A stretch of DNA of 64,000 bases from Pyrenula massariospora (lineage: Eukaryota; Ascomycota; Eurotiomycetes; Pyrenulales; Pyrenulaceae): assembly GCA_021030905.1 (NCBI GenBank), contig JAGFMI010000018.1:124001-188000 (forward strand), in the 5' to 3' direction. The notes under the pieces are model-generated. The model made no database searches and was not told the DNA's origin. It saw only the letters and a program-made list of their open reading frames with translations. The translations under genes were made by a program, and so were the position numbers. Shown here one piece after another: positions 1 through 64,000 of the stretch; the first letter of the stretch is position 1; each line of letters opens with the position of its first letter.

Positions 1-771
1 GTATAAGAAATTTCGATTTGCGATCCATTGGTAACGGTATCAAGGAGACGCAAGAAGGAGATTTCGTAGGGTGTCAAGCCAGGCTTTGTGGGCGAAGAAG
101 AGCGAATTTGGGAGATGTGGACAGTTTGACCTGTCAGCGTCGCGAGCACGAGCCTATGTGCGAGGGATTGATGGCCCGTGAAGCGCAAAGGTGGTGTTGA
201 GACGGCCATGGACTAGAAAGAACACGATGGGACTTTTCAGGCGTCTGACTGGCTCAAAATCCTGCAGCCACGATTTCGTCGAAGCTTCAAAATTGCCCGT
301 AGGCTTTCCGGTCTCTCTACGTCTCTGTCTGTATCTTGGGCTTTGAGCATTCCAAAAATCCCTCCGCACGCGAATTTCCAAAATTGACCCCGCATGGAGC
401 AGCCGACCCGTGTCTTCCCGAGCCGATCGAGGCGATCTCGAAGTCTCCAAGGAAAAAGGGACAAGGCTGGCATCCGATTTGTTGACGGCAAATATTCCAT
501 GCTCTCCTTTCCTCGGACGCCTTCGGGACTTTAGGCTTGATATTGCGTCATGTAAGATATCAAATATAGTCGTTTGGAGACTCACGTTCATCCTTCTTTC
601 TGATCAGACCTCGAGAGGAAGCTTGGATGATTTGGCGACGCTTGCTCTTGAGTGGCAAATTTGGAAATACTCATCGATGCACCTGATACTATCAGGAGAC
701 TCTGTTGCAGTGTAGCGGGCCAGTCGTAAAACCTTCTCTTGCATTTCTCGACTGATCCGTTAGCGATATAC
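1..771. other. Left-edge non-coding stretch
   Basis: I recognise no gene here. Several frames are open for 60-145 codons on both strands, but none gives a recognisable domain or a convincing splice pattern. The right end is the promoter and 5' leader of the 3-hydroxyanthranilate dioxygenase gene. Confidence 0.5.
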
Positions 772-1464
772 ATGGCTCTGCCTTTGAACCTTCCTAAGTG
801 GTATGGAGCATTGACGTCTTCCAACCCTTTCTGACCTGTGGAACGACTGACATGACGGGAAGGCTGGCAAGAAACTCACATCTCCTAAAGCCACCGGTGA
901 ATAATCATTGCGTATACCCACCATCATCCACGACCGCTGGCCTGACGGTGATGGTGGTTGGCGGCCCAAATGCTAGAACCGATTACCACATCAACAGGTA
1001 TCCTAATTGGACGCTATTCGCGATTGTTACAACTGACCAAAGACAGTACACCGGAATTTTTCTTCCAGCATCGCGGGTCCATGCTGCTGAAGACTATGGA
1101 CACCTCGACCCACCCTCACACGCCGCGAGATATTCCCATTCATGAGAACTCCATGTATCTTCTCCCGCCGAACACTCCGCATAACCCCGTTCGCTTTACC
1201 GATACCGTAGGTGTTGTGCTTGAGCAACCACGACCAAAGAACTCGGTCGACACCCTGCGCTGGTACTGCAAGAACTGCCGCAACATCGTCCATGAAGCCA
1301 GCTTTCATCTCCACGACCTAGGAACACAGATCAAGGAGGGTGTTCAAGCCTTTGAGAAGGACGAAAATGCTCGGAAATGCAAGCACTGTGGTACCATGGC
1401 AGCGGCTCGACCGGCGCCAGGAGAGATTGAGCAACCTCCTCGATTCCCAGCAGAGCTTGACTGA
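772..1464 (+). CDS. BNA1: 3-hydroxyanthranilate 3,4-dioxygenase
   Basis: Cytosolic non-heme iron dioxygenase that opens the ring of 3-hydroxyanthranilate in the kynurenine route to quinolinate and NAD. Three exons are read: 772-800, 863-997 and 1047-1464. The introns are 62 and 49 bp with GT/AG ends, and the spliced frame is continuous for 193 aa, close to the family length. The cupin core shows the active-site pattern: Arg48 and His52 in RTDYHIN, Glu58 in PEFF, His100 and Arg104 in NTPHNPVR, and Glu114. The C-terminal pairs WYCKNC (129/132) and CKHC (166/169) form the second, rubredoxin-like metal site seen in fungal and bacterial members. The first exon codes only ten residues ([10 protein letters not shown]), which matches the start of fungal homologues and decides the start codon. 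Confidence 0.95.
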
Positions 1465-3933
1465 AAGCAAATCTCGGCTGCGTCCCTTTGTCCAAAACAT
1501 TTGCGGCGTTGGAAGGTTGATCTTTGCTTGCATCAGCGGCCAGCATTGAAAGGCGTTCCGTTTTTATAATCCCAGTTTCACAGAACGAGCCTCTATGTGC
1601 ATAATGCATACTACTGGAATCCTTTACCTAATCTAAAGGCTACAAAGATCGAAGCAATTGTCCATTTTATCTTTTACGTGAACATTCCCTCTCTAGCATG
1701 CCGCACCAAGAAATGTACTCTAGAGGTTTAGAATGGCTCACGAATTGGCGAAAGCCTTGGCATCGCTGTTCCGATAATTTTGGCCACCTTCTGCGGAGAG
1801 TCCTACCCACGATCGTTCCGATGTCATTGCCCGTTCAAATTTCGACTTTTCAGCAGCAAAACAAACAAAGCTCCACAGGATTGGAGACTTCACGAGAGAT
1901 ATTATTTTATGGACATCCCTTTACGTACTAGTGCTGAATGTACAATGCATTTTGCTTTTAATTCAAGATGTGTTGGTAGCTTCTTGCTAACATACTATCT
2001 ATTCCCTATCAGGCTGTGGATTCCCATGGCTCGGTGCTCGGTCAACTCTTCCACATGTGCCCTTCTCCGAGCACATTCCTCCTCCATCTCTACCATCTAT
2101 TCAATATTTTCTGCTCCTTGTTTAAAGTTTATGCTCTATTATTTTACGATTCATATCCTTTCATTTTCATTATATTCACACCGTCTCAACATTCCTGCAG
2201 GTATTTCAACTCTCATACAGCGGGGCCGTCCTCTATACTTACTTGCGGCGTTTAGCATCATCATCATAACCAAGCATAGCTCCGGTCTCGATCTCAAAAC
2301 AAATCACAACCGATCTCCTCCACCGTCACCCACGAAATCTCCCCAAGATGTCCTTCACCCGCCAGTGGATGTCTCCCATCCTCCTCGAAAACGACGCTCT
2401 CCTCACCATCGGCTCTGTACGAGCAAGTATCGAGTCTCCCGACCAAGACACTGACTTTCAGGACCTCGTGTACAGCACCTGTGAGTCCGAGGCTATTCGA
2501 GTATACCTAGGTGAAGCGGAGTGGGAAATATATCAAGCTATGCAGAGACCTAAGGGTGAACAAAGTAAGAATGAAACGGACGCGAGGCGGGGATACAAAA
2601 ACGGCGCTATGAAGGGTCGAATGCACTCGATGCTTTCAAGGATTAAGATGGCTCGCTGCGAATGCACTTATTCACCATAGAGCTAACCTCAGCATTACCC
2701 ATTTGAATGCATGTCACTTGCCACTGAAACTTATTTCGCCAGAGCCGTACCTATACCGGAAGCACGAGCCCAACAAAGACAAAGGACTGGCAACCTGCGC
2801 TAGGACTCGTCATCGCACCTTCCCAATCTCGTACTAAATATGGGATTTTCAATCAATTCCTATCAACTGACACGAATTCTATTTCAACCTTACAGTATGC
2901 TACACTAGAAACCAGCATCGCAACCTCCCCACCTATAGACCTCTAGCATATGCAAAACATCAGAAAGCACCTCGCACTCAACCATATCAAACCTCAATCT
3001 CTAGCAGATCCGGCCTACTCTTCGGACCATACTCAACAACCTCCAAACGTCAAATACTCGCTTCCTCTCCTCACCTCACCAGCCCACCAACCCCTGTCCA
3101 CCAAATCATCAAATTATAACCCCGTGTACGATATGACGGCGGTGAACGAAGGCAAGCAGCAGCACGCATCCACTGCCATAGCGTAGGAGCGTGCACTACG
3201 CTTGCCGGATACCGGGCGTGTGCGGGCGAGTGTCATGCATACATACACACACATTCATACGACGGCGACGGATTCTCTTTTCTGCGCTGATCATGGAAGT
3301 AGCTTGCGGTATTCAGTGCTTTAGCGCTTGGGCAAGTGTTTTACCCATTTGAAAGGACGGAGCTTAGGTTCTGAGAAGACACGACTGCTTACTTGGGTCG
3401 GTGGGTAAGCAGTGGAGGGACGAGAGCATGTTGTAGCACGTTAAGCCATAGTGTCTGCGTCGTGCGGTTGCTTTTTCGAAACGTGGGACTGAAGAGGAAA
3501 GAGAGGGGAGTATACCGATTTCGATGGATGGATGGATGTAGATGCTCTGGGCTTCTGGATCAAGAACTTGTCGTGCCGGAGTTGGATGGGATCCCTCGCG
3601 GCGAGCAGCTGCACGCTGTGCCACAGCGTCGGCGTTGCGCTCTTGCTGACTAGGTATCTGTGGTGTGGTTGATGGTAGGCATTGTTGAGCTGGTGCATGG
3701 GGCTTGGATTTGATGAGACATGTTGGTCATGTCAATGTGACTTGATTTTTTGAGGATATAAATGATGACAGTGAGCAGTAAGCTGCAGCACCTAAAGCCA
3801 TAAGAGTTTAGGAGCGCACTTGCTAATATCTAGCATTATATAATATATAAACCATCCTCTTCTCTATTAGACTCATCTCGCTCCTGCGCTTCCACCGTCC
3901 CTCAAACCACCCAACACCCCACCCAACCTTCCT
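1465..3933. other. 2.5-kb stretch without a firm gene
   Basis: Apart from the weak candidate at 2348, I see no supported gene. The left part is AT-rich and polypyrimidine-rich with no conserved reading frame. Around 3520-3545 there is a short run of GATG/ATGG units, and around 3238-3256 a short CA-rich run. The right end is the 3' flank of the Ser/Pro-rich gene on the minus strand. Confidence 0.5.
2348..2680 (+). CDS. Candidate small gene, unknown product
   Basis: An ATG at 2348 follows a long pyrimidine-rich leader and opens 110 codons. The first 23 codons look protein-like (MSFTRQWMSPILLEN...). They are followed by a possible 45-bp intron (2417-2461, GTACGA ... CTGAC ... TTTCAG). A second GTGAGT donor follows at 2481 after a 19-nt exon. 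The true structure may therefore differ from the unspliced frame, and I could not place the last acceptor with confidence. I recognise no domain. It could equally be leader sequence of an unannotated transcript. Confidence 0.25.
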   Translation: MSFTRQWMSPILLENDALLTIGSVRASIESPDQDTDFQDLVYSTCESEAIRVYLGEAEWEIYQAMQRPKGEQSKNETDARRGYKNGAMKGRMHSMLSRIKMARCECTYSP

Positions 3934-5769
3934 CTACGCATGCCCCTCCCCACTTAAAACCCCCAAATCCACCCCCCACCCCTCCACAACCTCTCCTCCC
4001 TCTCCAAACGCCTTCCCTCCATCCTCACCATCATTCATGACCATCCCCTCCCCCCTCCTCAACGGCCCCACAATCCGGATCGTCCTCTTCAACCCCTCCT
4101 TCCGCCTTGCCTCCTTCTCCTCCGCCTTCTTCGCCCCCACATGCAACGCGCTGCTTACTACCTTGCTCGACGTCGAGATCGCCTGGCTCACCAGCTCCGA
4201 GCTCTTCGGGCGCGATTTCTTCCGCTTGTGCTGCTTTGAATTTGGGTCTGCTGTTTCGTCGTCGGCGGTGGGGCTGTCGAGGAGGTCGTGCGCCGGGATG
4301 TCGCTGTACTCGATTGATTTGAAGCGTTGGTGTTTTGCGGTCTTTGTCTTCCATGGGACGCTGGGGGTGTATTTGCCCAAGGGGCTCCAGGGGGGTAGGT
4401 CGTTTGCCGGAGTCGTTGGGGATTGGTGGTGGTTGGGTGTGGAAGAGAGGCGACGGACCGTATCGTAAACATCGTGGCTGGCACGGCGGAGGGATGAGGT
4501 AACGAGGCTGCTTGGGGGTGGGGCAGAGGGGTATTTGGCGGAGACGTGGGAGATGACGTCCTGGGGGTTGTAGTCTGGGCCGGTCGTGGCGGAGCGGGGT
4601 GGTTTGCTAGGTTTGGATTTGGAGTTGCGAGTTTGAGACTTGCGTTTAGATTTTGAGCTAGATCTTGAGGGTTCGGAGTTCTTCTTGAGTTTGGACTTGG
4701 ATTTTGGGCGGGTGTGCTGGTGTACATAGTCGCGGACGGAGTCAACGAGGCCGTGGGGTTGCGTGTTGGATGACGAGGACGAATTGCTGGAGAAGGCGCT
4801 GCTTGGGCGAGAGGTTGGTGGTGGGCGGCGAGGTGGGATTGACGGGTCGATTTTTGGGTAGAGCGAAGGAGTTGAAGGTGTACTAGGGACGATGGGAGAA
4901 TGTGGAGAAGGGTTTCTTGATATGTCACGTGGAGTGGACGAGCAATGGGGAGACGGGTGTGAAGGCGGGTGAGATGGTATTCGTGCCTGAGATGGCGCGT
5001 TGCGGTGGGCGGGCTTCCGAGATGGATGATCTTGCCAGGTGACGGGGTTGAACGCTATAGCCGATGAATTTAGAGATGGTTGAGGAGGTGTTGGAGGCGG
5101 TGTTTTGTCGAAATCACTCCATTTAGTGACTGGGCGAGGGGAGGGCACAGACGCCTGATAAGCGCTCTTCGCGGTCTTTGGCGTCTTCGATGCAAGGGGT
5201 GGGCTATAAGGGGTATACGGTTGATCGTAGTGATTAGGGGCATGCTTGTTAAAGTAATCATCTTGCGCCTTTAAAGTAGGGCCAGTATAAGCTGCTGATA
5301 CGCCTTGAGACTGCCTTAGATTAAGCGGACGTGGAACTATCTTTGAATCAGAAGTCTTTGTAAGTCTTGTGGTCGCGTTCCCGGAAGGTGTCAAGGACGT
5401 AGGATTGTAGTTGACTTCCTTGAACTCTGGTTGTGGTGTGGTAAAAGGAGACACGCTAGTACCGCGTGAGGAATGGCTATGGAGGGACAGATTTGTAGTA
5501 CTTGCTGCTAGCCGGTCCTCCTGGATTGACGGAGCCTGGTCAATGCTCTGGTAGGACCAAACTGATTGTTGAGATGTATTTGGGTGCAGACGATTTTTCA
5601 ACAGCCCAGAGATGGTCTCTCGATATGCGATAGGTTGATGTATGACGTTTGATGGTGGAGTCGACGAGCCTGCGCCGTAGAATGAGTCGACGTAACCGAA
5701 TTTATCTACCACATCATTATAGCCACTGTCGTTGCTGTAGTCACTGGACGCTCTTCGTCGCGATTGCAT
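3934..5769 (-). CDS. Ser/Pro-rich disordered protein, unknown function
   Basis: A single uninterrupted frame of 611 codons starting at an ATG (5767-5769). The protein is almost entirely low complexity: Ser, Pro, Thr and Lys/Arg rich, with many short SP/TP sites and a Lys/Ser block around residues 340-385 (KSKSKLKKNS, SKSKRKSQ). The only ordered-looking parts are around residues 390-430 (DYNPQDVISHVSAKYPS) and the C-terminal third, where a predicted helix rich in Ala, Lys and Glu (KKAEEKEARRKEGLKRT) precedes a Gly/Glu-rich tail. The composition suggests a phospho-regulated scaffold or cortical protein, but that is inference. Length and a clean long frame in a strongly biased composition support a real gene. 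The 3' end lies in a C-rich to G-rich strand-skew island. Confidence 0.75.
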   Translation of the reverse strand: MQSRRRASSDYSNDSGYNDVVDKFGYVDSFYGAGSSTPPSNVIHQPIAYRETISGLLKNRLHPNTSQQSVWSYQSIDQAPSIQEDRLAASTTNLSLHSHSSRGTSVSPFTTPQPEFKEVNYNPTSLTPSGNATTRLTKTSDSKIVPRPLNLRQSQGVSAAYTGPTLKAQDDYFNKHAPNHYDQPYTPYSPPLASKTPKTAKSAYQASVPSPRPVTKWSDFDKTPPPTPPQPSLNSSAIAFNPVTWQDHPSRKPAHRNAPSQARIPSHPPSHPSPHCSSTPRDISRNPSPHSPIVPSTPSTPSLYPKIDPSIPPRRPPPTSRPSSAFSSNSSSSSNTQPHGLVDSVRDYVHQHTRPKSKSKLKKNSEPSRSSSKSKRKSQTRNSKSKPSKPPRSATTGPDYNPQDVISHVSAKYPSAPPPSSLVTSSLRRASHDVYDTVRRLSSTPNHHQSPTTPANDLPPWSPLGKYTPSVPWKTKTAKHQRFKSIEYSDIPAHDLLDSPTADDETADPNSKQHKRKKSRPKSSELVSQAISTSSKVVSSALHVGAKKAEEKEARRKEGLKRTIRIVGPLRRGEGMVMNDGEDGGKAFGEGGEVVEGWGVDLGVLSGEGHA

Positions 5770-6514
5770 GGCAAAAGACGTATTAGGAGTGATTCAACAG
5801 AATTAGCTAGCTCGATAAGTCGTTTCAGCGTTGGTTAGGGCGGCTGTGCCTGCACTGAGTGGAGAAGAATGAGTGGAAGCGAATTCTGAAAGTCTTGACA
5901 GTTTAAGAAATTTTTAGAATGCCCCTTGACCCTTCTTGTTCCTAGGAAGGTGAGACGCCCGCAGGTTTGGAAGTGAAAACCTTCAACTAGAACAAGACAT
6001 CCATAGCTTTCGATACCAATGACGACCATGACCGCAGCTAAGCATGAAATCGTCCAGGACATGTTCATTGTGTAATTAAACAAGACATGTGTAAGGACTA
6101 AAGACAAAGAGTTGCGAAGCTGGGCCAAAAGTCTCCGCAACCGGATAAGAGTTTGGAAATACTGGGGAACGAAAAACCTGAACTGCCATATGTCTGAAGG
6201 TGTCTGTTCTATCCATCACGAGTCAATATAGTTAGTGCTCAGATAAATAGTGCATCAATAACTTAAAGCCATGGAGGGTGAAGCGACGGATGGCGCATTA
6301 TGTGTCGCGTTGAAAATTCTTTGTCTCTGACGCAATGAGGATGACAAAAAGAATCGCGAATATGACGCCTCTGACTTAGAAAGACAGGTAGACTATTTGC
6401 CTGCAAATGCCGGATACCTAGATGAAGAGCCTCGATTCAAGGTTCCTACGGCACATCCGGAAAAAGGGATGGGTCAAAGTGGGTGAGTGAATATACCCCC
6501 AATTTGAGGGCACA
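5770..6514. other. Intergenic: promoter of Ser/Pro gene, 3' flank of PCD1
   Basis: No supported gene. The right part is downstream of the Nudix gene; the left part is upstream of the Ser/Pro-rich gene. A 101-codon minus-strand frame (5835-6140) has no recognisable features. Confidence 0.5.
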
Positions 6515-7468
6515 TCATAGATTTGAAGCTTTCTGGATATGTTCTTTCGTCAACTCTTCGTTTGGTTGCCGGATCGGACTTAGTCGACCGATCTTCATCA
6601 AGCGAACGATTAAGTCTTCGTCTCCAAAATGGTTGTTATGCTCGAAATCTGGTTCTTGGCCATATGCAACCCTGGCAGCATCTACGAGAATCCTTGCAGT
6701 CATACCGAAAACGCGATATCGTTTCAGCGACTCCAGATGAGCAGCAGCGACGATCTGACCCTCGGTCCTCTTAGGCTTCGTGACAGTCTGGTTCGTGATC
6801 GGAACGTAAAAGTTGTGCATCCGCCAGTGGCTACGGTGGAAATTCGTCCATTGCCCTTCATACCAATCTCCAGGCTCGCCGGGCAACTTGTCTCGTCGGC
6901 CCTCATCGGTTAATTTGAGAAAATTGTGGAAAGAGGCAGTGAATACCGCAGCAACTTCTCTTGCATCCAGCCGGGGAATTAGTGTGTCGTCTGCATTTGC
7001 ATCTTCCCCGGTCTCATCATTGTGGGAGTGAAGAAGAGCCACACATGGTCTGACAGCCAATTCCGTGCGTGCTAGGTTGGTAGGCATCTGGCACAAATGC
7101 TCAACACGGAAAGGAGCGGGCAGCTTAGAGTCGTCTCGAGGTAGGCCAATTTCTTCTGCAGCCTCCCTCCTCGCTGTGTCGAACGGAGCCTCACCATCTT
7201 CAGCTTTTCCTCCAGGTAAAGCTGCTTGCCCGGAATAAGTCTTCAAAGTGCTGGCTCGCATGGTTAAGACTACCCTCAGATCCCCAGCTCTGTCGGCAAA
7301 CAGCAATATTAACACTGCAGCCCGCCTTGATATTGGTACAGTATTATAAGAAGTTGGAGGAGGGTTGAAAGCCCTTAATCGCGCGATTGCTTGCTGATGA
7401 TAGTCAGATAATTTCTACATTGTCTTAATCATATGACCCACCGCTGATGCAGTTGAAAGTCGAGCCAT
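6515..7468 (-). CDS. PCD1: Nudix hydrolase, PCD1-type coenzyme A diphosphatase
   Basis: Probable peroxisomal or mitochondrial Nudix enzyme that cleaves CoA and oxidised CoA to phosphopantetheine and 3',5'-ADP. Two exons: 7442-7468 (nine codons) and 6515-7393, joined over a 48-bp intron with CTGAC branch and CAG acceptor; 301 aa. The spliced N-terminus reads MARLSTASA|QAIARLRAFNPPP, matching the fungal family, and the lead-in SRRAAVLILLFAD is the usual first strand of the fold. The Nudix box spans residues 71-93 and fits the G-x5-E-x7-REUXEEXGU pattern (REAAEEIGL). The Arg-rich LTMRASTLKTYSGQAALPGGK lead-in matches the CoA-pyrophosphatase subgroup. The C-terminus (KASNL) is not a clear SKL-type peroxisomal signal, though it is a weak PTS1-like tripeptide candidate. 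Confidence 0.9.
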
Positions 7469-8588
7469 GTTCGAAAATTAAGCTATGCGGTAAGTGTTGT
7501 CTCCCCTCGTCAACTACCCACGTTATTGGCATCAAAACCCGCAGTTATCGCTTTCATACTCGTTACTTGGGCTTGCACTCGGGTTTCACCAGATTTCATA
7601 GGAGATTGGAGAGATCAGATCCGACAGATGTTTGACATGAGAAAGAAGTGAGTCTTGATCCATTCCAGAACCTCGGCTGCTCGGGGAAACCTCGGCCCAA
7701 TGTTTTCGCGATCGTCTCGTCTCTCAGCAAACACTTTGTAAAGTTGATAGGATGCTGGTTACAAGCACTGACGATGTCTAGTGCATGACTAGCCTTTAAC
7801 ATCCAGAGACTGCTCACCGTCTAACATGGGCGCTCAGGGTACCGGATTGAGATGCGAGGCGCAGGGGGTTGCACGTGGACCATGGCAACGTGCAGAATGC
7901 AAAAGCCACAATACTTGCGCTAGCGTGCCAAAGGTTGCTGAAGCAGGATTGCTCATCTCAGAGTATTGGATGAGCTACGCTCATTGTGAAGATAGGCGCA
8001 GAGACATGACTAGCTAGATAGCTAGATAGCTAGATACTAGCTTATCGATCCTACTTGTGGGTTATTGCTGTGATTTCGAAAGAGCATCGAGGATCTGTTT
8101 CCTACCCTGAATCCCCTGGACCGTTTCCGGCGGAGAGAACGCGGCCAGGATCGCGAATCGGCTTTAGCGCGATCACGAACCTTCTCCTGCACGAGCCAAC
8201 ATGCTGCTGTTATCCACCCATAAACATAGAACTTAATGTCTCTGCTAGGTGGCCTTTGATCCCCCTCTCGAATCATCCCTGCTTCATTCTTTCTTTAATC
8301 AAGTGGACCAGACACTCGCAGCCTTCTCTGTTAGCTTTTGACGATCTCTTTCAAGGCCCTTTTACAACTGATCCACAAGCGCCCTCTGTCCCACCACAAC
8401 AGCCCCCATTCCGTCACCGGATACCTTTTTCAAGCCGGCCGATTGCACTAAGTACTACGTCTTTCGGCGTCCCAGCCTGTCTCGAGACATGAAATCTGAA
8501 ATGGGTGGTCTTGAACGCGGATGAACCGCTAAACGTCTCTGGGATTTTACAACACCTCTGATCAAACCTTGACACTCTCAAAAACACT
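7469..8588. other. Divergent promoter region, PCD1 / CLIP-170-like gene
   Basis: No supported gene in 1.1 kb. It holds an octamer tandem repeat near 8010-8040 and a pyrimidine-rich stretch at about 8270-8430 that probably belongs to the leader of the CAP-Gly gene. The 145-codon plus-strand frame at 8055-8492 has no domain. Confidence 0.5.
8010..8040. repeat. GCTAGATA tandem repeat
   Basis: About three and a half copies of an 8-bp unit (AGCTAGAT) in a row. The unit contains the palindrome CTAG. It lies in the shared upstream region of two divergent genes. Confidence 0.8.
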
Positions 8589-10888
8589 ATGGATCCGCGA
8601 GTTGGGGACTCCGTTGACGTCCCTGGTGGGATGTGGGGGACCGTCAAATTCGTCGGTGTTGTACAAGGAAAAAAGGGAACCTTCTGTGGCGTGCAGTTGG
8701 CCCCTGAATTCGCTTCTAGAGGCAAGAACAGCGGAGATGTGGATGGGTATGGAGACATGACCATTTTAATTTTTTGTGAGATTGAATCAAGCTGACAATT
8801 TGCCGGGGCAGGAGATCATATTTCAAAACCACCAAGCCTGGCTCTGGCATATTCCTGCCTGTGGAAAAAGCGAGTCGTCGCGGCCCTGCTACGCCGCAAG
8901 CACCTTCGTTGACCACCTTTAACCTTGGTGGCAGAACTCCATCAACAACGAACAAGTTCAGCCAGTCGATAGGCAGGCCCAGCCAAACACCGAAGTTCGC
9001 TCAGTCCGTAGGACCGGGGGCAAGAGCCGCAAGTCCGACCTTTAAACCAACGCAAAGGAGACCTTCCTTACCCCGGCCAGGTTCGCCGTTACGTAAGCCC
9101 GCTCTCAATCCCAATCCAACCACGGTCAAGCCGTCTCCAGCGTTATCCAGGAGCAAGATAGGTGGCAATCCGCGGTATGCCTCAGGATCAACACCAAGTC
9201 CAAGAGTATCGAACTTACCCGCCAGCTTCCGAAGCCCAACGTCTAGCATCTCGTCAAGAAAGCCGTCACTAGGTCCAGAAGCATCCTTTGATGAAGAGGA
9301 GTCTACGCCTACCCCGACACCAATTGGCGTTGCGAGAACTATTGACCACGCCGTTCAAGATGAAGAAGTCAAACGGCTAAAGTCAAGTCTAGAAGAGAAG
9401 GACAGACAATTGAAACACCAAGCGTCGGCATTAGCTGATATGGAAGCATCTTTATCAGAGCTTCAATCTCTTCTCCCTGCGGACGGAAGATCCCCAAACC
9501 AAACCCGCCCGAGTACTGCACCGGAATCAAACGACGCTGCGCAGCTGCGCGCTCTCTTGCGAGAGAAAAATGACAAGATTTCCATGCTGACCGCCGAATT
9601 CGACACACATCGCGCCGACTTTCGCAGTACAATCGACACTTTGGAAATGGCCAGCACAGAAACGGAACGCGTCTACGAGAAGAGAGTCGACGAGCTACTG
9701 CAAGAAGTCAGAGAACTTCAAGACCGCGGCGAAGATGTCGCCAGCGTCGCTCAGCAGCTTAAGCAGCTAGAGGAACTCGTTCAAGAACTTGAGGAAGGTC
9801 TTGAAGACGCCCGGCGCGGCGAGGCTGAAGCAAGGGCTGAGGTTGAATTCCTCCGAGGGGAAGTCGAACGAGGTAAATCAGAGTTGAAGCGTGAAAAGGA
9901 GAAAGCCACTGCAGCCCTAAGAGAAGCGACCTCTACCAACGGAGCGCCTAACATCAACCGTAATAGCGGCCGAGATATCGAGCAACGCGATGATGAGATC
10001 CGTGGCCTGAAAGCTATTATACATGGTCTCAGCCGCGATTCGATGCTCAGTCCTCCCGGCGTCAATGGTCATCCCTCCTCCAACGGCAATGTGAAAGGTG
10101 ACAACGATGATGTAGCCAGTCTTTCGCAACATATTGAAATCCTAGAAAGTGCACTAGAGCGGAAATCTTACCGTGAAGAAGAGCTCGAGCGCGAGATCGA
10201 GAACCTACGTAGCGCCGCAGCCACCTTAAACGGACAACAGCTCGGCCAAGCCTATGACAAGCATAGAAGCTCTGGCACAGTCGGTAGCAATACCCACCGC
10301 CTCTCAGATCGCACGGTAATTCAAGAAAACTGGCGGGACCATGCCCGAAACAACTCCATTTCGACCAAACCCCTCGAAACAATGCACGAGGATACTCACT
10401 CGACCGTCACCGATGGAAGCCAACTCTGGTGCGAAATCTGCGAAGAGCACGGCCATGACGTGCTAAATTGCAGTGCGCTCTTCTCGCGCGAGAAATCTAA
10501 TTCCGACATGAAGGGGAGTGTGAATCAGACGACTCCACCACATCAACGAACCGGCCGAGACGTGGTGATCGAAGGGTTGAAAAATCTTTCTCCAAGGTCG
10601 CAAAACGTGCGTCCCAGCCATACACCTCCGCCGCCGCCTGCTACGAGCCCACCACCGCCGGCGCTCTCCCCATACACACCGTCTAACAACCAGCAAGCTG
10701 GCCTGAGCCAGGAACGGAGTCCAGCGATAACGCCGAAAGCGAACAACGCGAGCATGCCCAACCCTATGGAGGTAAACGGTATGGTCGCAGGGAAGTCAGG
10801 CACGATTGACGAAGAGGCGTGGTGTGCGCTCTGCGAGAGGGACGGGCACAGCAGCGTAGAGTGTCCATGGGACGGAGAGCCATTCTAG
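8589..10888 (+). CDS. CAP-Gly microtubule plus-end protein, CLIP-170 family
   Basis: Plus-end tracking protein that binds microtubule tips through CAP-Gly and EB1-type partners. Two exons, 8589-8746 and 8812-10888, with a 65-bp intron ending in GGGGCAG; 744 aa. The intron falls inside the CAP-Gly domain, and splicing restores the conserved GKNSGDVDGRSYF segment. Order of parts: CAP-Gly (about 1-70), a basic Ser/Pro-rich linker (about 75-215), a long coiled coil (about 220-370 and 440-495), then two C-terminal CCHC-like zinc knuckles, CEICEEHGHDVLNC near residue 592 and CALCERDGHSSVEC near 723. One CAP-Gly plus coiled coil plus zinc knuckles is the layout of fungal CLIP-170 homologues (Bik1, Tip1, ClipA), not of dynactin p150, which lacks the knuckles. 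Confidence 0.88.
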
Positions 10889-11557
10889 TGAGATGGCTCC
10901 AAGAGACTGGTATGACTAGCTCAAGCCGCATTATGGCTTATAAAGAAGATTAGGAACTTTCAGGCGTGCGACGGTGGCTTAGGGTTTGGGATTTTCTGTG
11001 TCTTCAGCGTGCTAATTTCTCTTCGTTGCTGTACTTGATGTACACTATCTATATCCCTTAATCTACTTTCATGCATGAGCGTCGGAGTGGCACGCAACGG
11101 AACGGATCGGGGTAGGGTCTGCATGGGTTGCTCAGTAATGACAAGGGCCTAGAGTCCTTCATAAGGCAAGATGATCGGGGTAAAGGAGCATAGTCTACTA
11201 CTAGACAAGGATCTAGAGAGAAATGATATTCAAGATTATCTCGCTCTATTCTTCAGAATTGATTAAATATGCGTATGGGCTTTCAGATCTTGATACTTCA
11301 GAATGAGATAGGTATGTGCGAGCCAGACGTGTCCCCCGAGCGCCGACGCATCGTCAAGTGGAAGACCAAGCCAACCCAATACAAGCGCTAGTCGAGAAAC
11401 AGTGACGAGGGAGGGGTATCATCGCAGACAACAGATTGAGCATGTGAGGAAAGGCCAGCCAACACCTCTACCTTAGGCAAAGCAGAAACAAAATGGCAGG
11501 AAAAGCCAGACAAGCAGCTTAAATAAGAACACCAAACCCATAGCTGATCCCACTGAA
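10889..11557. other. Convergent 3' flanks, no gene seen
   Basis: Downstream sequence of the CLIP-170-like gene (plus) and of GPC1 (minus). No open frame of note. Confidence 0.6.
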
Positions 11558-13301
11558 TCATTCAGCAGCGTCCGTGGCAGGTTTCGCTCTCTCTCTAGGC
11601 GCTCCGTTCGCGTCCACCTGCTCACGTCCCGTCGCACCGCCAACCTTCCCATCAACCACCAAGCTCGGTTCACTCTTCGTCGCCTCAGCCGCTCCGCTCT
11701 TCACAGTACCATCCAGGGACATATGCTCGATACCTTCCTTTTCCTTCGCTTTTTGCATCTCAGGTGAGCCCGAATTGCCCATAGCTTCCGGACTCCCTTG
11801 CCACTTGGCGACATCCTTCTTTACCTGCTCCAGCTCATTCTGGAACCTCTTCCCAAACACATCGATGTAATAGGTCGCCCCATTATACACACTCCACCCG
11901 AACACCACGAGCAAGAACCCGGCACTTGGCCATCGGTACCAGAACCAAATCGGGCAGGGTAGCATTGTAAGCAGCGCATACGAATACTGGATCAGCATGA
12001 ACGCCGGATTTTGGAGATATACGGGGAGAGAGAGGACGAATTTTCCAATCCAAGTTCGTGAGTAGGAGCGACGGAGCCAGGTGAAGGAGGTGGGGCGGCC
12101 AGCGGCGATTTTCTCGCTACGCCGGACGGTGATGAGGAGATGATAGGAAAGTTGCCAGACCGCGTAAGCCAGGGTAGCCCAGCTGATCATAGAGAAGAGG
12201 GAGTAATGGATGGGAGAGGATGGATCGGAGTATTTGATGGAGTAGATTGCCGGGAAGCGGGTTTGGAGGGTGGAGGCTGGAGTGAGGTGGACGAGGGTGT
12301 GGAGAGTGACTGGAGGCATGATATGGATGAAGAGACTGGATGGATGTTAGCAGAGACAGAGAAGTATTATTCAGAAGGGCAAACCTGATGACTTTGTCGA
12401 GACTGTGGAAGACCATTGAATTACGCCACATGGCTATCGCTATGGCATTGTTGCCATATGCTAGGCAATAAGTGCTGATGAATAGTCGTTTCGATTGAGG
12501 AAATGCCCATATCGAAAGCATTGCAAGTAGGTTGACGAAATAACATAGGTCAGCGAGAAAGTAATGATAGCCTTTGCTGTGGTATGTGAAGAATCTCAAC
12601 GGCATAAAATAGCAGAGCTGTCCTGTAAACCACCAGTAAAAGTGCTCTGGAGCTGCACCGATCAGGTAGCCCTAGATGCCGTTTCAAATTAGACCTGTCT
12701 TCCATATGACATACGAAAACCAAAAGCTTACGCTCACGAAGACGTTGAGCACGCCTGCAATGAATGACATCTTCTCTCTTGCCGTGACTGTTGCTGTATC
12801 GGCCCACCGCTTCTGAAGGTGGTCCACAGAATTCCTCATTCTCCTTTTATATTTATCAAGCTGCTCCTCTGTGGATGGCACGCGCTTTCGCCACTCAGAT
12901 ACAGCCCGATCTTTGGCACTCATCCCAGTGAGTCGATTGCTGAGTTTGTCTCGTTGCCTCCGGACCTTCTCTGTCTGGGATGTGATTGTGGACTGCCACT
13001 TTTCTATTCTTTGAGGCAACGCAAGGTTGTCCAGTAGGTCAAAGACCGAGAGACGGTCGAGAGGAGGGAATGCCTCATCATCGTCAGGATATGAGGTGTT
13101 GGAGGTGAATGAAGCATTCCGAGATAAACTAGGAGTCAGAGACGGAGAGGTTGAGAGTGGCATCAGGCCATCAGTGCTGGGGGCTTCATTGCTAGAAGTG
13201 GTCGAGAGTCTCGCGGTCGCCTCAGGAGCTTCATCGTCAAGGACAGCAGGCTCGGAATGGCTCTTCTGAGGAAGAGACGGAGGTTCTGTCGGATCTGACA
13301 T
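11558..13301 (-). CDS. GPC1: Glycerophosphocholine acyltransferase, DUF2838 membrane protein
   Basis: Integral ER membrane enzyme that acylates glycerophosphocholine to lysophosphatidylcholine. Three exons: 12732-13301, 12385-12671 and 11558-12335, with 60- and 49-bp introns; 544 aa. The start is the ATG at 13301 (MSDPTEPPS), since the upstream in-frame stretch has no ATG. The first 130 residues are Ser/Thr-rich and disordered, followed by a basic amphipathic region (KWQSTITSQTEKVRRQRDKL). The rest is a multi-pass core. Both splice joins fall inside conserved blocks: FVS|GYLIGAAPEHF and DKVI(S)LFIHIMPPVTLH. Other family blocks are GYHYFLADLCYFVN, FISTYCLAYGNNAIAIAMWRNS and PCPIWFWYRWPS. The C-terminal 80 residues are charged and low complexity. 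The identity rests on the DUF2838 pattern of yeast YGR149W. Confidence 0.9.
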
Positions 13302-14005
13302 AGGGTGGGACGTGTCTATGTAGTTCAGGGACCGAGGATGTTGGAGGTAACTGCCCCGCTTAACAGGCAAATATCCGTCGATATTGATAGCAGCCTCAGT
13401 AGCTGCAGTACAACGAGCTAGGGGCCCGAACAGAATGTGTAGTGGGGTGCCGTTCGAGGGATAAGGATAGAGGACTCTCAGTAAGACTTAGGATAGGTGG
13501 GCCTTTAGGTCGCACCAGGAATGTCATTCACACAAACAACGCGGATCAGCAAGCATGAGATCAGAGAACGGGCCGTAGGAGCAAGTGGCTATCACAAAGT
13601 CGCAGCTATGTTGAAGGAACAGGCCAACGAGGAGGCCAAGATGTCGAACGTGCACCCCGGTATTATTGTTGATACGTGCGCGATACACAGAAATGACGTT
13701 CCGAGCAACCTTAAATCGCACCAAGTCGCGCTCATGATCACGTGCACCCGCGCCCACGCGCCAGACCCGCATCGTGATTCTTGGGCGAGCCAACCCCAAG
13801 CAAGTCAACAAGAAACGACCCCAGTATGGCGCTCTCAGAATTCATTTGGAAATTATTCCGACGTTAGCTGAGTCTATGCGATTCAATTCGCCTCCGATTC
13901 GCCCTCACCTGCCCGCCTGGCTGTTCAGGTACCGCTCTGTCCCCGGCGCAACTTGATTGATCGCAATTCAGCCCAGCTTCAGCAGTTGCACACGGTTTCT
14001 CAACT
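13302..14005. other. Divergent promoter region, GPC1 / SMC1
   Basis: No supported gene. Both flanking genes are read away from this 704-bp stretch. A 116-codon frame at 13521-13871 is matched by an equally long frame on the other strand, and neither has a domain. Confidence 0.55.
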
Positions 14006-17000
14006 ATGGGCAAGTTACTGAAGATCGAGCTTTTCAATTTCAAATCCTACAAGGGCCACCATGTTCTTCTCTTTGGCGATGCCTTCTTCACCTCTATTAT
14101 TGGGCCAAATGGTTCTGGCAAGTCCAACGCGTAAGGTTCCCGCGACCGTCAACTGACCAGAAATTCATCTGACGCTTTACAGTATGGACGCTATCTCTTT
14201 CGTGCTAGGCATCAAATCGTCACACCTACGATCAACACACCTTCGCGATTTGGTGTACCGGGGCCGCGTTCTGCGCACATCAAAAATCAATGGTGACGGC
14301 TCTGCGACAACTAATGGCGTCGACGGCCATGTCAACGGAGAAGTCAACGGAGATGCCGTCGGCACACAATCTCAAGAGCGAAACGATCCAAAGTCAGCCT
14401 GGGTCATGGCTGTCTATGAAGATGATGCTGGCGACGAGCAGCAATGGAAGCGCACCATCACAAATCAAGGTGTCAGCGAATACAGGATCAACAATCAAGT
14501 CGTGACAGCACAAGAATACAACGAAGCCTTGGAGCAGGAGAACATTTTGATCAAGGCCAGAAACTTTCTAGTCTTCCAAGGAGATGTCGAAGCAATTGCA
14601 TCGCAATCCCCAAAGGATCTAACCAGATTGATTGAGCAAATATCGGGCAGTCTTGAGTACAAGGCTGAGTACGAGCGGCTCAAGGTTGAGTCAGAAGAAG
14701 CAGCTGAGCAACAAACTTTCCAGCTCAACAGAAGGCGCGGCATAAATTCGGAAATAAAGCAATACCAGGAGCAAAAACGCGAGGCCGAAAATTATGCAAG
14801 AAAGGCTGATGAGCGTGACCAGGCAATTGTCACTCACATCTTATGGAAGCTGTATCATTTCCAAAACCTAATTGAAGAGTCAAGTGCTGAGATTCAGAAG
14901 CATCAAGAAGAGCTCAAAGAGTTTCGAAGGGGCGTTGCTAAATATGAGCGAAATCTTGAGGATGCTAAGAAGGATCATGCTCAGGTTGGCCGAGAGGTGG
15001 GCAAAGCAGAGCGTCTGATCAAGCAGAAAGAACGTGAAATTGAGGACAAGACAAACTCGCTCGTGCCTGTCGACGAGAAAATTCAGATTTCGACTAAAAA
15101 ACTCGCTAAATATGCTGCTCGTGTCGCTGAAATTGAAAAAGAACGGAACGTACAGGACATGCAAGTCAAGCAACTTTCGAAAGACCTCCAAGTCGTAGAA
15201 AAAGCGCAGGCCCAGTGGGATGCGAACTGGAAAAAAGCCGCCAGCAAGAAAGGCGGCCAGCTAAGCGATGCAGATCTTCAGCAGTACAATAGCCTGAAGC
15301 ATGAAGTCAACAAGCGGTCTTCTGCTGACCAAACCAATGTCGACAGCCTTCGGCGCCAACGTACTGGTGATGAAGGCACCGTGAGCAGTTTAAAGAGCAA
15401 AGTCGACAGCATCGAGTGGCAAGTTAGTGCCTTCGAGAATGAGTTGAAAAACATCACCGAGCGTAGAAATGAAGCAAGTGAGATGTCGAAAGAAACTTCA
15501 AAGGAGATTGAGGCGAAGAAGAAAGAGTTGAATAAGATGATATCCGAGCGCCTGCGGCTGTCTCAGAAAAGGACCGAGACTGAGGAAAAGTTGCAAGAAG
15601 TCCTCAAGAAGCTCGTTGAAGCCGACGATGGGCGCAAACAGAGTGAGAAAGAGGCTCGAATGAAAGAGACTATATCCACCATGAAGCGTATTTTCCCAGG
15701 TGTCAAAGGCCGAGTCAGCGAGCTTTGCAAACCAAAGCAAAAGAAGTACGCCGAAGCGGTCAGCACAGTCCTTGGTCGCCACTTTGATGCAATTGTAGTA
15801 GACACAGAGAAGACAGCTAAAGAGTGCATTCAGCACCTTCGAGATCAACGATCAGGTCAAGCCACGTTCATCCCTCTTGACACGATACAAGTCAAGGCCA
15901 TTAACTCAAATTTGAAAGGAATGCACCGTGGCATGCGGCCTGCCATCGACACTGTTGACTTCGATCAAAATGTTTCCAGAGCTATTTCCTACGCGTGCGG
16001 CAACTCCATCATATGCGATGATCTTTCAATTGCGAAATATCTCTGCTATGAGAAGGGAGTTGATGCAAAGGCTGTCACTCTTGATGGTACTGTCATTCAC
16101 AAGGGTGGTCTTATGACTGGTGGCAGAGGCCGGGAGCAGAACGCTCGTCGATGGGAGGATAGCGAGGTTGAAAATCTGCATCGGTTGAAAGACAAACTGC
16201 TCACTGAGCTCTCAAATCTTCCCAAACCGCATCGGAGAGGCGCTGAGGAAGAAATCTTACAAGGTGAGCTGAGTGGCTTGGAGCAACGACTCGTGTACTT
16301 TCAAAACCAATTCAGTGGTTTTGAAAAGAATCTAGCCAGTAAGAAGAAAGAGCTCGACCATACAAAAGGTCAATTGAGGGAAGTTCAGCCTAAGTACAAA
16401 GACAAACAACGCGCACTTGAACGACTTGACAAGAACATTGAGGAGATCCAGGGATCTGTAAGCGCCGTCGAAGATGAGGTCTACGGAGACTTCTGTCGCC
16501 GACTTGGATTCGACAATATCCGAGACTATGAATCGCAACAAGGCTCTCTTCAGCAAGAGGCTACTCAAAAGAGGCTTGAATTTACCACTCAGAAAAGCAG
16601 ACTTGAGAACCAGATGAGTTTCGAAAAGCAGAGGCTCCAAGCAACAGAAGAGCGTATTCAGAATCTCCAAACACAAGACCAGCAAGACAGGTCGATGATT
16701 GATGAGTTCAATGCTGAACGAGACATCATTCAAGAGGACATCAACACGATGACATCCGAACTGGAAGAACTCGAAGAAGCTCTTGATGTTCAAAAAGACA
16801 AACATACCAAAACAGGCGAAAAGCTTGCAGATCAACGCCAGGAAGTTCAGAAAAGGAGCAAAAAAGTCGAAGGCACCTTGAAAGCTGTCAGCGCTCTAGA
16901 GGCCGAGATCCAGCGCAACTCTTCGAGCCGGTACACATTGCTACGTCGCTGCAAGCTCGACAATATCGCCTTACCGCTCACGGAAGACTCGTCTGCTCTG

Positions 17001-17895
17001 GACCAATTACCAATCGACGAGCTTCTTCAAGCTGATCCAGACGCCATGGACGTCGATGAAGAGGACCCTAGCGCCGCCGTCAAGCTCGAAATCCAAGACT
17101 ACGGCATAGAGCCGGACTTCGAACAACTAGACGATGACCTCAAAGAAGAATCTAATGACCGGCTTGAGGAGCAACTCCAAGAACGAATCCGCAATCTCAA
17201 CTCTGAGCTCGACAAAATCTCTCCTAATATGCGCGCCATGGACCGGCTTGATTCCGTCGAGTCTAAACTCCGCGCCACTGAAAAGGAATTCGACGATTCC
17301 CGTAAAGCGTACCGCCAGGCTAAGGAAGCCTTTGAGGACGTAACAAGCCGCCGGTCAGAGCTCTTCAACAAAGCCTTCTCCCACATCTCCGACCAAATTG
17401 GTCCAATCTACAAAGACCTGACACGAAGCACGAACTTCCCCATCGGTGGACAAGCATACCTCGACATCGAAGATTCCGACGAGCCCTACCTCGACGGCAT
17501 CAAATACCACGCCATGCCTCCACTCAAACGATTCCGGGATATGGAACACCTTTCTGGCGGCGAAAAGACAATGGCAGCCCTAGCACTATTATTTGCTGTA
17601 CACTCATACCAGCCGTCGCCTTTCTTTGTGCTCGACGAGGTCGACGCCGCTCTTGACAATGCCAATGTTGGCAAGATTGCGAATTATATTCGGGAACATG
17701 CAGGACCGGGGATGCAGTTCATCGTCATTAGTTTGAAGACGGGTTTGTTTCAGCAGAGCGAGGCGTTGGTCGGGATTTATCGAGATCAGGCGGTCAATAG
17801 CTCGAAGAGCTTGACGCTAGACGTAAGTTTACTCCTGTCCGCGCTACTTGTGTTTAGGGTTACTGACGAGGAAACAGTTACGGAAGTATCAGTGA
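14006..17895 (+). CDS. SMC1: Cohesin subunit Smc1
   Basis: ATPase of the cohesin ring, paired with Smc3 and closed by the kleisin Scc1/Rad21; acts in sister-chromatid cohesion and DNA repair. Three exons: 14006-14130, 14183-17822 and 17878-17895, with introns of 52 and 55 bp; 1260 aa, the normal length. Exon 1 carries the start [17 protein letters not shown] and Walker A (GPNGSGKS, residues 33-40); the first intron sits directly after it. Two long coiled coils flank the hinge (about 530-660, with [10 protein letters not shown] and [14 protein letters not shown]). The C-terminal head has the signature [16 protein letters not shown] near 1165 and Walker [13 protein letters not shown] near 1190. 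The last 18-nt exon supplies the conserved ending LTLD|LRKYQ; reading through the second intron instead gives an unrelated tail. Confidence 0.97.
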
Positions 17896-18839
17896 GCTAT
17901 GGAATAATGTGCTACGAATTTTCGGCGATGGTGTTCGGCGTGGTGTGATGAAGGAATGGATAGCCGTCGAATTGGCATGTAAAGTTACATCACAGGCGTA
18001 AGGGACATTGTGCGTATAGCTAGATGGGCGTGGCTCTAGACACACCTGCGCGCGAAAGTGTATTTGGCACTTGCGCTGCAGCGGCGAGGTAATGCAATGT
18101 TGAACCCAGAAGATATGTCGTTCCTCTCCCTCTATAACATGCTAGCTACAAGTGTCTATCCATTCACCGCACAATGTTTCCAGACAGTCCCCGCCACAAG
18201 CACTCAATACATATACTCGCCTTTTTAAGTCAGAGCCTAGGCCCCTATAATTCCAACACACCGGACACGAACCCTCGCACATCTGTCCAATCGTTCTCAT
18301 CGTCTGATCCAACTCCGAGCAAGTCACCAACAAACATGCCATCCGAAGCCCAGTGCTGGCCATCACGCCGTCATCAGAATCTCAAAATCCGGTACGCAAC
18401 CAAAAACCGATTTTTCGCGTTGCAAATTACCGTTTCGGGAAGAACGCGCCCATTCATTGCGGAGGAACCCAGCATACCATGGTACAGCGAGGACGGCCGG
18501 AGCATGGTCAAAAATGGATAGATATTAATAAATCGATTTTTGCAGGGCGCGTCTAGTATACATATCCCGCTCAGAACTGTTCTGATGCTTCCGCCTTTTC
18601 CACCGATCGCCTATTCCGCTACGTTAACGCTGATCAAATAGTACCAACAAACGCTTAAGTCCCTCCCTTCAGAGAGCCGACACTCGCATCACCCTCTCTG
18701 CGCCAGCTTCTCGCTCTCCTTTCTCAGCACTTAGCAAACCCCCGATCCACCCGTCTCCCTCCCGCCACTACCTGTACGTCCTCCCCTTCCCCTCTGTCAA
18801 CCCAGAAAACCCCCAAGCTAACAATCCCATCCCAGCACC
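17896..18839. other. Intergenic with possible spliced leader
   Basis: No supported protein-coding frame. Directly before the small proline-rich frame, GTACGT at 18774 and a GCTAAC...CCCAG acceptor ending at 18835 outline a well-formed 62-bp intron. It would lie in a 5' leader because no ATG precedes it in frame. The last 180 bp are strongly C-rich. Confidence 0.45.
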
Positions 18840-19272
18840 ATGCCCCTCACCCTCCAAACCCCCCTCCGCATCTCCTCCCCGTCCCCGCCCGACACCCCCT
18901 CCACCCCATCCTCTCCCACCCCCGCCCCCATACCCTTCCTCCTCCTCCACCACCACCTCCGCACCCCCAGACACCGACCCAATCCCCCCCGAATACAGCC
19001 CGCAGAACTGGTCCACCACCCTGTTCCTCGCCTTCGCGACCCCCGCCTCGGACCACGACCACGACCCAATCCCGCACGAGTACCAGCCGCGGTCCTGGTT
19101 TGGCGTCCCGGAGCGCGCGTTTTCGCGTGCGAGGCGCTGTCGAGGTGAGCGCGAGGGGTGGGTTCAGCCGACGCCGCTGCTGGGATGGATGGTGGGGAAG
19201 GTTTGGAGGAGGGGGGGATGTTGGGGGGGCTTTTTCGCGTTTTGGAGGGGGTGGAGTATTGAGCTGTGTTGA
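18840..19272 (+). pseudogene. Small proline-rich gene with apparent +1 frameshift
   Basis: An ATG at 18840 opens a Ser/Thr/Pro-rich frame (MPLTLQTPLRISSP...). The protein-like continuation lies in the next frame, open from before 18841 to a TGA at 19270. That second frame contains DPIPPEYSPQNW and, about 37 residues later, DPIPHEYQPRSW, an internal duplication of a DPIPxEYxPxxW motif, followed by SWFGVPERAFSRARR. It has no in-frame ATG. The switch would fall in the C-runs around 18917-18930, where one extra base would explain it: either an assembly error in a homopolymer or a real frameshift. A spliced leader ends five bases before the ATG. I do not recognise the family. Confidence 0.35.
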
Positions 19273-19920
19273 CGGAGGCTTGAGGTGTGTTGTTGTGTTT
19301 GTATGGTTGACTGATTAGCGGGTATATGATTTGAATGATATCTATTGCGGACAAATTTATAGAGCCCTCTTGCGGATACCTGAGACCAGCAGAAGAGAGA
19401 AAGTCTAAGAAGCAATGCCCACAAGTTGAGTGCAGATAGGGTACACACTAAAGTTTCTTGTCTCTCTCCATGCTACATTCCTCGAATCGAGAACAACAAG
19501 GTCCATCTAGTACTCTCGTGACTTAAAACCTCCGAGTCTGAGCACCCGGACGGAGAAGTAAGACCTCCATGTCTGTTCAATCTGATCTCCTCACGATGTG
19601 ACTTGACATCCATGCATTGCCAAGGCCAGAGTCCTTCGACGCCATCACTTTAGTCCAGGCCATTCAACTTACGGAGTCCGTCTCCAGGGACTGGAATTCT
19701 TAAATTGCTCCGACTCGCAGACTAAGGCGGGCAATAACAACTCGAAGATCCTCACGCTGTGAACGAAAAGCGGCATTGCAGCATAAGCAGTTTGCCAAAC
19801 ACTAGTCGGAAAGGCAACGAGCCATATTCACATAAGTGACAGATGCATCCGTGAGATGATTTTTGAAACGTCGATGGAGCCATGCATCGGGATTAAGCGT
19901 CTGTTCATTCGATGCTATCT
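19273..19920. other. Intergenic, no gene seen
   Basis: 648 bp of mixed composition with no long frame. It includes the 3' flank of the two-TM protein gene on the minus strand. Confidence 0.55.
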
Positions 19921-20877
19921 TTATGAAAATCTTTTGCTCGTAAGGGCGGGATTCGAATCCGTAGGTGCCGATACCAGCCTGTAAAGAGTGCGCCCTTCGT
20001 CTGCAAATGTTCCGTTCACGTCAAGCTTACAGGCACCCCATGAGCCTTTGATATACACCGTGCTGAAACCCTCTTGAGACAGGACTCTTTTGATAGAATA
20101 CCAAAGCCACCACAAGGCCGGACGGATTGTAGAACGTGACAGATCCTGCATCTGTTTGTACGACGCGTATCTGTTATCAGCCACAGACCAGGCAGGCCTC
20201 TTGCCTTCCACAAGAGTCGGATTGACGAAGACATCGGTAGGTTTAACTCTCAGCACTCTGGGTTTTAGCAGCGGACGCGCAATGGCGACTTCTAGATCAA
20301 GTCCATTCTTAGAAGGTATAGTTTTGATGAACTTAATAACCCCGGATGCCCTCCAGAAAGCGGCTGCTGCAGAACCGGCAAAGATGATACATACACCACC
20401 ATATGCAACTGGGATACCCCAGTGTAGATCAAGTTGTGGATTGTTAGCAAGAGCCGGCAGCAATCGCGCTGTCTGAGCAGCACAACCCCAGAGAACTGTC
20501 ACAAGCGCACACATGGAGAAATGATAGATTTTGAGTCCTGGAGCTCGATATAGCTCTGTTTGTGCTCTGGACTCGCCAAGAGTTCTTGCCAGCTCGTCCT
20601 GAAGTTGCGCTCGGGAACGGTAAGCTACAGTAGGTAGGTCGGCAGCAGGTTTCCCAGAGCCGACAGAAGGGGAGACATTGCGACTAGCCCCTAAAGAGAC
20701 CCTTGACGCCTTAGAAGATGCTAGGCGCTTTGGAGGCTCTGCTGAGAACGGCGAAGATCTCATAAATGGTCGACGAAGGCATAGATATTTTGGAGATTTC
20801 CTAACGCACAGGCTGTGGACGAAGTCGATCTTGGCTTGACAAGGAGATTGCCATGTATAAATGCGATTCAAGAGCAT
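19921..20877 (-). CDS. Two-TM protein, probably mitochondrial (TMEM223-like?)
   Basis: Single exon, 318 aa, ATG at 20875-20877. The first 80 residues are basic, rich in Arg, Ser and Ala and poor in acidic residues (KYLCLRRPFMRSSPF, RLASSKASRVSLGASRN), which looks like a mitochondrial targeting region. Two hydrophobic segments follow, about residues 118-142 (HFSMCALVTVLWGCAAQTARLL) and 153-176 (WGIPVAYGGVCIIFAGSAAAAFW), joined by a short loop. A soluble C-terminal domain of about 140 residues follows. Two TM segments preceded by an ELYRAPGLKIYHF-type lead-in and followed by a beta-rich domain resemble the TMEM223/TMEM186 type of inner-membrane assembly proteins. This is a resemblance in layout only, so no gene name is given. 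Confidence 0.7.
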   Translation of the reverse strand: MLLNRIYTWQSPCQAKIDFVHSLCVRKSPKYLCLRRPFMRSSPFSAEPPKRLASSKASRVSLGASRNVSPSVGSGKPAADLPTVAYRSRAQLQDELARTLGESRAQTELYRAPGLKIYHFSMCALVTVLWGCAAQTARLLPALANNPQLDLHWGIPVAYGGVCIIFAGSAAAAFWRASGVIKFIKTIPSKNGLDLEVAIARPLLKPRVLRVKPTDVFVNPTLVEGKRPAWSVADNRYASYKQMQDLSRSTIRPALWWLWYSIKRVLSQEGFSTVYIKGSWGACKLDVNGTFADEGRTLYRLVSAPTDSNPALTSKRFS

Positions 20878-22189
20878 CTTAGTGCTGGTGAGGCTCTCTC
20901 AGGAAGAGAAACGGATCCTCTCACCGCTTAGAGCTTGATTAGGGACTTCTAAGGATCATATGGCCAAAGGAAAGCGGTTGGTCTTGACTGAATGATTTTG
21001 CCGCACAGTCACATTGAGTCTGAGTAAATGCAGCGGGAAATAAATCGAATAACTATCATAAAGGCATTACTTCTAACGAGATGTATTGGATGGGATCATT
21101 TGGAGGTTCGGAGAGCAAGCTTTGCTCGTTTGCCAAGACACTAGCGAGATGGTCGCGTTTTCCACGTATCGATAAGAAAGTCAGGGGCTGGGAGACGGAA
21201 GTCGTCCCCAGGCCGATTATTAGCCGTTAAGGGGGCCACGACTTCTGTCATCCAGCCTCGAGGCTCGCACGTTCAGGTTAGGCAGCTTGGCAGGGCTGAC
21301 TTGAACCCCCCTGTAGCAGTCAATTTCACTTGTTCCTTCATGAAACGCAGCATCGACTTCTCCGAGCCTGCTTGTCCTTTTGTGGAATCGTAGACCGAAA
21401 ATCCCGCGAACGCTTCATCCGAACCTAGACGGTAGACCAGCTATCCCTAGGTTAGGGTCCTTTACGAAGTAGGAGCTTTTTTTCTTAAGCGTGCTGGCTC
21501 CGAGGAGCCTCAACTTTCTTTTGCAGAGAGAATCTCCGGACATGGGCCCCTGCATCTGTAGCAATACTACCTTATGTACGTCTGCAGCAACACGTCCGCC
21601 GCCTAGGACAAGCCTGTAACCGGCGCCAAACCTTAACCTACTCGAAGGCAAAAGTACAGCACACGAGATTCAGAGGCACTTGTCCCGGCACGCTCTCCGC
21701 GGTGTAAGATGAACGCCCGACTGCATCAACTTGGCCTATCACCAGACCGCCGCTTGTGGTGAGTCCATCATTTCAGGGTCGTTGAACCAGAGCTGAAGGA
21801 CATAGGTATTAACCTCGACGGATTTCTCGGCTGTATAGCGCTGCTTTGACATGACTACAGATGCGATTACCGCTAATCCAGATCTCGACTCTGTTTGTGC
21901 ACGGCAGAACCAATGGCTTGCAGTCATCATTCAACCTTAGCCTATGAGATGATCTCAGCGCTCCTGAATAGATGGCACAGCCACAGTGTGACCGGGCAAG
22001 GCAGAAGTCGTTTGATAATCCTTGTCGGTAATTTCAACCCTACCATTTCCCCTTTCCGCTTGTGTACTGGACCACGTTATAATCATATTGAAACATCTGA
22101 TTGTTTCTCTCGGTTTTCATAACACCATTTTGCCTCAAGCGCAACTGCTCTTTTCATGTCGCAATAGCGATCCATACTGTTTATTCTAA
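20878..22189. other. 1.3-kb intergenic region with inverted repeat
   Basis: No supported gene. It contains a diverged short inverted repeat at 21186-21259, related to the one at 39683. Open frames of 60-80 codons are present but carry no recognisable features. Confidence 0.5.
21186..21259. repeat. Short inverted repeat, copy B (MITE-like)
   Basis: Left arm 21186-21209 (GGCTGGGAGACGGAAGTCGT...) pairs with right arm about 21232-21259, whose reverse complement starts GAGGCTGGATGACAGAAGTC. The arms are separated by a loop of about 22 bp. The right arm also matches the arms of the element at 39683-39778, with about four differences in 25 bases. No target duplication is evident. Confidence 0.55.
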
Positions 22190-23208
22190 ATGCACAAAAT
22201 AATATGTATTGTGGTCATTTTCGTTTCCACCCTGGCTCAGAGCAAGAAAATATGCTATTACCCCAGCGGTTTGACAGCAGGTTCGGACGTCCAACCGTGT
22301 AATGAAGAAGGCGACAGTAACTGCTGCCTCACTGGCGAAACTTGTCTCTCCAATGGCCTTTGCTTTGGGGCAACTATTGGTATGGTATGGGTTCCGGGCT
22401 TGGTGCATTGCACTTCTATCAAATGTTGCAAAGGCAGGATACACTAACGTTCGACTTCTTAGGTATATAGAGGCGGTTGTACCGACAAAGATTTCAACAG
22501 TCCGGAATGTTCGCGCCTTTGCCTCGATGGTAAGTTATAACCGTCGGCATGAAAGCCTCGTCCAGTTCTATTCTCCGGCTAATGATTACCTCAGAGTCAC
22601 CTAACAGCTGGGCGAATATGAACAGTTGCGGCGAGGACCAGGATTTCCAGTTCTGGTGCGGCAACTACCAAGAAACCTCGACCTGCTCGAACGGCACAAA
22701 TGGCACCCTTTTCGACTGGCCAAAAGCTACCGCTGTACGGATTGTAGGTGCCGCTGGCCCAACGCTGACTGTAACCTCGTCAATCTCTCCAACATCCTCC
22801 GGCGACCCCAGCTCAGTCGTAACGACCACAACATCGGCGCGCACGACAACCTTCTCCGACGGCTCCAGCGCCACGACAACAGTCACGGCGTCATGCCCCC
22901 TCTCGCCCGCCGACAAACCAAGCAACAGCAAAAACGACAAGAAAGCCGTCGGTGTCGGTCTGGGTATCGGCATCCCGCTCGCCCTCCTCGCAGCCTTTCT
23001 TGGCCTGTTATTCTGGAAGGAGCGGAAGTACACGCACCATCTTCTTGACAATCAGAACCGGATCCAGAAGCAAGGGCACGATATTCGCAAGACCGGCGCC
23101 GTGCATGGAGACGTGCCTAGACAGCGGGGGAGCAACGATCCGCCGTGGGGGTATCACGAGATGCACGCGAAGGAATCGAGGTCGGAGTTGGCGGTGCCGT
23201 CGAGCTAG
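22190..23208 (+). CDS. Single-pass cell-surface protein, Mid2/WSC-like layout
   Basis: Three exons: 22190-22384, 22463-22529 and 22595-23208, giving 291 aa. Residues 1-18 are a signal peptide (MHKIICIVVIFVSTLAQS). The extracellular part has about a dozen cysteines; splicing joins LCFGATIGM|VYRGGCTDKDF and CLD(E)SPNSWANMNSC, the usual cysteine pattern of this fungal family. A Ser/Thr-rich stalk (about 150-195) is a likely O-mannosylation region. One transmembrane helix (about 205-228, glycine- and leucine-rich) is followed by a basic KERKY stop and a 60-residue cytoplasmic tail. The layout resembles cell-wall stress sensors, but sensor function is inferred from architecture alone. Introns are 78 and 65 bp. 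Confidence 0.8.
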
Positions 23209-24931
23209 ACACTGTTGTTCAGCCGGGAAAGATTTTACAATACGACGAGCTTTGGGCTTTTCATTCATGGCCAAACTAGGATTCATAAATCGGACAAATG
23301 GCGTTATTAAATTAGGACGGGGAAATGCGGTGATGATTGTTGGTATTGATTATCTGTTCTATCTTTTCGGTACCTAGATTTCATGGAGGAAGGCTCCGGC
23401 CGGTATATAATGCGGAACTGACTAGATCTCAAGCTCTACCATGGCATATCCAGAATTGGATGGCCCACAACTTGATGAGATAAAGTATGAACATTCGTCT
23501 ATGGAGACGGTGGAGACACGCATGAATCTCGGTGCTGCCAAAAAGATTCTGTCTTCGTGAGAGAGCTGGGTCTGACGAGGATTTGCCTGGCCATTGCTCA
23601 TGGGTTCATGAGGAAAGGACTCCGCCGGAGAGGGTGAATCTATAATACTGCAAGGTTAAGAGTAGGGTAGAGTAGTCCTTTAAAGTAGTACCCGATTGAC
23701 CTAAAATGGCAATGATTTATAAATAATCTCTGCTATACATTTACTGGGAATACGGCCCTTATTACACAATTTTGAGGTAGCGCAGATGCATTGGGGGCAT
23801 GGGAACAGGATACAGGGCAGATTTTTACGGAACAGAGTACGTTTGCAGAGTGATACGGGAGTATAAAATCGCTAATGTAGTATATACTCTTTACCTATCC
23901 CGTAATAAGGGGGTGAAAATGAAGTCCGGACCACTTAAACCCGAAGTAGAAGCGTACAGTGAGCGCTGAAGTTGACGCAATTTGTGTACTCTACGTAATA
24001 ATGTGCAAGAGACACATCGCTGCTATTTCGGGTTAGGTGGTCCGGACTTCATTTCACCCCCTTACTAAGCTGGTAACAACGTCGAGGGTTTTTTGGTTGG
24101 TCTGCCTCGGTCTGTGCCAGCCGTGGGCTGGAGTCGAAGGGATATGACAGATTTTTGAATGTTTGGAAACTTTTTAAGCAAACCCTCCGTGTTAGCGGAT
24201 TGGCTGCATACACCAGCCCTCAGGCGATCCATACTTGAGATCATGACCTAGATCTCTTACCAGCCGAAAATGAGGATAAAAGTATTCGCTACAGCTTACG
24301 TACCGTTCCACTCCCAGGCCGAGGTGAGAACAACTAAGGCTCCTTTGAGAACTTAGGGCGGGCAATCACCAAGTCGTCTAATCCAGATCTACGGATCACC
24401 GTTCAAGATGACGCCTAAATTGGACCTCGCCTTGCGTATAGGGCTATATTCAAAAGTTTCAACGTCACCAATTTCTGCGCCAACTCCGGTGCTCCTTGGT
24501 AATGTGCTCTTCACAATAATAAACTAATTCTTCTCTACTCTAGGTCTCCCGCAACATCGGCTCTTTCCCTTCTTCAGGGTTATTGTTTTGGGCTATCCCG
24601 TTGACTCATAAGTCCTCAGTCATGCACCTGCTAGGTCATAAACTACAGTCAGGTTGACGGTTTTCAGCAACACCGGTTTGAAAGGAGTGAGAATTGAGTT
24701 TAATAGCGGGCGTCGACGGTGTGACAGGTGTATAGTAAAGCGAGCTGAGATCATGTCGGTCCCGGTAATGAGAACATAGGAAGATGAGCAGGATGGAAGC
24801 ATAAATATGTGTGTGGTCATTTCACTCTGCTCAAATATCCTTTTGTCCTTCTTCTTTGCGCCTTAGTTTGGGTTGATCTAATTCCGAGCTAAACATGCTC
24901 TATTTGAAAGCCGGCTTCCCATCCCCTCCAG
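23209..24931. other. 1.7-kb intergenic region containing a MITE
   Basis: No supported gene. The only clear structure is the 155-bp inverted-repeat element at 23908-24062. The right end is the 3' flank of the pseudokinase gene. Confidence 0.6.
23906..24064. mobile_element. MITE with ~37-bp TIRs and TA target duplications
   Basis: The body runs 23908-24062 (155 bp) and is flanked on both sides by TA. The left terminal repeat (23908-23945) begins AGGGGGTGAAAATGAAGTCC; the right one (24027-24062) is its reverse complement with two single-base gaps and one mismatch. Weaker pairing extends about nine more bases inward. There is no coding capacity inside. TA duplications and the short size fit a non-autonomous Tc1/mariner-type MITE. 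No second copy was noticed in this window. Confidence 0.85.
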
Positions 24932-27554
24932 CTAATCCGGAATGGACATCTTTAATAGTTGGTGTTCCGGCACTCGACAGTGAACTCCCGAGGAAATGCA
25001 ATTCAAGCAGAGATCAAAATCCCCATTCCTACAGACGATACAACGAAAAGAAACCTCCCTCACAAGAAACCCACACTCATTGCAAATAACCGTCACATTG
25101 CTATCTTCATGGTCATACTTCTTCATAAGCTCCGTCAAAAGCTCAGCTGTTCCCGGTAGAGGGTCCTTAGAGTCAAATAATGGCAACAGCGCCCTCGCCG
25201 GTAGTCTCGCTGAAGGATCGGCGCGTCTGCAGTGACCTATGATTGTATCAAAATAATCGGGAACCTCTGCGCCGCTGCAGCGAGGCAATTCGACGGGAAT
25301 AGTATGAGCTGCCGTACAAGAATGACGAGGCCAATTGTTGCACGCGTTGATCCTACAAAATAAGCCAACCACCGTCCACCTATGCTGTGCTATGAGCCAT
25401 AAAGTCATGCCAAGGGAGAAAAGATCCCCCCGGAAACTGGCAATTTTTTCCGACGGAATGTTGATGGGCGCTTCGTCGCGGAGTTCTGGAGCCAGCCACG
25501 CATGTCCAGAGGATTGGTTATATTGGAAAGTACGGTGCATGAATGTTGGCTCTAAGACGACACTGCCATCCGCTCTAATGCCGATACCCTTCCTTAGACT
25601 AAATCCGCCCATAGCGATGCCTTTGGCATGAACATCTGAAATAGCACCAACAATTTGTTTTGCCCATAGCTCTCTGATAAGCCATGGTATTTGTTTTCCT
25701 TCTGCTTCTGCTCCGATGAACATCCAACAGAGTGATGGTAGAGGTACTGACTCTACAAGAAAGGATTTGAGGTGCTTTCTCGAATCATCTAGGACCACGC
25801 CAATAAATTTTGTGACATTATCGCAGCCTTGTAGAATGAACCTCTGCTTCAGAAGGTTGATAAAGTCGCGAAGCTTGTTTTCACCAGCGAATCCTGCCGT
25901 TCCGAAGGGAATTTTTGTTTCGATGCATTTCTGAGATTCTACATGGACAATATAACTGTATATGCTTCGGCGCTTCAGCACGATAATTTCACTTTCTAGG
26001 AATTGTGGACAGCCCATATCATCGATGTCCAGCAGCAGGTGCTGTTCGTCGATCATCTGAGACTCTTCGAGGTCCTCCGAGACTACTGTGGACGATGTAT
26101 CGACGATGATTTTGCCATGGGCATCCTCTACTACTGTCAAGGAGAGACTCGTGACTGTATCGAGCAGTGGCTTGCTCTTGAGAACACTTTGCAGTTGGCC
26201 TTCAAGATTCTTTTGCGTTGAAACATGGGAGAAGTCATCCCCAATACCATCCGAGAACGCCGAATGCTGGCAGGAGCTTACGACAGTCGCAGCTAGCGTC
26301 ACCTTTTGCCAGGATCTTGGAGTCTTAGAGTACAATAAAAACATTTTACATACACGTTGCGTACCAATGGATTGTAATTTATGCATCGCAACGAGTGTCA
26401 CTGTTCCGTCGAACATGTTTTCTAAGTTGTACCGTTCGGGAAGGAACGTAGAACCAGTTTCGAGGAAATAGTCGGGGCTGCCAGAAAACTTGTTCTGGAG
26501 TCGCTCAACGGATCGGTTGGAGGGTGCTTCGGAGAACCGGGAGACGCAGTCAAAGAAAATTGCAGCTTCAGATTTTGAACGCTCCGAAAGGCTAGAGAAA
26601 GAGTGTTCTTCTGAGCTCTCGCGGTCAATGACTCGATGCTTTCCTTTTGACAGTCTGCGCCATCTCCTTCGCCAATTTCTTTCATTGGCATTGAGGTTTT
26701 CTGTCAGATGCTGTATTTGCAGACGATTGGTACTTAATTCTCGAAATATCTGAGCAATATGCTCGCCAAGAGAAGTGTCTTTGAGGATCATCGCATGTTG
26801 GGTGTCTTTCACCAGAGATGCGATCGTGTTTGACGCTTGCTCAAAAAACACTCGTTGATGCTGATCTACATTAACTGGAATGTTTTGAGTAGGAGTTGGA
26901 TCGTTTGACGACATCTGTTCTGTTCCGGGGAACTCCGAGGTTTCGCAGTTCTGCTGTGCTAGATCGGTATGCGATAAGGTGCTAATCTGAGAGCCTAGTA
27001 TAGCATTCTGGCTCTCAGATCCGTGTTCGAGAATCCGAGGCGAATGCGCAGAGGAAACATCATTAGATCGATTAGCTTGGAAAGGTGTATGTAACTTGTT
27101 TGACCTAACATGGGGAATTAAAGTCTGCAGGTATTATTAGAACTATTTAGACATACAAATTTGAAATGGCCAAACAATCAATCAATCTAGCCTTGATTGT
27201 TTCAATATCTCTGGCGAAGCTCCGTAGGCGAGAAGTTTCTTTGATAAGAGCAGTTCGTCGGGCCTTCATAGTCTCGGAATTTGCATGATATATCCGAGAT
27301 CCAAAAAATTCGTTGATCTCCTGTACTTTAAGTCATGCTGTGTTCATATTTTTAGTCAGGCTATCCGTCATTTGCTCCCTATCATTGGCCAAATTTTCGA
27401 CTTCTGAGATAATATCTCCGAAATGCTCTAACTCCCTTTCCAGACGGGCAAATTCTGAAGGCGTTGTAGTAGCTGACTTGATGGTTCCTACAGCGCTCAA
27501 AGACACGCGCAACATGGTAAGAACACCGGCAGTAATGGAGACAGGCTCCGCCAT
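24932..27554 (-). CDS. HeLo-like/STAND-N - pseudokinase - ZZ-finger protein with in-frame TGA
   Basis: Two exons, 27157-27554 and 24932-27104, joined over a 52-bp intron (GTATGT ... TTAG); 856 codons. Residues 1-130 (start MAEPVSITAGVLTMLRVSL) match the helical N-terminal domain of fungal STAND and HeLo-like cell-death proteins. Codon 74 is TGA (27333-27335), yet the same frame continues with helical sequence (LKVQEINEFFGSRIYHANSE), so the stop interrupts the domain. Residues about 200-300 are a helical linker. A kinase-like fold follows (about 500-770): VHAKGIAMGGFSLRKGIGI sits where HRDLKPxN belongs, so the catalytic Asp is missing; APE is kept (WLAPELRDE), as is the F-helix (GDLFSLGMTLWL). 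The last 50 residues are a ZZ zinc finger (CNEC, CIVC, DLCLNC, two His). Either an inactivated allele, a gene started downstream, or stop readthrough. Confidence 0.75.
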
Positions 27555-28856
27555 GTTCGGCAGAGTTGAAGTAAGTTTAGAAGGTATTCAAGATTCGTCA
27601 AAGCTGATAATACGGAAAGCAATCAGTTTTCAAGGCCAATGGGTGGAAAGTTGGACGGAGATGATGCTGGCCACCTGAGGTTATCATGAATAAGAGAGGA
27701 AGGACGCAAGCTGTGGTTGCGTTAGCAGTTGCGGCTGGGAAACCAGAGCAGGCAATCCATTTCTACCAGTGGAGTGCACCGAAGCCCGTCAGCTGAAACT
27801 AAAATAGCGACGTCTGCCTTGTGAGGAATTTTTCAATAATGCTTCTATGGCTTGCAACGTTCGAAATGCAAGAGTAAGGGTCGGTTGGGGGCATATGGCA
27901 AACGTCCTACGAGATAGGCTGCATCGTGGGCTATGAGGCAATGAATCGACAATGCACTGCAGGGACAGCCAGGGTGCCTTGTTCGATGAATGAAAAATTG
28001 TGTGATAAGAGTTGCTTCCCAAAGTCAGGGATGCAATTGAAAGCATTTTATGGCTGCAATAGGCCATATAAATTAAAAGCAGTCAATCAAAACAAGTCTT
28101 AATCATCGTCAGGTGCGATCACTCAACATCTTTCAAAGAAAGAGTTCACCGGTGAGACCAAAATTGGGTTCGCTGACATTAGAGGGCAGCCTCGTAGAAT
28201 TAGCCACGGCAGAACCATCCCAAATTTGAAAATCAAAGACAATACACAGATTAGGTAGGAATCTAGCTCCAAGGGATGAACGAAGAATTCTGTCTCATTG
28301 AGATGTCGTGGTAGAGTATACATTGTTTGCTCTAAAGGTGCAGAATAGCATTCAAAAGTCTTCAAGCAATGAGCTTCTGCCCGTATAAATTCCGCAGAAA
28401 GTGGGCTTGACAGTACCGATCGAGCAAGTTGTGAATGCAGTGTGGCAGTCCCACCTCCAAGTGGGAACATCTTCATGACCTAGAAATGGTATTTGACAGT
28501 GGCTAAGACTTCTCTAGTCTGAATGACATGCAAGTGAAGTCGGGGGCGTTGCGATAGGCATATTACGATCTCGGAAAGCATAGCGCGGTTCTTTGGGTGC
28601 TCGAAGTGGACTAACTAAGGTAGGTAGTGACCGGAGCTTTTGCGGAGCCTGACCGAGCTCCCAAGCTTGACAATCCCGATTTTTCGGCTTGTCCTAATTC
28701 ACTCTTCCTGCCTAGGAAAACGGTCGTTCGGACTTGGATGTAATGATTGCAGAGTTTATGAGAACCACGCGTCGATGAATAGCGTGTCACATGGGATAAC
28801 CGATCCGACAATTCCCCAGCACTTGAGCAACTTCAGCCTTCTCGGACTAATTCTCC
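27555..28856. other. Intergenic between pseudokinase gene and PDX1
   Basis: Divergent upstream regions. A minus-strand frame at 28123-28476 (117 codons, ATG start) contains a hydrophobic stretch (LICVLSLIFKFGMVLPWLIL) and reads somewhat protein-like, but I recognise no family and no splice partners. The rest shows nothing of note. Confidence 0.45.
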
Positions 28857-30191
28857 ATGACCTCCAGAATCGCATCACGATTGCTCAACCAGCAACTTCG
28901 CTTTCACGCGAACAGACGAAGCTTTCAGACATGTTCATCATGCCTCGAAGCTCACAATTTTACCATGCCGGCAATGTCGCCTACTATGACCGAAGGCAAC
29001 ATCGCCAATTGGAAGGTCAAGGAGGGTGACTCTTTTTCCACCGGTGATGTTATATTAGAGATTGAAACGGACAAGGCGACGATGGACGTGGAGGCACAAG
29101 ATGACGGAGTCATGGCGAAAATACTTCAGCCCGAGGGATCCAAGTCCGTGCAGGTCGGTAGCCGAATAGCGGTTTTGGCAGATGAAGGCGACGACATCAG
29201 CTCCCTTAAGATTCCGCCCGAAGATCCGAAACCAGCAGCGAAAATAACAGCACTGGCGAAAGAAGAACCAGCTCCTGCAGAAGAATCTTCATCGAAAGCT
29301 AGTCCCTCTAAATCATCCAGCCCTCCACCATCTGGCCCTGGCCAGAGTAAAAAATACCTACTCTACCCCTCCGTCAGCGCTCTTATTCATGAGAAACACA
29401 TCCCAGAATCCGAGATTTCAAAGATCCCCGCCTCTGGGCCAGCTGGCCGTCTTCTCAAAGGCGACGTCCTCGCGTACCTGGGTACAATCGAATCCTCCTA
29501 CTCGTCCACACAAAGCGCCCGGATCAACAAGCTCAACCACCTTGACCTCAGTAACATCAAAATCTCTACTCCATCAGCACCTTCAGCTACTAAAGCCCCT
29601 TCTGCCGCGACCTTTGCTCCTCTTCCACCGCCAGGACCGACAACCGTAACAATCTCCCTCCCCATCTCCCTCACATCTCTCCTCACAGTGCAAAAACGAA
29701 TAACATCCACCCTTGGCATCACAGTCCCCCTACCCACACTTCTTGCCCGCGCCACTGACCTTGCCAACGACGATCTCCCCCGCACCAAATCCCAACAAGC
29801 CTCCAAAGACGATCTATTCAACGCCGTGGTCGGCCTCCAAGCTCGAAACCCAAAGATCAGCACCGGTTCCTACATTCCCGACATTACAGCCCTCCCTCCC
29901 ACTCCGCCATCAACAAACCCCTTAGCCGCTCCGTCTCGCCCGTCATCAACAAGAAGAATAAAAGAGCCAGACATTATCGACATCCTTAGCGGCAAGAACA
30001 GCTCTAAGCCATCACGGCCGCCTCTGCCGGTGACAGGCTCGCCCGGGACGATCTCCGCTGGTGCCGCGCCAGGTGCTGCCATGAATCTGTTCAGTCTGGA
30101 AGTCCCGAAGGAGGAGGAGAGGAGGGCGAGGACATTTCTCGAGAGGATAAAGACAGTCATCCAGGTCGAGCCGGGACGATTGGTGCTGTAA
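28857..30191 (+). CDS. PDX1: Pyruvate dehydrogenase complex protein X (E3-binding protein)
   Basis: Structural subunit that anchors dihydrolipoamide dehydrogenase (E3) to the E2 core of mitochondrial pyruvate dehydrogenase. Single exon, 444 aa. Residues 1-35 are a basic, acid-poor targeting sequence. A lipoyl domain follows from MPAMSPTMTEGNIANW, with the lipoyl lysine at 73 in EIETDKATMDVEA. A Pro/Ala/Ser-rich linker leads to the peripheral E3-binding domain (about 168-208, YPSVSALIHEKHIPESEI ... GRLLKGDVLAYL). The C-terminal part has a vestige of the acyltransferase fold (VTISLPISLTSLLTVQKRI) but no DHRxxDG catalytic motif. This separates it from E2 (LAT1) and makes acetyl transfer unlikely. 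Confidence 0.92.
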   Translation: MTSRIASRLLNQQLRFHANRRSFQTCSSCLEAHNFTMPAMSPTMTEGNIANWKVKEGDSFSTGDVILEIETDKATMDVEAQDDGVMAKILQPEGSKSVQVGSRIAVLADEGDDISSLKIPPEDPKPAAKITALAKEEPAPAEESSSKASPSKSSSPPPSGPGQSKKYLLYPSVSALIHEKHIPESEISKIPASGPAGRLLKGDVLAYLGTIESSYSSTQSARINKLNHLDLSNIKISTPSAPSATKAPSAATFAPLPPPGPTTVTISLPISLTSLLTVQKRITSTLGITVPLPTLLARATDLANDDLPRTKSQQASKDDLFNAVVGLQARNPKISTGSYIPDITALPPTPPSTNPLAAPSRPSSTRRIKEPDIIDILSGKNSSKPSRPPLPVTGSPGTISAGAAPGAAMNLFSLEVPKEEERRARTFLERIKTVIQVEPGRLVL

Positions 30192-30983
30192 GATGAGGAA
30201 GTATTCGCTGTTGCATGTCAAGACAAGGCTTCTTGAACGGGTAGGGGATTTGTTGATAGCTACGCTAGCAAAAGCAATCGAGCTTTACATTGTTTAAGAT
30301 TCAAAATATGATCTACTGTGATGGCATCTGTCCTAGGCGATGTGATTGTTCATAGATATCACAAGATCTCGGTCCGTCGTCAAATCCGTTCAGAAATAGG
30401 CAAGTTATCTACCGTTGCCTAGGAAATCCCTACTCTAGAGTTCAATAATGAAGCCGAAGCCTCACCCAGTACCACGCCCAACACACTCCACAAAAAGCGA
30501 CATACCAAACCGGGCACGCACGCAATCAGGTAGGCAGGTAACTCAAATAGCTTTAATTCACTCGACGAATCTGTCTAAAACCTATCCGCAAGCTCCATCA
30601 CTCCGCCCCAAGACTCCCGTCACATCACACTGAATTCCCGGCAAACTCCTCCCCAAACCCAGAAACAATCAAACCCCCAAAACCACCAGAGCTCGTCAAA
30701 GGTCGTGACGCAATGCCATGCACGCAATCGATTTCGCAAGAAATAAGACAGATCCATCCAAAAAAAGACTTCACGCCCTGCGCTCGCTTGCTGTTATTGT
30801 AAATATATAATTCTGACAAGGTTGATGTAGGAAGAGAATCAAGCTACGCAGGATTCTCAACTCCCAGAAAATTCTCAGATGCCCCAAACGCCGTGCATGC
30901 TTGTTTGTTTGTATGTGTCTCGTTTCCCAAAAAGCCCCAGGCCAAATCGCGCAATTCAGAGCTTGGGATGAAAGCGCTCTCAA
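30192..30983. other. Convergent 3' flanks of PDX1 and CDH1
   Basis: No supported gene in 790 bp between two genes transcribed toward each other. Confidence 0.6.
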
Positions 30984-32872
30984 TCACCGGATAGTGCCCC
31001 ACTCATTCAACCTCCCACTCGTGCTCGTCCCCACCTCCTGCTTCCGATTGAACACCTTCCAGAACCTCAGCGTCTCGTCCCCGGCGCCCGTAACGACCGT
31101 CTGCCCATCCGGGCTCATGGCCAGGTACAGCACCCGGTAAGTATGCCCCGTCAGACTGACCACCTGCTCCATCTTGGGATACTTCCAGACCACGATCTGG
31201 TTCTGGCTGTAGCCGTGGGTGCTGACGATCTCGTCGCTGTTCTTGCTCCATGAGAGGTTGCAGACTTGAGACCCGGTGTCGACTTCTTTGATGAGGGAGC
31301 CGGTGCTGGTGTTCCAGAATTTGATGCTGCGGTCCGCCGTACCGCCGCCAGAGGCAAGGAGGTGATGCTGGTGCGGAGACCATGCGATTGCTTTGACAGC
31401 TGCAGTGTGATCTGAAAAGCGGAATTGCGGCTTTTCGTGAGTCTTGTCCCAGACCATGAGCTTGTTATCGTTTCCGCCTGAAGCGAGCTGGCCGTCTTCG
31501 GTGTTCCATCTCAACCCACAGATTTCTTGCTTGTGGCCAGTCAGCTGCCTGAAGTGCTGATTCGGCGAGCGAACATCTCGATGAAAGATATTTCGATCCC
31601 TGCTTCCCGAGGTGAGGATATGGTCGTTCCATGCGAGGGCACCAACACGGCCGACATGGCCGGTCATGGTTCGGAGGCGGCGGCAGTGCTCAGCGTCCCA
31701 TATCTGTACAAAGCCTTTATTCGTGCCGATAGCGATATGGGAACCGCGCTGAATCCAAGAGACTGAAGTCACGGTGTCATCTTGGAGATCGCACAGTCGG
31801 TTGACTCTTCCCGTATGTGAGTTCCACATGTACACGGCTGAGCCAAGACCCACACCAAGCACGTCACTTGCGCCCCAATCGACAAGGTTAAGGTAGAAGT
31901 CGTCGGCCAGTTCGGGAGCATCTAAAACTTTGAACGGGACTTTAGAGATATAGCGGGCCTGTCGCCGTGGAGAAAGGAGAATTTGCTGAGAGTCAAAATG
32001 GATTGGTGATGTAGAGTAAAGATCGGAGTGTGGATTGAGATTGAAAACTTGGTTGCGGCTTCTCGGAGTTCTCGATGGTGTTGGTTGGCCCGATCCCCTT
32101 CGTGAACTGTAGGAGAACAAGTTTTTGTGAGGTGTAGAAGGTGTGAGGCTTGCCGGAGGGAGGATGGATGCAGACGGTTGGCCAGGAGGTGTATGTGATC
32201 GAGTAGGATCGTGAATCGTAGTGGAAAAGAGTTCTGGAGATCTAGAGTGTCCTTGCGGAACAGTCTCACCCAACATTTCATTCCTCAAAACCCGAGCGTA
32301 AGTACGGTTGGCCTCCTCCGTCCGTTGCATGTTGATTTCTCCGGGAGGGTTTCGCTTCTTCGATCGGGAGGGAGTAGCTGGAGATCCATCGTCATGGAGA
32401 AGTCGATAGCTGGCGGATAGGTCCTGGCCATCGCGATTAGGGATAAATCTATGATATCGAGTTAGTCACGGCAAAGCTCAGAATTGACAATTGATATGCA
32501 CAGGGCTGCAGAGGGTGAATCGTTGGTGCAATCAAGAACAGTGGACAACATTCAAAGCCTTGTTTTCACATACCTATCACCATAGATCCGTTGACGCTTG
32601 CGGCTTGGACTTCTACCCGGCGTCAAGTCCCGTTGCCGGCCCGCAGATTCCATCTCCTTCAACCTCCGCGAGAGCGTTTCCGCATCGACAGCTTCTGATC
32701 CAGCTCTTGAATGGCCTCTACCACCATCAGCATCCTGTTGTGCCTGTCGGCCAAGTAATGTTGGTGGGGTCTTCGATTGAGGTGTAGAGAGGGTGGGAGT
32801 ATGCGGTCGGTTTAGATTTTGAGCCGGGGCATTGGAGGGATCGACCTCTCGAGAGCTTGAGGTCTGTGTCAT
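30984..32872 (-). CDS. CDH1: APC/C activator Cdh1/Fizzy-related WD40 protein
   Basis: Substrate adaptor that activates the anaphase-promoting complex in late mitosis and G1. Two exons, 32574-32872 and 30984-32448; the 125-bp intron is long for this window. 587 aa. The N-terminal half is disordered with many SP/TP sites, expected Cdk targets. The join restores the C-box DRFIPNR (about residues 99-105), and a KVLDAPEL(A)DDFYLNLVDW segment leads into seven WD40 repeats. The protein ends in the Ile-Arg tail (GTIR) that binds APC/C TPR subunits. The DRFIPNR form of the C-box and the SDHTAAVKAIAWSPHQ..LLASGGGTADRSIKFWN block fit the Cdh1/Srw1 branch better than Cdc20. Confidence 0.93.
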
Positions 32873-34206
32873 GATGCAAGAGTCGATTACAAGAATAGGT
32901 TAAGGCTCGTTGATTCAATCTGAGAAGGAGGTGGTAGAAGCAGCGAGACCCCAGAGATCGAGGGAAGCATCAATAAGGCTGCGGCGGTATGATAGGTCGC
33001 AGTACTTTGTTCGCCTCGTACGATATGCGTTGTAGGAAAGATCGTTTGAGGTCGCCCAGAGTGCCCTGTAGGATATGGTAGAGGACGATGGGAGTGCTGA
33101 AGCTGAGGCGCGTTGATGGAGTTGAAGAGGACCAACCCCCTCAAATACTCCGTAGACACCCTCGCCCAGCGCTTCCACGACCAGACCGCCCCGGTGAGGG
33201 TGAATTATCTTTCACTAATGTGATTGTTGTCAAATTTGCATGTTGGTGAGCTTTGCGGAGAGGATGCGGTGAGCTTGGGGAGAGGGTTCGAGAAAGATTG
33301 GTAGAGCTTTTGTCCGGACAGGCCTGACTTTGTCTCTGGATTCCCAGCCCGGCCTAGCTTGGGCGCTAGACCCGAAATGAGCTGGTGAATCTTTGCTGTT
33401 TTGGAACACAATCACAAAAATGGTCTATTTCCAGCTAGCCAAGCAGCACCTCGACGTAAATCATCGTCGGGCGTTTAATCTTCGCATTCACGATCACCAT
33501 CGGATAAATCTAACACTCTCACTCTGTGCACTGGATAGATAGCTTTCGCATCACCGTGATGGGGACATCGAAAGCGGTACTACGCGTGCCCGTTAGCGAC
33601 AACAAAGCTAGATGTTTAGACTCGCGGGGACAAGCGTCAAGTCGCGCTGGGTGCGTGTTGTTGATGTCTTTTGTTGATGTTTAAGAGGTCCATCGGCGGC
33701 CGTTTTAGAGGTTGACGCAGCCACGCATCTGATTGGGAGTGCCAGGAGGTCTCAGGTCGCGCACGGTCCCCAGGCGCTTCCCGATCCTCGTCCCCAAAAA
33801 CGCGCCGAGAGAGCCCTAGTAGGTCAAGGGCACGCCTCGCGCTTCTGCAGCCTCGTTGGGGACTTCTGACTCTGAGAAAGGACGGAGGAGATCTGACGAG
33901 AGAACCAAGTTTCTTTACCCTTGATCGTCATTTGTGCATCATTATGCCCGAATATGCGACAATTGAAACCTGTCAAAGCCTGTCTCGACGCCCGCGGAAG
34001 TTTTTTAGGCACGCTGATGTCGGAGCCAGCCCAATTGGCGTCCCGGCAGCACTTTCCCCCACACCAAGATTCACATCGTCCATCGTCCTTTCCCGCTATA
34101 GAGAGGCTTGGGCCAAGCCTCCTCCACACGGGGAAGCCACGAGGGGGAATTTCTTCTCATTGCTTCTCCAGCGACCTGAATTCCCCGCCACATACCTAGG
34201 ACTCTC
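32873..34206. other. Divergent upstream region, CDH1 / aspartyl aminopeptidase
   Basis: 1.3 kb without a supported gene. Frames of 60-116 codons on both strands overlap one another and carry no domains. A long leader of the CDH1 transcript is plausible here. Confidence 0.5.
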
Positions 34207-35913
34207 ATGTTCAGACCCTCACTGTCCCTTCTGTACTCGAAAGCATCCCCAACTATGGCACGTTCTGGCTCAGACCCCGTGAAAGACTTCATCAGCTTTC
34301 TCAACAATTCGCCGACTCCGTTCCACGCGATTACTTCGGCCACCGAAAAGCTCAAGAAGGCTGGCTTCAAGCAGATAAAGGCACTTATGACCAGCAGTAC
34401 CTTTGATTGAACTAACAAGTTTTCCGTAGGAGAGGGATTCGTGGGCTTCTAGTTGTGAACCGGGGGGGAAATACTATCTCACTCGAAATGGTTCAACCAT
34501 CGTTGCTTTTGCTGTTGGGAAACGATGGAAACCAGGCAATCCCATTGCTATGATCGGCACGCACACTGATTCACCAGTACTGCGATTAAAGCCCGTCAGC
34601 AAAAAGCAAGGCGAAGGCTTCCTCCAAGTTGGCGTCGAAACCTACGGAGGTGGCCTCTGGCACACATGTTAAGAGCCCCGTCGCCAATACGCCATTTTCA
34701 TTTTCTCATTAGCTCTAGGGTTCGACCGAGACTTGGGTCTAGCTGGGCGAGCCATGGTGAAGACCGAAGACGGTACCATTGTTCAGAAGCTTCTACATCT
34801 TGATCGACCACGTGAGCTACTTACTCCCCGCCTCGATGTAGGAAGGAATACTGAACGATGACAGTCTTGTATATTCCACCGCTTGCGCCTCATTTTGGAG
34901 GTCCTGAAAGCTTTTCCTTCAACAAGGAGACCCAACTACTGCCGATTGCGGGTCTAGTATCTGCCGAGCTGCAGAGGCAGAAGCTATTGAATGCAGACAC
35001 AGATGACACTGAGTCATTCAGCCCCTTAAAGGCAATGAATCAGAGGCATCATCCTTATCTCGTTGACCTGATTGCGGAGGAAGTTGGCTCTGAAGCTGAG
35101 AATGTGATGGACTTTGAGGTAGTACTTTGCGACACGCAGAAAGCTTGCCTTGGAGGTTTAAACAGCGAGTTCATCAGATCAGCCCGTCTTGACAACCTTA
35201 ATTCGACACACTGCGCCGTAGAAAGTCTCATCCACTCGGTGTCAGCATCTTCTGCATTGGACGACGAAACGTCAATCCGATTGATCGCATGCTTTGATCA
35301 CGAGGAGATTGGGAGCACCACAGCACAAGGTGCCGATTCATCGATGTTGCCAAGCGTGATCCGACGATTATCTGTCTTACCGTCTTCGAGCTTCAATGAG
35401 GCAGAGTCAGAGAAATCTTACGACAGAGCCAGTGATCCTGATACGAGCACCGCTTATGAGCAGACTCTAGCTACGTCATTCCTACTCTCGTCAGATGTAA
35501 CGCACTCGGTCAACCCAAACTACAGCAGCAGCTATGAATCAGACCACAAACCAGAAATGAACAAAGGCCCGACCATCAAGGTCAACGCTAACAACCGCTA
35601 TGCTACCAATACTCCCGGCACTGCCCTTCTGCAGGAGGTTGCCCGAAAAGCTCCGAAGGTCACGGAGATGGACCCTGATGGTGTACCTCTCCAACTTTTT
35701 GTTGTCCGCAATGATTTCAGATGTGGCGGCACCATTGGCCCCATGCTTGCAGCATCATTGGGAGCCCGGACACTTGACCTCGGCAATCCCATTCACAGCA
35801 TGCACAGTATCCGGGAGACTGGAGGGTCGGTTGATGTTCATCACATGATCCGGCTCTTCTCGAGCTTCTTTACCAATTACTCGGCTCTTGAGAAGACGGT
35901 TGTCGTCGATTGA
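34207..35913 (+). CDS. Aspartyl aminopeptidase, M18 family
   Basis: Di-zinc exopeptidase that removes N-terminal Asp/Glu from peptides. Four exons: 34207-34380, 34430-34667, 34719-34811 and 34865-35913; 517 aa. The first intron (34381-34429) begins with GC, not GT, and ends CCGTAG with a GAACTAAC branch; no GT donor restores the frame. The other introns are 51 and 53 bp. Metal and catalytic blocks are present: GTHTDSP, CFDHEEIGS (catalytic and metal acids), VNANNRYATN, RNDFRCGGTIGP and MHSIRE. The start is either 34207, giving a 16-residue basic extension (MFRPSLSLLYSKASPT), or the internal ATG at 34255 (MARSGSDPVKDF), which matches cytosolic homologues. It may correspond to yeast Ape4 or to the vacuolar Ape1-type enzyme; I lean to the cytosolic form. 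Confidence 0.92.
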
Positions 35914-36936
35914 TCAAAGGTACTAGAGAACAGATCCAGAGTGCTAGAGGGAATGTGACACTAATGTTGGGCCGCAATATGTCACCTACTAGAAATATTG
36001 CTGAAAGTCCGGAAGGTCTTGGCTATTGAAGCTCTCCGCCGAACATGAATATGATAAACAAGAATAAAAATGATACAAGTCCGTGAAATCAATTGCGGGC
36101 ATTGTTCGATGACTGACGCATTAAGAAACTATTCCATGCCTAAGTTATGGCACAGTAATCGAGTTCGCTTTCTCCCCTGCGGAAACATATCCCCATGAAG
36201 ATTCCAAATTTAGTCGCTCCTCACATCTGCCCTTGCATGGATATAATCGTTGAGATGCCCACGAAGACACAAGATGACGACGCTACTACCCAATCAATGT
36301 CCAATGGAGGAAGGTGCCCAACATCACGAATGTCCAACCTCGAGAAAGAGGGCGATGAAGTAGAAGACAAAGGACATATGCCTGGATACTATGAACGATC
36401 GCCGTTCTCGAGAAGAAGGTGAATTTTCTTCTCACGGTATCTGCACAGTTGGTCTATTCCAATGCATGTATGATTGGCGACATGCCAAATTCAGCTTTTC
36501 ATTCGGCCTAGGGTACAATTTTTACATCTGCTTCACCCTGCTTTTTGCATTAGGGCGATATTGCCCCATGTATATGTTAATAGCAACGAACGAGAAAATC
36601 TGGCCTTACCAGGCTTGCGCTAGTTGAAAATATTCAAGGTTTTAATCGTATTTCTTTAAGCTCTCCTCCCCAAGATACAGGGTTTCTCCCCTCCAAAAAA
36701 CTCTCAACCCATCCCATCCAGACCCTCTCGTAACTCCACCCCTTCTACGACTTAAATACTTGGTCTTTGACAAGAAGGTGCATTCTGCAGGGCTCCCTTC
36801 CCCAACCCTCGCAAGCATCCCTCCACAACACCGACCAGACCGTCCGCTAGCTACGAGCGCGAGGCTCTAGAAGTACCACTCAAGCCAGCGCCATGAAGAC
36901 ACCCGAGCAGACAAAGTAGATCCCAGCCCGTCCATC
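35914..36936. other. Convergent 3' region, no gene seen
   Basis: 1.0 kb between the aminopeptidase gene and the MFS transporter gene. Two plus-strand frames of 75-78 codons (36195, 36391) have no recognisable features. Confidence 0.55.
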
Positions 36937-38792
36937 TCAATGCGCAAATCTAAAATCCAACCTCTTATTCCCCTCATCCCTCGTATGATCCAAATACCGC
37001 CTCCGCTCCTCCTTCGACATGGCGCCCCACTTCCTCTCCCTCACCCGGTTCTTCCACACATAATACGCCTTGGTAAACAAAAACAACGCAATCGCCAAAA
37101 AGTTGATGCCCACCAACACGCTGTTTCCCCGATGGTACAACGGCTTGTCATCCGCCCGGTAGATGTTATACCCGATCACCGTCCCGCATTGGACAAACTG
37201 TACATCCGTTAGCAGATCTTTTCTGAACATTTGGCATTGGCGAAAATTACCATATTGTACAGCGCAGCCGAGACCGACCTCGTGCGAACGGAGCCGGAGT
37301 TCTTCGACGTCCAGGCTACGATGATGGCGTGGGTATAAGGGTAGCTTAGCATGACGGTAACGAGCGCAAAGGTACCCCACGCGTTTGTATAGGTTCCTGG
37401 CCACCAGCGGAGGGCTATTATGCAAGGTAGGGTCCAGATGTCTTGGACCATGCCGACGAAGGAGCGTTCGTTCAAGCGCTCGCTGATCCAGGTGATGCCG
37501 AGGAGGGTGAAGATTCCGGCGACGCTGGATGGGATGACGAGGAGGTTGGTGTTGAACTGCGGAGATGGTTAGGGGGCTCTGCATAGGGAGGATGTATGAC
37601 TCACGGGGCTGAAGCCCAGCGATCGGAGGGTAAGGGTGAGGTAAGTGCTTGGCGGGTTCATTGGGATGAAGACGATCAAACCTAATGCATAGATCTATCA
37701 ATGTGAGCTAGAGCAGTCCTCAACAGGATTCTATAGATCCATACCGGCCATAAGTCATAATCCCCAATAGCTTGCCATAGGCGCTTTGGTGTAATAGCCA
37801 TTCGGTTATGCATATCACCTTTCGAAGGATCATCTCTTAGGACTCTGTTGACCACAATTCCGACCTCCCGATCTGTAAACCAACCATTCGGGCGATACCA
37901 GGTCTTTGTTTGGACAGCAGATGCGGGCATCAAGAAGAAGGCCGCAACGCCGACTGCACCGGTAATAATTCCTTCGATTAAGAAAAGCCATCTCCAACCT
38001 GCCAGATTGCGGATGCCGTCCATGTGGAGAAGTGCAAATGCCAATAAGGAGGTAACAATGTCAGTAACACTAGTAGCGGTCCAGAAGAAGCTCAGGCGTA
38101 TTGGAAGCTCACGGCTTGTGTAGAAGTACGAGAGCCAAAGAATGAGATCGGGTATAAAACCGCCTTCGAGAATACCAAGCAAGCTTCTACAAGCATAAAA
38201 GCTAGATTTTCCCGAAAGACCAGCCTGAGCAGCAGCCACTATTGACCACAACGTCATCTGTGTTGGGATCCATACATCTGGCCCCAGCTTTTTTGAGATA
38301 AGCTGTGAAGGTAGCTCTGCCAGCAGGAAAGAGACTCGGAAAATAGTATTTCCTAGACAAGTCAGTCAATTCAGGAAGTTCTTCTCATGCTGCTATGGAT
38401 TTACCATAATTGAATTCATTAGTGGTCAAGCCCAGCTGGTCAAGCATGTTGTCTGACACAGCTTGAGACAGGTTACCTCGATCAACCTGCAGAGCAAAAA
38501 ACATGACACAAGCCCAAAGACACACGCGGAAGTCAAGTTTTCGTACGATCCTCTTTTCCTCTGCCTTATCCCATTCGAGCTCTGGGTCAAAAACATGACG
38601 GCATTCATATTGCGCTTTCTCGTAGATTTCCCGGTAATGGGCCGCAACTTTTGGGTCTGTAAAAGGATTTGAGACGAATCGCTCCTCATCCACATGGCTG
38701 TCGCTTTCCGAGTCTGTCCCCTTGAAGTCCAAAACCCGGGTTTCATCAGCCTTATTTGGCTGTGTAATTATGGACGTAGGCTGAGCCGCCAT
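36937..38792 (-). CDS. MFS transporter, allantoate-permease (Dal5) type
   Basis: Plasma-membrane anion:cation symporter family member; the substrate (ureides, vitamins, carboxylates) is not readable from sequence. Five exons: 38405-38792, 37745-38352, 37605-37694, 37251-37556 and 36937-37197. Introns are 52, 50, 48 and 53 bp; 550 aa. A long acidic cytoplasmic N-terminus (DPELEWDKAEEKRIVRKLDFRV) precedes TM1 (LWACVMFFALQVDRGNLSQA), a hallmark of this family. The family block RSLLGILEGGFIPDLILWLSYFYTSRELPIRLSFFW spans TM4-TM5. Later joins are DLWP|IYALGLIVFIP, LGFSP|FNTNLLVIP and ALYNM|FVQCGTVIGYNIYR, all in phase. The C-terminus is a basic cytoplasmic tail. Confidence 0.92.
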
Positions 38793-39682
38793 GATGCTAG
38801 ATAAAATGCGTGCGTGCTGCTTGAGTAGGTCAAGGGAGCCGAGGGGTTGGTTTTATTCTTGATATAGGCCATGCTGACCCATATCACTGGGAACGACCTG
38901 GGTCTCCGGGTAGACCGTATCTATGGGAGGTGGCAGACGTGAAGTAACATTTGGCCATGCTCCATGAGGCAGGTTCGAAGAGTTTGAGACATCTCTAGAG
39001 CAACGCACGCCATCTTTGAAAGAGTGACGAGACTGGTGTTGCAGGGATAAGGATAGGCTTTGTAGCGCGTCAAGAGATTTTTTGGACTGACCTGTAGGCA
39101 AGATCATCTGGTGGAGTATGAGTGTTGCCCCAGGGTAGAATTGAAGAATTGCGTGATCCTTGATCTGGCCATGTGGGAACGCAGAGATTTGCGTACTCTT
39201 GCTGCTAAATTCAATCAGCTCCTATGGGCTGGAGTAAATCCGGGGTGTTGAAAGTTTGCATGGAATTGCGTGCTCTAGATAGCCGAGAATTTCTCACCGA
39301 GATTTGCCGAAAGAAAGCTTAAGGCGGGACAAGTCTTCTACATATGTAGGGGATTCTGAATCAAAATATACCAGATTTCTAAAGTAATATCTACTAAATC
39401 TGCCGTGAAATTTGTATTCGTAAATGTAAAGATTTTCCGAGCGCTAATGACATAACAACGTCTTCAAGCTCCATTGATTAACGAAGTGTCCGGGCCGGTC
39501 CGCCTCCACGCCCGTATCATAGCAGCGTCTCGAGGCCTGAACAAAGTTGTCCGCTTAGATTAAATTCCTACTATCCACCTACTTGGCCTACCTTGAATGC
39601 CACAATGATCGTGACGGCCAACAGTCTTGTGAACACATCGTTTCATTTCATGGTGCAATTTGCTAATGTGCTATTTATCCCC

Positions 39683-39778
39683 GAAGCTAGATGTCAGATG
39701 TCCTGGCGCATCTAATGTACGGCCGGCGGGCGCCAATCCTGACAACCAGATGCGCCGTGACTTCTGACATCTAGCCTC
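39683..39778. repeat. Short inverted repeat, copy A (MITE-like)
   Basis: Arms of 31 bp at 39683-39713 and 39748-39778 match at 27 positions when one is reverse-complemented (core GCTAGATGTCAGA). They enclose 34 bp with a further GC-rich palindrome (GGCCGGCGGGCGCC). Related to copy B at 21186-21259. No convincing target duplication flanks it. Confidence 0.7.
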
Positions 39779-39967
39779 GCCTGTGCTACAGTAAAACCAC
39801 ATCACAGAAAAAGTAATTGTCTTATTGCTTACTCTTCAAGTCCTCTTTTGGCCTCTATAAATCAATATTTCTCACATGTATATTTGTTTTCAAGATTTAT
39901 GCAAGGAGGCCGTTGACAGCGCCTCAACAATTCGTTTGATCTGTAAGTAGAGCACTCGTTGTGACGG

Positions 39968-40096
39968 TCTGATCGTGTGGGACGTTCTAATCTAGGTAGG
40001 AGATCCTAATGTGGGCAGGATTTTCTAATCTGGGATGAATGTTCTGATCTGGAAGGACCTTCTAATCTGGTAGGACTTTCTAATCTGTGGGTGAGC
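39968..40096 (+). repeat. Degenerate 18-19-bp minisatellite
   Basis: Seven units beginning TCTRATC (starts at about 39968, 39986, 40005, 40024, 40043, 40061 and 40079), with consensus near TCTAATCTGGNAGGACNT. It ends about 30 bp before the start codon of the CorA-like gene, so it probably lies in the leader or core promoter. The units differ from each other, so this is not a CRISPR array. Confidence 0.8.
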
Positions 40097-40127
40097 ATTC
40101 ATCAATAGATCCCCATGCTCTCCCTGT

Positions 40128-41775
40128 ATGGATGATGTTTCACGCTCCTTCCTTGCCACTCAGCGACGTGGTTGTAAGTGGGAGAAAAGATATTCCACTC
40201 GTCGGAAGAATGTTCATAAAGCAGAAGACCAGCGTCTTCTCGATGACGACCCTTCTCGAGCTGGATTACTTCCTACAGACACACCAACCCTCACCCAGGA
40301 ATTCCTTGCGATTGGTCAAAGTCTTTTAGACCCCCCATTCTACAACTTTGGGATATTAGAGGATTTTCTTGCAAAAGCCGATTTCAGACCGAATTTCAGA
40401 GCGTATTCGCGTGAAAAGGTTGCACTGGTGGACGACAGATGTGATTCTGCCGCTAGTGATGAATTGATGAGAAACTGGGATTCTGTGAAGTATTCAGAGC
40501 AGCCTCCCCAAGGGGATCCCAGCAGCATCTTCACAAAAGCTCTAGACGAGCGAGAACTCCATAAAAGACTTGAGGAAAAGGTTGAGCTTCAATCCCGATT
40601 TATTTTTCTAGCTGACTATTCAGAGGTCTACTAATCACGCTGAAAGGCGCGTGGTCTTTATAAGCAATATCTCTTCGCTCTGTGCCTTGGTTCTCATATC
40701 CACGGTAGCCAGACGGTTTGCACCTGCTCTAAGAGCATACTTTGACCGATACCTTAATCGGAGAGTCTTCTTCCGAGTCTCCGCTGTTGAATTCCTCGGC
40801 TTTTCTATGGAATTTCATCTACCATATTTTGCTCTTCGGAGGGGTCACAAGGTTGCTGATAGGAGGGGTTTGCGGCATTGCTTCGCGATGATAGATACAA
40901 AAGGCGGAAATTCTGCGGATCTTTACTTCTACGAGGCACAAATATCTCTTCTACTTGTCGGAGTTGACGAATGGTTTTGGACCGTATACTGCTGTGTTGA
41001 CACATTTTTCGGCAGTGAACGAGACGCACCTGGTTACGAAAGAGCAGGTGAGGACGCACCATCTGGAGGAGGACGGCGAGCGTCATATCCGATCTGGACT
41101 CCACGGGGATACTTCTTGTTTGTTCTTTCACGGCGTATCAATCAGATAACGAAGGAATGGCGCAACATCGTCTCTATTGTCAAGACTGAGTTAATTATCC
41201 AGGAAAAGCTGTCAGATGTTGACGCTGCTGACCAACCACTCTTCGATGACAAATGGCTTACGCGAACAAAAGGGTATACATTGGGTGTTTCTCTTCTTCG
41301 CCGCTTTCATGGCCAGCTTTACAAGACAATTCGAGCCTGGGAGGCTTTTGCCGCAGACGAGCTACAATTTTTCCACGTCGAAAGTGAAGTCTTGAATAGC
41401 CTTTGGGGGGACTACGCTGCAGGTATATTTAGCGACGTCTCAGAGCTTCGCGATATGCAAATTACCTTGGAACAATGGATCCAGTCGTTCGATCGCGAGA
41501 AAGATGATCTGGTGAGTGCTTCGGCTTTGCGAGAGAGCCGAAACGCAACTACACAGAGCCAATACATCAGACTTTTGACAATAATCACCGTCATTTATCT
41601 CCCAGTTTCGCTTGCAACGGGTGTTTTCAGCATGTCAATGATCCACGAAAATGTGCATTGGTATTATTATGGAGTGACGGTTCTAGCGTTGTGTACGTTA
41701 ACTTTTTGCGTAGCCTTTTCGTCGAACTTAAGAAGTGCGTGGAAGTGGATGCTGAAGGCGCCAGGAAACTATTAG
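40128..41775 (+). CDS. CorA-like two-TM protein with altered GMN motif
   Basis: Member of the broad fungal CorA-like (MIT-type) family, a large cytoplasmic domain followed by two C-terminal membrane helices. Two exons: 40128-40580 and 40624-41775, 534 aa. The 43-bp intron (GTTGAG ... CTGAC ... TTCAG) is needed because both frames hit stops within it, and splicing gives KRLEEK|RSTNHAERRVVFISNIS. The cytoplasmic part contains MEFHLPYFALR, typical of the family, and a helical stretch (ELRDMQITLEQWIQSFDREKDDL) before TM1 (about 466-487) and TM2 (about 498-518). Where Mg2+ channels have Gly-Met-Asn at the end of TM1, this protein reads TGVFSMS. Ion selectivity, and channel function itself, are therefore uncertain. 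A minisatellite lies just upstream. Confidence 0.8.
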
Positions 41776-43444
41776 ATTGCTTCTTTAAATTCGCTCCACT
41801 CTACAATATAAATGTAAAGAAGCTATTTCTTCTCGCTAGACTCATACTTTCGGGATGATTGAAATCTCTGTACGGTGCTAATGATACAGCATATATGTCA
41901 GGAAGTATCTCTGTTTTGTCTGATTGAGTGTATGACAATAAAAAAAGTGTTGACACATCTGTGCGCAAGACAGAAAGACGGCGTTCATGCAGCGGAACCG
42001 AACGTTGATAAAGCGGACCAATCTCGTCATCTGTCCCAAGGGTGTTTGATTTAGCCGGCCGCATACCAAGTTTTCGGTTTAAATCCATCGAACTCCAAAT
42101 TTGTCATGCTCCCTGACATGCAGTGTACAGAACCCCGGCAAAGGCGTTAAAGCAGATTCTCATCGCTGGATATAGGTGCAGTATCCACATCGTTGATGGT
42201 AGCAATTACTGCAATAGGAATTGCTTTCAATGCTTTGTGGGCCGTCTCCGCAATGGCACTGTTTATACATTAGAGGAGGCGACTGAGTTATCTGACTCAC
42301 TCACACAAACGAAGTACGTATTTCTTGACCTTCCCGCGGCCTCCACGAATGACTTATCATGTTGAGCTGTGATACTGCCATACCAAGTGGGTGGACAAGT
42401 CGTCTGTGCGAGGCCGAAGTCAGATACACCGATTGAATTTTCACCTTTGCCACCGCTTTGGGCTTCGTCGTGTTTAGTAAAGCACTCTGATGAAAAAGTA
42501 CCGTTCGGGCAGGCACATTTCCCGCAACTAGATTCTGTCGCACGGCAAGAAAGCTTTGCTGTCGACGGAATGACTGCTGAAAGGAGATCTTGTGTAGACA
42601 TTGGATTCTTGAACGCAATTTCGACACCCGATTTGAACGCGACCTCGCAGCGTCCGAGCCGGTAAGCGTGACCCTTGTGCTGCAATCTATGCACTGGTCA
42701 AGATGCGCTCGACACTCTCTTGTAAACCAGAGATTCTGAAGAAACAAAATACTCGGTAAATGTGAGTCTAGTTTCTGACAGTTAATCCAGTCCCAGGGCA
42801 TCCATGCTATTGGCGTCGGCGGTTGATTTGGTTAACAGGGAAATGAAGCTTTTTGAGTTATTTTTGACTATCCAGGTGGCAGCTTAGGCATCGACCACGC
42901 TGTCCCCTCCCGGTTTGATTATGCGAACATATTGCCACCGACTGAGAAAGCAATCTGACATGACTGCTCTACGATATGATGGGCGATGAAACCTTTGAAC
43001 CAGCGTGTCTTGTCTACCTAACTTTATTTGCGGCCCCCTCTCGCGGCGGTTCATGATGTGCTAGGCACCCCAGTTAGCTTGACTCCTTCCTACAAGGCTG
43101 AGGAGAGGCGGCGCTACCGGTCTCTCGGTCTGTCTAACCATGTCAATGTAACACCATAAAACCTCCGTTTGGACCTCATATTTTATGTAGCCCAGCGTTC
43201 AAGTCTGTTCTCAAACAAACGGAGTTTCTTGTATGCAAGTCTTCTCCGAATGATTTTCGTGTCGGGGCCTTTGCTTTCAGCTCCGTTGAGGATGCAAAGC
43301 TGTAGTTGCCCCACCGCGTGTCTTGGAGGGTGAGATTTTCCTTAGACTTCTTCGCTCAAGACAAATCTATCTGGACCGTTACGGACACGAGGCAATTCCT
43401 TGAATACTTTGGTGATTCGATCGGGATACCGCTTTTCCATTACC
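41776..43444. other. 1.7-kb intergenic region, ambiguous open frames
   Basis: Between 42123 and 42667 a plus-strand frame stays open for 180 codons except for one TGA (42363-42365). The minus strand also has frames of 143 and 166 codons over the same bases. None carries a recognisable domain, so I call no gene. It may be a decayed gene. Confidence 0.45.
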
Positions 43445-44717
43445 ATGTCTGATCCTCAGTACCTCACGGGGGACAAGAGAGCCATCTCAGCCTTCCTGGG
43501 AAAATTCGATGTAAGGCTAACCCAAAACACATCCAAGTGTCTTCAGCGCATAATCATAGACTAAGGGCTGTTTAGATCTTTCTTTTTGATTGCGACGGTC
43601 TGTAATACTCATTTCCCGCATGTGTCATTGTTCAATGCCTTTCAAGATCCCGGGGACTTTCTTTGCTGAGGCGTGCCCCAAATTTGTAGGAGTTCTTTGG
43701 TCTGGCGACCATGTCTTCGACGGCACAGTCGAAACCCTTGAGATGCTCCGCTCAGCGGGCAAACGCCTGATATTCGTCACAAACAACAGCACCAAATCAC
43801 GCGCCGACTACAAAAAGAAGCTCGACAGCATGGGCATCCCGTGTACCACAGTATGCTTACCCGTCCCCATCTACCCCTCCCCCCTCTCCTAATCTCTAAC
43901 ACCCCCCACCCCCCACCCCCAGGAAGAAATCTACACCTCCTCCTCCGCCTCCGCCCTCTACATCTCCACCCTCCTCCCCCTCCCCCCCTCCCGCCCCAAA
44001 ACCTTCATCCTCGGCGAATCCGGCATCGAGCACGAACTCGCCGCCCAATCCCTCCCCTACACCGGCGGCACCGACCCCTCCCTCCGCCGCGACATCACCC
44101 CCGCCGACTACACCGCCCTCGCCGCCGGCGACCCGTCCCTCCTCGACCCGTCCGTCGGCGTCGTCCTCGCCGGCCTCGACTTCCACCCCTCCTATTTAAA
44201 ATACTCGATCGCGTACCAGCACGTCGTGCGCCGAGGGGCGGCGTTCTTGGCCACGAATGCGGACTCGACGCTGCCGTCGGCGGGGGCGCTGTTTCCGGGG
44301 GCCGGGAGCATGATGGCGCCGCTGGTGAATATGGTGGGGCGGCAGCCGACGGCGATGGGGAAGCCGAGCTTGGAGTTCTTGCGCGCGGTGGAAAAGGGCG
44401 TGGGCGAGGGGTGGGGGAAGGGGGAGAGGGTGTGCATGGTGGGGGATCGGGTGGATACGGATATTCGGTTTGGGGTTGAGGGCGGGTTGGGGGGTACGTT
44501 GGGGGTGTTGACGGGGGTGAGTGGGAAGGAGCAGATGTGTGGAGGGAATGAGGGGGGGTAAGTTCTCTGCTCTAGTTTTTCTTTTGGCTTCATTGTGTCT
44601 TGTTTGGACTTCTTCTGTCTTCCATTTTCTGTCGGGTTGCTGACTGGTTCTTTTAGGATTCGGCCCTTAGCCTATGCGGATAAGCTGAGTGACTTGCTGC
44701 TTGCGAAAGACACCTAG
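43445..44717 (+). CDS. PHO13: HAD phosphatase, Pho13 / phosphoglycolate phosphatase type
   Basis: Cytosolic haloacid-dehalogenase phosphatase that clears side products such as 2-phosphoglycolate; historically 4-nitrophenylphosphatase. Five exons: 43445-43510, 43576-43597, 43690-43850, 43923-44557 and 44657-44717; 314 aa. Exon 2 is a 22-nt microexon that carries most of motif I: after splicing KFD|IFLFDCDG|VLWSGDHVFDG, with the nucleophile Asp27 and Asp29. Motif II is FVTNNSTKSR and motif IV GDRVDTDIRFG. Exon 4 is extremely GC-rich; its codons end mostly in C up to about 44215 and mostly in G afterwards. The short last exon supplies the family-like ending YADKLSDLLL. The start matches homologues that begin shortly before DKxxxxxFLxKFD. 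Confidence 0.93.
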
Positions 44718-44975
44718 AGGTGGTTTCGTCTTCGACTGATACTTTCGCCTTATTTGAGCATTGTACTGTCTTCACCCATATACAACGCCGATTGTTCGTC
44801 GGAAGGTTCTTGCAGGGAAGAGCTAGGTCTATGATAAACAGTCATATTCAGATCATTGATAGATTAGATTGGTAGGTATACACAGCGGGATGCATTGTAC
44901 AGAGCACATTGTTGTGCCACACTTTTTAAAAACTTCTTTGAACCCCAGAACGCGGTCTTAGAGAAAGATCTCCCA

Positions 44976-47900
44976 TCATCCAACCCTCCTTCCACCCATT
45001 CCATCAACCCCCGACTCCTGGAAACCTTTCAAGTTCCACAATTCTGCAATAATTGCCCTTCCCTCCACATGCCTCGAGTCAATCGCCACCAAGCCTGAAC
45101 AAGTATCAATGCAGTTCTCCTGAAGCAATATGCTTAGCGCCCTCGACGTTTCCGGATTCAAGAGTTCTTCCACGTTGAAGACCGGTACTCTGCTCTTCCA
45201 CTTTGTTCCATCACGCTCGAGCACATTCCGCCAGACGCACTGTGGAGAATTTGTCTCGTGTCTTCCCGCAAGCCGCAGCAATGCCCCTGGATGATCCATC
45301 TTGATGACAACTTCTCCCGCTCCCTCATCCAGGCCACTTTTAACTTGTATGTCAACATCCCTCCAGCTCTTCACCTCCGCTTGAAGCGCCCACTTAGCCC
45401 CCTCCAGCACTCTCTCCCCCATCAAACGTCCTATCAACTCCCGCAGATCCTCTCTCCACTGCACATTCCTCATATCGTACCCAGATATGCCCTTCTGAAT
45501 CCACAAATAGGGAAGTAGGCGGGCGAGGTGGTGTTTCTTCCGTGGAGGATGGGAGGCTAGGTATGAAGGGAGGAAGCAGAGGGTTAGGTGGTGGATCAGA
45601 GCGGAGTGCGTGAGAAGGCGGATTGGGTGGAGGGCTACGGGTCTGAGGGGTGGAGGAGGAGGCGGGGCGAAGTAAGGCGACGACTCGCTGGCCTGGGGAT
45701 CCGTCGTTGGTGGAAAAGATTGCGGTGATGCAATGGGCCCCGGAGTTGCAGGCTCGGTCTTGGATTTTGCATTCTCTGCCGCCGGTGGCTCCAGCCAGGG
45801 TCTTCGCATAAACCTGTTTTCGCCAAATAACTTAGCACTAGGGGAGAGACCGACGGGGAGGAGAGAAGGCTCCTGTCCACCCGGGTCACGGAGGACGTTC
45901 CAGTCACTGAGAAAAGCTGAAGGAAGGCGAATGCCCGTTGCACGACATTGCCGTATCGGACTCGCGAGCATCGCGGCGAAAGGATCGGCAGAAAGACGCT
46001 CATTAGATTCATCTGTAGGAATAGCTTTTGTAGCACGATTATGGGAACTGAGAAAGGAGAAGACAGACGATTGCGGAAGGAAAGAAGACGGCGGAGGTGA
46101 GTGGACAGAAGAATCTGGGTTGACATCTGGGCTTGGTTGAAATGTCCGGTCCGGGATGTGATCCTTTTGGAAAGGTGACTTTTGGCTCGGAGTCTGCAAA
46201 TATTTTGAAGCCACGGTCCCGTAGAGTCGATGTGCAGGGGGACTTAGAACCCGGCGAGGTACAACGGTCGCTTTGGAAGGATGAACCGACCAATGTCTCC
46301 GAATTTTGATGGCGCTCCTCGTTGTAGGTCCACTGGTAGGAACATCGAGGGGGCCGACTTTGTCGGTAGCATCTCGATCAGGTCTCTGCCACAAGGCACG
46401 CGCCGTGACTGTTCCGCTAGGGCGATCCTGAGCTTCCTCATCAAAGGGTTTCTTCTTTCGCCGGTGTAAGATACTCTTGGGCTCCTTTGAAGGCAAACTT
46501 TGCAAAACTTGCCCATCAGGCAAATTGAATTCTAGATACGTCTTATTTCCATCCACTTTGGCGTTGGCTTCAATATCTTTTTGACTGTGGTTGTCAACTC
46601 CGGTAGTTGGCATCTCAATTCTTCGCAACGTTTTTTGCTCTATAGATTGAAGCTGCAGCCTCTTGTGCAGTGTCTTCCGTTTTTGCCATTTTTCGAGTCT
46701 TTTCCCAAATGACTCGCGCCTCTGCTCCTGAGCTCCGAATCCCTCACCAACTGCTTGGGCTCTGCCTTCTAGTGATGTTGAAGGGATAGAGGTTGGAGAA
46801 ATTTGCCGGCTAACTCCAATCCTTGGTGTGCCAGAAGGTTGCCTGCATTTAATCTTAGTCAGGCGTTTGGACCACTTCAACTTGAGGCGTCTGGTTCCTT
46901 TCAGTGGCACTCGTTTGCTCTGTGTCGCATTGAAAGGCTTGAACTTAAGAGCATGGCGACGATGCATCCTCTCAAACCAGTATCGTCTACGCAAAGCATA
47001 TTTGGCAGAAAGCTTTTGCAAAACACGAGTGCGCTTGAAGCCAGGGATAACGTCTAACTGAAGACGTTTGTGTGGTGGCCTTGAGAAGACGCGCTGGATA
47101 ATTAAGTCGTCCGGCGGCGAGGAAGCTCGACTTTTGCTATCTAGTTCATTTATTTGCAGCTGTAAGGCCTGTATACGCAATCTCGTCAATCTGAGCTCTC
47201 GTCGATACACTTCTAATTTAGACTGTGGAGACTGGTCGATTAATTGCTGCTGAGTAAGATCTGATTGCCGCCTTTGCCACGCGAGTACTCTTGCAAAATT
47301 ATCCAGAACTGACAATATGTGGTCATTCGTGTTTTCCGTTGGACCTGAGTGGTCTTCTCTTCTGTTTAAGAATGTGGACAGGTTATTTGGTGTTGTAGCT
47401 GTCGCCTGTGCATCATGGGATTCCGGCAAGGGATCGTCAGGATAATTATTGTCATGCTCTGCCAATCCAATTCCTTCATGACCATGAGTTAGGTTATTCT
47501 CGGTGAAAGTTTTGCTTGACTCCTGTATAGATGCGGACAACAACGCTGTAAGAGCTTTTCCAAACCCCTCTTTATTGCCATTTTGGTTATTGCGTTCAAC
47601 GTCTTCAGCAGAATGCGCTTTAAGTTCGGAGGAGCGTGACATTCGTGTAAGACGTTTGCTCTCTTCAATAGACGCGGCTAAGAGGGCGCTGAGGCCATCA
47701 TTCATTAAATTCATATCTCCATGTATTTCATCTTGGCGTTCTGAACTTCCATTATTGTCGTCCACTGCGGAAGAGCTGAAGGACGAACGTAAGATCCGTT
47801 TAGGACGTTTGCTCTCTTCAGTATATGCAGCCAAGAGGGCGCTGAGGCCATCACTTATGACATCCGTATCTTCATGGCCTTTGCCTTGGCGCGCTGAGCT

Positions 47901-48134
47901 TCCGTCGTTCTCCCTCGCTGATGGACAGCTGAAGTTTCGACATTGATCGATCCATGGGACGAGAATCTGGTGTGAGGCCGAGTAGCGAAGGCGCAAAATT
48001 TGGGTTAACGTAGCTGGGTGGTTCCGCAGTAAAGAAAGAGGTGACCGAAATGATGTAGGGCGGTTAGAGTAGCCCTGGCGGTGCAAATTTCGGGGGTTCA
48101 CAGGCTTCAAAGAGCATTTTGTGCTCATGTGCAT
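44976..48134 (-). CDS. Large protein with internal repeats, probably mitochondrial, unknown function
   Basis: Single uninterrupted frame of 1052 codons. The first 60 residues are rich in Arg, Ser and Asn with almost no acids (RNLHRQGYSNRPTSFRSPLSLLRN), a likely mitochondrial presequence. Three imperfect repeats follow: DGLSALLAAYTEESKRPKR, DGLSALLAASIEESKRLTR and KALTALLSASIQESSK. A coiled coil lies near 300-340 (EVYRRELRLTRLRIQALQLQINEL), then a strongly basic region (about 355-510). The ordered C-terminal domain (about 830-1045) starts LHPIRLLTHSALIHHLTLCFLPSYL and includes KGISGYDMRNVQWREDLRELIGR. The basic core suggests RNA or ribosome contact in mitochondria, which is inference only. It shares a 223-bp upstream region with mitochondrial ClpP. 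Confidence 0.75.
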   Translation of the reverse strand: MHMSTKCSLKPVNPRNLHRQGYSNRPTSFRSPLSLLRNHPATLTQILRLRYSASHQILVPWIDQCRNFSCPSARENDGSSARQGKGHEDTDVISDGLSALLAAYTEESKRPKRILRSSFSSSAVDDNNGSSERQDEIHGDMNLMNDGLSALLAASIEESKRLTRMSRSSELKAHSAEDVERNNQNGNKEGFGKALTALLSASIQESSKTFTENNLTHGHEGIGLAEHDNNYPDDPLPESHDAQATATTPNNLSTFLNRREDHSGPTENTNDHILSVLDNFARVLAWQRRQSDLTQQQLIDQSPQSKLEVYRRELRLTRLRIQALQLQINELDSKSRASSPPDDLIIQRVFSRPPHKRLQLDVIPGFKRTRVLQKLSAKYALRRRYWFERMHRRHALKFKPFNATQSKRVPLKGTRRLKLKWSKRLTKIKCRQPSGTPRIGVSRQISPTSIPSTSLEGRAQAVGEGFGAQEQRRESFGKRLEKWQKRKTLHKRLQLQSIEQKTLRRIEMPTTGVDNHSQKDIEANAKVDGNKTYLEFNLPDGQVLQSLPSKEPKSILHRRKKKPFDEEAQDRPSGTVTARALWQRPDRDATDKVGPLDVPTSGPTTRSAIKIRRHWSVHPSKATVVPRRVLSPPAHRLYGTVASKYLQTPSQKSPFQKDHIPDRTFQPSPDVNPDSSVHSPPPSSFLPQSSVFSFLSSHNRATKAIPTDESNERLSADPFAAMLASPIRQCRATGIRLPSAFLSDWNVLRDPGGQEPSLLPVGLSPSAKLFGENRFMRRPWLEPPAAENAKSKTEPATPGPIASPQSFPPTTDPQASESSPYFAPPPPPPLRPVALHPIRLLTHSALIHHLTLCFLPSYLASHPPRKKHHLARLLPYLWIQKGISGYDMRNVQWREDLRELIGRLMGERVLEGAKWALQAEVKSWRDVDIQVKSGLDEGAGEVVIKMDHPGALLRLAGRHETNSPQCVWRNVLERDGTKWKSRVPVFNVEELLNPETSRALSILLQENCIDTCSGLVAIDSRHVEGRAIIAELWNLKGFQESGVDGMGGRRVG

Positions 48135-48357
48135 GGACGCATATATTCGTTCAAAAGGTTGGCCTGCACCACGCCAAATCTGCCGACACAGGATGGAACC
48201 AAGCTCCCAGTAAAGATGCCAATCGCGAATTACCCGTCTCCGGGCCGAGTCGCTCCGAACGTTCCCAGCCTTGGCCGAGGGAGCTCAATATTTCCATCAA
48301 AGTATTCGTAGTGCCATCAGAAGATTCTCGGGAAGAGTTTCTACGCTCGTTCAGGAA
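48135..48357. promoter_or_regulatory. Compact bidirectional promoter
   Basis: Only 223 bp separate the start codons of the large repeat-bearing gene (minus) and ClpP (plus), both with mitochondrial-type N-termini. No TATA box stands out. Confidence 0.55.
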
Positions 48358-49375
48358 ATGAACATCTCGAGATCTGGCAGGATCCTCCGACACGGCATAA
48401 AACATTCAAGCGCCGCCCCCAAGCCTCAGAGTCTTCCTTCTTTGCGAATCAAAGGCTTGAGCTTTTCACGCTCGCTAACCGGAGCCCGCTCTGTACCTCG
48501 TCGTAGCCTGGGGACAGCGTCGTCTACCCCAGCACCCGCCACGACATGGACTCCTACTCCATTCGTCACAGAAACAGTTGTGAGGACTCATGGGCTCCGA
48601 TAACGCGAGGTGTCGAGCTGACTTGTGTAGGCAGGAGGATGGCATACTTGTGAGTGACTAAAAGAGCCTGAATCTCCAGGAGAGGACTGAATTCGGGCAG
48701 ATGATATATTCTCTCGGCTCCTAAAGGTTGGCATCACTCATCCAGCTCAGAGGTAATCGAGAGCTCACGGCTTAGACAGGAGAGAATTGTCTGTTTGAAT
48801 GGAAATGTCGACGATACCATGTCCGCTTCTATTGTGGCCCAATTGCTCTTTCTCGAGGCAGATAGCCCAGAGAGACCCATCCACCTCTACATCAACTCTC
48901 AGGGCGGTTCGGTGACCGCCGGCCTCGCTATATACGACACGATGCAGTATATCCAGAGCGAAGTCTCGACGATATGTGTGGGTCAAGCTGCGAGTATGGG
49001 CTCGCTATTACTATGTGGGGGTGCTGCGAAGAAGAGATATTGTCTTCCACACTCGTAGGTTCTCCAAACCTCCACTTCCATACTTCGATTTGACTATTTC
49101 TCAGCTCGATCATGATCCATCAGCCTTCTGGTGGATACGTCGGTCAAGCCTCTGACATCGCGATACATGCGAAAGAAATCATCCGCGTACGGCACCAGTT
49201 GAACAAGATCTACAAGCAACACTTGACCGGCAAGGAAGAATTGAGCCTCGACCAAATAGAGAAAATGATGGAAAGGGACTATTTTATGAGCGCGGAAGAG
49301 GCTCTAAATATGGGAATTGTGGACGAGATCTTAACATCGAGAGTTCCCCCACCGCAGAAGGAAGACGAGAAGTGA
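48358..49375 (+). CDS. Mitochondrial ATP-dependent Clp protease proteolytic subunit
   Basis: Serine protease subunit that forms a double heptameric chamber in the matrix and works with ClpX. Five exons: 48358-48579, 48631-48649, 48701-48726, 48780-49054 and 49105-49375; 270 aa. Exons 2 and 3 are only 19 and 26 nt. Spliced together they give [30 protein letters not shown], the conserved entry to the ClpP fold, so they are required. The first 60 residues are a basic, Ser/Thr-rich targeting sequence. The catalytic triad is Ser161 (QAASMGS), His186 (MIHQPSGG) and Asp239 (MERDYF). The upstream in-frame sequence before 48358 is not conserved and overlaps the bidirectional promoter. ClpP is retained in many filamentous fungi but lost in budding yeast. 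Confidence 0.95.
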
Positions 49376-49544
49376 CATGGATCCATTTCATGAACTTGCG
49401 CTCGATAGGGTGCGCGTGACTGATGGTATTTGTACTAAAAGGAAAGGATGAGATGGGCTATGTGCCCTTGAAATCCACGCAATGCGAAAACATGCCTCTA
49501 TCCAAGGTCTGCCCTTTAGACCTAATATATTCATGCGATGCCAT

Positions 49545-50498
49545 TCACAGCCCTATGGTCCGCCCACGAACCCGCAATCGAACGCCTAATAGTCCCCCAA
49601 AAAGAGTCGTCATCTCGTTGCGCGCTCCGGTTGTCGCTTGACTTGTTGTGACTGTCTGGGTAGTAGCATCTTGCCAAATCCGCCACTGCCTTCGCACAGT
49701 CTGCAGAACGTTCAATTCAGCTAGCATAGAATCTCCCCTGTAGTATGGGTCTAAAATGTGACCATTCAAGGCGGTCGACACATTCGTGCCAGCTTCTTCC
49801 ATGGCTGTACCAGGGTCGTTGGGCTGGTCCTCTTCTGCTCTGAGAATACCCCTCTCTTCTGCATCATGATCTTGCCCTTGACCCATTGCCTGTGCTATCT
49901 CGGCAGATGATGCAGCCTTGGCTGAAAGCTTTTCGATCACAGCCGCAAGCATAATGAGCTGTAAGACAAGCACCAACAGATCCATTGCAACGAGCCTCGA
50001 CTTCCAAACGGGGCCTTTTTCTCCAACAAAATCAATCAGAATCCCACCATGTAAGTATCCTCCTGTTATCTCTCCTGCTTCGGGTCGTGGTCGGAGTATG
50101 TGCGATATCAAGCAAAGAAGATTCGCGCCTATTATGGAGCCGATGTAGGGTCTTTGGAACGGCGTATCTGGTAGTGGTATTGACCGGGGAGTAAGACAGA
50201 CGGCTTGAACGCCAGCGCGGAGGAGGAAGTTGAAGAAAGAATTATCATAGTAGTACAATATTGAGAATTGAATGAAGAGGATGGTATCGAATTGTCGGAG
50301 GAAGGCGTCAAGAAGCTCGATTCGTTTGCGCTTGAATGCTTGAGAAGGCGTACTGGAGATCGCGGAGGTGGATGGGTCGGGCTGATTTGAGAAGAGCGTA
50401 CTGACATATTCTGTATCTGAAGGAGGGAGATCAGAAGGCGTACTGGAGGCCGGTGCTACAGCGGCCTGCGAGCTGCTGCTTGGAGTGGCATCGTTCAT
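49545..50498 (-). CDS. DUF1746 membrane protein, candidate Dsc4 of the Golgi DSC E3 ligase
   Basis: Single exon, 317 aa. A Ser/Pro-rich N-terminus (1-55) is followed by KRKRIELLDAFLRQFDTILFIQFSILYYYDNSFFNFLLRAGVQ. This DUF1746 pattern is found in the fission-yeast Dsc4 subunit, which helps cleave the sterol regulator Sre1 under low oxygen. Further hydrophobic segments are around residues 115-133 (PYIGSIIGANLLCLISHIL) and 167-187 (VAMDLLVLVLQLIMLAAVI). The C-terminal third is acidic, then basic, and ends with an amphipathic stretch. Hydrophobicity, length and the N-terminal block support the family call, but the DSC role is transferred by family only. Confidence 0.68.
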   Translation of the reverse strand: MNDATPSSSSQAAVAPASSTPSDLPPSDTEYVSTLFSNQPDPSTSAISSTPSQAFKRKRIELLDAFLRQFDTILFIQFSILYYYDNSFFNFLLRAGVQAVCLTPRSIPLPDTPFQRPYIGSIIGANLLCLISHILRPRPEAGEITGGYLHGGILIDFVGEKGPVWKSRLVAMDLLVLVLQLIMLAAVIEKLSAKAASSAEIAQAMGQGQDHDAEERGILRAEEDQPNDPGTAMEEAGTNVSTALNGHILDPYYRGDSMLAELNVLQTVRRQWRIWQDATTQTVTTSQATTGARNEMTTLFGGLLGVRLRVRGRTIGL

Positions 50499-51242
50499 GT
50501 CTCGCAGCCCTCATAAGGAGACCACGATGTTGTGGAGCAGGGTAGAGCAGCCATGAGATTGAACGGAGCCTATTCGACGTTATGGGAGCTTCTTTTTTGC
50601 TAAAGGATCTCAAATTCGCATGACGGACGAATCATTAGATCTTGTCTGTGGATATCTTGCCTCCGGTACATTTTGTATCAAACCACGCCAAGCGCCCAAC
50701 ATTAACAGGCGAACCTGGGGGGGCGCCTTGTAAAGACAAAGACAGTCCCGTAAAGACGTTCACGACTACCATATGCCCGCGTATTTCCTTTAGCGCCCGG
50801 TTTCTGAACCTTTTTAGAACCAAGTTGATTGTTTACTTTTACAGACACTTTGTGAACTTGAATTTACCAAATTGGCGCGCACATTAACGTGGCTAGCCAC
50901 TATCACTTGCATGCCTTTCACCCGAAATCTGCATTCAAGGCAGGACGTCCCTTCCGAAACGTCACATCTCAAATTATGGTTCCGATGATTTGTGGGAATA
51001 GTACTATAGCGAAATAGGTGGGCACGGTATTTAGAATATTTGAACTCTACAAGGTGGATGAGAATGGCGACCGCTAGCCAGTAAAACTATCTTGTATTGT
51101 GGAAATAGGATGTGAAAAAGCTAAGATATCTGCAGCTACTGCATCCTGAAAATATCCCCGCCAGTCGCCGACGCTCGGTTCGAACCGTCAAAAATTCTTC
51201 CTTTCTCTCCGAAAAATCTGCATAAAGGCTTATAGCAGTGCC
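50499..51242. other. Intergenic, no gene seen
   Basis: 744 bp between the DUF1746 gene and the 3' end of the HSPA12-like gene. A GGTTCGAACC sequence near 51178 resembles a tRNA B box, but no tRNA fold surrounds it. Confidence 0.55.
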
Positions 51243-53452
51243 TCACAGCTTCCCAGCAGATTGACCTCCTCGCCTATCAAATGAAGAGATAAAGTTGACT
51301 CTTGCCAGACCCACCTGCTTCCGGTTATGCATTGCAGTGACCTCGAAGTATCCTGGTTGCGCTCCTATTGTGACATTCAGGTTTATCACAGCCTCGATGA
51401 TGCCAGCTGCACTAGTGTTGACGCCCGTCTTGATCTTTTTGCGAGAAGAGAACACGCCTGTGAAATCAACTTCGATGCAACCATTCTCATTGACGCCTAG
51501 CAGAATAAGTATCAAATTTTTGATGTGGCAACCTTCATTCACATACCTGGCTCGTCAATTCGGATTGGCTGCTTATCTTGACCGCTTGAATATAGCTTCC
51601 ACTTGAAGATAGGGTTCTCTTCGTTGGGATCGATGGCAACATACACCTTGATTGTCTTCTTCATGCTTGTGGTGAATCTCTCCCCCTGAAGTCTTAGTCA
51701 GCACCGGTGACGAACCGAATTTGATGATCTATCACAAACCTTCTTCATATGGCAATCGAAATAGCCCTGTGCGCGTTTACCCCTGAAAGGACAAATGAAG
51801 GCATCCTCCTCGTCATCGTTTTCTTCGTCAAATTCTCTGTGCACTGCGATGCCATACCAGAGGCGCGATGTCTTGCTCATAATCACAGATCCTTCAAGTC
51901 CTCTGATGACTGCACCACGGGCGATGGCGCTCCAAGCCCGATCGTCGGTCTGAAGCGTGACGTTGCCCTTGTAGGTTTCCTCACAGTGTTTTTGGAACCG
52001 ATCCCAAACGTATCTAGATGTGCCAAGGCCCCCGCAAAGAATGATTGACTTGAGAGTGCCTTTCGCTCTCTTCAAAGCTGACCTCTGTTGATCTGCTAGC
52101 GCAATCGCTTTATCAATTACCACATCGAACATGTCGGCAAGTTCGTTGCTATTTGAAATTAGTATCTAATGTCAGGTGTTATTTCGTTGGTTGACTGACC
52201 CATCGATCAGTATATCACCATCTCCGAAGTCATAGTAAGGGCAATCAGGCTCTTGAGCTCGGAGTGGCTCGCCAAGAGCTACTAAAGGGAGTTTCCACTT
52301 CTTTGCTAGGCTTTTGCCGTCAAATTTCTTCTTATGAGCCTCAAATTTCTCCATGAAGTCACTCCCAATACCGGTCTTCTGAGTTGGAAGATTGGTAAAG
52401 GCCGCACCAAATTTCTCGGAAAGCTTTTTGTGTAAACTTCTGTCGATCGTTGTAGATCCATGTTTGCCTCCAATGCCAGGAACGGCCTCTGAGGTTCTGA
52501 GGGGTACAAGGTTCGTTATTTTGAGCAGCGAAAGATCCGTGGTACCGCCACCCAAATCAACGACGAGAATATGGGAGCCAACCTATAGCATGTCAAGACA
52601 GGGAGAAGTCACTAGAGATGAAGCGATTACCTGGCATTGCCCTTTCTCAGCCTTAGAGGCAAGGATGGCGGTGCTGGCTGCTTCGGGCTCTGTGACCAGG
52701 GAGATCGTGTCTCCTGCGCGGTTTCCAAACCCAGCAGCAATAGCTGCCCGTCTAGTCTTTTCACTAGCGGCGTCAGACCAATTGGCAGGAACCGTAAACC
52801 AGAAACTGATTGGGCTGCCTGCCAAAATCTTCTTCGTCAAATTCTTCAACAGCTTGGCCATGATATGGCCGTATAGGCACTCCAAGTAAGAGCACACAAG
52901 CTCTTCGGCCGTCATATCATCAGGGAGCTGGAAACGTCTGTGGTTCGCGTCATCGGTGCGCAGAAAATCGTCGTCGAAATCTGTTCGCTTAACGTGCTTG
53001 TCCAGCTGAAGTTTGAACCATGAATATTGGGTCATGCCTGGTTCGATATCATACCCAAACTGATCTTTATCAAGGCCCGGGTTCTCTGATTTCGGAGCAA
53101 TGCGCGACGGAACTTTTTCCAGCACGTCGTTTCCACCGGCCCAGTCCTTGACTACGTGTACCTCACCGTCGCCAAAAGAGTAAGCAACGCCTGATTTCAT
53201 CAGCTCAGGGATAAAAGCTCTGGAAAAGGCTTACCCGAGAATGTTGTACCGAAGTCAACGGAGATAACATTAGCTTTCTGGTTCTTAAGCGGAGACGCAG
53301 TAGACTTTTTACTCGTCTTTGGAGAAGAGCTTGTTGCCTTCGATTTGGATGGCACTTGTTCTGAGATGTATGTGAGTACCTTGCTTACGAATCATTTGAG
53401 CGTTGACACCTTTGGGATTCTTTGAACCAGCGTTCTTGCTCTTAGATATCAT
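51243..53452 (-). CDS. HSPA12-like Hsp70-family ATPase
   Basis: Divergent Hsp70/actin-fold ATPase of the HSPA12 type, common as multicopy families in filamentous fungi. Seven exons: 53410-53452, 53235-53360, 52631-53190, 52200-52582, 51740-52148, 51547-51685 and 51243-51496; introns 44-54 bp, 637 aa. The nucleotide-binding blocks are intact: phosphate-1 VISVDFGTTFSG (47-57), connect-1 region VTEPEAAS, phosphate-2 LVVDLGGGTTDLSL (about 249-262), and the adenosine motif ILCGGLGTSRYVWDRF. As usual in this family there is no canonical Hsp70 substrate-binding domain; the C-terminal 130 residues form a beta-rich domain of unknown role. The first exon and its 49-bp intron are the least certain part, while the frame from VISVDFGTT on is firm. 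Confidence 0.87.
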
Positions 53453-54313
53453 TTCCGTTCGTCCACCGCGGAGCGACACTTCAGTCACGCTGGCTGCTCC
53501 CTTGGCTTCTGTTTCGGGTCAATTAGACATTGAACTAACAATTCAAGATTCATGGGAATCATGCCTTTGACGTTGTTATCGAAGACCTCAAAGTCAATAA
53601 TGCCTGGTTGAGAGAAATGTGAGGGCATGATTGCAGGCCGAGGAATCTGCCAATTGATTAAGACCGAGAAATTGACGGCTGGAGTCAGAATCGAAGGAGG
53701 ATGTTAGATCGAAGCCTTAGGAAGCATCTGAAAGAACTTAATGATTGGTCAAGATGGAAGAAGATGTGGCTAGGGCAAAACTTACCGTCTAATTCTAGAA
53801 GCAGGGCACAAAGCGCGGATGGGCAAGATAAATCAGGATGAAGAAAGCCAGGACATGGAAGGTTTGATCAAGGTAGGAGATGTTGAAGAAGATTAGGTTA
53901 GATGATTTAAGTCGAGATGAGGTACAGTGAGGGATGATCAAAAGCATAGGATAGAATGTGCAAGGTATAGATGAGAAATATTTACGAAATAGGAACGGTA
54001 AGGTTCAACAGATCTATGAGCACGATCTCTCAGCAAGTGAGATATGAACTTTGTAACGCAAAATGAGGGTGAGGTCACTGCAAGCAGAAGTAGTGTCTTG
54101 CCTAGCTCAGGGATATCAATCAGTTCTGTTTCTTATTTTACTCATTTCACTACATTCTCCTATTTAGCCTCTTTCTTCATGCCTCGCAGACCTTATTCCT
54201 CATGCAAAATCTACAAAACTCCTACACGGAGATTTATGTCTATCTAAAGCGGTGAGGCAGCTACTCTAATCAATACAATCAAGTTTTGGACAAGTTCCAA
54301 GGCAATTGCACTT
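53453..54313. other. Divergent upstream region, HSPA12-like gene / coiled-coil gene
   Basis: 861 bp, purine-rich in its middle (about 53740-53960, GA-rich with repeated GATGAAG/GAAGAT words). No supported gene. Confidence 0.5.
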
Positions 54314-56580
54314 ATGGCTGGTCAACAAGACTTTGAGGTTCAGGAACTCACGCTGAAGAAGAACATGAGTGCTTCGACGTTTACTGAAAGTTCTGCCAAA
54401 GCGAACTCTATCCCAACCAAATCGAATAATCAACATCGCCAGCAACAACTACATCAGACGAGTTCAGGACGACGAATTAAGCCCCCCGAAAAGTTCGATG
54501 GTCTCAAACGACCAGCAACGAGCATCAGCTCACAATTATCAGACAGCGAAGAATCTTCGAGCCCTGTTATGCTGAACGTAAGTGACGATAGTAGTTATGA
54601 GGGAGAACGACCTCGCAAGAAAATTGCGATATCCTCAAGGCCTTTGGCAGCATCTGGAAATGAGACGACTCAGAAGCGCATAAGAGGGCTAAAGAAACTT
54701 CACGGCCAATCGCTGCCTCAAAGTGCGCAACAAGATCTTTGCAACAAGATTTGGGAGTTGAGGCAGAAGTTTAATCAGAAATGCGAAAGCTTCACTATAC
54801 TCTACAAGAAAAGGGCTAAGTGGAGACAGGAGGCAATCAAGCTCAAAGACGAAACTAAGGATCTCAATGCGGAACTATCCGAGTATCGAATAGAGAATGG
54901 TAGACTGAACTCAGCTGTGAGGGAAGCCGCTGCGAAACTGATGAAGGATGATCATATCATTGCTGAGCCCGACAACGTTGTCCGTCAAACGTTTGACAGT
55001 TTGCGCGACAATTGGGATGAATGGGGAAAGAGATATGCGCTTGAATCTTTGCATGGCGTCGATGAACGTTTAACCGAACGAGTACTCGATCGGGGATGCC
55101 CTCCTGAAGGGTCTTTATCACCCCATAAAATTCGTAGGATTTTCTCTTCTGAAGCATCTGGGCCCCGTCTCCTTCTTACGACCTTCCTCGCCCACGAAAT
55201 TTGCCATTCAATCTTCGAATCCCCGTTCTTTCTCTTTAGGGGCGCTGAATGCAGTATGGGCGAAGCTTATGCAAGGACTGTGCTTGATGATGTTTTTCTC
55301 CATGGTCGCGATAGTAAGTCCTTTTATGCAAAGCATGGTACTCATAGCTCCAGACTAACTGTAGTGTAGTTGATCGAAAGAAAGCAAATATGTGGCGTCT
55401 TCAGACACTCGAGCTGCAGAAAAATCGGCCTGAGAGCATAGCGACTGCAACAAATGCCGCCCAAGAGAATGAAAGGCTAGATTTCTACGCTGAGCTCACA
55501 GATCGTATCTTAGCCACCAGTCGCCCCTTCATGCGTGATCTGAATCGGAAAGACGTTGAGACCAGACGAGACGAACTCTATTGTATCTGTAAGGAAGCGG
55601 GAGACTTTAATCGCAAACTGTCAAAATTCAAAGCCGAATTGAATGTCACCTACCGTTTCAACAAGTCAACTAAGTTCTCCTGCAATTCAAAGTACATGCT
55701 GCCACACAAGTCCATGCTCATTGACACTGATGAACAGAGTCCACATGAGGGCCACAAAGTTGGCTTGGTTGTTATGCCTCTCATTCTTGCATATGGAGAC
55801 GAGAAAGGTGACAAGTATGACATTAAGAAAGTATGGTCCAAGGCTACTGTATGGCTTCCTCCGATTCAAGAAAATTTACCGGCCACAGAAATTATGACCC
55901 ATCAAGACTCGGTTATGGTTGCAGGAGATGAAATTGGGAAGGTCCAAGGACTTGGAAGCATGGACTATCCAATGAAGCCCCAAGACGGGTTCTTTAACGT
56001 CGAAAATCTTGGCCACTTGAGCACGTCAGACAATGATTTGACACAATCTTGTGCGAGGGCTAGCGCAGAACCTGAAGTCAAACTTGAGCCTGAAGATCAT
56101 GACGGGGGAATCCCCAAAGAAATACCAATAGTACCAGAGGATGAGGATATTGAGGAGATTTCGGGAAACGACTGGGGAGAGAGAGCTAGGGACCGCGGAG
56201 ACAGAAAGGAGGATTGGGATATAGAAATGAAGCAAAACAACTCAGAGACAAGAGGCTCATCTAGGGATAACCAGGAAGGACCAATGGAAAGACAAAATGG
56301 CCTGCCACCCCAGAAACTTCGAGAGAAGAAAGCAGAGCAAGTCAGTACGGAGACCACAACCTCGAACATGGAGCATGCTGCTAGTCGTGACAGCTTGGAT
56401 TCAAATACTACGCGAGCAGCTCCTCCATCACGTCATCGACCAGGTAGTGGACAACGCGCGGAACGTTTAGAGCCTGATAAAGCCGCCAAAAATTACGTAC
56501 ATCCTCCACAGCCTCCTACCGAATCTATTTTGGTGCAGATCCTGAACGACATTGGAAAGCTACCGAAGCAAGGAAAATGA
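54314..56580 (+). CDS. Coiled-coil protein of unknown function
   Basis: Two exons, 54314-55313 and 55370-56580, joined over a 56-bp intron (GTAAGT ... CTAAC ... TGTAG); 736 aa. The nearer AG, five bases earlier, would break the frame. N-terminal 130 residues: Ser/Gln-rich and basic. A coiled coil spans about 140-215 (LCNKIWELRQKFNQKCESF, KWRQEAIKLKDETKDLNAELSEY). An ordered middle part, about 230-550, contains a Trp/Tyr-rich block (DSLRDNWDEWGKRYALESL), LLTTFLAHEICHSIFESPFFLF, and YCICKEAGDFNRKL. The C-terminal 170 residues are acidic and disordered. I recognise no known family. The gene sits in an accessory-looking neighbourhood, divergent from the HSPA12-like gene. Confidence 0.75.
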
Positions 56581-57310
56581 ACAGCTCAGCAGCATCGCAT
56601 GACTGGCTCCTAGGCATGAAACATAGCTGTTTTAAACATAGCCTCTAAGATATCGACATACGATACGCTAGGCGCAGGAGCATGAGATCTTCAAGAGAAA
56701 CCTCCATAGACTGACATTACTAGTAGCTCCTTTGGCCAAATTTTCACTGAGAATGTGTGGCCGGGGGCATTTAACAGATGTATATTAGCTAATCCTTCTA
56801 TTTCCATTATCTAGCCAGAATGCAGATTTCCTTTCCACAATGATTTGGCGCGCAAGGGATATCAAAAGTAAGCCCCAATCACCACCGTTTCGAACATTTA
56901 AAACACCGTGAGCGGCGACAGAGAAGGCGAGAGCGGACTCCTAGCTCACAAGGAGAATCGGAAAGAAACCAGGTCCCAAGAGGTGGACCTTCGCCCCTAT
57001 GCTCCATATTGGATCGCCGTAGACTGCGAAGGCGTAGAGTGAGGCCCAGAGTCTGGTGGGTCATATCATTCATAGGCCTTACATAGATAGCACATGTATC
57101 CTTAATTCATTGTTGACCTAAACATGGGAGCGTGGCTTGCTTGAGACTTGCGCGGATGGTATCCTTGCAGGTATATACCTCTCCATCGTAAACGCGACAG
57201 GGACATGCATGCTAGTATCTGTCCCATACTTATAAACATACCCCACACCCACCCACTATACCAAGGTTCAAACAACCCATCCTCAATCCCACCCAAACCC
57301 ACCCCCTCCC
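56581..57310. other. Convergent 3' region, no gene seen
   Basis: 730 bp between convergent genes. The last 80 bp are strongly C-rich and begin the skew island at the 3' end of RFC2. Confidence 0.6.
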
Positions 57311-58745
57311 CTATCGCCCCCCCAACAACGCCCCAACCCTAACCGCCAAATCCAGCACCACAAGCTGCTCATCCGCCCCATCCACCAACCGCTTATCCGC
57401 CTCAGAAAACACCCCGACAATCTCATTCTTCCGCCGACTCTCCACCCCCTCATCCATCAGCACCGCGTCGTACAGCTGGCCCAGCAGCGTCGCCGCCGAC
57501 CACCCTTCCGCCACGATATCCGTCACCGCACGCTGTATCGCCGAGAACGTCGGCGCGTTCTTCTTCGCCGGCCGCATGGCGTTGAGGAGGGCGTCGATCG
57601 TGCTGTCTGGGACCACGCCCGCGATCTCGGCGATGCTGGATAGGGTGATGGTGGGTTGGACCAGGGTGGTGGTTGACGAATCTGCGTCTTTCATTTCTTC
57701 GTCTTCGTCTTCGACGACTTTGGCCTTTCGGCCGCGCTTCTTCGCTCCGCCGGGTAACCTCCCTGCCCCGGCTAATCGTGCTCCGCTCTGGAGATACGTG
57801 ATTCCCCTTCTCAGATCGCCTTCGCTGACCTCGATCACCTTCTCTATCACGCCGTCTTCATACCCCACTCCCTCTGCCTCCGCAATATCTCTTAATCGGG
57901 TAGCGGCGTCGGTGTTGTCGAGCATCTTGAAGCGGAATTTAGAGCAGCGGGACGCAAGCGGATCGATGATTCGGGAGACGTAGTTGCAGCAGAGACAGAA
58001 ACGTGTTAACTTCGAGTAGATCTCCATAGTACGCCGGAGAGCGGATTGGGCGTCTTGGGTCATGGAGTCGGCCTTCCTCTATTAGCAAAATCCACGAGTG
58101 GACCAGCCCTCCGAGGTCGTAGACACATAGAGAACAGAATTCAGAGGGAAAATGAAGCACAAAGGAAGAAAAGCTATCTCACCTCATCTAGAACGATTAT
58201 CTTGAAGGGCGGGCACGGATACCGTTCCCGATAGCTCTTCGAGATTGGCGCGTTGGAAATCTGCTGCTTGGCAAAATCCTTGATCTTCTCCCGGACGATC
58301 GTGATGCCTCGCTCGTCCGAGGCGTTGAGTTCGAGCACCCGTGAGGGGAAGAGCTCTGGGCCGTAGAGTTCGCGGGCCAGCGCGAGGATGGTGCTGGTTT
58401 TGCCTGTGCCTGGCGGGCCGTAGAATAGCATATGGGGGAGCTGATTGCAGTTAGAGATGAGAGCATGAGGTCGAATATATAAAAAGTAGAGGGATAGATA
58501 CATTAGTTGCTTGAAGAGTCCGTTGTAAGACAGTTATGGTGTGGTTCTGGGCTGTGACGTCTTGGAGGGATTTTGGGCGGTACTTTTCCACTAAGATTTG
58601 TCAGTCAGATATAGTGAAGAGGATGGAAAAGGTATTTTATACCCCATGGCTGCATTCGAGGCGCTTCATCATCTTTTGAGGTGGTGGCTTTTGGCTTTGA
58701 TGAATTAGCCAAGGCGCGAGCCTTGTTGTCGAAGAAGTTCGCCAT
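57311..58745 (-). CDS. RFC2: Replication factor C subunit 2 (human RFC4 type)
   Basis: AAA+ small subunit of the clamp loader that places PCNA on DNA. Four exons: 58643-58745, 58502-58590, 58183-58440 and 57311-58072; introns 52, 61 and 110 bp; 403 aa. RFC boxes in order: [13 protein letters not shown] (box II), Walker [12 protein letters not shown], Walker B IIVLDEADSM (restored across the last intron), and the arginine-finger motif SRCSKFRF. The block [12 protein letters not shown] and the later [17 protein letters not shown] match yeast Rfc2/human RFC4 rather than Rfc3 or Rfc4. An acidic/basic insertion ([19 protein letters not shown]) separates the AAA+ module from the collar. The gene's 3' part is extremely GC-rich. 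Confidence 0.94.
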
Positions 58746-59050
58746 TGGCGAAAACCGTTGTAAGGGTCAAACGGGGTGGGTATTTTCCGGCAGCTTCTTG
58801 TAGGCTATACAGTGCTTCAAGCAGATTGAGGTCAGTCTCGATTGATCAATGATTGCATAAAGCCGGTTCAGACGAGATTCTTGTTCATTGACGTTGGTAG
58901 AGCTTGCCTGGGCGTTGAACACGATAAGACGCGTCGTCGCGTAAAGTGGTCTTGGCGCTTCGGAATCACATGATGGGTTACGGAACGATCAGGGGTTAAG
59001 GGGTAGCACAAATGAGGACATTATGTAAATTGATTTGCATTGTGATTCTT
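58746..59050. other. RFC2 promoter and SEC20 3' flank
   Basis: 305 bp without a supported gene. Confidence 0.6.
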
Positions 59051-60398
59051 TTACAATTCGTCCTTCTTTATTTGTTGCTCTTCTCTCTCATGCTCCCACA
59101 TTCTTTTCTTTGGGTTCCGAGGTATCTCTTCTTGCCGCTGCCTCTCTTCGTCAGAGATATCGTCAATTCCACCCTTTTGCTCTTCCGAGCCTTGATCCTC
59201 CTGACCTTCAAACTGCTTTTCGGCATTCTCTATCATCTCACCAATCTCATCAACCTTCGTTTTCGCCCCCTCACCTTCCGAACTAGATTGCTCCGGCTCC
59301 GGCCGTTGATGTCCCCAACCTCCGCCTTTGCCTCCACCTCCAACCACCATATAGGGTCCATCCCTGCCGCCAGGTGGTCCCTGTCTCTCCGGCGGCCTTC
59401 CAGTCGCCTTGGGTGGCACTCTCAGACTTGACGACGTATTTATCTGTGAGACCGTCGTACTGAGCTTTGCATCACCCAATATCCCCACAGAACTAAGCAT
59501 TGAGAACAAGATCCACCCAAACCACCGCATTGGCTGCCATACTAGCCACCACAGCGGCCCATAAAAGATCCTGCGAAACAGTAGCCACGCGATTGTGCCC
59601 ACTAAAATATAGAAAGCTGTCTCCAAATACCACGTGTCGCTCTTTTGACTCCTAACCAGTGAGCTCACAAGGCTCTTCGTAGAATTTAGCATAGTGTCGA
59701 GGCTGCTATATTGTTCATCTAGCCCCTTCAGCGCTTGGCTCGACTGATCAAGTGTTTCCTGCGCGAACTGGCTTTGCGCAATACTATCCTGCATCATCTG
59801 ATGTGTACGCCGTAGCGCTTCCGTCACGTCGTTTGATGCATTCACCGTCAATTCGTCCTGAGTGAGCTTTTTCTGCCCTGTTAGTCGAGGAGTATCTGAA
59901 TTATTACGAACGCCCGAAAAGAGCATTTCGCGCTCTTTGCGCTTTGCAAGGTCGGAGTTGCGTTTGGCTTGAAGTTGGGCACGACGGAAGGAGGAACGGG
60001 CCCTGTGGACATGATTAGCTTCCTACTTTGATAGCAATCCGGAGAAATAGTCCGTACGATTTTAAATCCTCTCCAAGCTTCGTCACCTGCGCCAAAATCC
60101 TCTCCCTCTCGGTAGCTATATTCTCAGATCGTCTTCGAACACTACCTCCGCCGACCCAGCGAGGGCCATGGGCTTCATATGCAACTTCTTGCTGGATGAA
60201 TTCGAAATCGTTTTCTTGATCTTTAAGATTTTGGTGTATCTCTGCTGTCAACTCTGTCCTCGGGTCGCTGTCTGAGCTGTTCGCGGAGTATGCGCCAGGG
60301 ATTGTAGGTAGCTTCTGGAGCTTTTGGATGGAGAGGAGAGTTTGTTTGCATAATTGCTGGAGGGTGTTCAAACGTCGTATAAGTATGGGATCGGCCAT
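59051..60398 (-). CDS. SEC20: ER SNARE Sec20
   Basis: t-SNARE for retrograde Golgi-to-ER vesicles (with Ufe1, Use1 and Sec22). Two exons, 60058-60398 and 59051-60002, with a 55-bp intron; 430 aa from MADPILIRR. An in-frame ATG five codons upstream (60413) is possible, but the second ATG has the better context. The N-terminal half is helical. The Sec20 domain (about 165-260) includes RRTHQMMQDSIAQSQFAQETL, LDEQYSSLDTMLNSTKSLV and RSQKSDTWYLETAFYILVG, with the membrane anchor at about 241-258. The lumenal tail is Gly/Pro-rich, then acidic, and ends KKDEL, an ER-retrieval signal equivalent to the HDEL of yeast Sec20. That ending strongly supports the call. Confidence 0.93.
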
Positions 60399-60785
60399 GT
60401 CACATGTCTTCATAAAATCAAAGACTCTAAATCTCAACGTAGATGCATCTAAGTGATTTTACGAATGAGCCATAGTCACGGTGTTGAAAATATTCACACT
60501 TTGTCCTCCTCGCTGTAAGGCTGAAAGCCAGCTCAAGCTGTCCAGATTCGGTCAACTGCTCAGCCTTGGGAGACGCACGGGCCTACAATTAGCGAATTCA
60601 ACGCCAAAAGTTTCTTGACGAGGTTGAGCAACCTTCTAAGACGGCGCAGACAGAGCTTGACTCGTTTTTCAATTGACCCACATCGAGAGCATACAACGCT
60701 CACATCCTGGAAAACAGCAATGAGTTCTCTACAGTAGCATGAATACAAACCCGCCGTCAACAACACCATCCGTTTCGACGCCGAA
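60399..60785. promoter_or_regulatory. Bidirectional promoter region, SEC20 / mL53
   Basis: 387 bp between divergent genes. No gene and no clear TATA box. Confidence 0.5.
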
Positions 60786-61130
60786 ATGCAGACACGATTC
60801 CTCACCTCCATTACCACAACTCTAAATCCCTTTTCTCCTCTCTCCAAAACCCCGAGGTTGTTTCTGAGCCAGCTTCCACCCAATGCTCGTCAGTCCATAA
60901 AGGTCACAATCAACAGTCTCCCTCGGGTGGACCGAAGCCCGAACACTCTCGGCATCGAGTTTAAAGATGGGAAGCAATTAAAATTTCTGTTCGAAGCTGT
61001 GGAGAAAGGTGCAATTGAAGGGCAGGAAAGGAAAAGGGAGCAACCAAAGATTGCAGATGTGATTGCAGAGGTGGAGAGGCACAGTCGGATATTGGGAAGG
61101 AAGGAAGACCTGGGTGGTTCACAATCATAA
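60786..61130 (+). CDS. MRPL44: Mitochondrial large-subunit ribosomal protein mL53
   Basis: Single exon, 114 aa. Component of the mitochondrial 54S ribosomal subunit (yeast Mrpl44, mL53). The protein starts MQTRFLTSITTTLNPFSP, an N-terminal segment without acids that fits mitochondrial import. The conserved core is SLPRVDRSPNTLGIEFKDGKQLKF, followed by a helical, charged C-terminus (KIADVIAEVERHSRIL). Length and the thioredoxin-like core match the family. Divergent from SEC20. Confidence 0.85.
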   Translation: MQTRFLTSITTTLNPFSPLSKTPRLFLSQLPPNARQSIKVTINSLPRVDRSPNTLGIEFKDGKQLKFLFEAVEKGAIEGQERKREQPKIADVIAEVERHSRILGRKEDLGGSQS

Positions 61131-61603
61131 GATGATCATGTGATAATCGAAAAAGCTGAAATAGATCTATACTAAGAGCTGATGCTCTGTGGCGCGGGAA
61201 TGGGAACATTCAACGCCTGATCTTCCTCGGACGAAGTTAATGGACAGATGTTGGAACGACGGTCATGGTCCACGCAGAGCGCCATTGCGCGAAGGTGAGA
61301 CCCTCTACAACCCAATACTAGAGGACGAAGGCATGAGGGTGCTACATTTTAGAGGCAAGATTAAAAGCGCATCGTCCAGAAGATCAATCACAATAGCAGA
61401 GGACGGAGCAGTTCGAATATCCTTTCTATGTGCCTTTTTGGGAATCTAGGTTCGAAATAGCGGATAAGAATAGGTACACAGCGCATGCACCATTAGCGAT
61501 ATTTGAATGGCTTATAGCAACACTCTTCTCATGCTTTTCATGGTGCCTTGCTTCTTTTGGCATCTCTTCAACATGCTAGTAAATTCTCAGCGACCGAAGC
61601 TTA
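61131..61603. other. Convergent 3' region, no gene seen
   Basis: 473 bp. An 86-codon plus-strand frame (61189-61449) starts at a GTG and has no recognisable features. Confidence 0.5.
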
Positions 61604-62664
61604 CTAGACCGCGGCACCGGAAATGAAGAACCACTTGTCCACACTGCCATCAATTGGTGCTGGAGGCAGATTGGACCCGGGAGGGATCTTGGACAGAGCT
61701 CCTTGGTCGACACGATCGGGAGAGCTTGTGTTCGTAACGTTGGCACTGACACCCATTAGCCTTTGCAAGTGGTACTTTTAGGTCTCTTCAAACGCACAGA
61801 TTAATATCGCCCGGTCTCTGCTTGCCGGTGATCAACCTCTCCCACGCATCGCTGCACTCCCGCACCACTTCCATGGCATATTTCTTGTTCTTACATTCAC
61901 CACTGAAAGCGAACTGGTTTTCCGGCTTTCCGTCAGGGATCTTGTAGATACGGAACCATTCATTGGTCGCTCTTAGGAGTCCGGGGAGATGTCTCTCGAC
62001 GTCCTCGATATCGTTCAGCTTGGGCGCCAAGGGATCGTTGACATCTATGACAATGATCTTCCAGTCGGTCTCTTCTTCGTCGAGGAGAGCCATAACACCG
62101 AGAACTTTAACCTGTTTGATTTGGCCTGTATAGCCGACGAGCTCGCCGATTTCGCAGACGTCAAGTGGGTCGTTGTCACCCTTCGCCTTGGTTTCAGGGT
62201 GAACAACGTTGGGATCTTCCCAGGTCTGGCGACAAGGTCAGGTGAGAATCGAAAGGAGCATTGAGGTAGCTGCGTACGCGGGGAAAGGCACCATAGTTCC
62301 ACAGGTAGCCTTTATGGGGAAAACAATTGCGGACAAATCTAAGTTTTCCCTTTTTGATGTCTTGCTTGATAGGGTTGAGAAATTCCTCTTTCGAGATCTG
62401 TGTAAGCGTTAGCCTTGCATTTGGCTAGGCTGACATTTAGTGAAAAGGGAAAAGGGCAATAGCAACCTCGAGCTTTCCATTGGTCCAGCGAGGGATTTCC
62501 ACGATCATGTTCAACACCGTCTGCTGCTCGTTTGCAAAGAGAGGGATGTCGTGAAATGGCGAAACTGGCGTGCCATTCCTCTCAATGTAGGCACGGAAAT
62601 CTAGCGTATTAGGCTGGCCAATCTTGCGAACTGACCATTCCAAGCTTGCCTGCGCGTATGACAT
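61604..62664 (-). CDS. IPP1: Inorganic pyrophosphatase (family I)
   Basis: Mg-dependent hydrolase that removes pyrophosphate in the cytosol. Four exons: 62467-62664, 62278-62397, 61798-62225 and 61604-61745; introns 69, 52 and 52 bp; 295 aa. The joins fall in conserved blocks: [39 protein letters not shown] and [15 protein letters not shown]. The family signature DNDPLD (metal-binding acids) lies in the [16 protein letters not shown] block. The last exon gives the fungal ending [17 protein letters not shown]. Stopping at the in-frame TGA at 61788 would lose it. The N-terminus has a seven-residue insertion (QASLEWS) relative to the usual MSYxVRKIG. The frame stays open far upstream of this ATG; see the upstream region. 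Confidence 0.93.
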
Positions 62665-63319
62665 TGTGTCGAATTGATCGGAAGGTGCTTCTGTAGAGTA
62701 GAGATGTTGCGAAATATTTTGCGTGCGTCGGGCGGCTTTTAAAGAACCCTGGTGGGGGAAAGAGGAAATGTTGAAGTTGGGAGGTGGGGGAGCCAGGATG
62801 GTTTGGCGGTCAGGTCGAGCTGCACACCGAGAAAAGTCTGCTTTCCCAGTACGTCTGATTGCGCAGCGTGCGTTCCTCGAGCAAGGAATCCGACGGGTTG
62901 AATGACGAAACGGGCCGCGCAAAGTGGAAGAGAGCATAAGGTCCCAAGCTTGTTCGCACCGAAGATTTCCTCGCATTAGTTGCGAGTCGCGCCTCAATCG
63001 TCGGTCCGACGCCTCTACAGCACGCAGAATACTCCAATTGGCCAGCTCTAAAGCTGCTCCGCAGTCTTTGCAGCTGTCACAGATGGCTGGGTCGAACTCT
63101 TTTCCAAAGCCATCAGGATCTACGGCAAAGGTCCCTGCCCCTGCCATGGACTCCCGCCTGCCCCTGGAGAAATCCCCCTCACCCCCATGAGGCCTACTAT
63201 CGTCACGTGCTGATTGTCTTTTTTTCTCCAAATTCTGGTCATGACTCGAGTCTCACCAGCGAACTCCCCAAGAAAACTTTCAAAACCTCAAATGAGCGTC
63301 TCGATAAGTTCATGATGGA
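62665..63319. promoter_or_regulatory. IPP1 / DUS2 divergent region with open upstream leader frame
   Basis: On the minus strand the IPP1 frame stays open without a stop from 62664 back to about 63231 (about 190 codons). An in-frame ATG at 62937 would add 91 residues that begin MLSSTLRGPFRHSTRRIPCS, rich in Arg and Ser with no acids in the first 40, followed by NISQHLYSTEAPSDQF. This looks like a mitochondrial leader. It may only be the 5' untranslated region, so it is not merged into the IPP1 call. Confidence 0.4.
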
Positions 63320-64000
63320 ATGCAGTCCTTTCTTCGCTCATTTCCACGTTTTATCCCACGTGCCATGACAAAAAATTCTCTGATCCAAACTACGTTCTCG
63401 ACTAAGATGGCCACACCTCCACCACGTCCACCGACAGTACCAATCCCGCGCAATGGCGTCGACTATCGCGGAAAGATTGTTCTCGCCCCAATGGTCCGCA
63501 GCGGTGAGCTCCCCTGCCGCCTTCTCGCGCTGCATTACGGCGCCGATCTGGTCTGGGGCCCCGAAACTGTTGACCGCGCCATGATCGGGACTACAAGGAA
63601 AATTAACCCCCGAACAGGCTGCATCGAGTGGAGCAGGGTGTCTTCGAATGGAGGTCGAAAGGATCAGCCACTTAAAGAAAACGTCCTCTACAGGATAGAC
63701 CCTAAACGAGAAAGCGGGAGATTGGTTTTTCAGATTGGAACTGCAAGCCCAGACCTAGCAGTTCAGGCTGCGAAACTAGTTGCCAGCGACATATCTGGCA
63801 TCGACGTCAATGCCGGCTGTCCGAAGCCTTTCTCAACTTCAGGCGGAATGGGTGCAGCTCTGCTTCGGACGCCTGATCACCTAGCGAATATCTTACGCGC
63901 TCTGGTCGAGCAAGTCGGTAAAATCTGGGAGATTGGCATCAGTGTCAAGATTCGTTTACTGGAGACATCTGAGCTGACTCGCGAACTTGTCACTAAGCTT
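63320..64000 (+). CDS. DUS2: tRNA-dihydrouridine synthase 2, 5' part
   Basis: Flavoenzyme that reduces uridine 20 in the D-loop of tRNAs (yeast Smm1). The gene runs off the right edge; 227 codons are visible with no intron. The TIM-barrel start is typical: YRGKIVLAPMVRSGELPCRLLALHYGADLVWGPETVD (FMN-binding), then VFQIGTASPDLAVQAAKLV and GIDVNAGCPKPFSTSGGMGAALL with the catalytic Cys in NAGCPKPFS. The 'GPE' and 'NAGCPKPFS' forms point to Dus2 rather than Dus1, 3 or 4. Three in-frame starts are possible: 63320 (MQSFLRSFPRFIPRAMTKNS, a mitochondrial-type leader), 63365 and 63407 (MATPPPRPP, the usual cytosolic start). The coordinates use the longest. Confidence 0.9.
   Translation, partial: MQSFLRSFPRFIPRAMTKNSLIQTTFSTKMATPPPRPPTVPIPRNGVDYRGKIVLAPMVRSGELPCRLLALHYGADLVWGPETVDRAMIGTTRKINPRTGCIEWSRVSSNGGRKDQPLKENVLYRIDPKRESGRLVFQIGTASPDLAVQAAKLVASDISGIDVNAGCPKPFSTSGGMGAALLRTPDHLANILRALVEQVGKIWEIGISVKIRLLETSELTRELVTKL

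What the first reader, a model, noticed from the sequence alone, without database searches (positions are those of the whole stretch)
24932..27554. HeLo-like/STAND N-domain fused to a pseudokinase and a ZZ zinc finger
Seen: the spliced frame joins an N-terminus of the MAEPVSITAG type, a helical linker, a kinase-like fold lacking the HRD aspartate (VHAKGIAMGGFSLRKG in its place) but keeping APE and the F-helix, and a C-terminal ZZ finger. Known: HeLo and HeLo-like domains are membrane-active parts of fungal cell-death systems, and MLKL-type executioners pair a four-helix domain with a pseudokinase. Inference: this gene may be a fungal necroptosis-like or incompatibility factor in which ZZ senses a ligand or protein N-terminus and the pseudokinase gates the helical domain. 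I do not know of a described ZZ-bearing version.
Basis: partly seen in the sequence, partly recalled or inferred. Interest (0 to 1): 0.75.

Follow-up and report, generated by a model that had tools for sequence, protein, structure and literature searches.

The report
Fungal death-domain pseudokinase zinc-finger family
The gene belongs to a family in one fungal genome whose members share an inactive-kinase-plus-zinc-finger body but carry different front domains of types linked to fungal cell death, which suggests an immune-receptor-like design; this particular copy has a stop codon in its front domain.

Summary
The three-part architecture is real, with one correction. On the minus strand a HeLo-like exon (27554-27157) joins across a predicted 52-nt intron to a 733-codon frame with a kinase-like domain lacking the HRD aspartate and a ZZ finger. 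But this copy has an in-frame TGA at 27335-27333; no convincing intron removes it, and four paralogues have a sense codon there.

The larger result lies outside the window. The same genome holds 11 more intact copies of the body (27-55% identical) and one decayed copy. Of the 12 N-termini, 8 match the HeLo-like family PF17111, one is a HET domain, one an alpha/beta hydrolase (SesB-like, my label), two match nothing. All three kinds are published NLR effectors. A family profile finds MLKL's pseudokinase as best solved-structure match (E 1.4e-11), with TTK and LIMK1 close behind.

I read the family as NLR-like, NTPase-free receptors in which pseudokinase plus ZZ gate an exchangeable death effector (inferred). 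A 2025 review notes fungal HELL-pseudokinase proteins, and a 2025 paper reports ZZ-bearing NLRs; my searches showed no ZZ-pseudokinase fusion or effector exchange on it. No function was tested; structure prediction failed.

The parts
27336..27554 (-). N-terminal exon, first 73 codons (MAEPVSITAG...), start of the HeLo-like domain
   Evidence: PF17111 20.8 bits; exon 63% identical to the exon of paralogue L011 (E 2.2e-48)
27333..27335 (-). In-frame TGA stop inside the HeLo-like exon; sense codon in the four paralogues compared
27157..27332 (-). Rest of the N-terminal exon (HeLo-like domain, second half), open after the TGA
27105..27156 (-). Predicted 52-nt phase-2 intron (GTATGT...TTAG). Of 9 other copies examined, 6 give a phase-2 intron at the end of the N-terminal exon as best candidate (L024, L026, L027, L031, L032, L033); in L030 it ranks second; L028 and L034 gave no candidate joint within the size limits used
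24932..27104 (-). Exon 2: linker, conserved region of unknown fold, pseudokinase and ZZ, to the stop codon 24934-24932
26654..26860 (-). Conserved linker (consensus AQIYRELG...), present in HeLo-like, HET and hydrolase copies, weak or absent in L017-L019; possibly brace-like (inference)
26036..26470 (-). Conserved region of unknown fold before the pseudokinase (FFPEQY...PRxWxKVTV)
   Evidence: no significant PDB match; model of low confidence
25178..26023 (-). Kinase-like domain, residues 371-652
   Evidence: profile best PDB hit MLKL E 1.4e-11; 99.7% probability against the kinase-like domain of L022
25604..25606 (-). Gly510 at the position of the catalytic HRD aspartate
25304..25357 (-). CX4CX7CX3H insert in the kinase C-lobe, invariant in 12 of 12 bodies and missing in L022; may bind zinc (inference)
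24962..25084 (-). ZZ-type zinc finger (C684-H724)

Best explanation
The gene is one copy of a 12-member paralogous family of intracellular proteins built like all-in-one immune receptors. A catalytically degenerate, MLKL/TKL-type kinase domain with an invariant Cys-rich insert and a C-terminal ZZ finger form the sensing and gating body; a linker joins it to an exchangeable N-terminal effector (HeLo-like in most, HET in one, alpha/beta hydrolase in one). Most likely the ZZ finger, alone or with the Cys insert, binds a protein ligand; the pseudokinase changes state and releases or clusters the effector, which kills or arrests the fungal cell (membrane damage by HeLo-like; enzymatic action by HET or hydrolase). 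Shown by sequence: architecture, family, different front domains on one body, loss of catalytic residues. Inferred: splicing, ligand binding, gating, cell death. The window copy, with its TGA, either is a disabled member or makes a body without its effector from a later start.
For: Family of 12 open bodies of 566-752 codons; the 11 others are 27-55% identical to the window copy. N-termini: PF17111 at E <= 0.01 in 8 of 12, HET E 1.6e-14 in L029 and Abhydrolase_6 E 0.0022 in L025. The HET frame joins the body by an intron with full-consensus donor, branch-site match and CTAG acceptor (score 7, reached by 4 of 180 abutting ORF pairs of the window). Tree: the hydrolase copy is sister to the window copy (88/88, below the tool's star) inside a clade whose third member is HeLo-like (98/99), so the front domain was probably replaced on a shared body. 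Same genome, same strand, within 3 kb: 3 of 43 PF17111 matches and 1 of 13 hydrolase matches lie upstream of NACHT; within 6 kb, 3 of 7 ZZ matches lie downstream of NACHT, 2 of these apparently in one open frame. Profile best hit MLKL. HRD Asp kept in 1 of 12, Asp at the DFG position in 2 of 12, both in none. Literature: HeLo-like, HET and, more indirectly, SesB-like are linked to regulated cell death (PMC9815663, passages).
Against: No function, expression or ligand tested. The N-terminal profile found no significant solved structure; MLKL's four-helix bundle did not appear. Structure predictions from single sequences failed (mean pLDDT 36.5 and 45.0). TTK and LIMK1 score nearly as well as MLKL, so the MLKL rank may reflect shared degeneracy. 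Hydrolase evidence is one exon below Pfam's cut-off with no significant PDB match, and its joints to the body are inferred. Two of 12 N-termini match no family; L028 and L034 gave no joint. The place of the HET copy in the tree is unresolved. Only one genome was seen: no related fungal genome was available here, and the viral and prokaryote collections gave no relative, which says little about fungi.
Confidence: 0.5

Rival explanations
1. The window copy is simply a pseudogene of an active family: the TGA removed the effector, and the still-open 733-codon frame will decay.
For: In-frame TGA with no convincing removing intron; sense codon in the 4 paralogues compared; a decayed relative exists at C2:504 kb.
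Against: The 733-codon frame and all eight ZZ Cys/His are intact; a truncated product from Met74 is possible. The dinucleotide indices show no RIP mark. This concerns the copy, not the family, so it does not exclude the best explanation.
Confidence: 0.55
2. The family are cargo or quality-control receptors: ZZ works as in p62/Nbr1, the pseudokinase is a scaffold, and the N-terminal domains act in turnover or localisation, not death.
For: The ZZ part resembles CBP, p62 and fission-yeast Nbr1 ZZ (profile E 4.5e-5 for CBP and 2.6e-4 for an Nbr1 fusion; single sequences only E 0.0044 and weaker); the three p62 aspartates are all present in 4 of 12 (PMC6098011 passages).
Against: The attached domains HeLo-like, HET and SesB-like hydrolase are kinds found on NLRs (PMC9815663, PMC10197012); the same genome puts ZZ near NACHT behind ankyrin repeats and in an ankyrin-HET protein.
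Confidence: 0.2
3. HET and hydrolase are separate upstream genes that merely abut the body gene.
For: No transcript data; the L025 joints are inferred; the L014 frame has a Met at residue 70 of the frame (sequence) that could start a separate gene; no joint was found in L028 and L034.
Against: The HET frame runs into a full-consensus intron in frame with the body. 4 of 180 control pairs reach that score; the 180 include the window gene's own joint, so the background is lower. HeLo-like copies have the same layout.
Confidence: 0.12
4. Decoy reading: the pseudokinase or ZZ mimics a host protein that invaders attack, as proposed for kinase domains at the C-terminus of some fungal NLRs, and loss or modification of the decoy frees the effector.
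For: PMC12258605 (section 14 read) reports 57 NLRs with zinc fingers, 17 of them ZZ, and nine C-terminal kinase domains as candidate integrated decoys; L022 in this genome is a more intact relative of the kinase domain.
Against: The body is conserved over 12 divergent copies rather than freshly captured; L022 lacks the Cys insert and has no ZZ match.
Confidence: 0.15

Closest known systems
MLKL (animal) and plant MLKLs
   Same: Helical N-terminal domain, connecting segment, kinase-like domain without catalytic residues; the kinase-like profile has MLKL as best solved match
   Different: N-terminal domain is PF17111-like and can be HET or hydrolase; extra conserved region before the kinase fold; Cys-rich insert; C-terminal ZZ. 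Plant MLKLs were seen only in listings, abstracts and review passages
Fungal HELL-kinase/pseudokinase proteins noted in PMC12881547 (2025 review, passages read)
   Same: HeLo-like domain in one protein with a kinase/pseudokinase
   Different: The passage is one sentence; 'zinc finger' and 'ZZ-type' do not occur in the main text; no effector exchange in the passages seen
Fungal NLRs (HeLo-like, HET or SesB-like plus NACHT/NB-ARC plus repeats; some with ZZ)
   Same: Same set of N-terminal effectors; ZZ in 17 Sordariales NLRs (PMC12258605) and downstream of NACHT at 3 places in this genome
   Different: No NACHT/NB-ARC or repeat match in the bodies; a pseudokinase sits in their place
p62 and Nbr1 (ZZ-bearing autophagy receptors)
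   Same: ZZ finger; the Asp-x-Asp positions of p62 are largely kept
   Different: No HeLo-like, HET or kinase part is recalled for them; last two ligands are Cys-x4-His here (12 of 12)

Membership tests
HeLo-like domain (PF17111, PigL_N / Helo_like_N) | Profile score above curated cut-off | tested here: inconclusive
   Window exon 20.8 bits against 27.2; 3 paralogue exons above (30.3, 41.0, 32.4); 8 of 9 scanned at E <= 0.01; two pieces of L034 none
HeLo-like domain (PF17111, PigL_N / Helo_like_N) | Membrane-active, cell-death-inducing helical bundle | not testable with these tools
   No assay; no significant PDB match by sequence
MLKL | Kinase fold lacking catalytic residues | tested here: met
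   By sequence profile only; the structure model was unusable
MLKL | N-terminal four-helix bundle homologous to MLKL 4HB | tested here: inconclusive
   No MLKL 4HB hit with profile A4; PMC9815663 links Helo_like_N matches to the MLKL domain (passage)
MLKL | Activation by phosphorylation through a RIPK-type kinase | not testable with these tools
   No data
Active protein kinase | HRD and DFG aspartates | tested here: not met
   HRD Asp 1 of 12, DFG-position Asp 2 of 12, both together 0 of 12; window has Gly and Glu
ZZ zinc finger (PF00569) | Profile match and eight Cys/His | tested here: met
   25.5 bits, over cut-off, (20.9 against 21.4); eight Cys/His in 12 of 12, seventh is Cys719; 5 of 12 members match PF00569 and 6 of 12 ZZ_ADA2 at E <= 0.1
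Fungal NLR (STAND) | NACHT or NB-ARC NTPase domain | tested here: not met
   No such match in the window protein (E <= 1) or the 12 bodies (E <= 0.1)
Fungal NLR (STAND) | N-terminal effector drawn from a shared exchangeable set | tested here: met
   PF17111, HET and a hydrolase before one kind of body; splicing predicted, not shown
p62-type N-degron receptor | Three aspartates contacting the N-terminus of the ligand | tested here: not met
   Window Asn685, Asp705, Asp707; all three Asp in 4 of 12 bodies

The most novel reading that the evidence does not exclude
Some filamentous fungi have a second class of all-in-one immune receptors beside NLRs, without an NTPase: an MLKL-like pseudokinase with a Cys-rich insert and a ZZ finger serves as switch and sensor, and the death effector in front (HeLo-like, HET, SesB-like hydrolase) is swapped in evolution just as in NLRs.
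Probability: 0.4. Interest if true: 0.82.

Novelty: new variant of a known kind. Interest (0 to 1): 0.62.

Why it matters
If true, the MLKL plan (killer domain gated by a pseudokinase) exists in fungi as a diversified family whose effector is interchangeable. That would show that the gate is generic, separate what the pseudokinase does from what the killer domain does, and give 12 natural variants in one genome to test ligand sensing by ZZ. It also offers a route into a question that the 2025 review calls open (passage): what stimuli activate the putative sensors of fungal cell death.

Tried and rejected
Structure prediction: two single-sequence jobs gave no usable model (mean pLDDT 36.5 and 45.0), so no fold search was run. 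Relatives in viral and prokaryote collections: none. Active kinase: rejected by the motif table. RIP as the cause of the TGA: dinucleotide indices of the gene are ordinary. An intron that removes the TGA: none convincing. Conserved region 222-366: no significant PDB relative. Hydrolase exon: no significant PDB relative. Gene-cluster partner: large ORFs of the window were listed but not scanned with profiles; none of the 65 NACHT matches lies within 20 kb of the window gene on its strand, while two other family members have one (C32 at 7 kb, C27 at 17 kb; opposite strands not tested). Endocarpon paper PMC3897900 (passages): expanded 'protein kinase-like' families, no architecture given, not usable. 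Drechmeria paper PMC4859500 (passages): not relevant. Literature: 9 searches ran; three lists were cut (12 of 211, 8 of 25, 10 of 42). No title, abstract start or passage I saw describes a ZZ-pseudokinase fusion with HeLo-like, HET or SesB-like; subscription journals and preprints are largely not held, and supplements were not read.

Full report
What was checked. The finding describes a minus-strand gene at 24932-27554 with an N-terminus of the HeLo-like type, a kinase-like middle and a ZZ finger. Reading the DNA confirms the layout. Translation can start at ATG 27554. The first exon is followed by a predicted 52-nt intron at 27156-27105 with donor GTATGT, a branch-site match and acceptor TTAG, in phase 2. 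The second exon ends with the stop codon at 24934-24932. The search for introns that would remove it gave a best score of 5, against 7 for the main intron. The exon is 63% identical to that of paralogue L011 in a match that runs over both sides of the TGA, and the four paralogues compared carry a sense codon at that place. So the copy is interrupted, while the body frame of 733 codons is open; its first Met is residue 74.

The family. Searching the window's own genome (37.8 Mb, 33 contigs, no name given) with the body found 16 matches: the window copy; 11 further full-length frames (open frames of 566-752 codons, 27-55% identical over the matched part); two fragments at C2:504 kb, one with stop codons, that I take as one decayed copy; one kinase-like protein, L022; and one small ZZ protein, L023. 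The 12 bodies align with 40 invariant columns. These include eight ZZ Cys/His (C684, C687, C698, C701, C709, C712, C719, H724) and a second set, C593, C598, C606 and H610, in the kinase C-lobe.

The kinase-like domain. No kinase family matched the window protein alone at E <= 1, but 6 of 12 members match Pkinase at E <= 0.1, best 8.8e-8. A profile of the 12 domains finds, among solved structures, MLKL pseudokinase first (E 1.4e-11), then TTK (2.2e-10), LIMK1 (7.1e-10) and RIPK1 (3.5e-8). It aligns with the domain of L022, which is above the Pkinase cut-off, at 99.7% probability; five column-shuffled controls gave 0.2-0.3%. The HRD aspartate position is Gly in the window copy and Asp in 1 of 12; the DFG position is Asp in 2 of 12; no copy has both (positions read from the TTK alignment). 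TTK and LIMK1 score close behind, so I call the domain TKL/MLKL-like rather than MLKL.

The N-termini. PF17111 (named PigL_N in this Pfam copy; PMC9815663 lists the same accession as Helo_like_N) is matched at E <= 0.01 by 8 of 12 family members, three of them above the cut-off. L017 matches nothing but its sister L018 does; L019's two upstream pieces match nothing. In L014 the upstream frame is a HET domain (E 1.6e-14) joined to the body by a 71-nt intron with GTGAGT donor, branch-site match and CTAG acceptor. In L010 the upstream exons suggest an alpha/beta hydrolase (IAHSYGG seen directly; Abhydrolase_6 E 0.0022, below the cut-off, for the central exon; no significant PDB match). 'SesB-like' is my label for it; PMC10197012 describes SES-B-like domains as alpha/beta-hydrolases. 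Its three introns are inferred. In the HeLo-like copies a phase-2 joint at the end of the first exon is the best candidate in 6 of the 9 others examined, second best in L030, and not found in L028 and L034. As a control for the joints, 4 of 180 abutting ORF pairs of the window reach the splice score of 7; the 180 include the window gene's own joint, and others may be real introns. In the tree of bodies the hydrolase copy is sister to the window copy (88/88) inside a group of three with the HeLo-like copy of C1 (98/99); the place of the HET copy is unresolved.

Genome context. The genome has 65 NACHT matches and 43 PF17111 matches at E <= 0.01. On the same strand within 3 kb, a PF17111 match precedes NACHT at 3 places and a hydrolase match at 1 of 13. 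Of 7 ZZ matches, 3 lie downstream of a NACHT domain within 6 kb; two of these share the open-frame length and register of the NACHT match, and all 3 follow ankyrin repeats. One more lies in an ankyrin-HET protein. The window gene itself has no NACHT match within 20 kb on its strand; two other family members do (C32 at 7 kb, C27 at 17 kb).

Function. My reading is that the body is a switch and sensor, and the front domain the effector. Shown by sequence: the composition, the different front domains on one body, the loss of catalytic residues. Inferred: the splicing, that ZZ binds a protein ligand, that the pseudokinase gates the effector, that the outcome is cell death. For ZZ, p62 residues D129 and D149 hold the N-terminal amino group and D147 the first peptide bond (PMC6098011, passages; that paper also says that not all of these are kept in NBR1). 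The corresponding residues 685/705/707 are Asp in 8, 7 and 10 of 12, all three in 4 of 12, and Asn/Asp/Asp in the window copy. Free N-terminus recognition is therefore possible for some members and weak as a claim for this one.

What is known. [quoted passage not shown] PMC12258605 (passages and section 14) reports zinc fingers in 57 Sordariales NLRs, 17 of them ZZ, and kinase domains as putative decoys. PMC9815663 and PMC10197012 (passages) list HeLo-like, HET and SesB-like as NLR effectors. None of the passages or listings seen describes a ZZ-bearing pseudokinase or effector exchange on it; some listings were cut. That is why I rate it a new variant of a known kind. Structure prediction gave nothing usable.

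Noticed in passing
L022 (G000:C17:63921-64796): A kinase-like protein with an open frame of 1008 codons, the same pre-kinase region, GDF at the HRD position with the Asp kept, and no Cys insert or ZZ match; looks like a less degenerate relative of the body.
   Followed up: partly
L002, L003, L005 (G000 C8:621935, C30:536016, C1:1307254): Ankyrin-repeat proteins with a ZZ finger after the repeats, lying downstream of NACHT domains (C30 and C1 apparently in one open frame), that is, probable ZZ-bearing NLRs.
   Followed up: partly
L004 (G000:C30:1867056-1867193): Ankyrin repeats, ZZ and a HET domain in one open frame.
   Followed up: partly
L020 and L021 (G000:C2:504408-504954): A decayed relative of the body in two fragments, one with stop codons.
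   Followed up: no
L023 (G000:C2:250676-250858): A ZZ protein whose layout recalls the autophagy receptor Nbr1 (recalled; Pfam gave only a weak ZZ_ADA2 match).
   Followed up: no
G000 C18:251959, C4:681445, C32:1291268: HeLo-like domain matches above the cut-off that contain stop codons, so inactivation of such domains may be common in this genome; whether introns explain the stops was not checked.
   Followed up: no
window 28851-30188: Divergently placed ORF resembling a lipoyl-domain subunit of a 2-oxoacid dehydrogenase complex (recalled from its sequence, not scanned).
   Followed up: no
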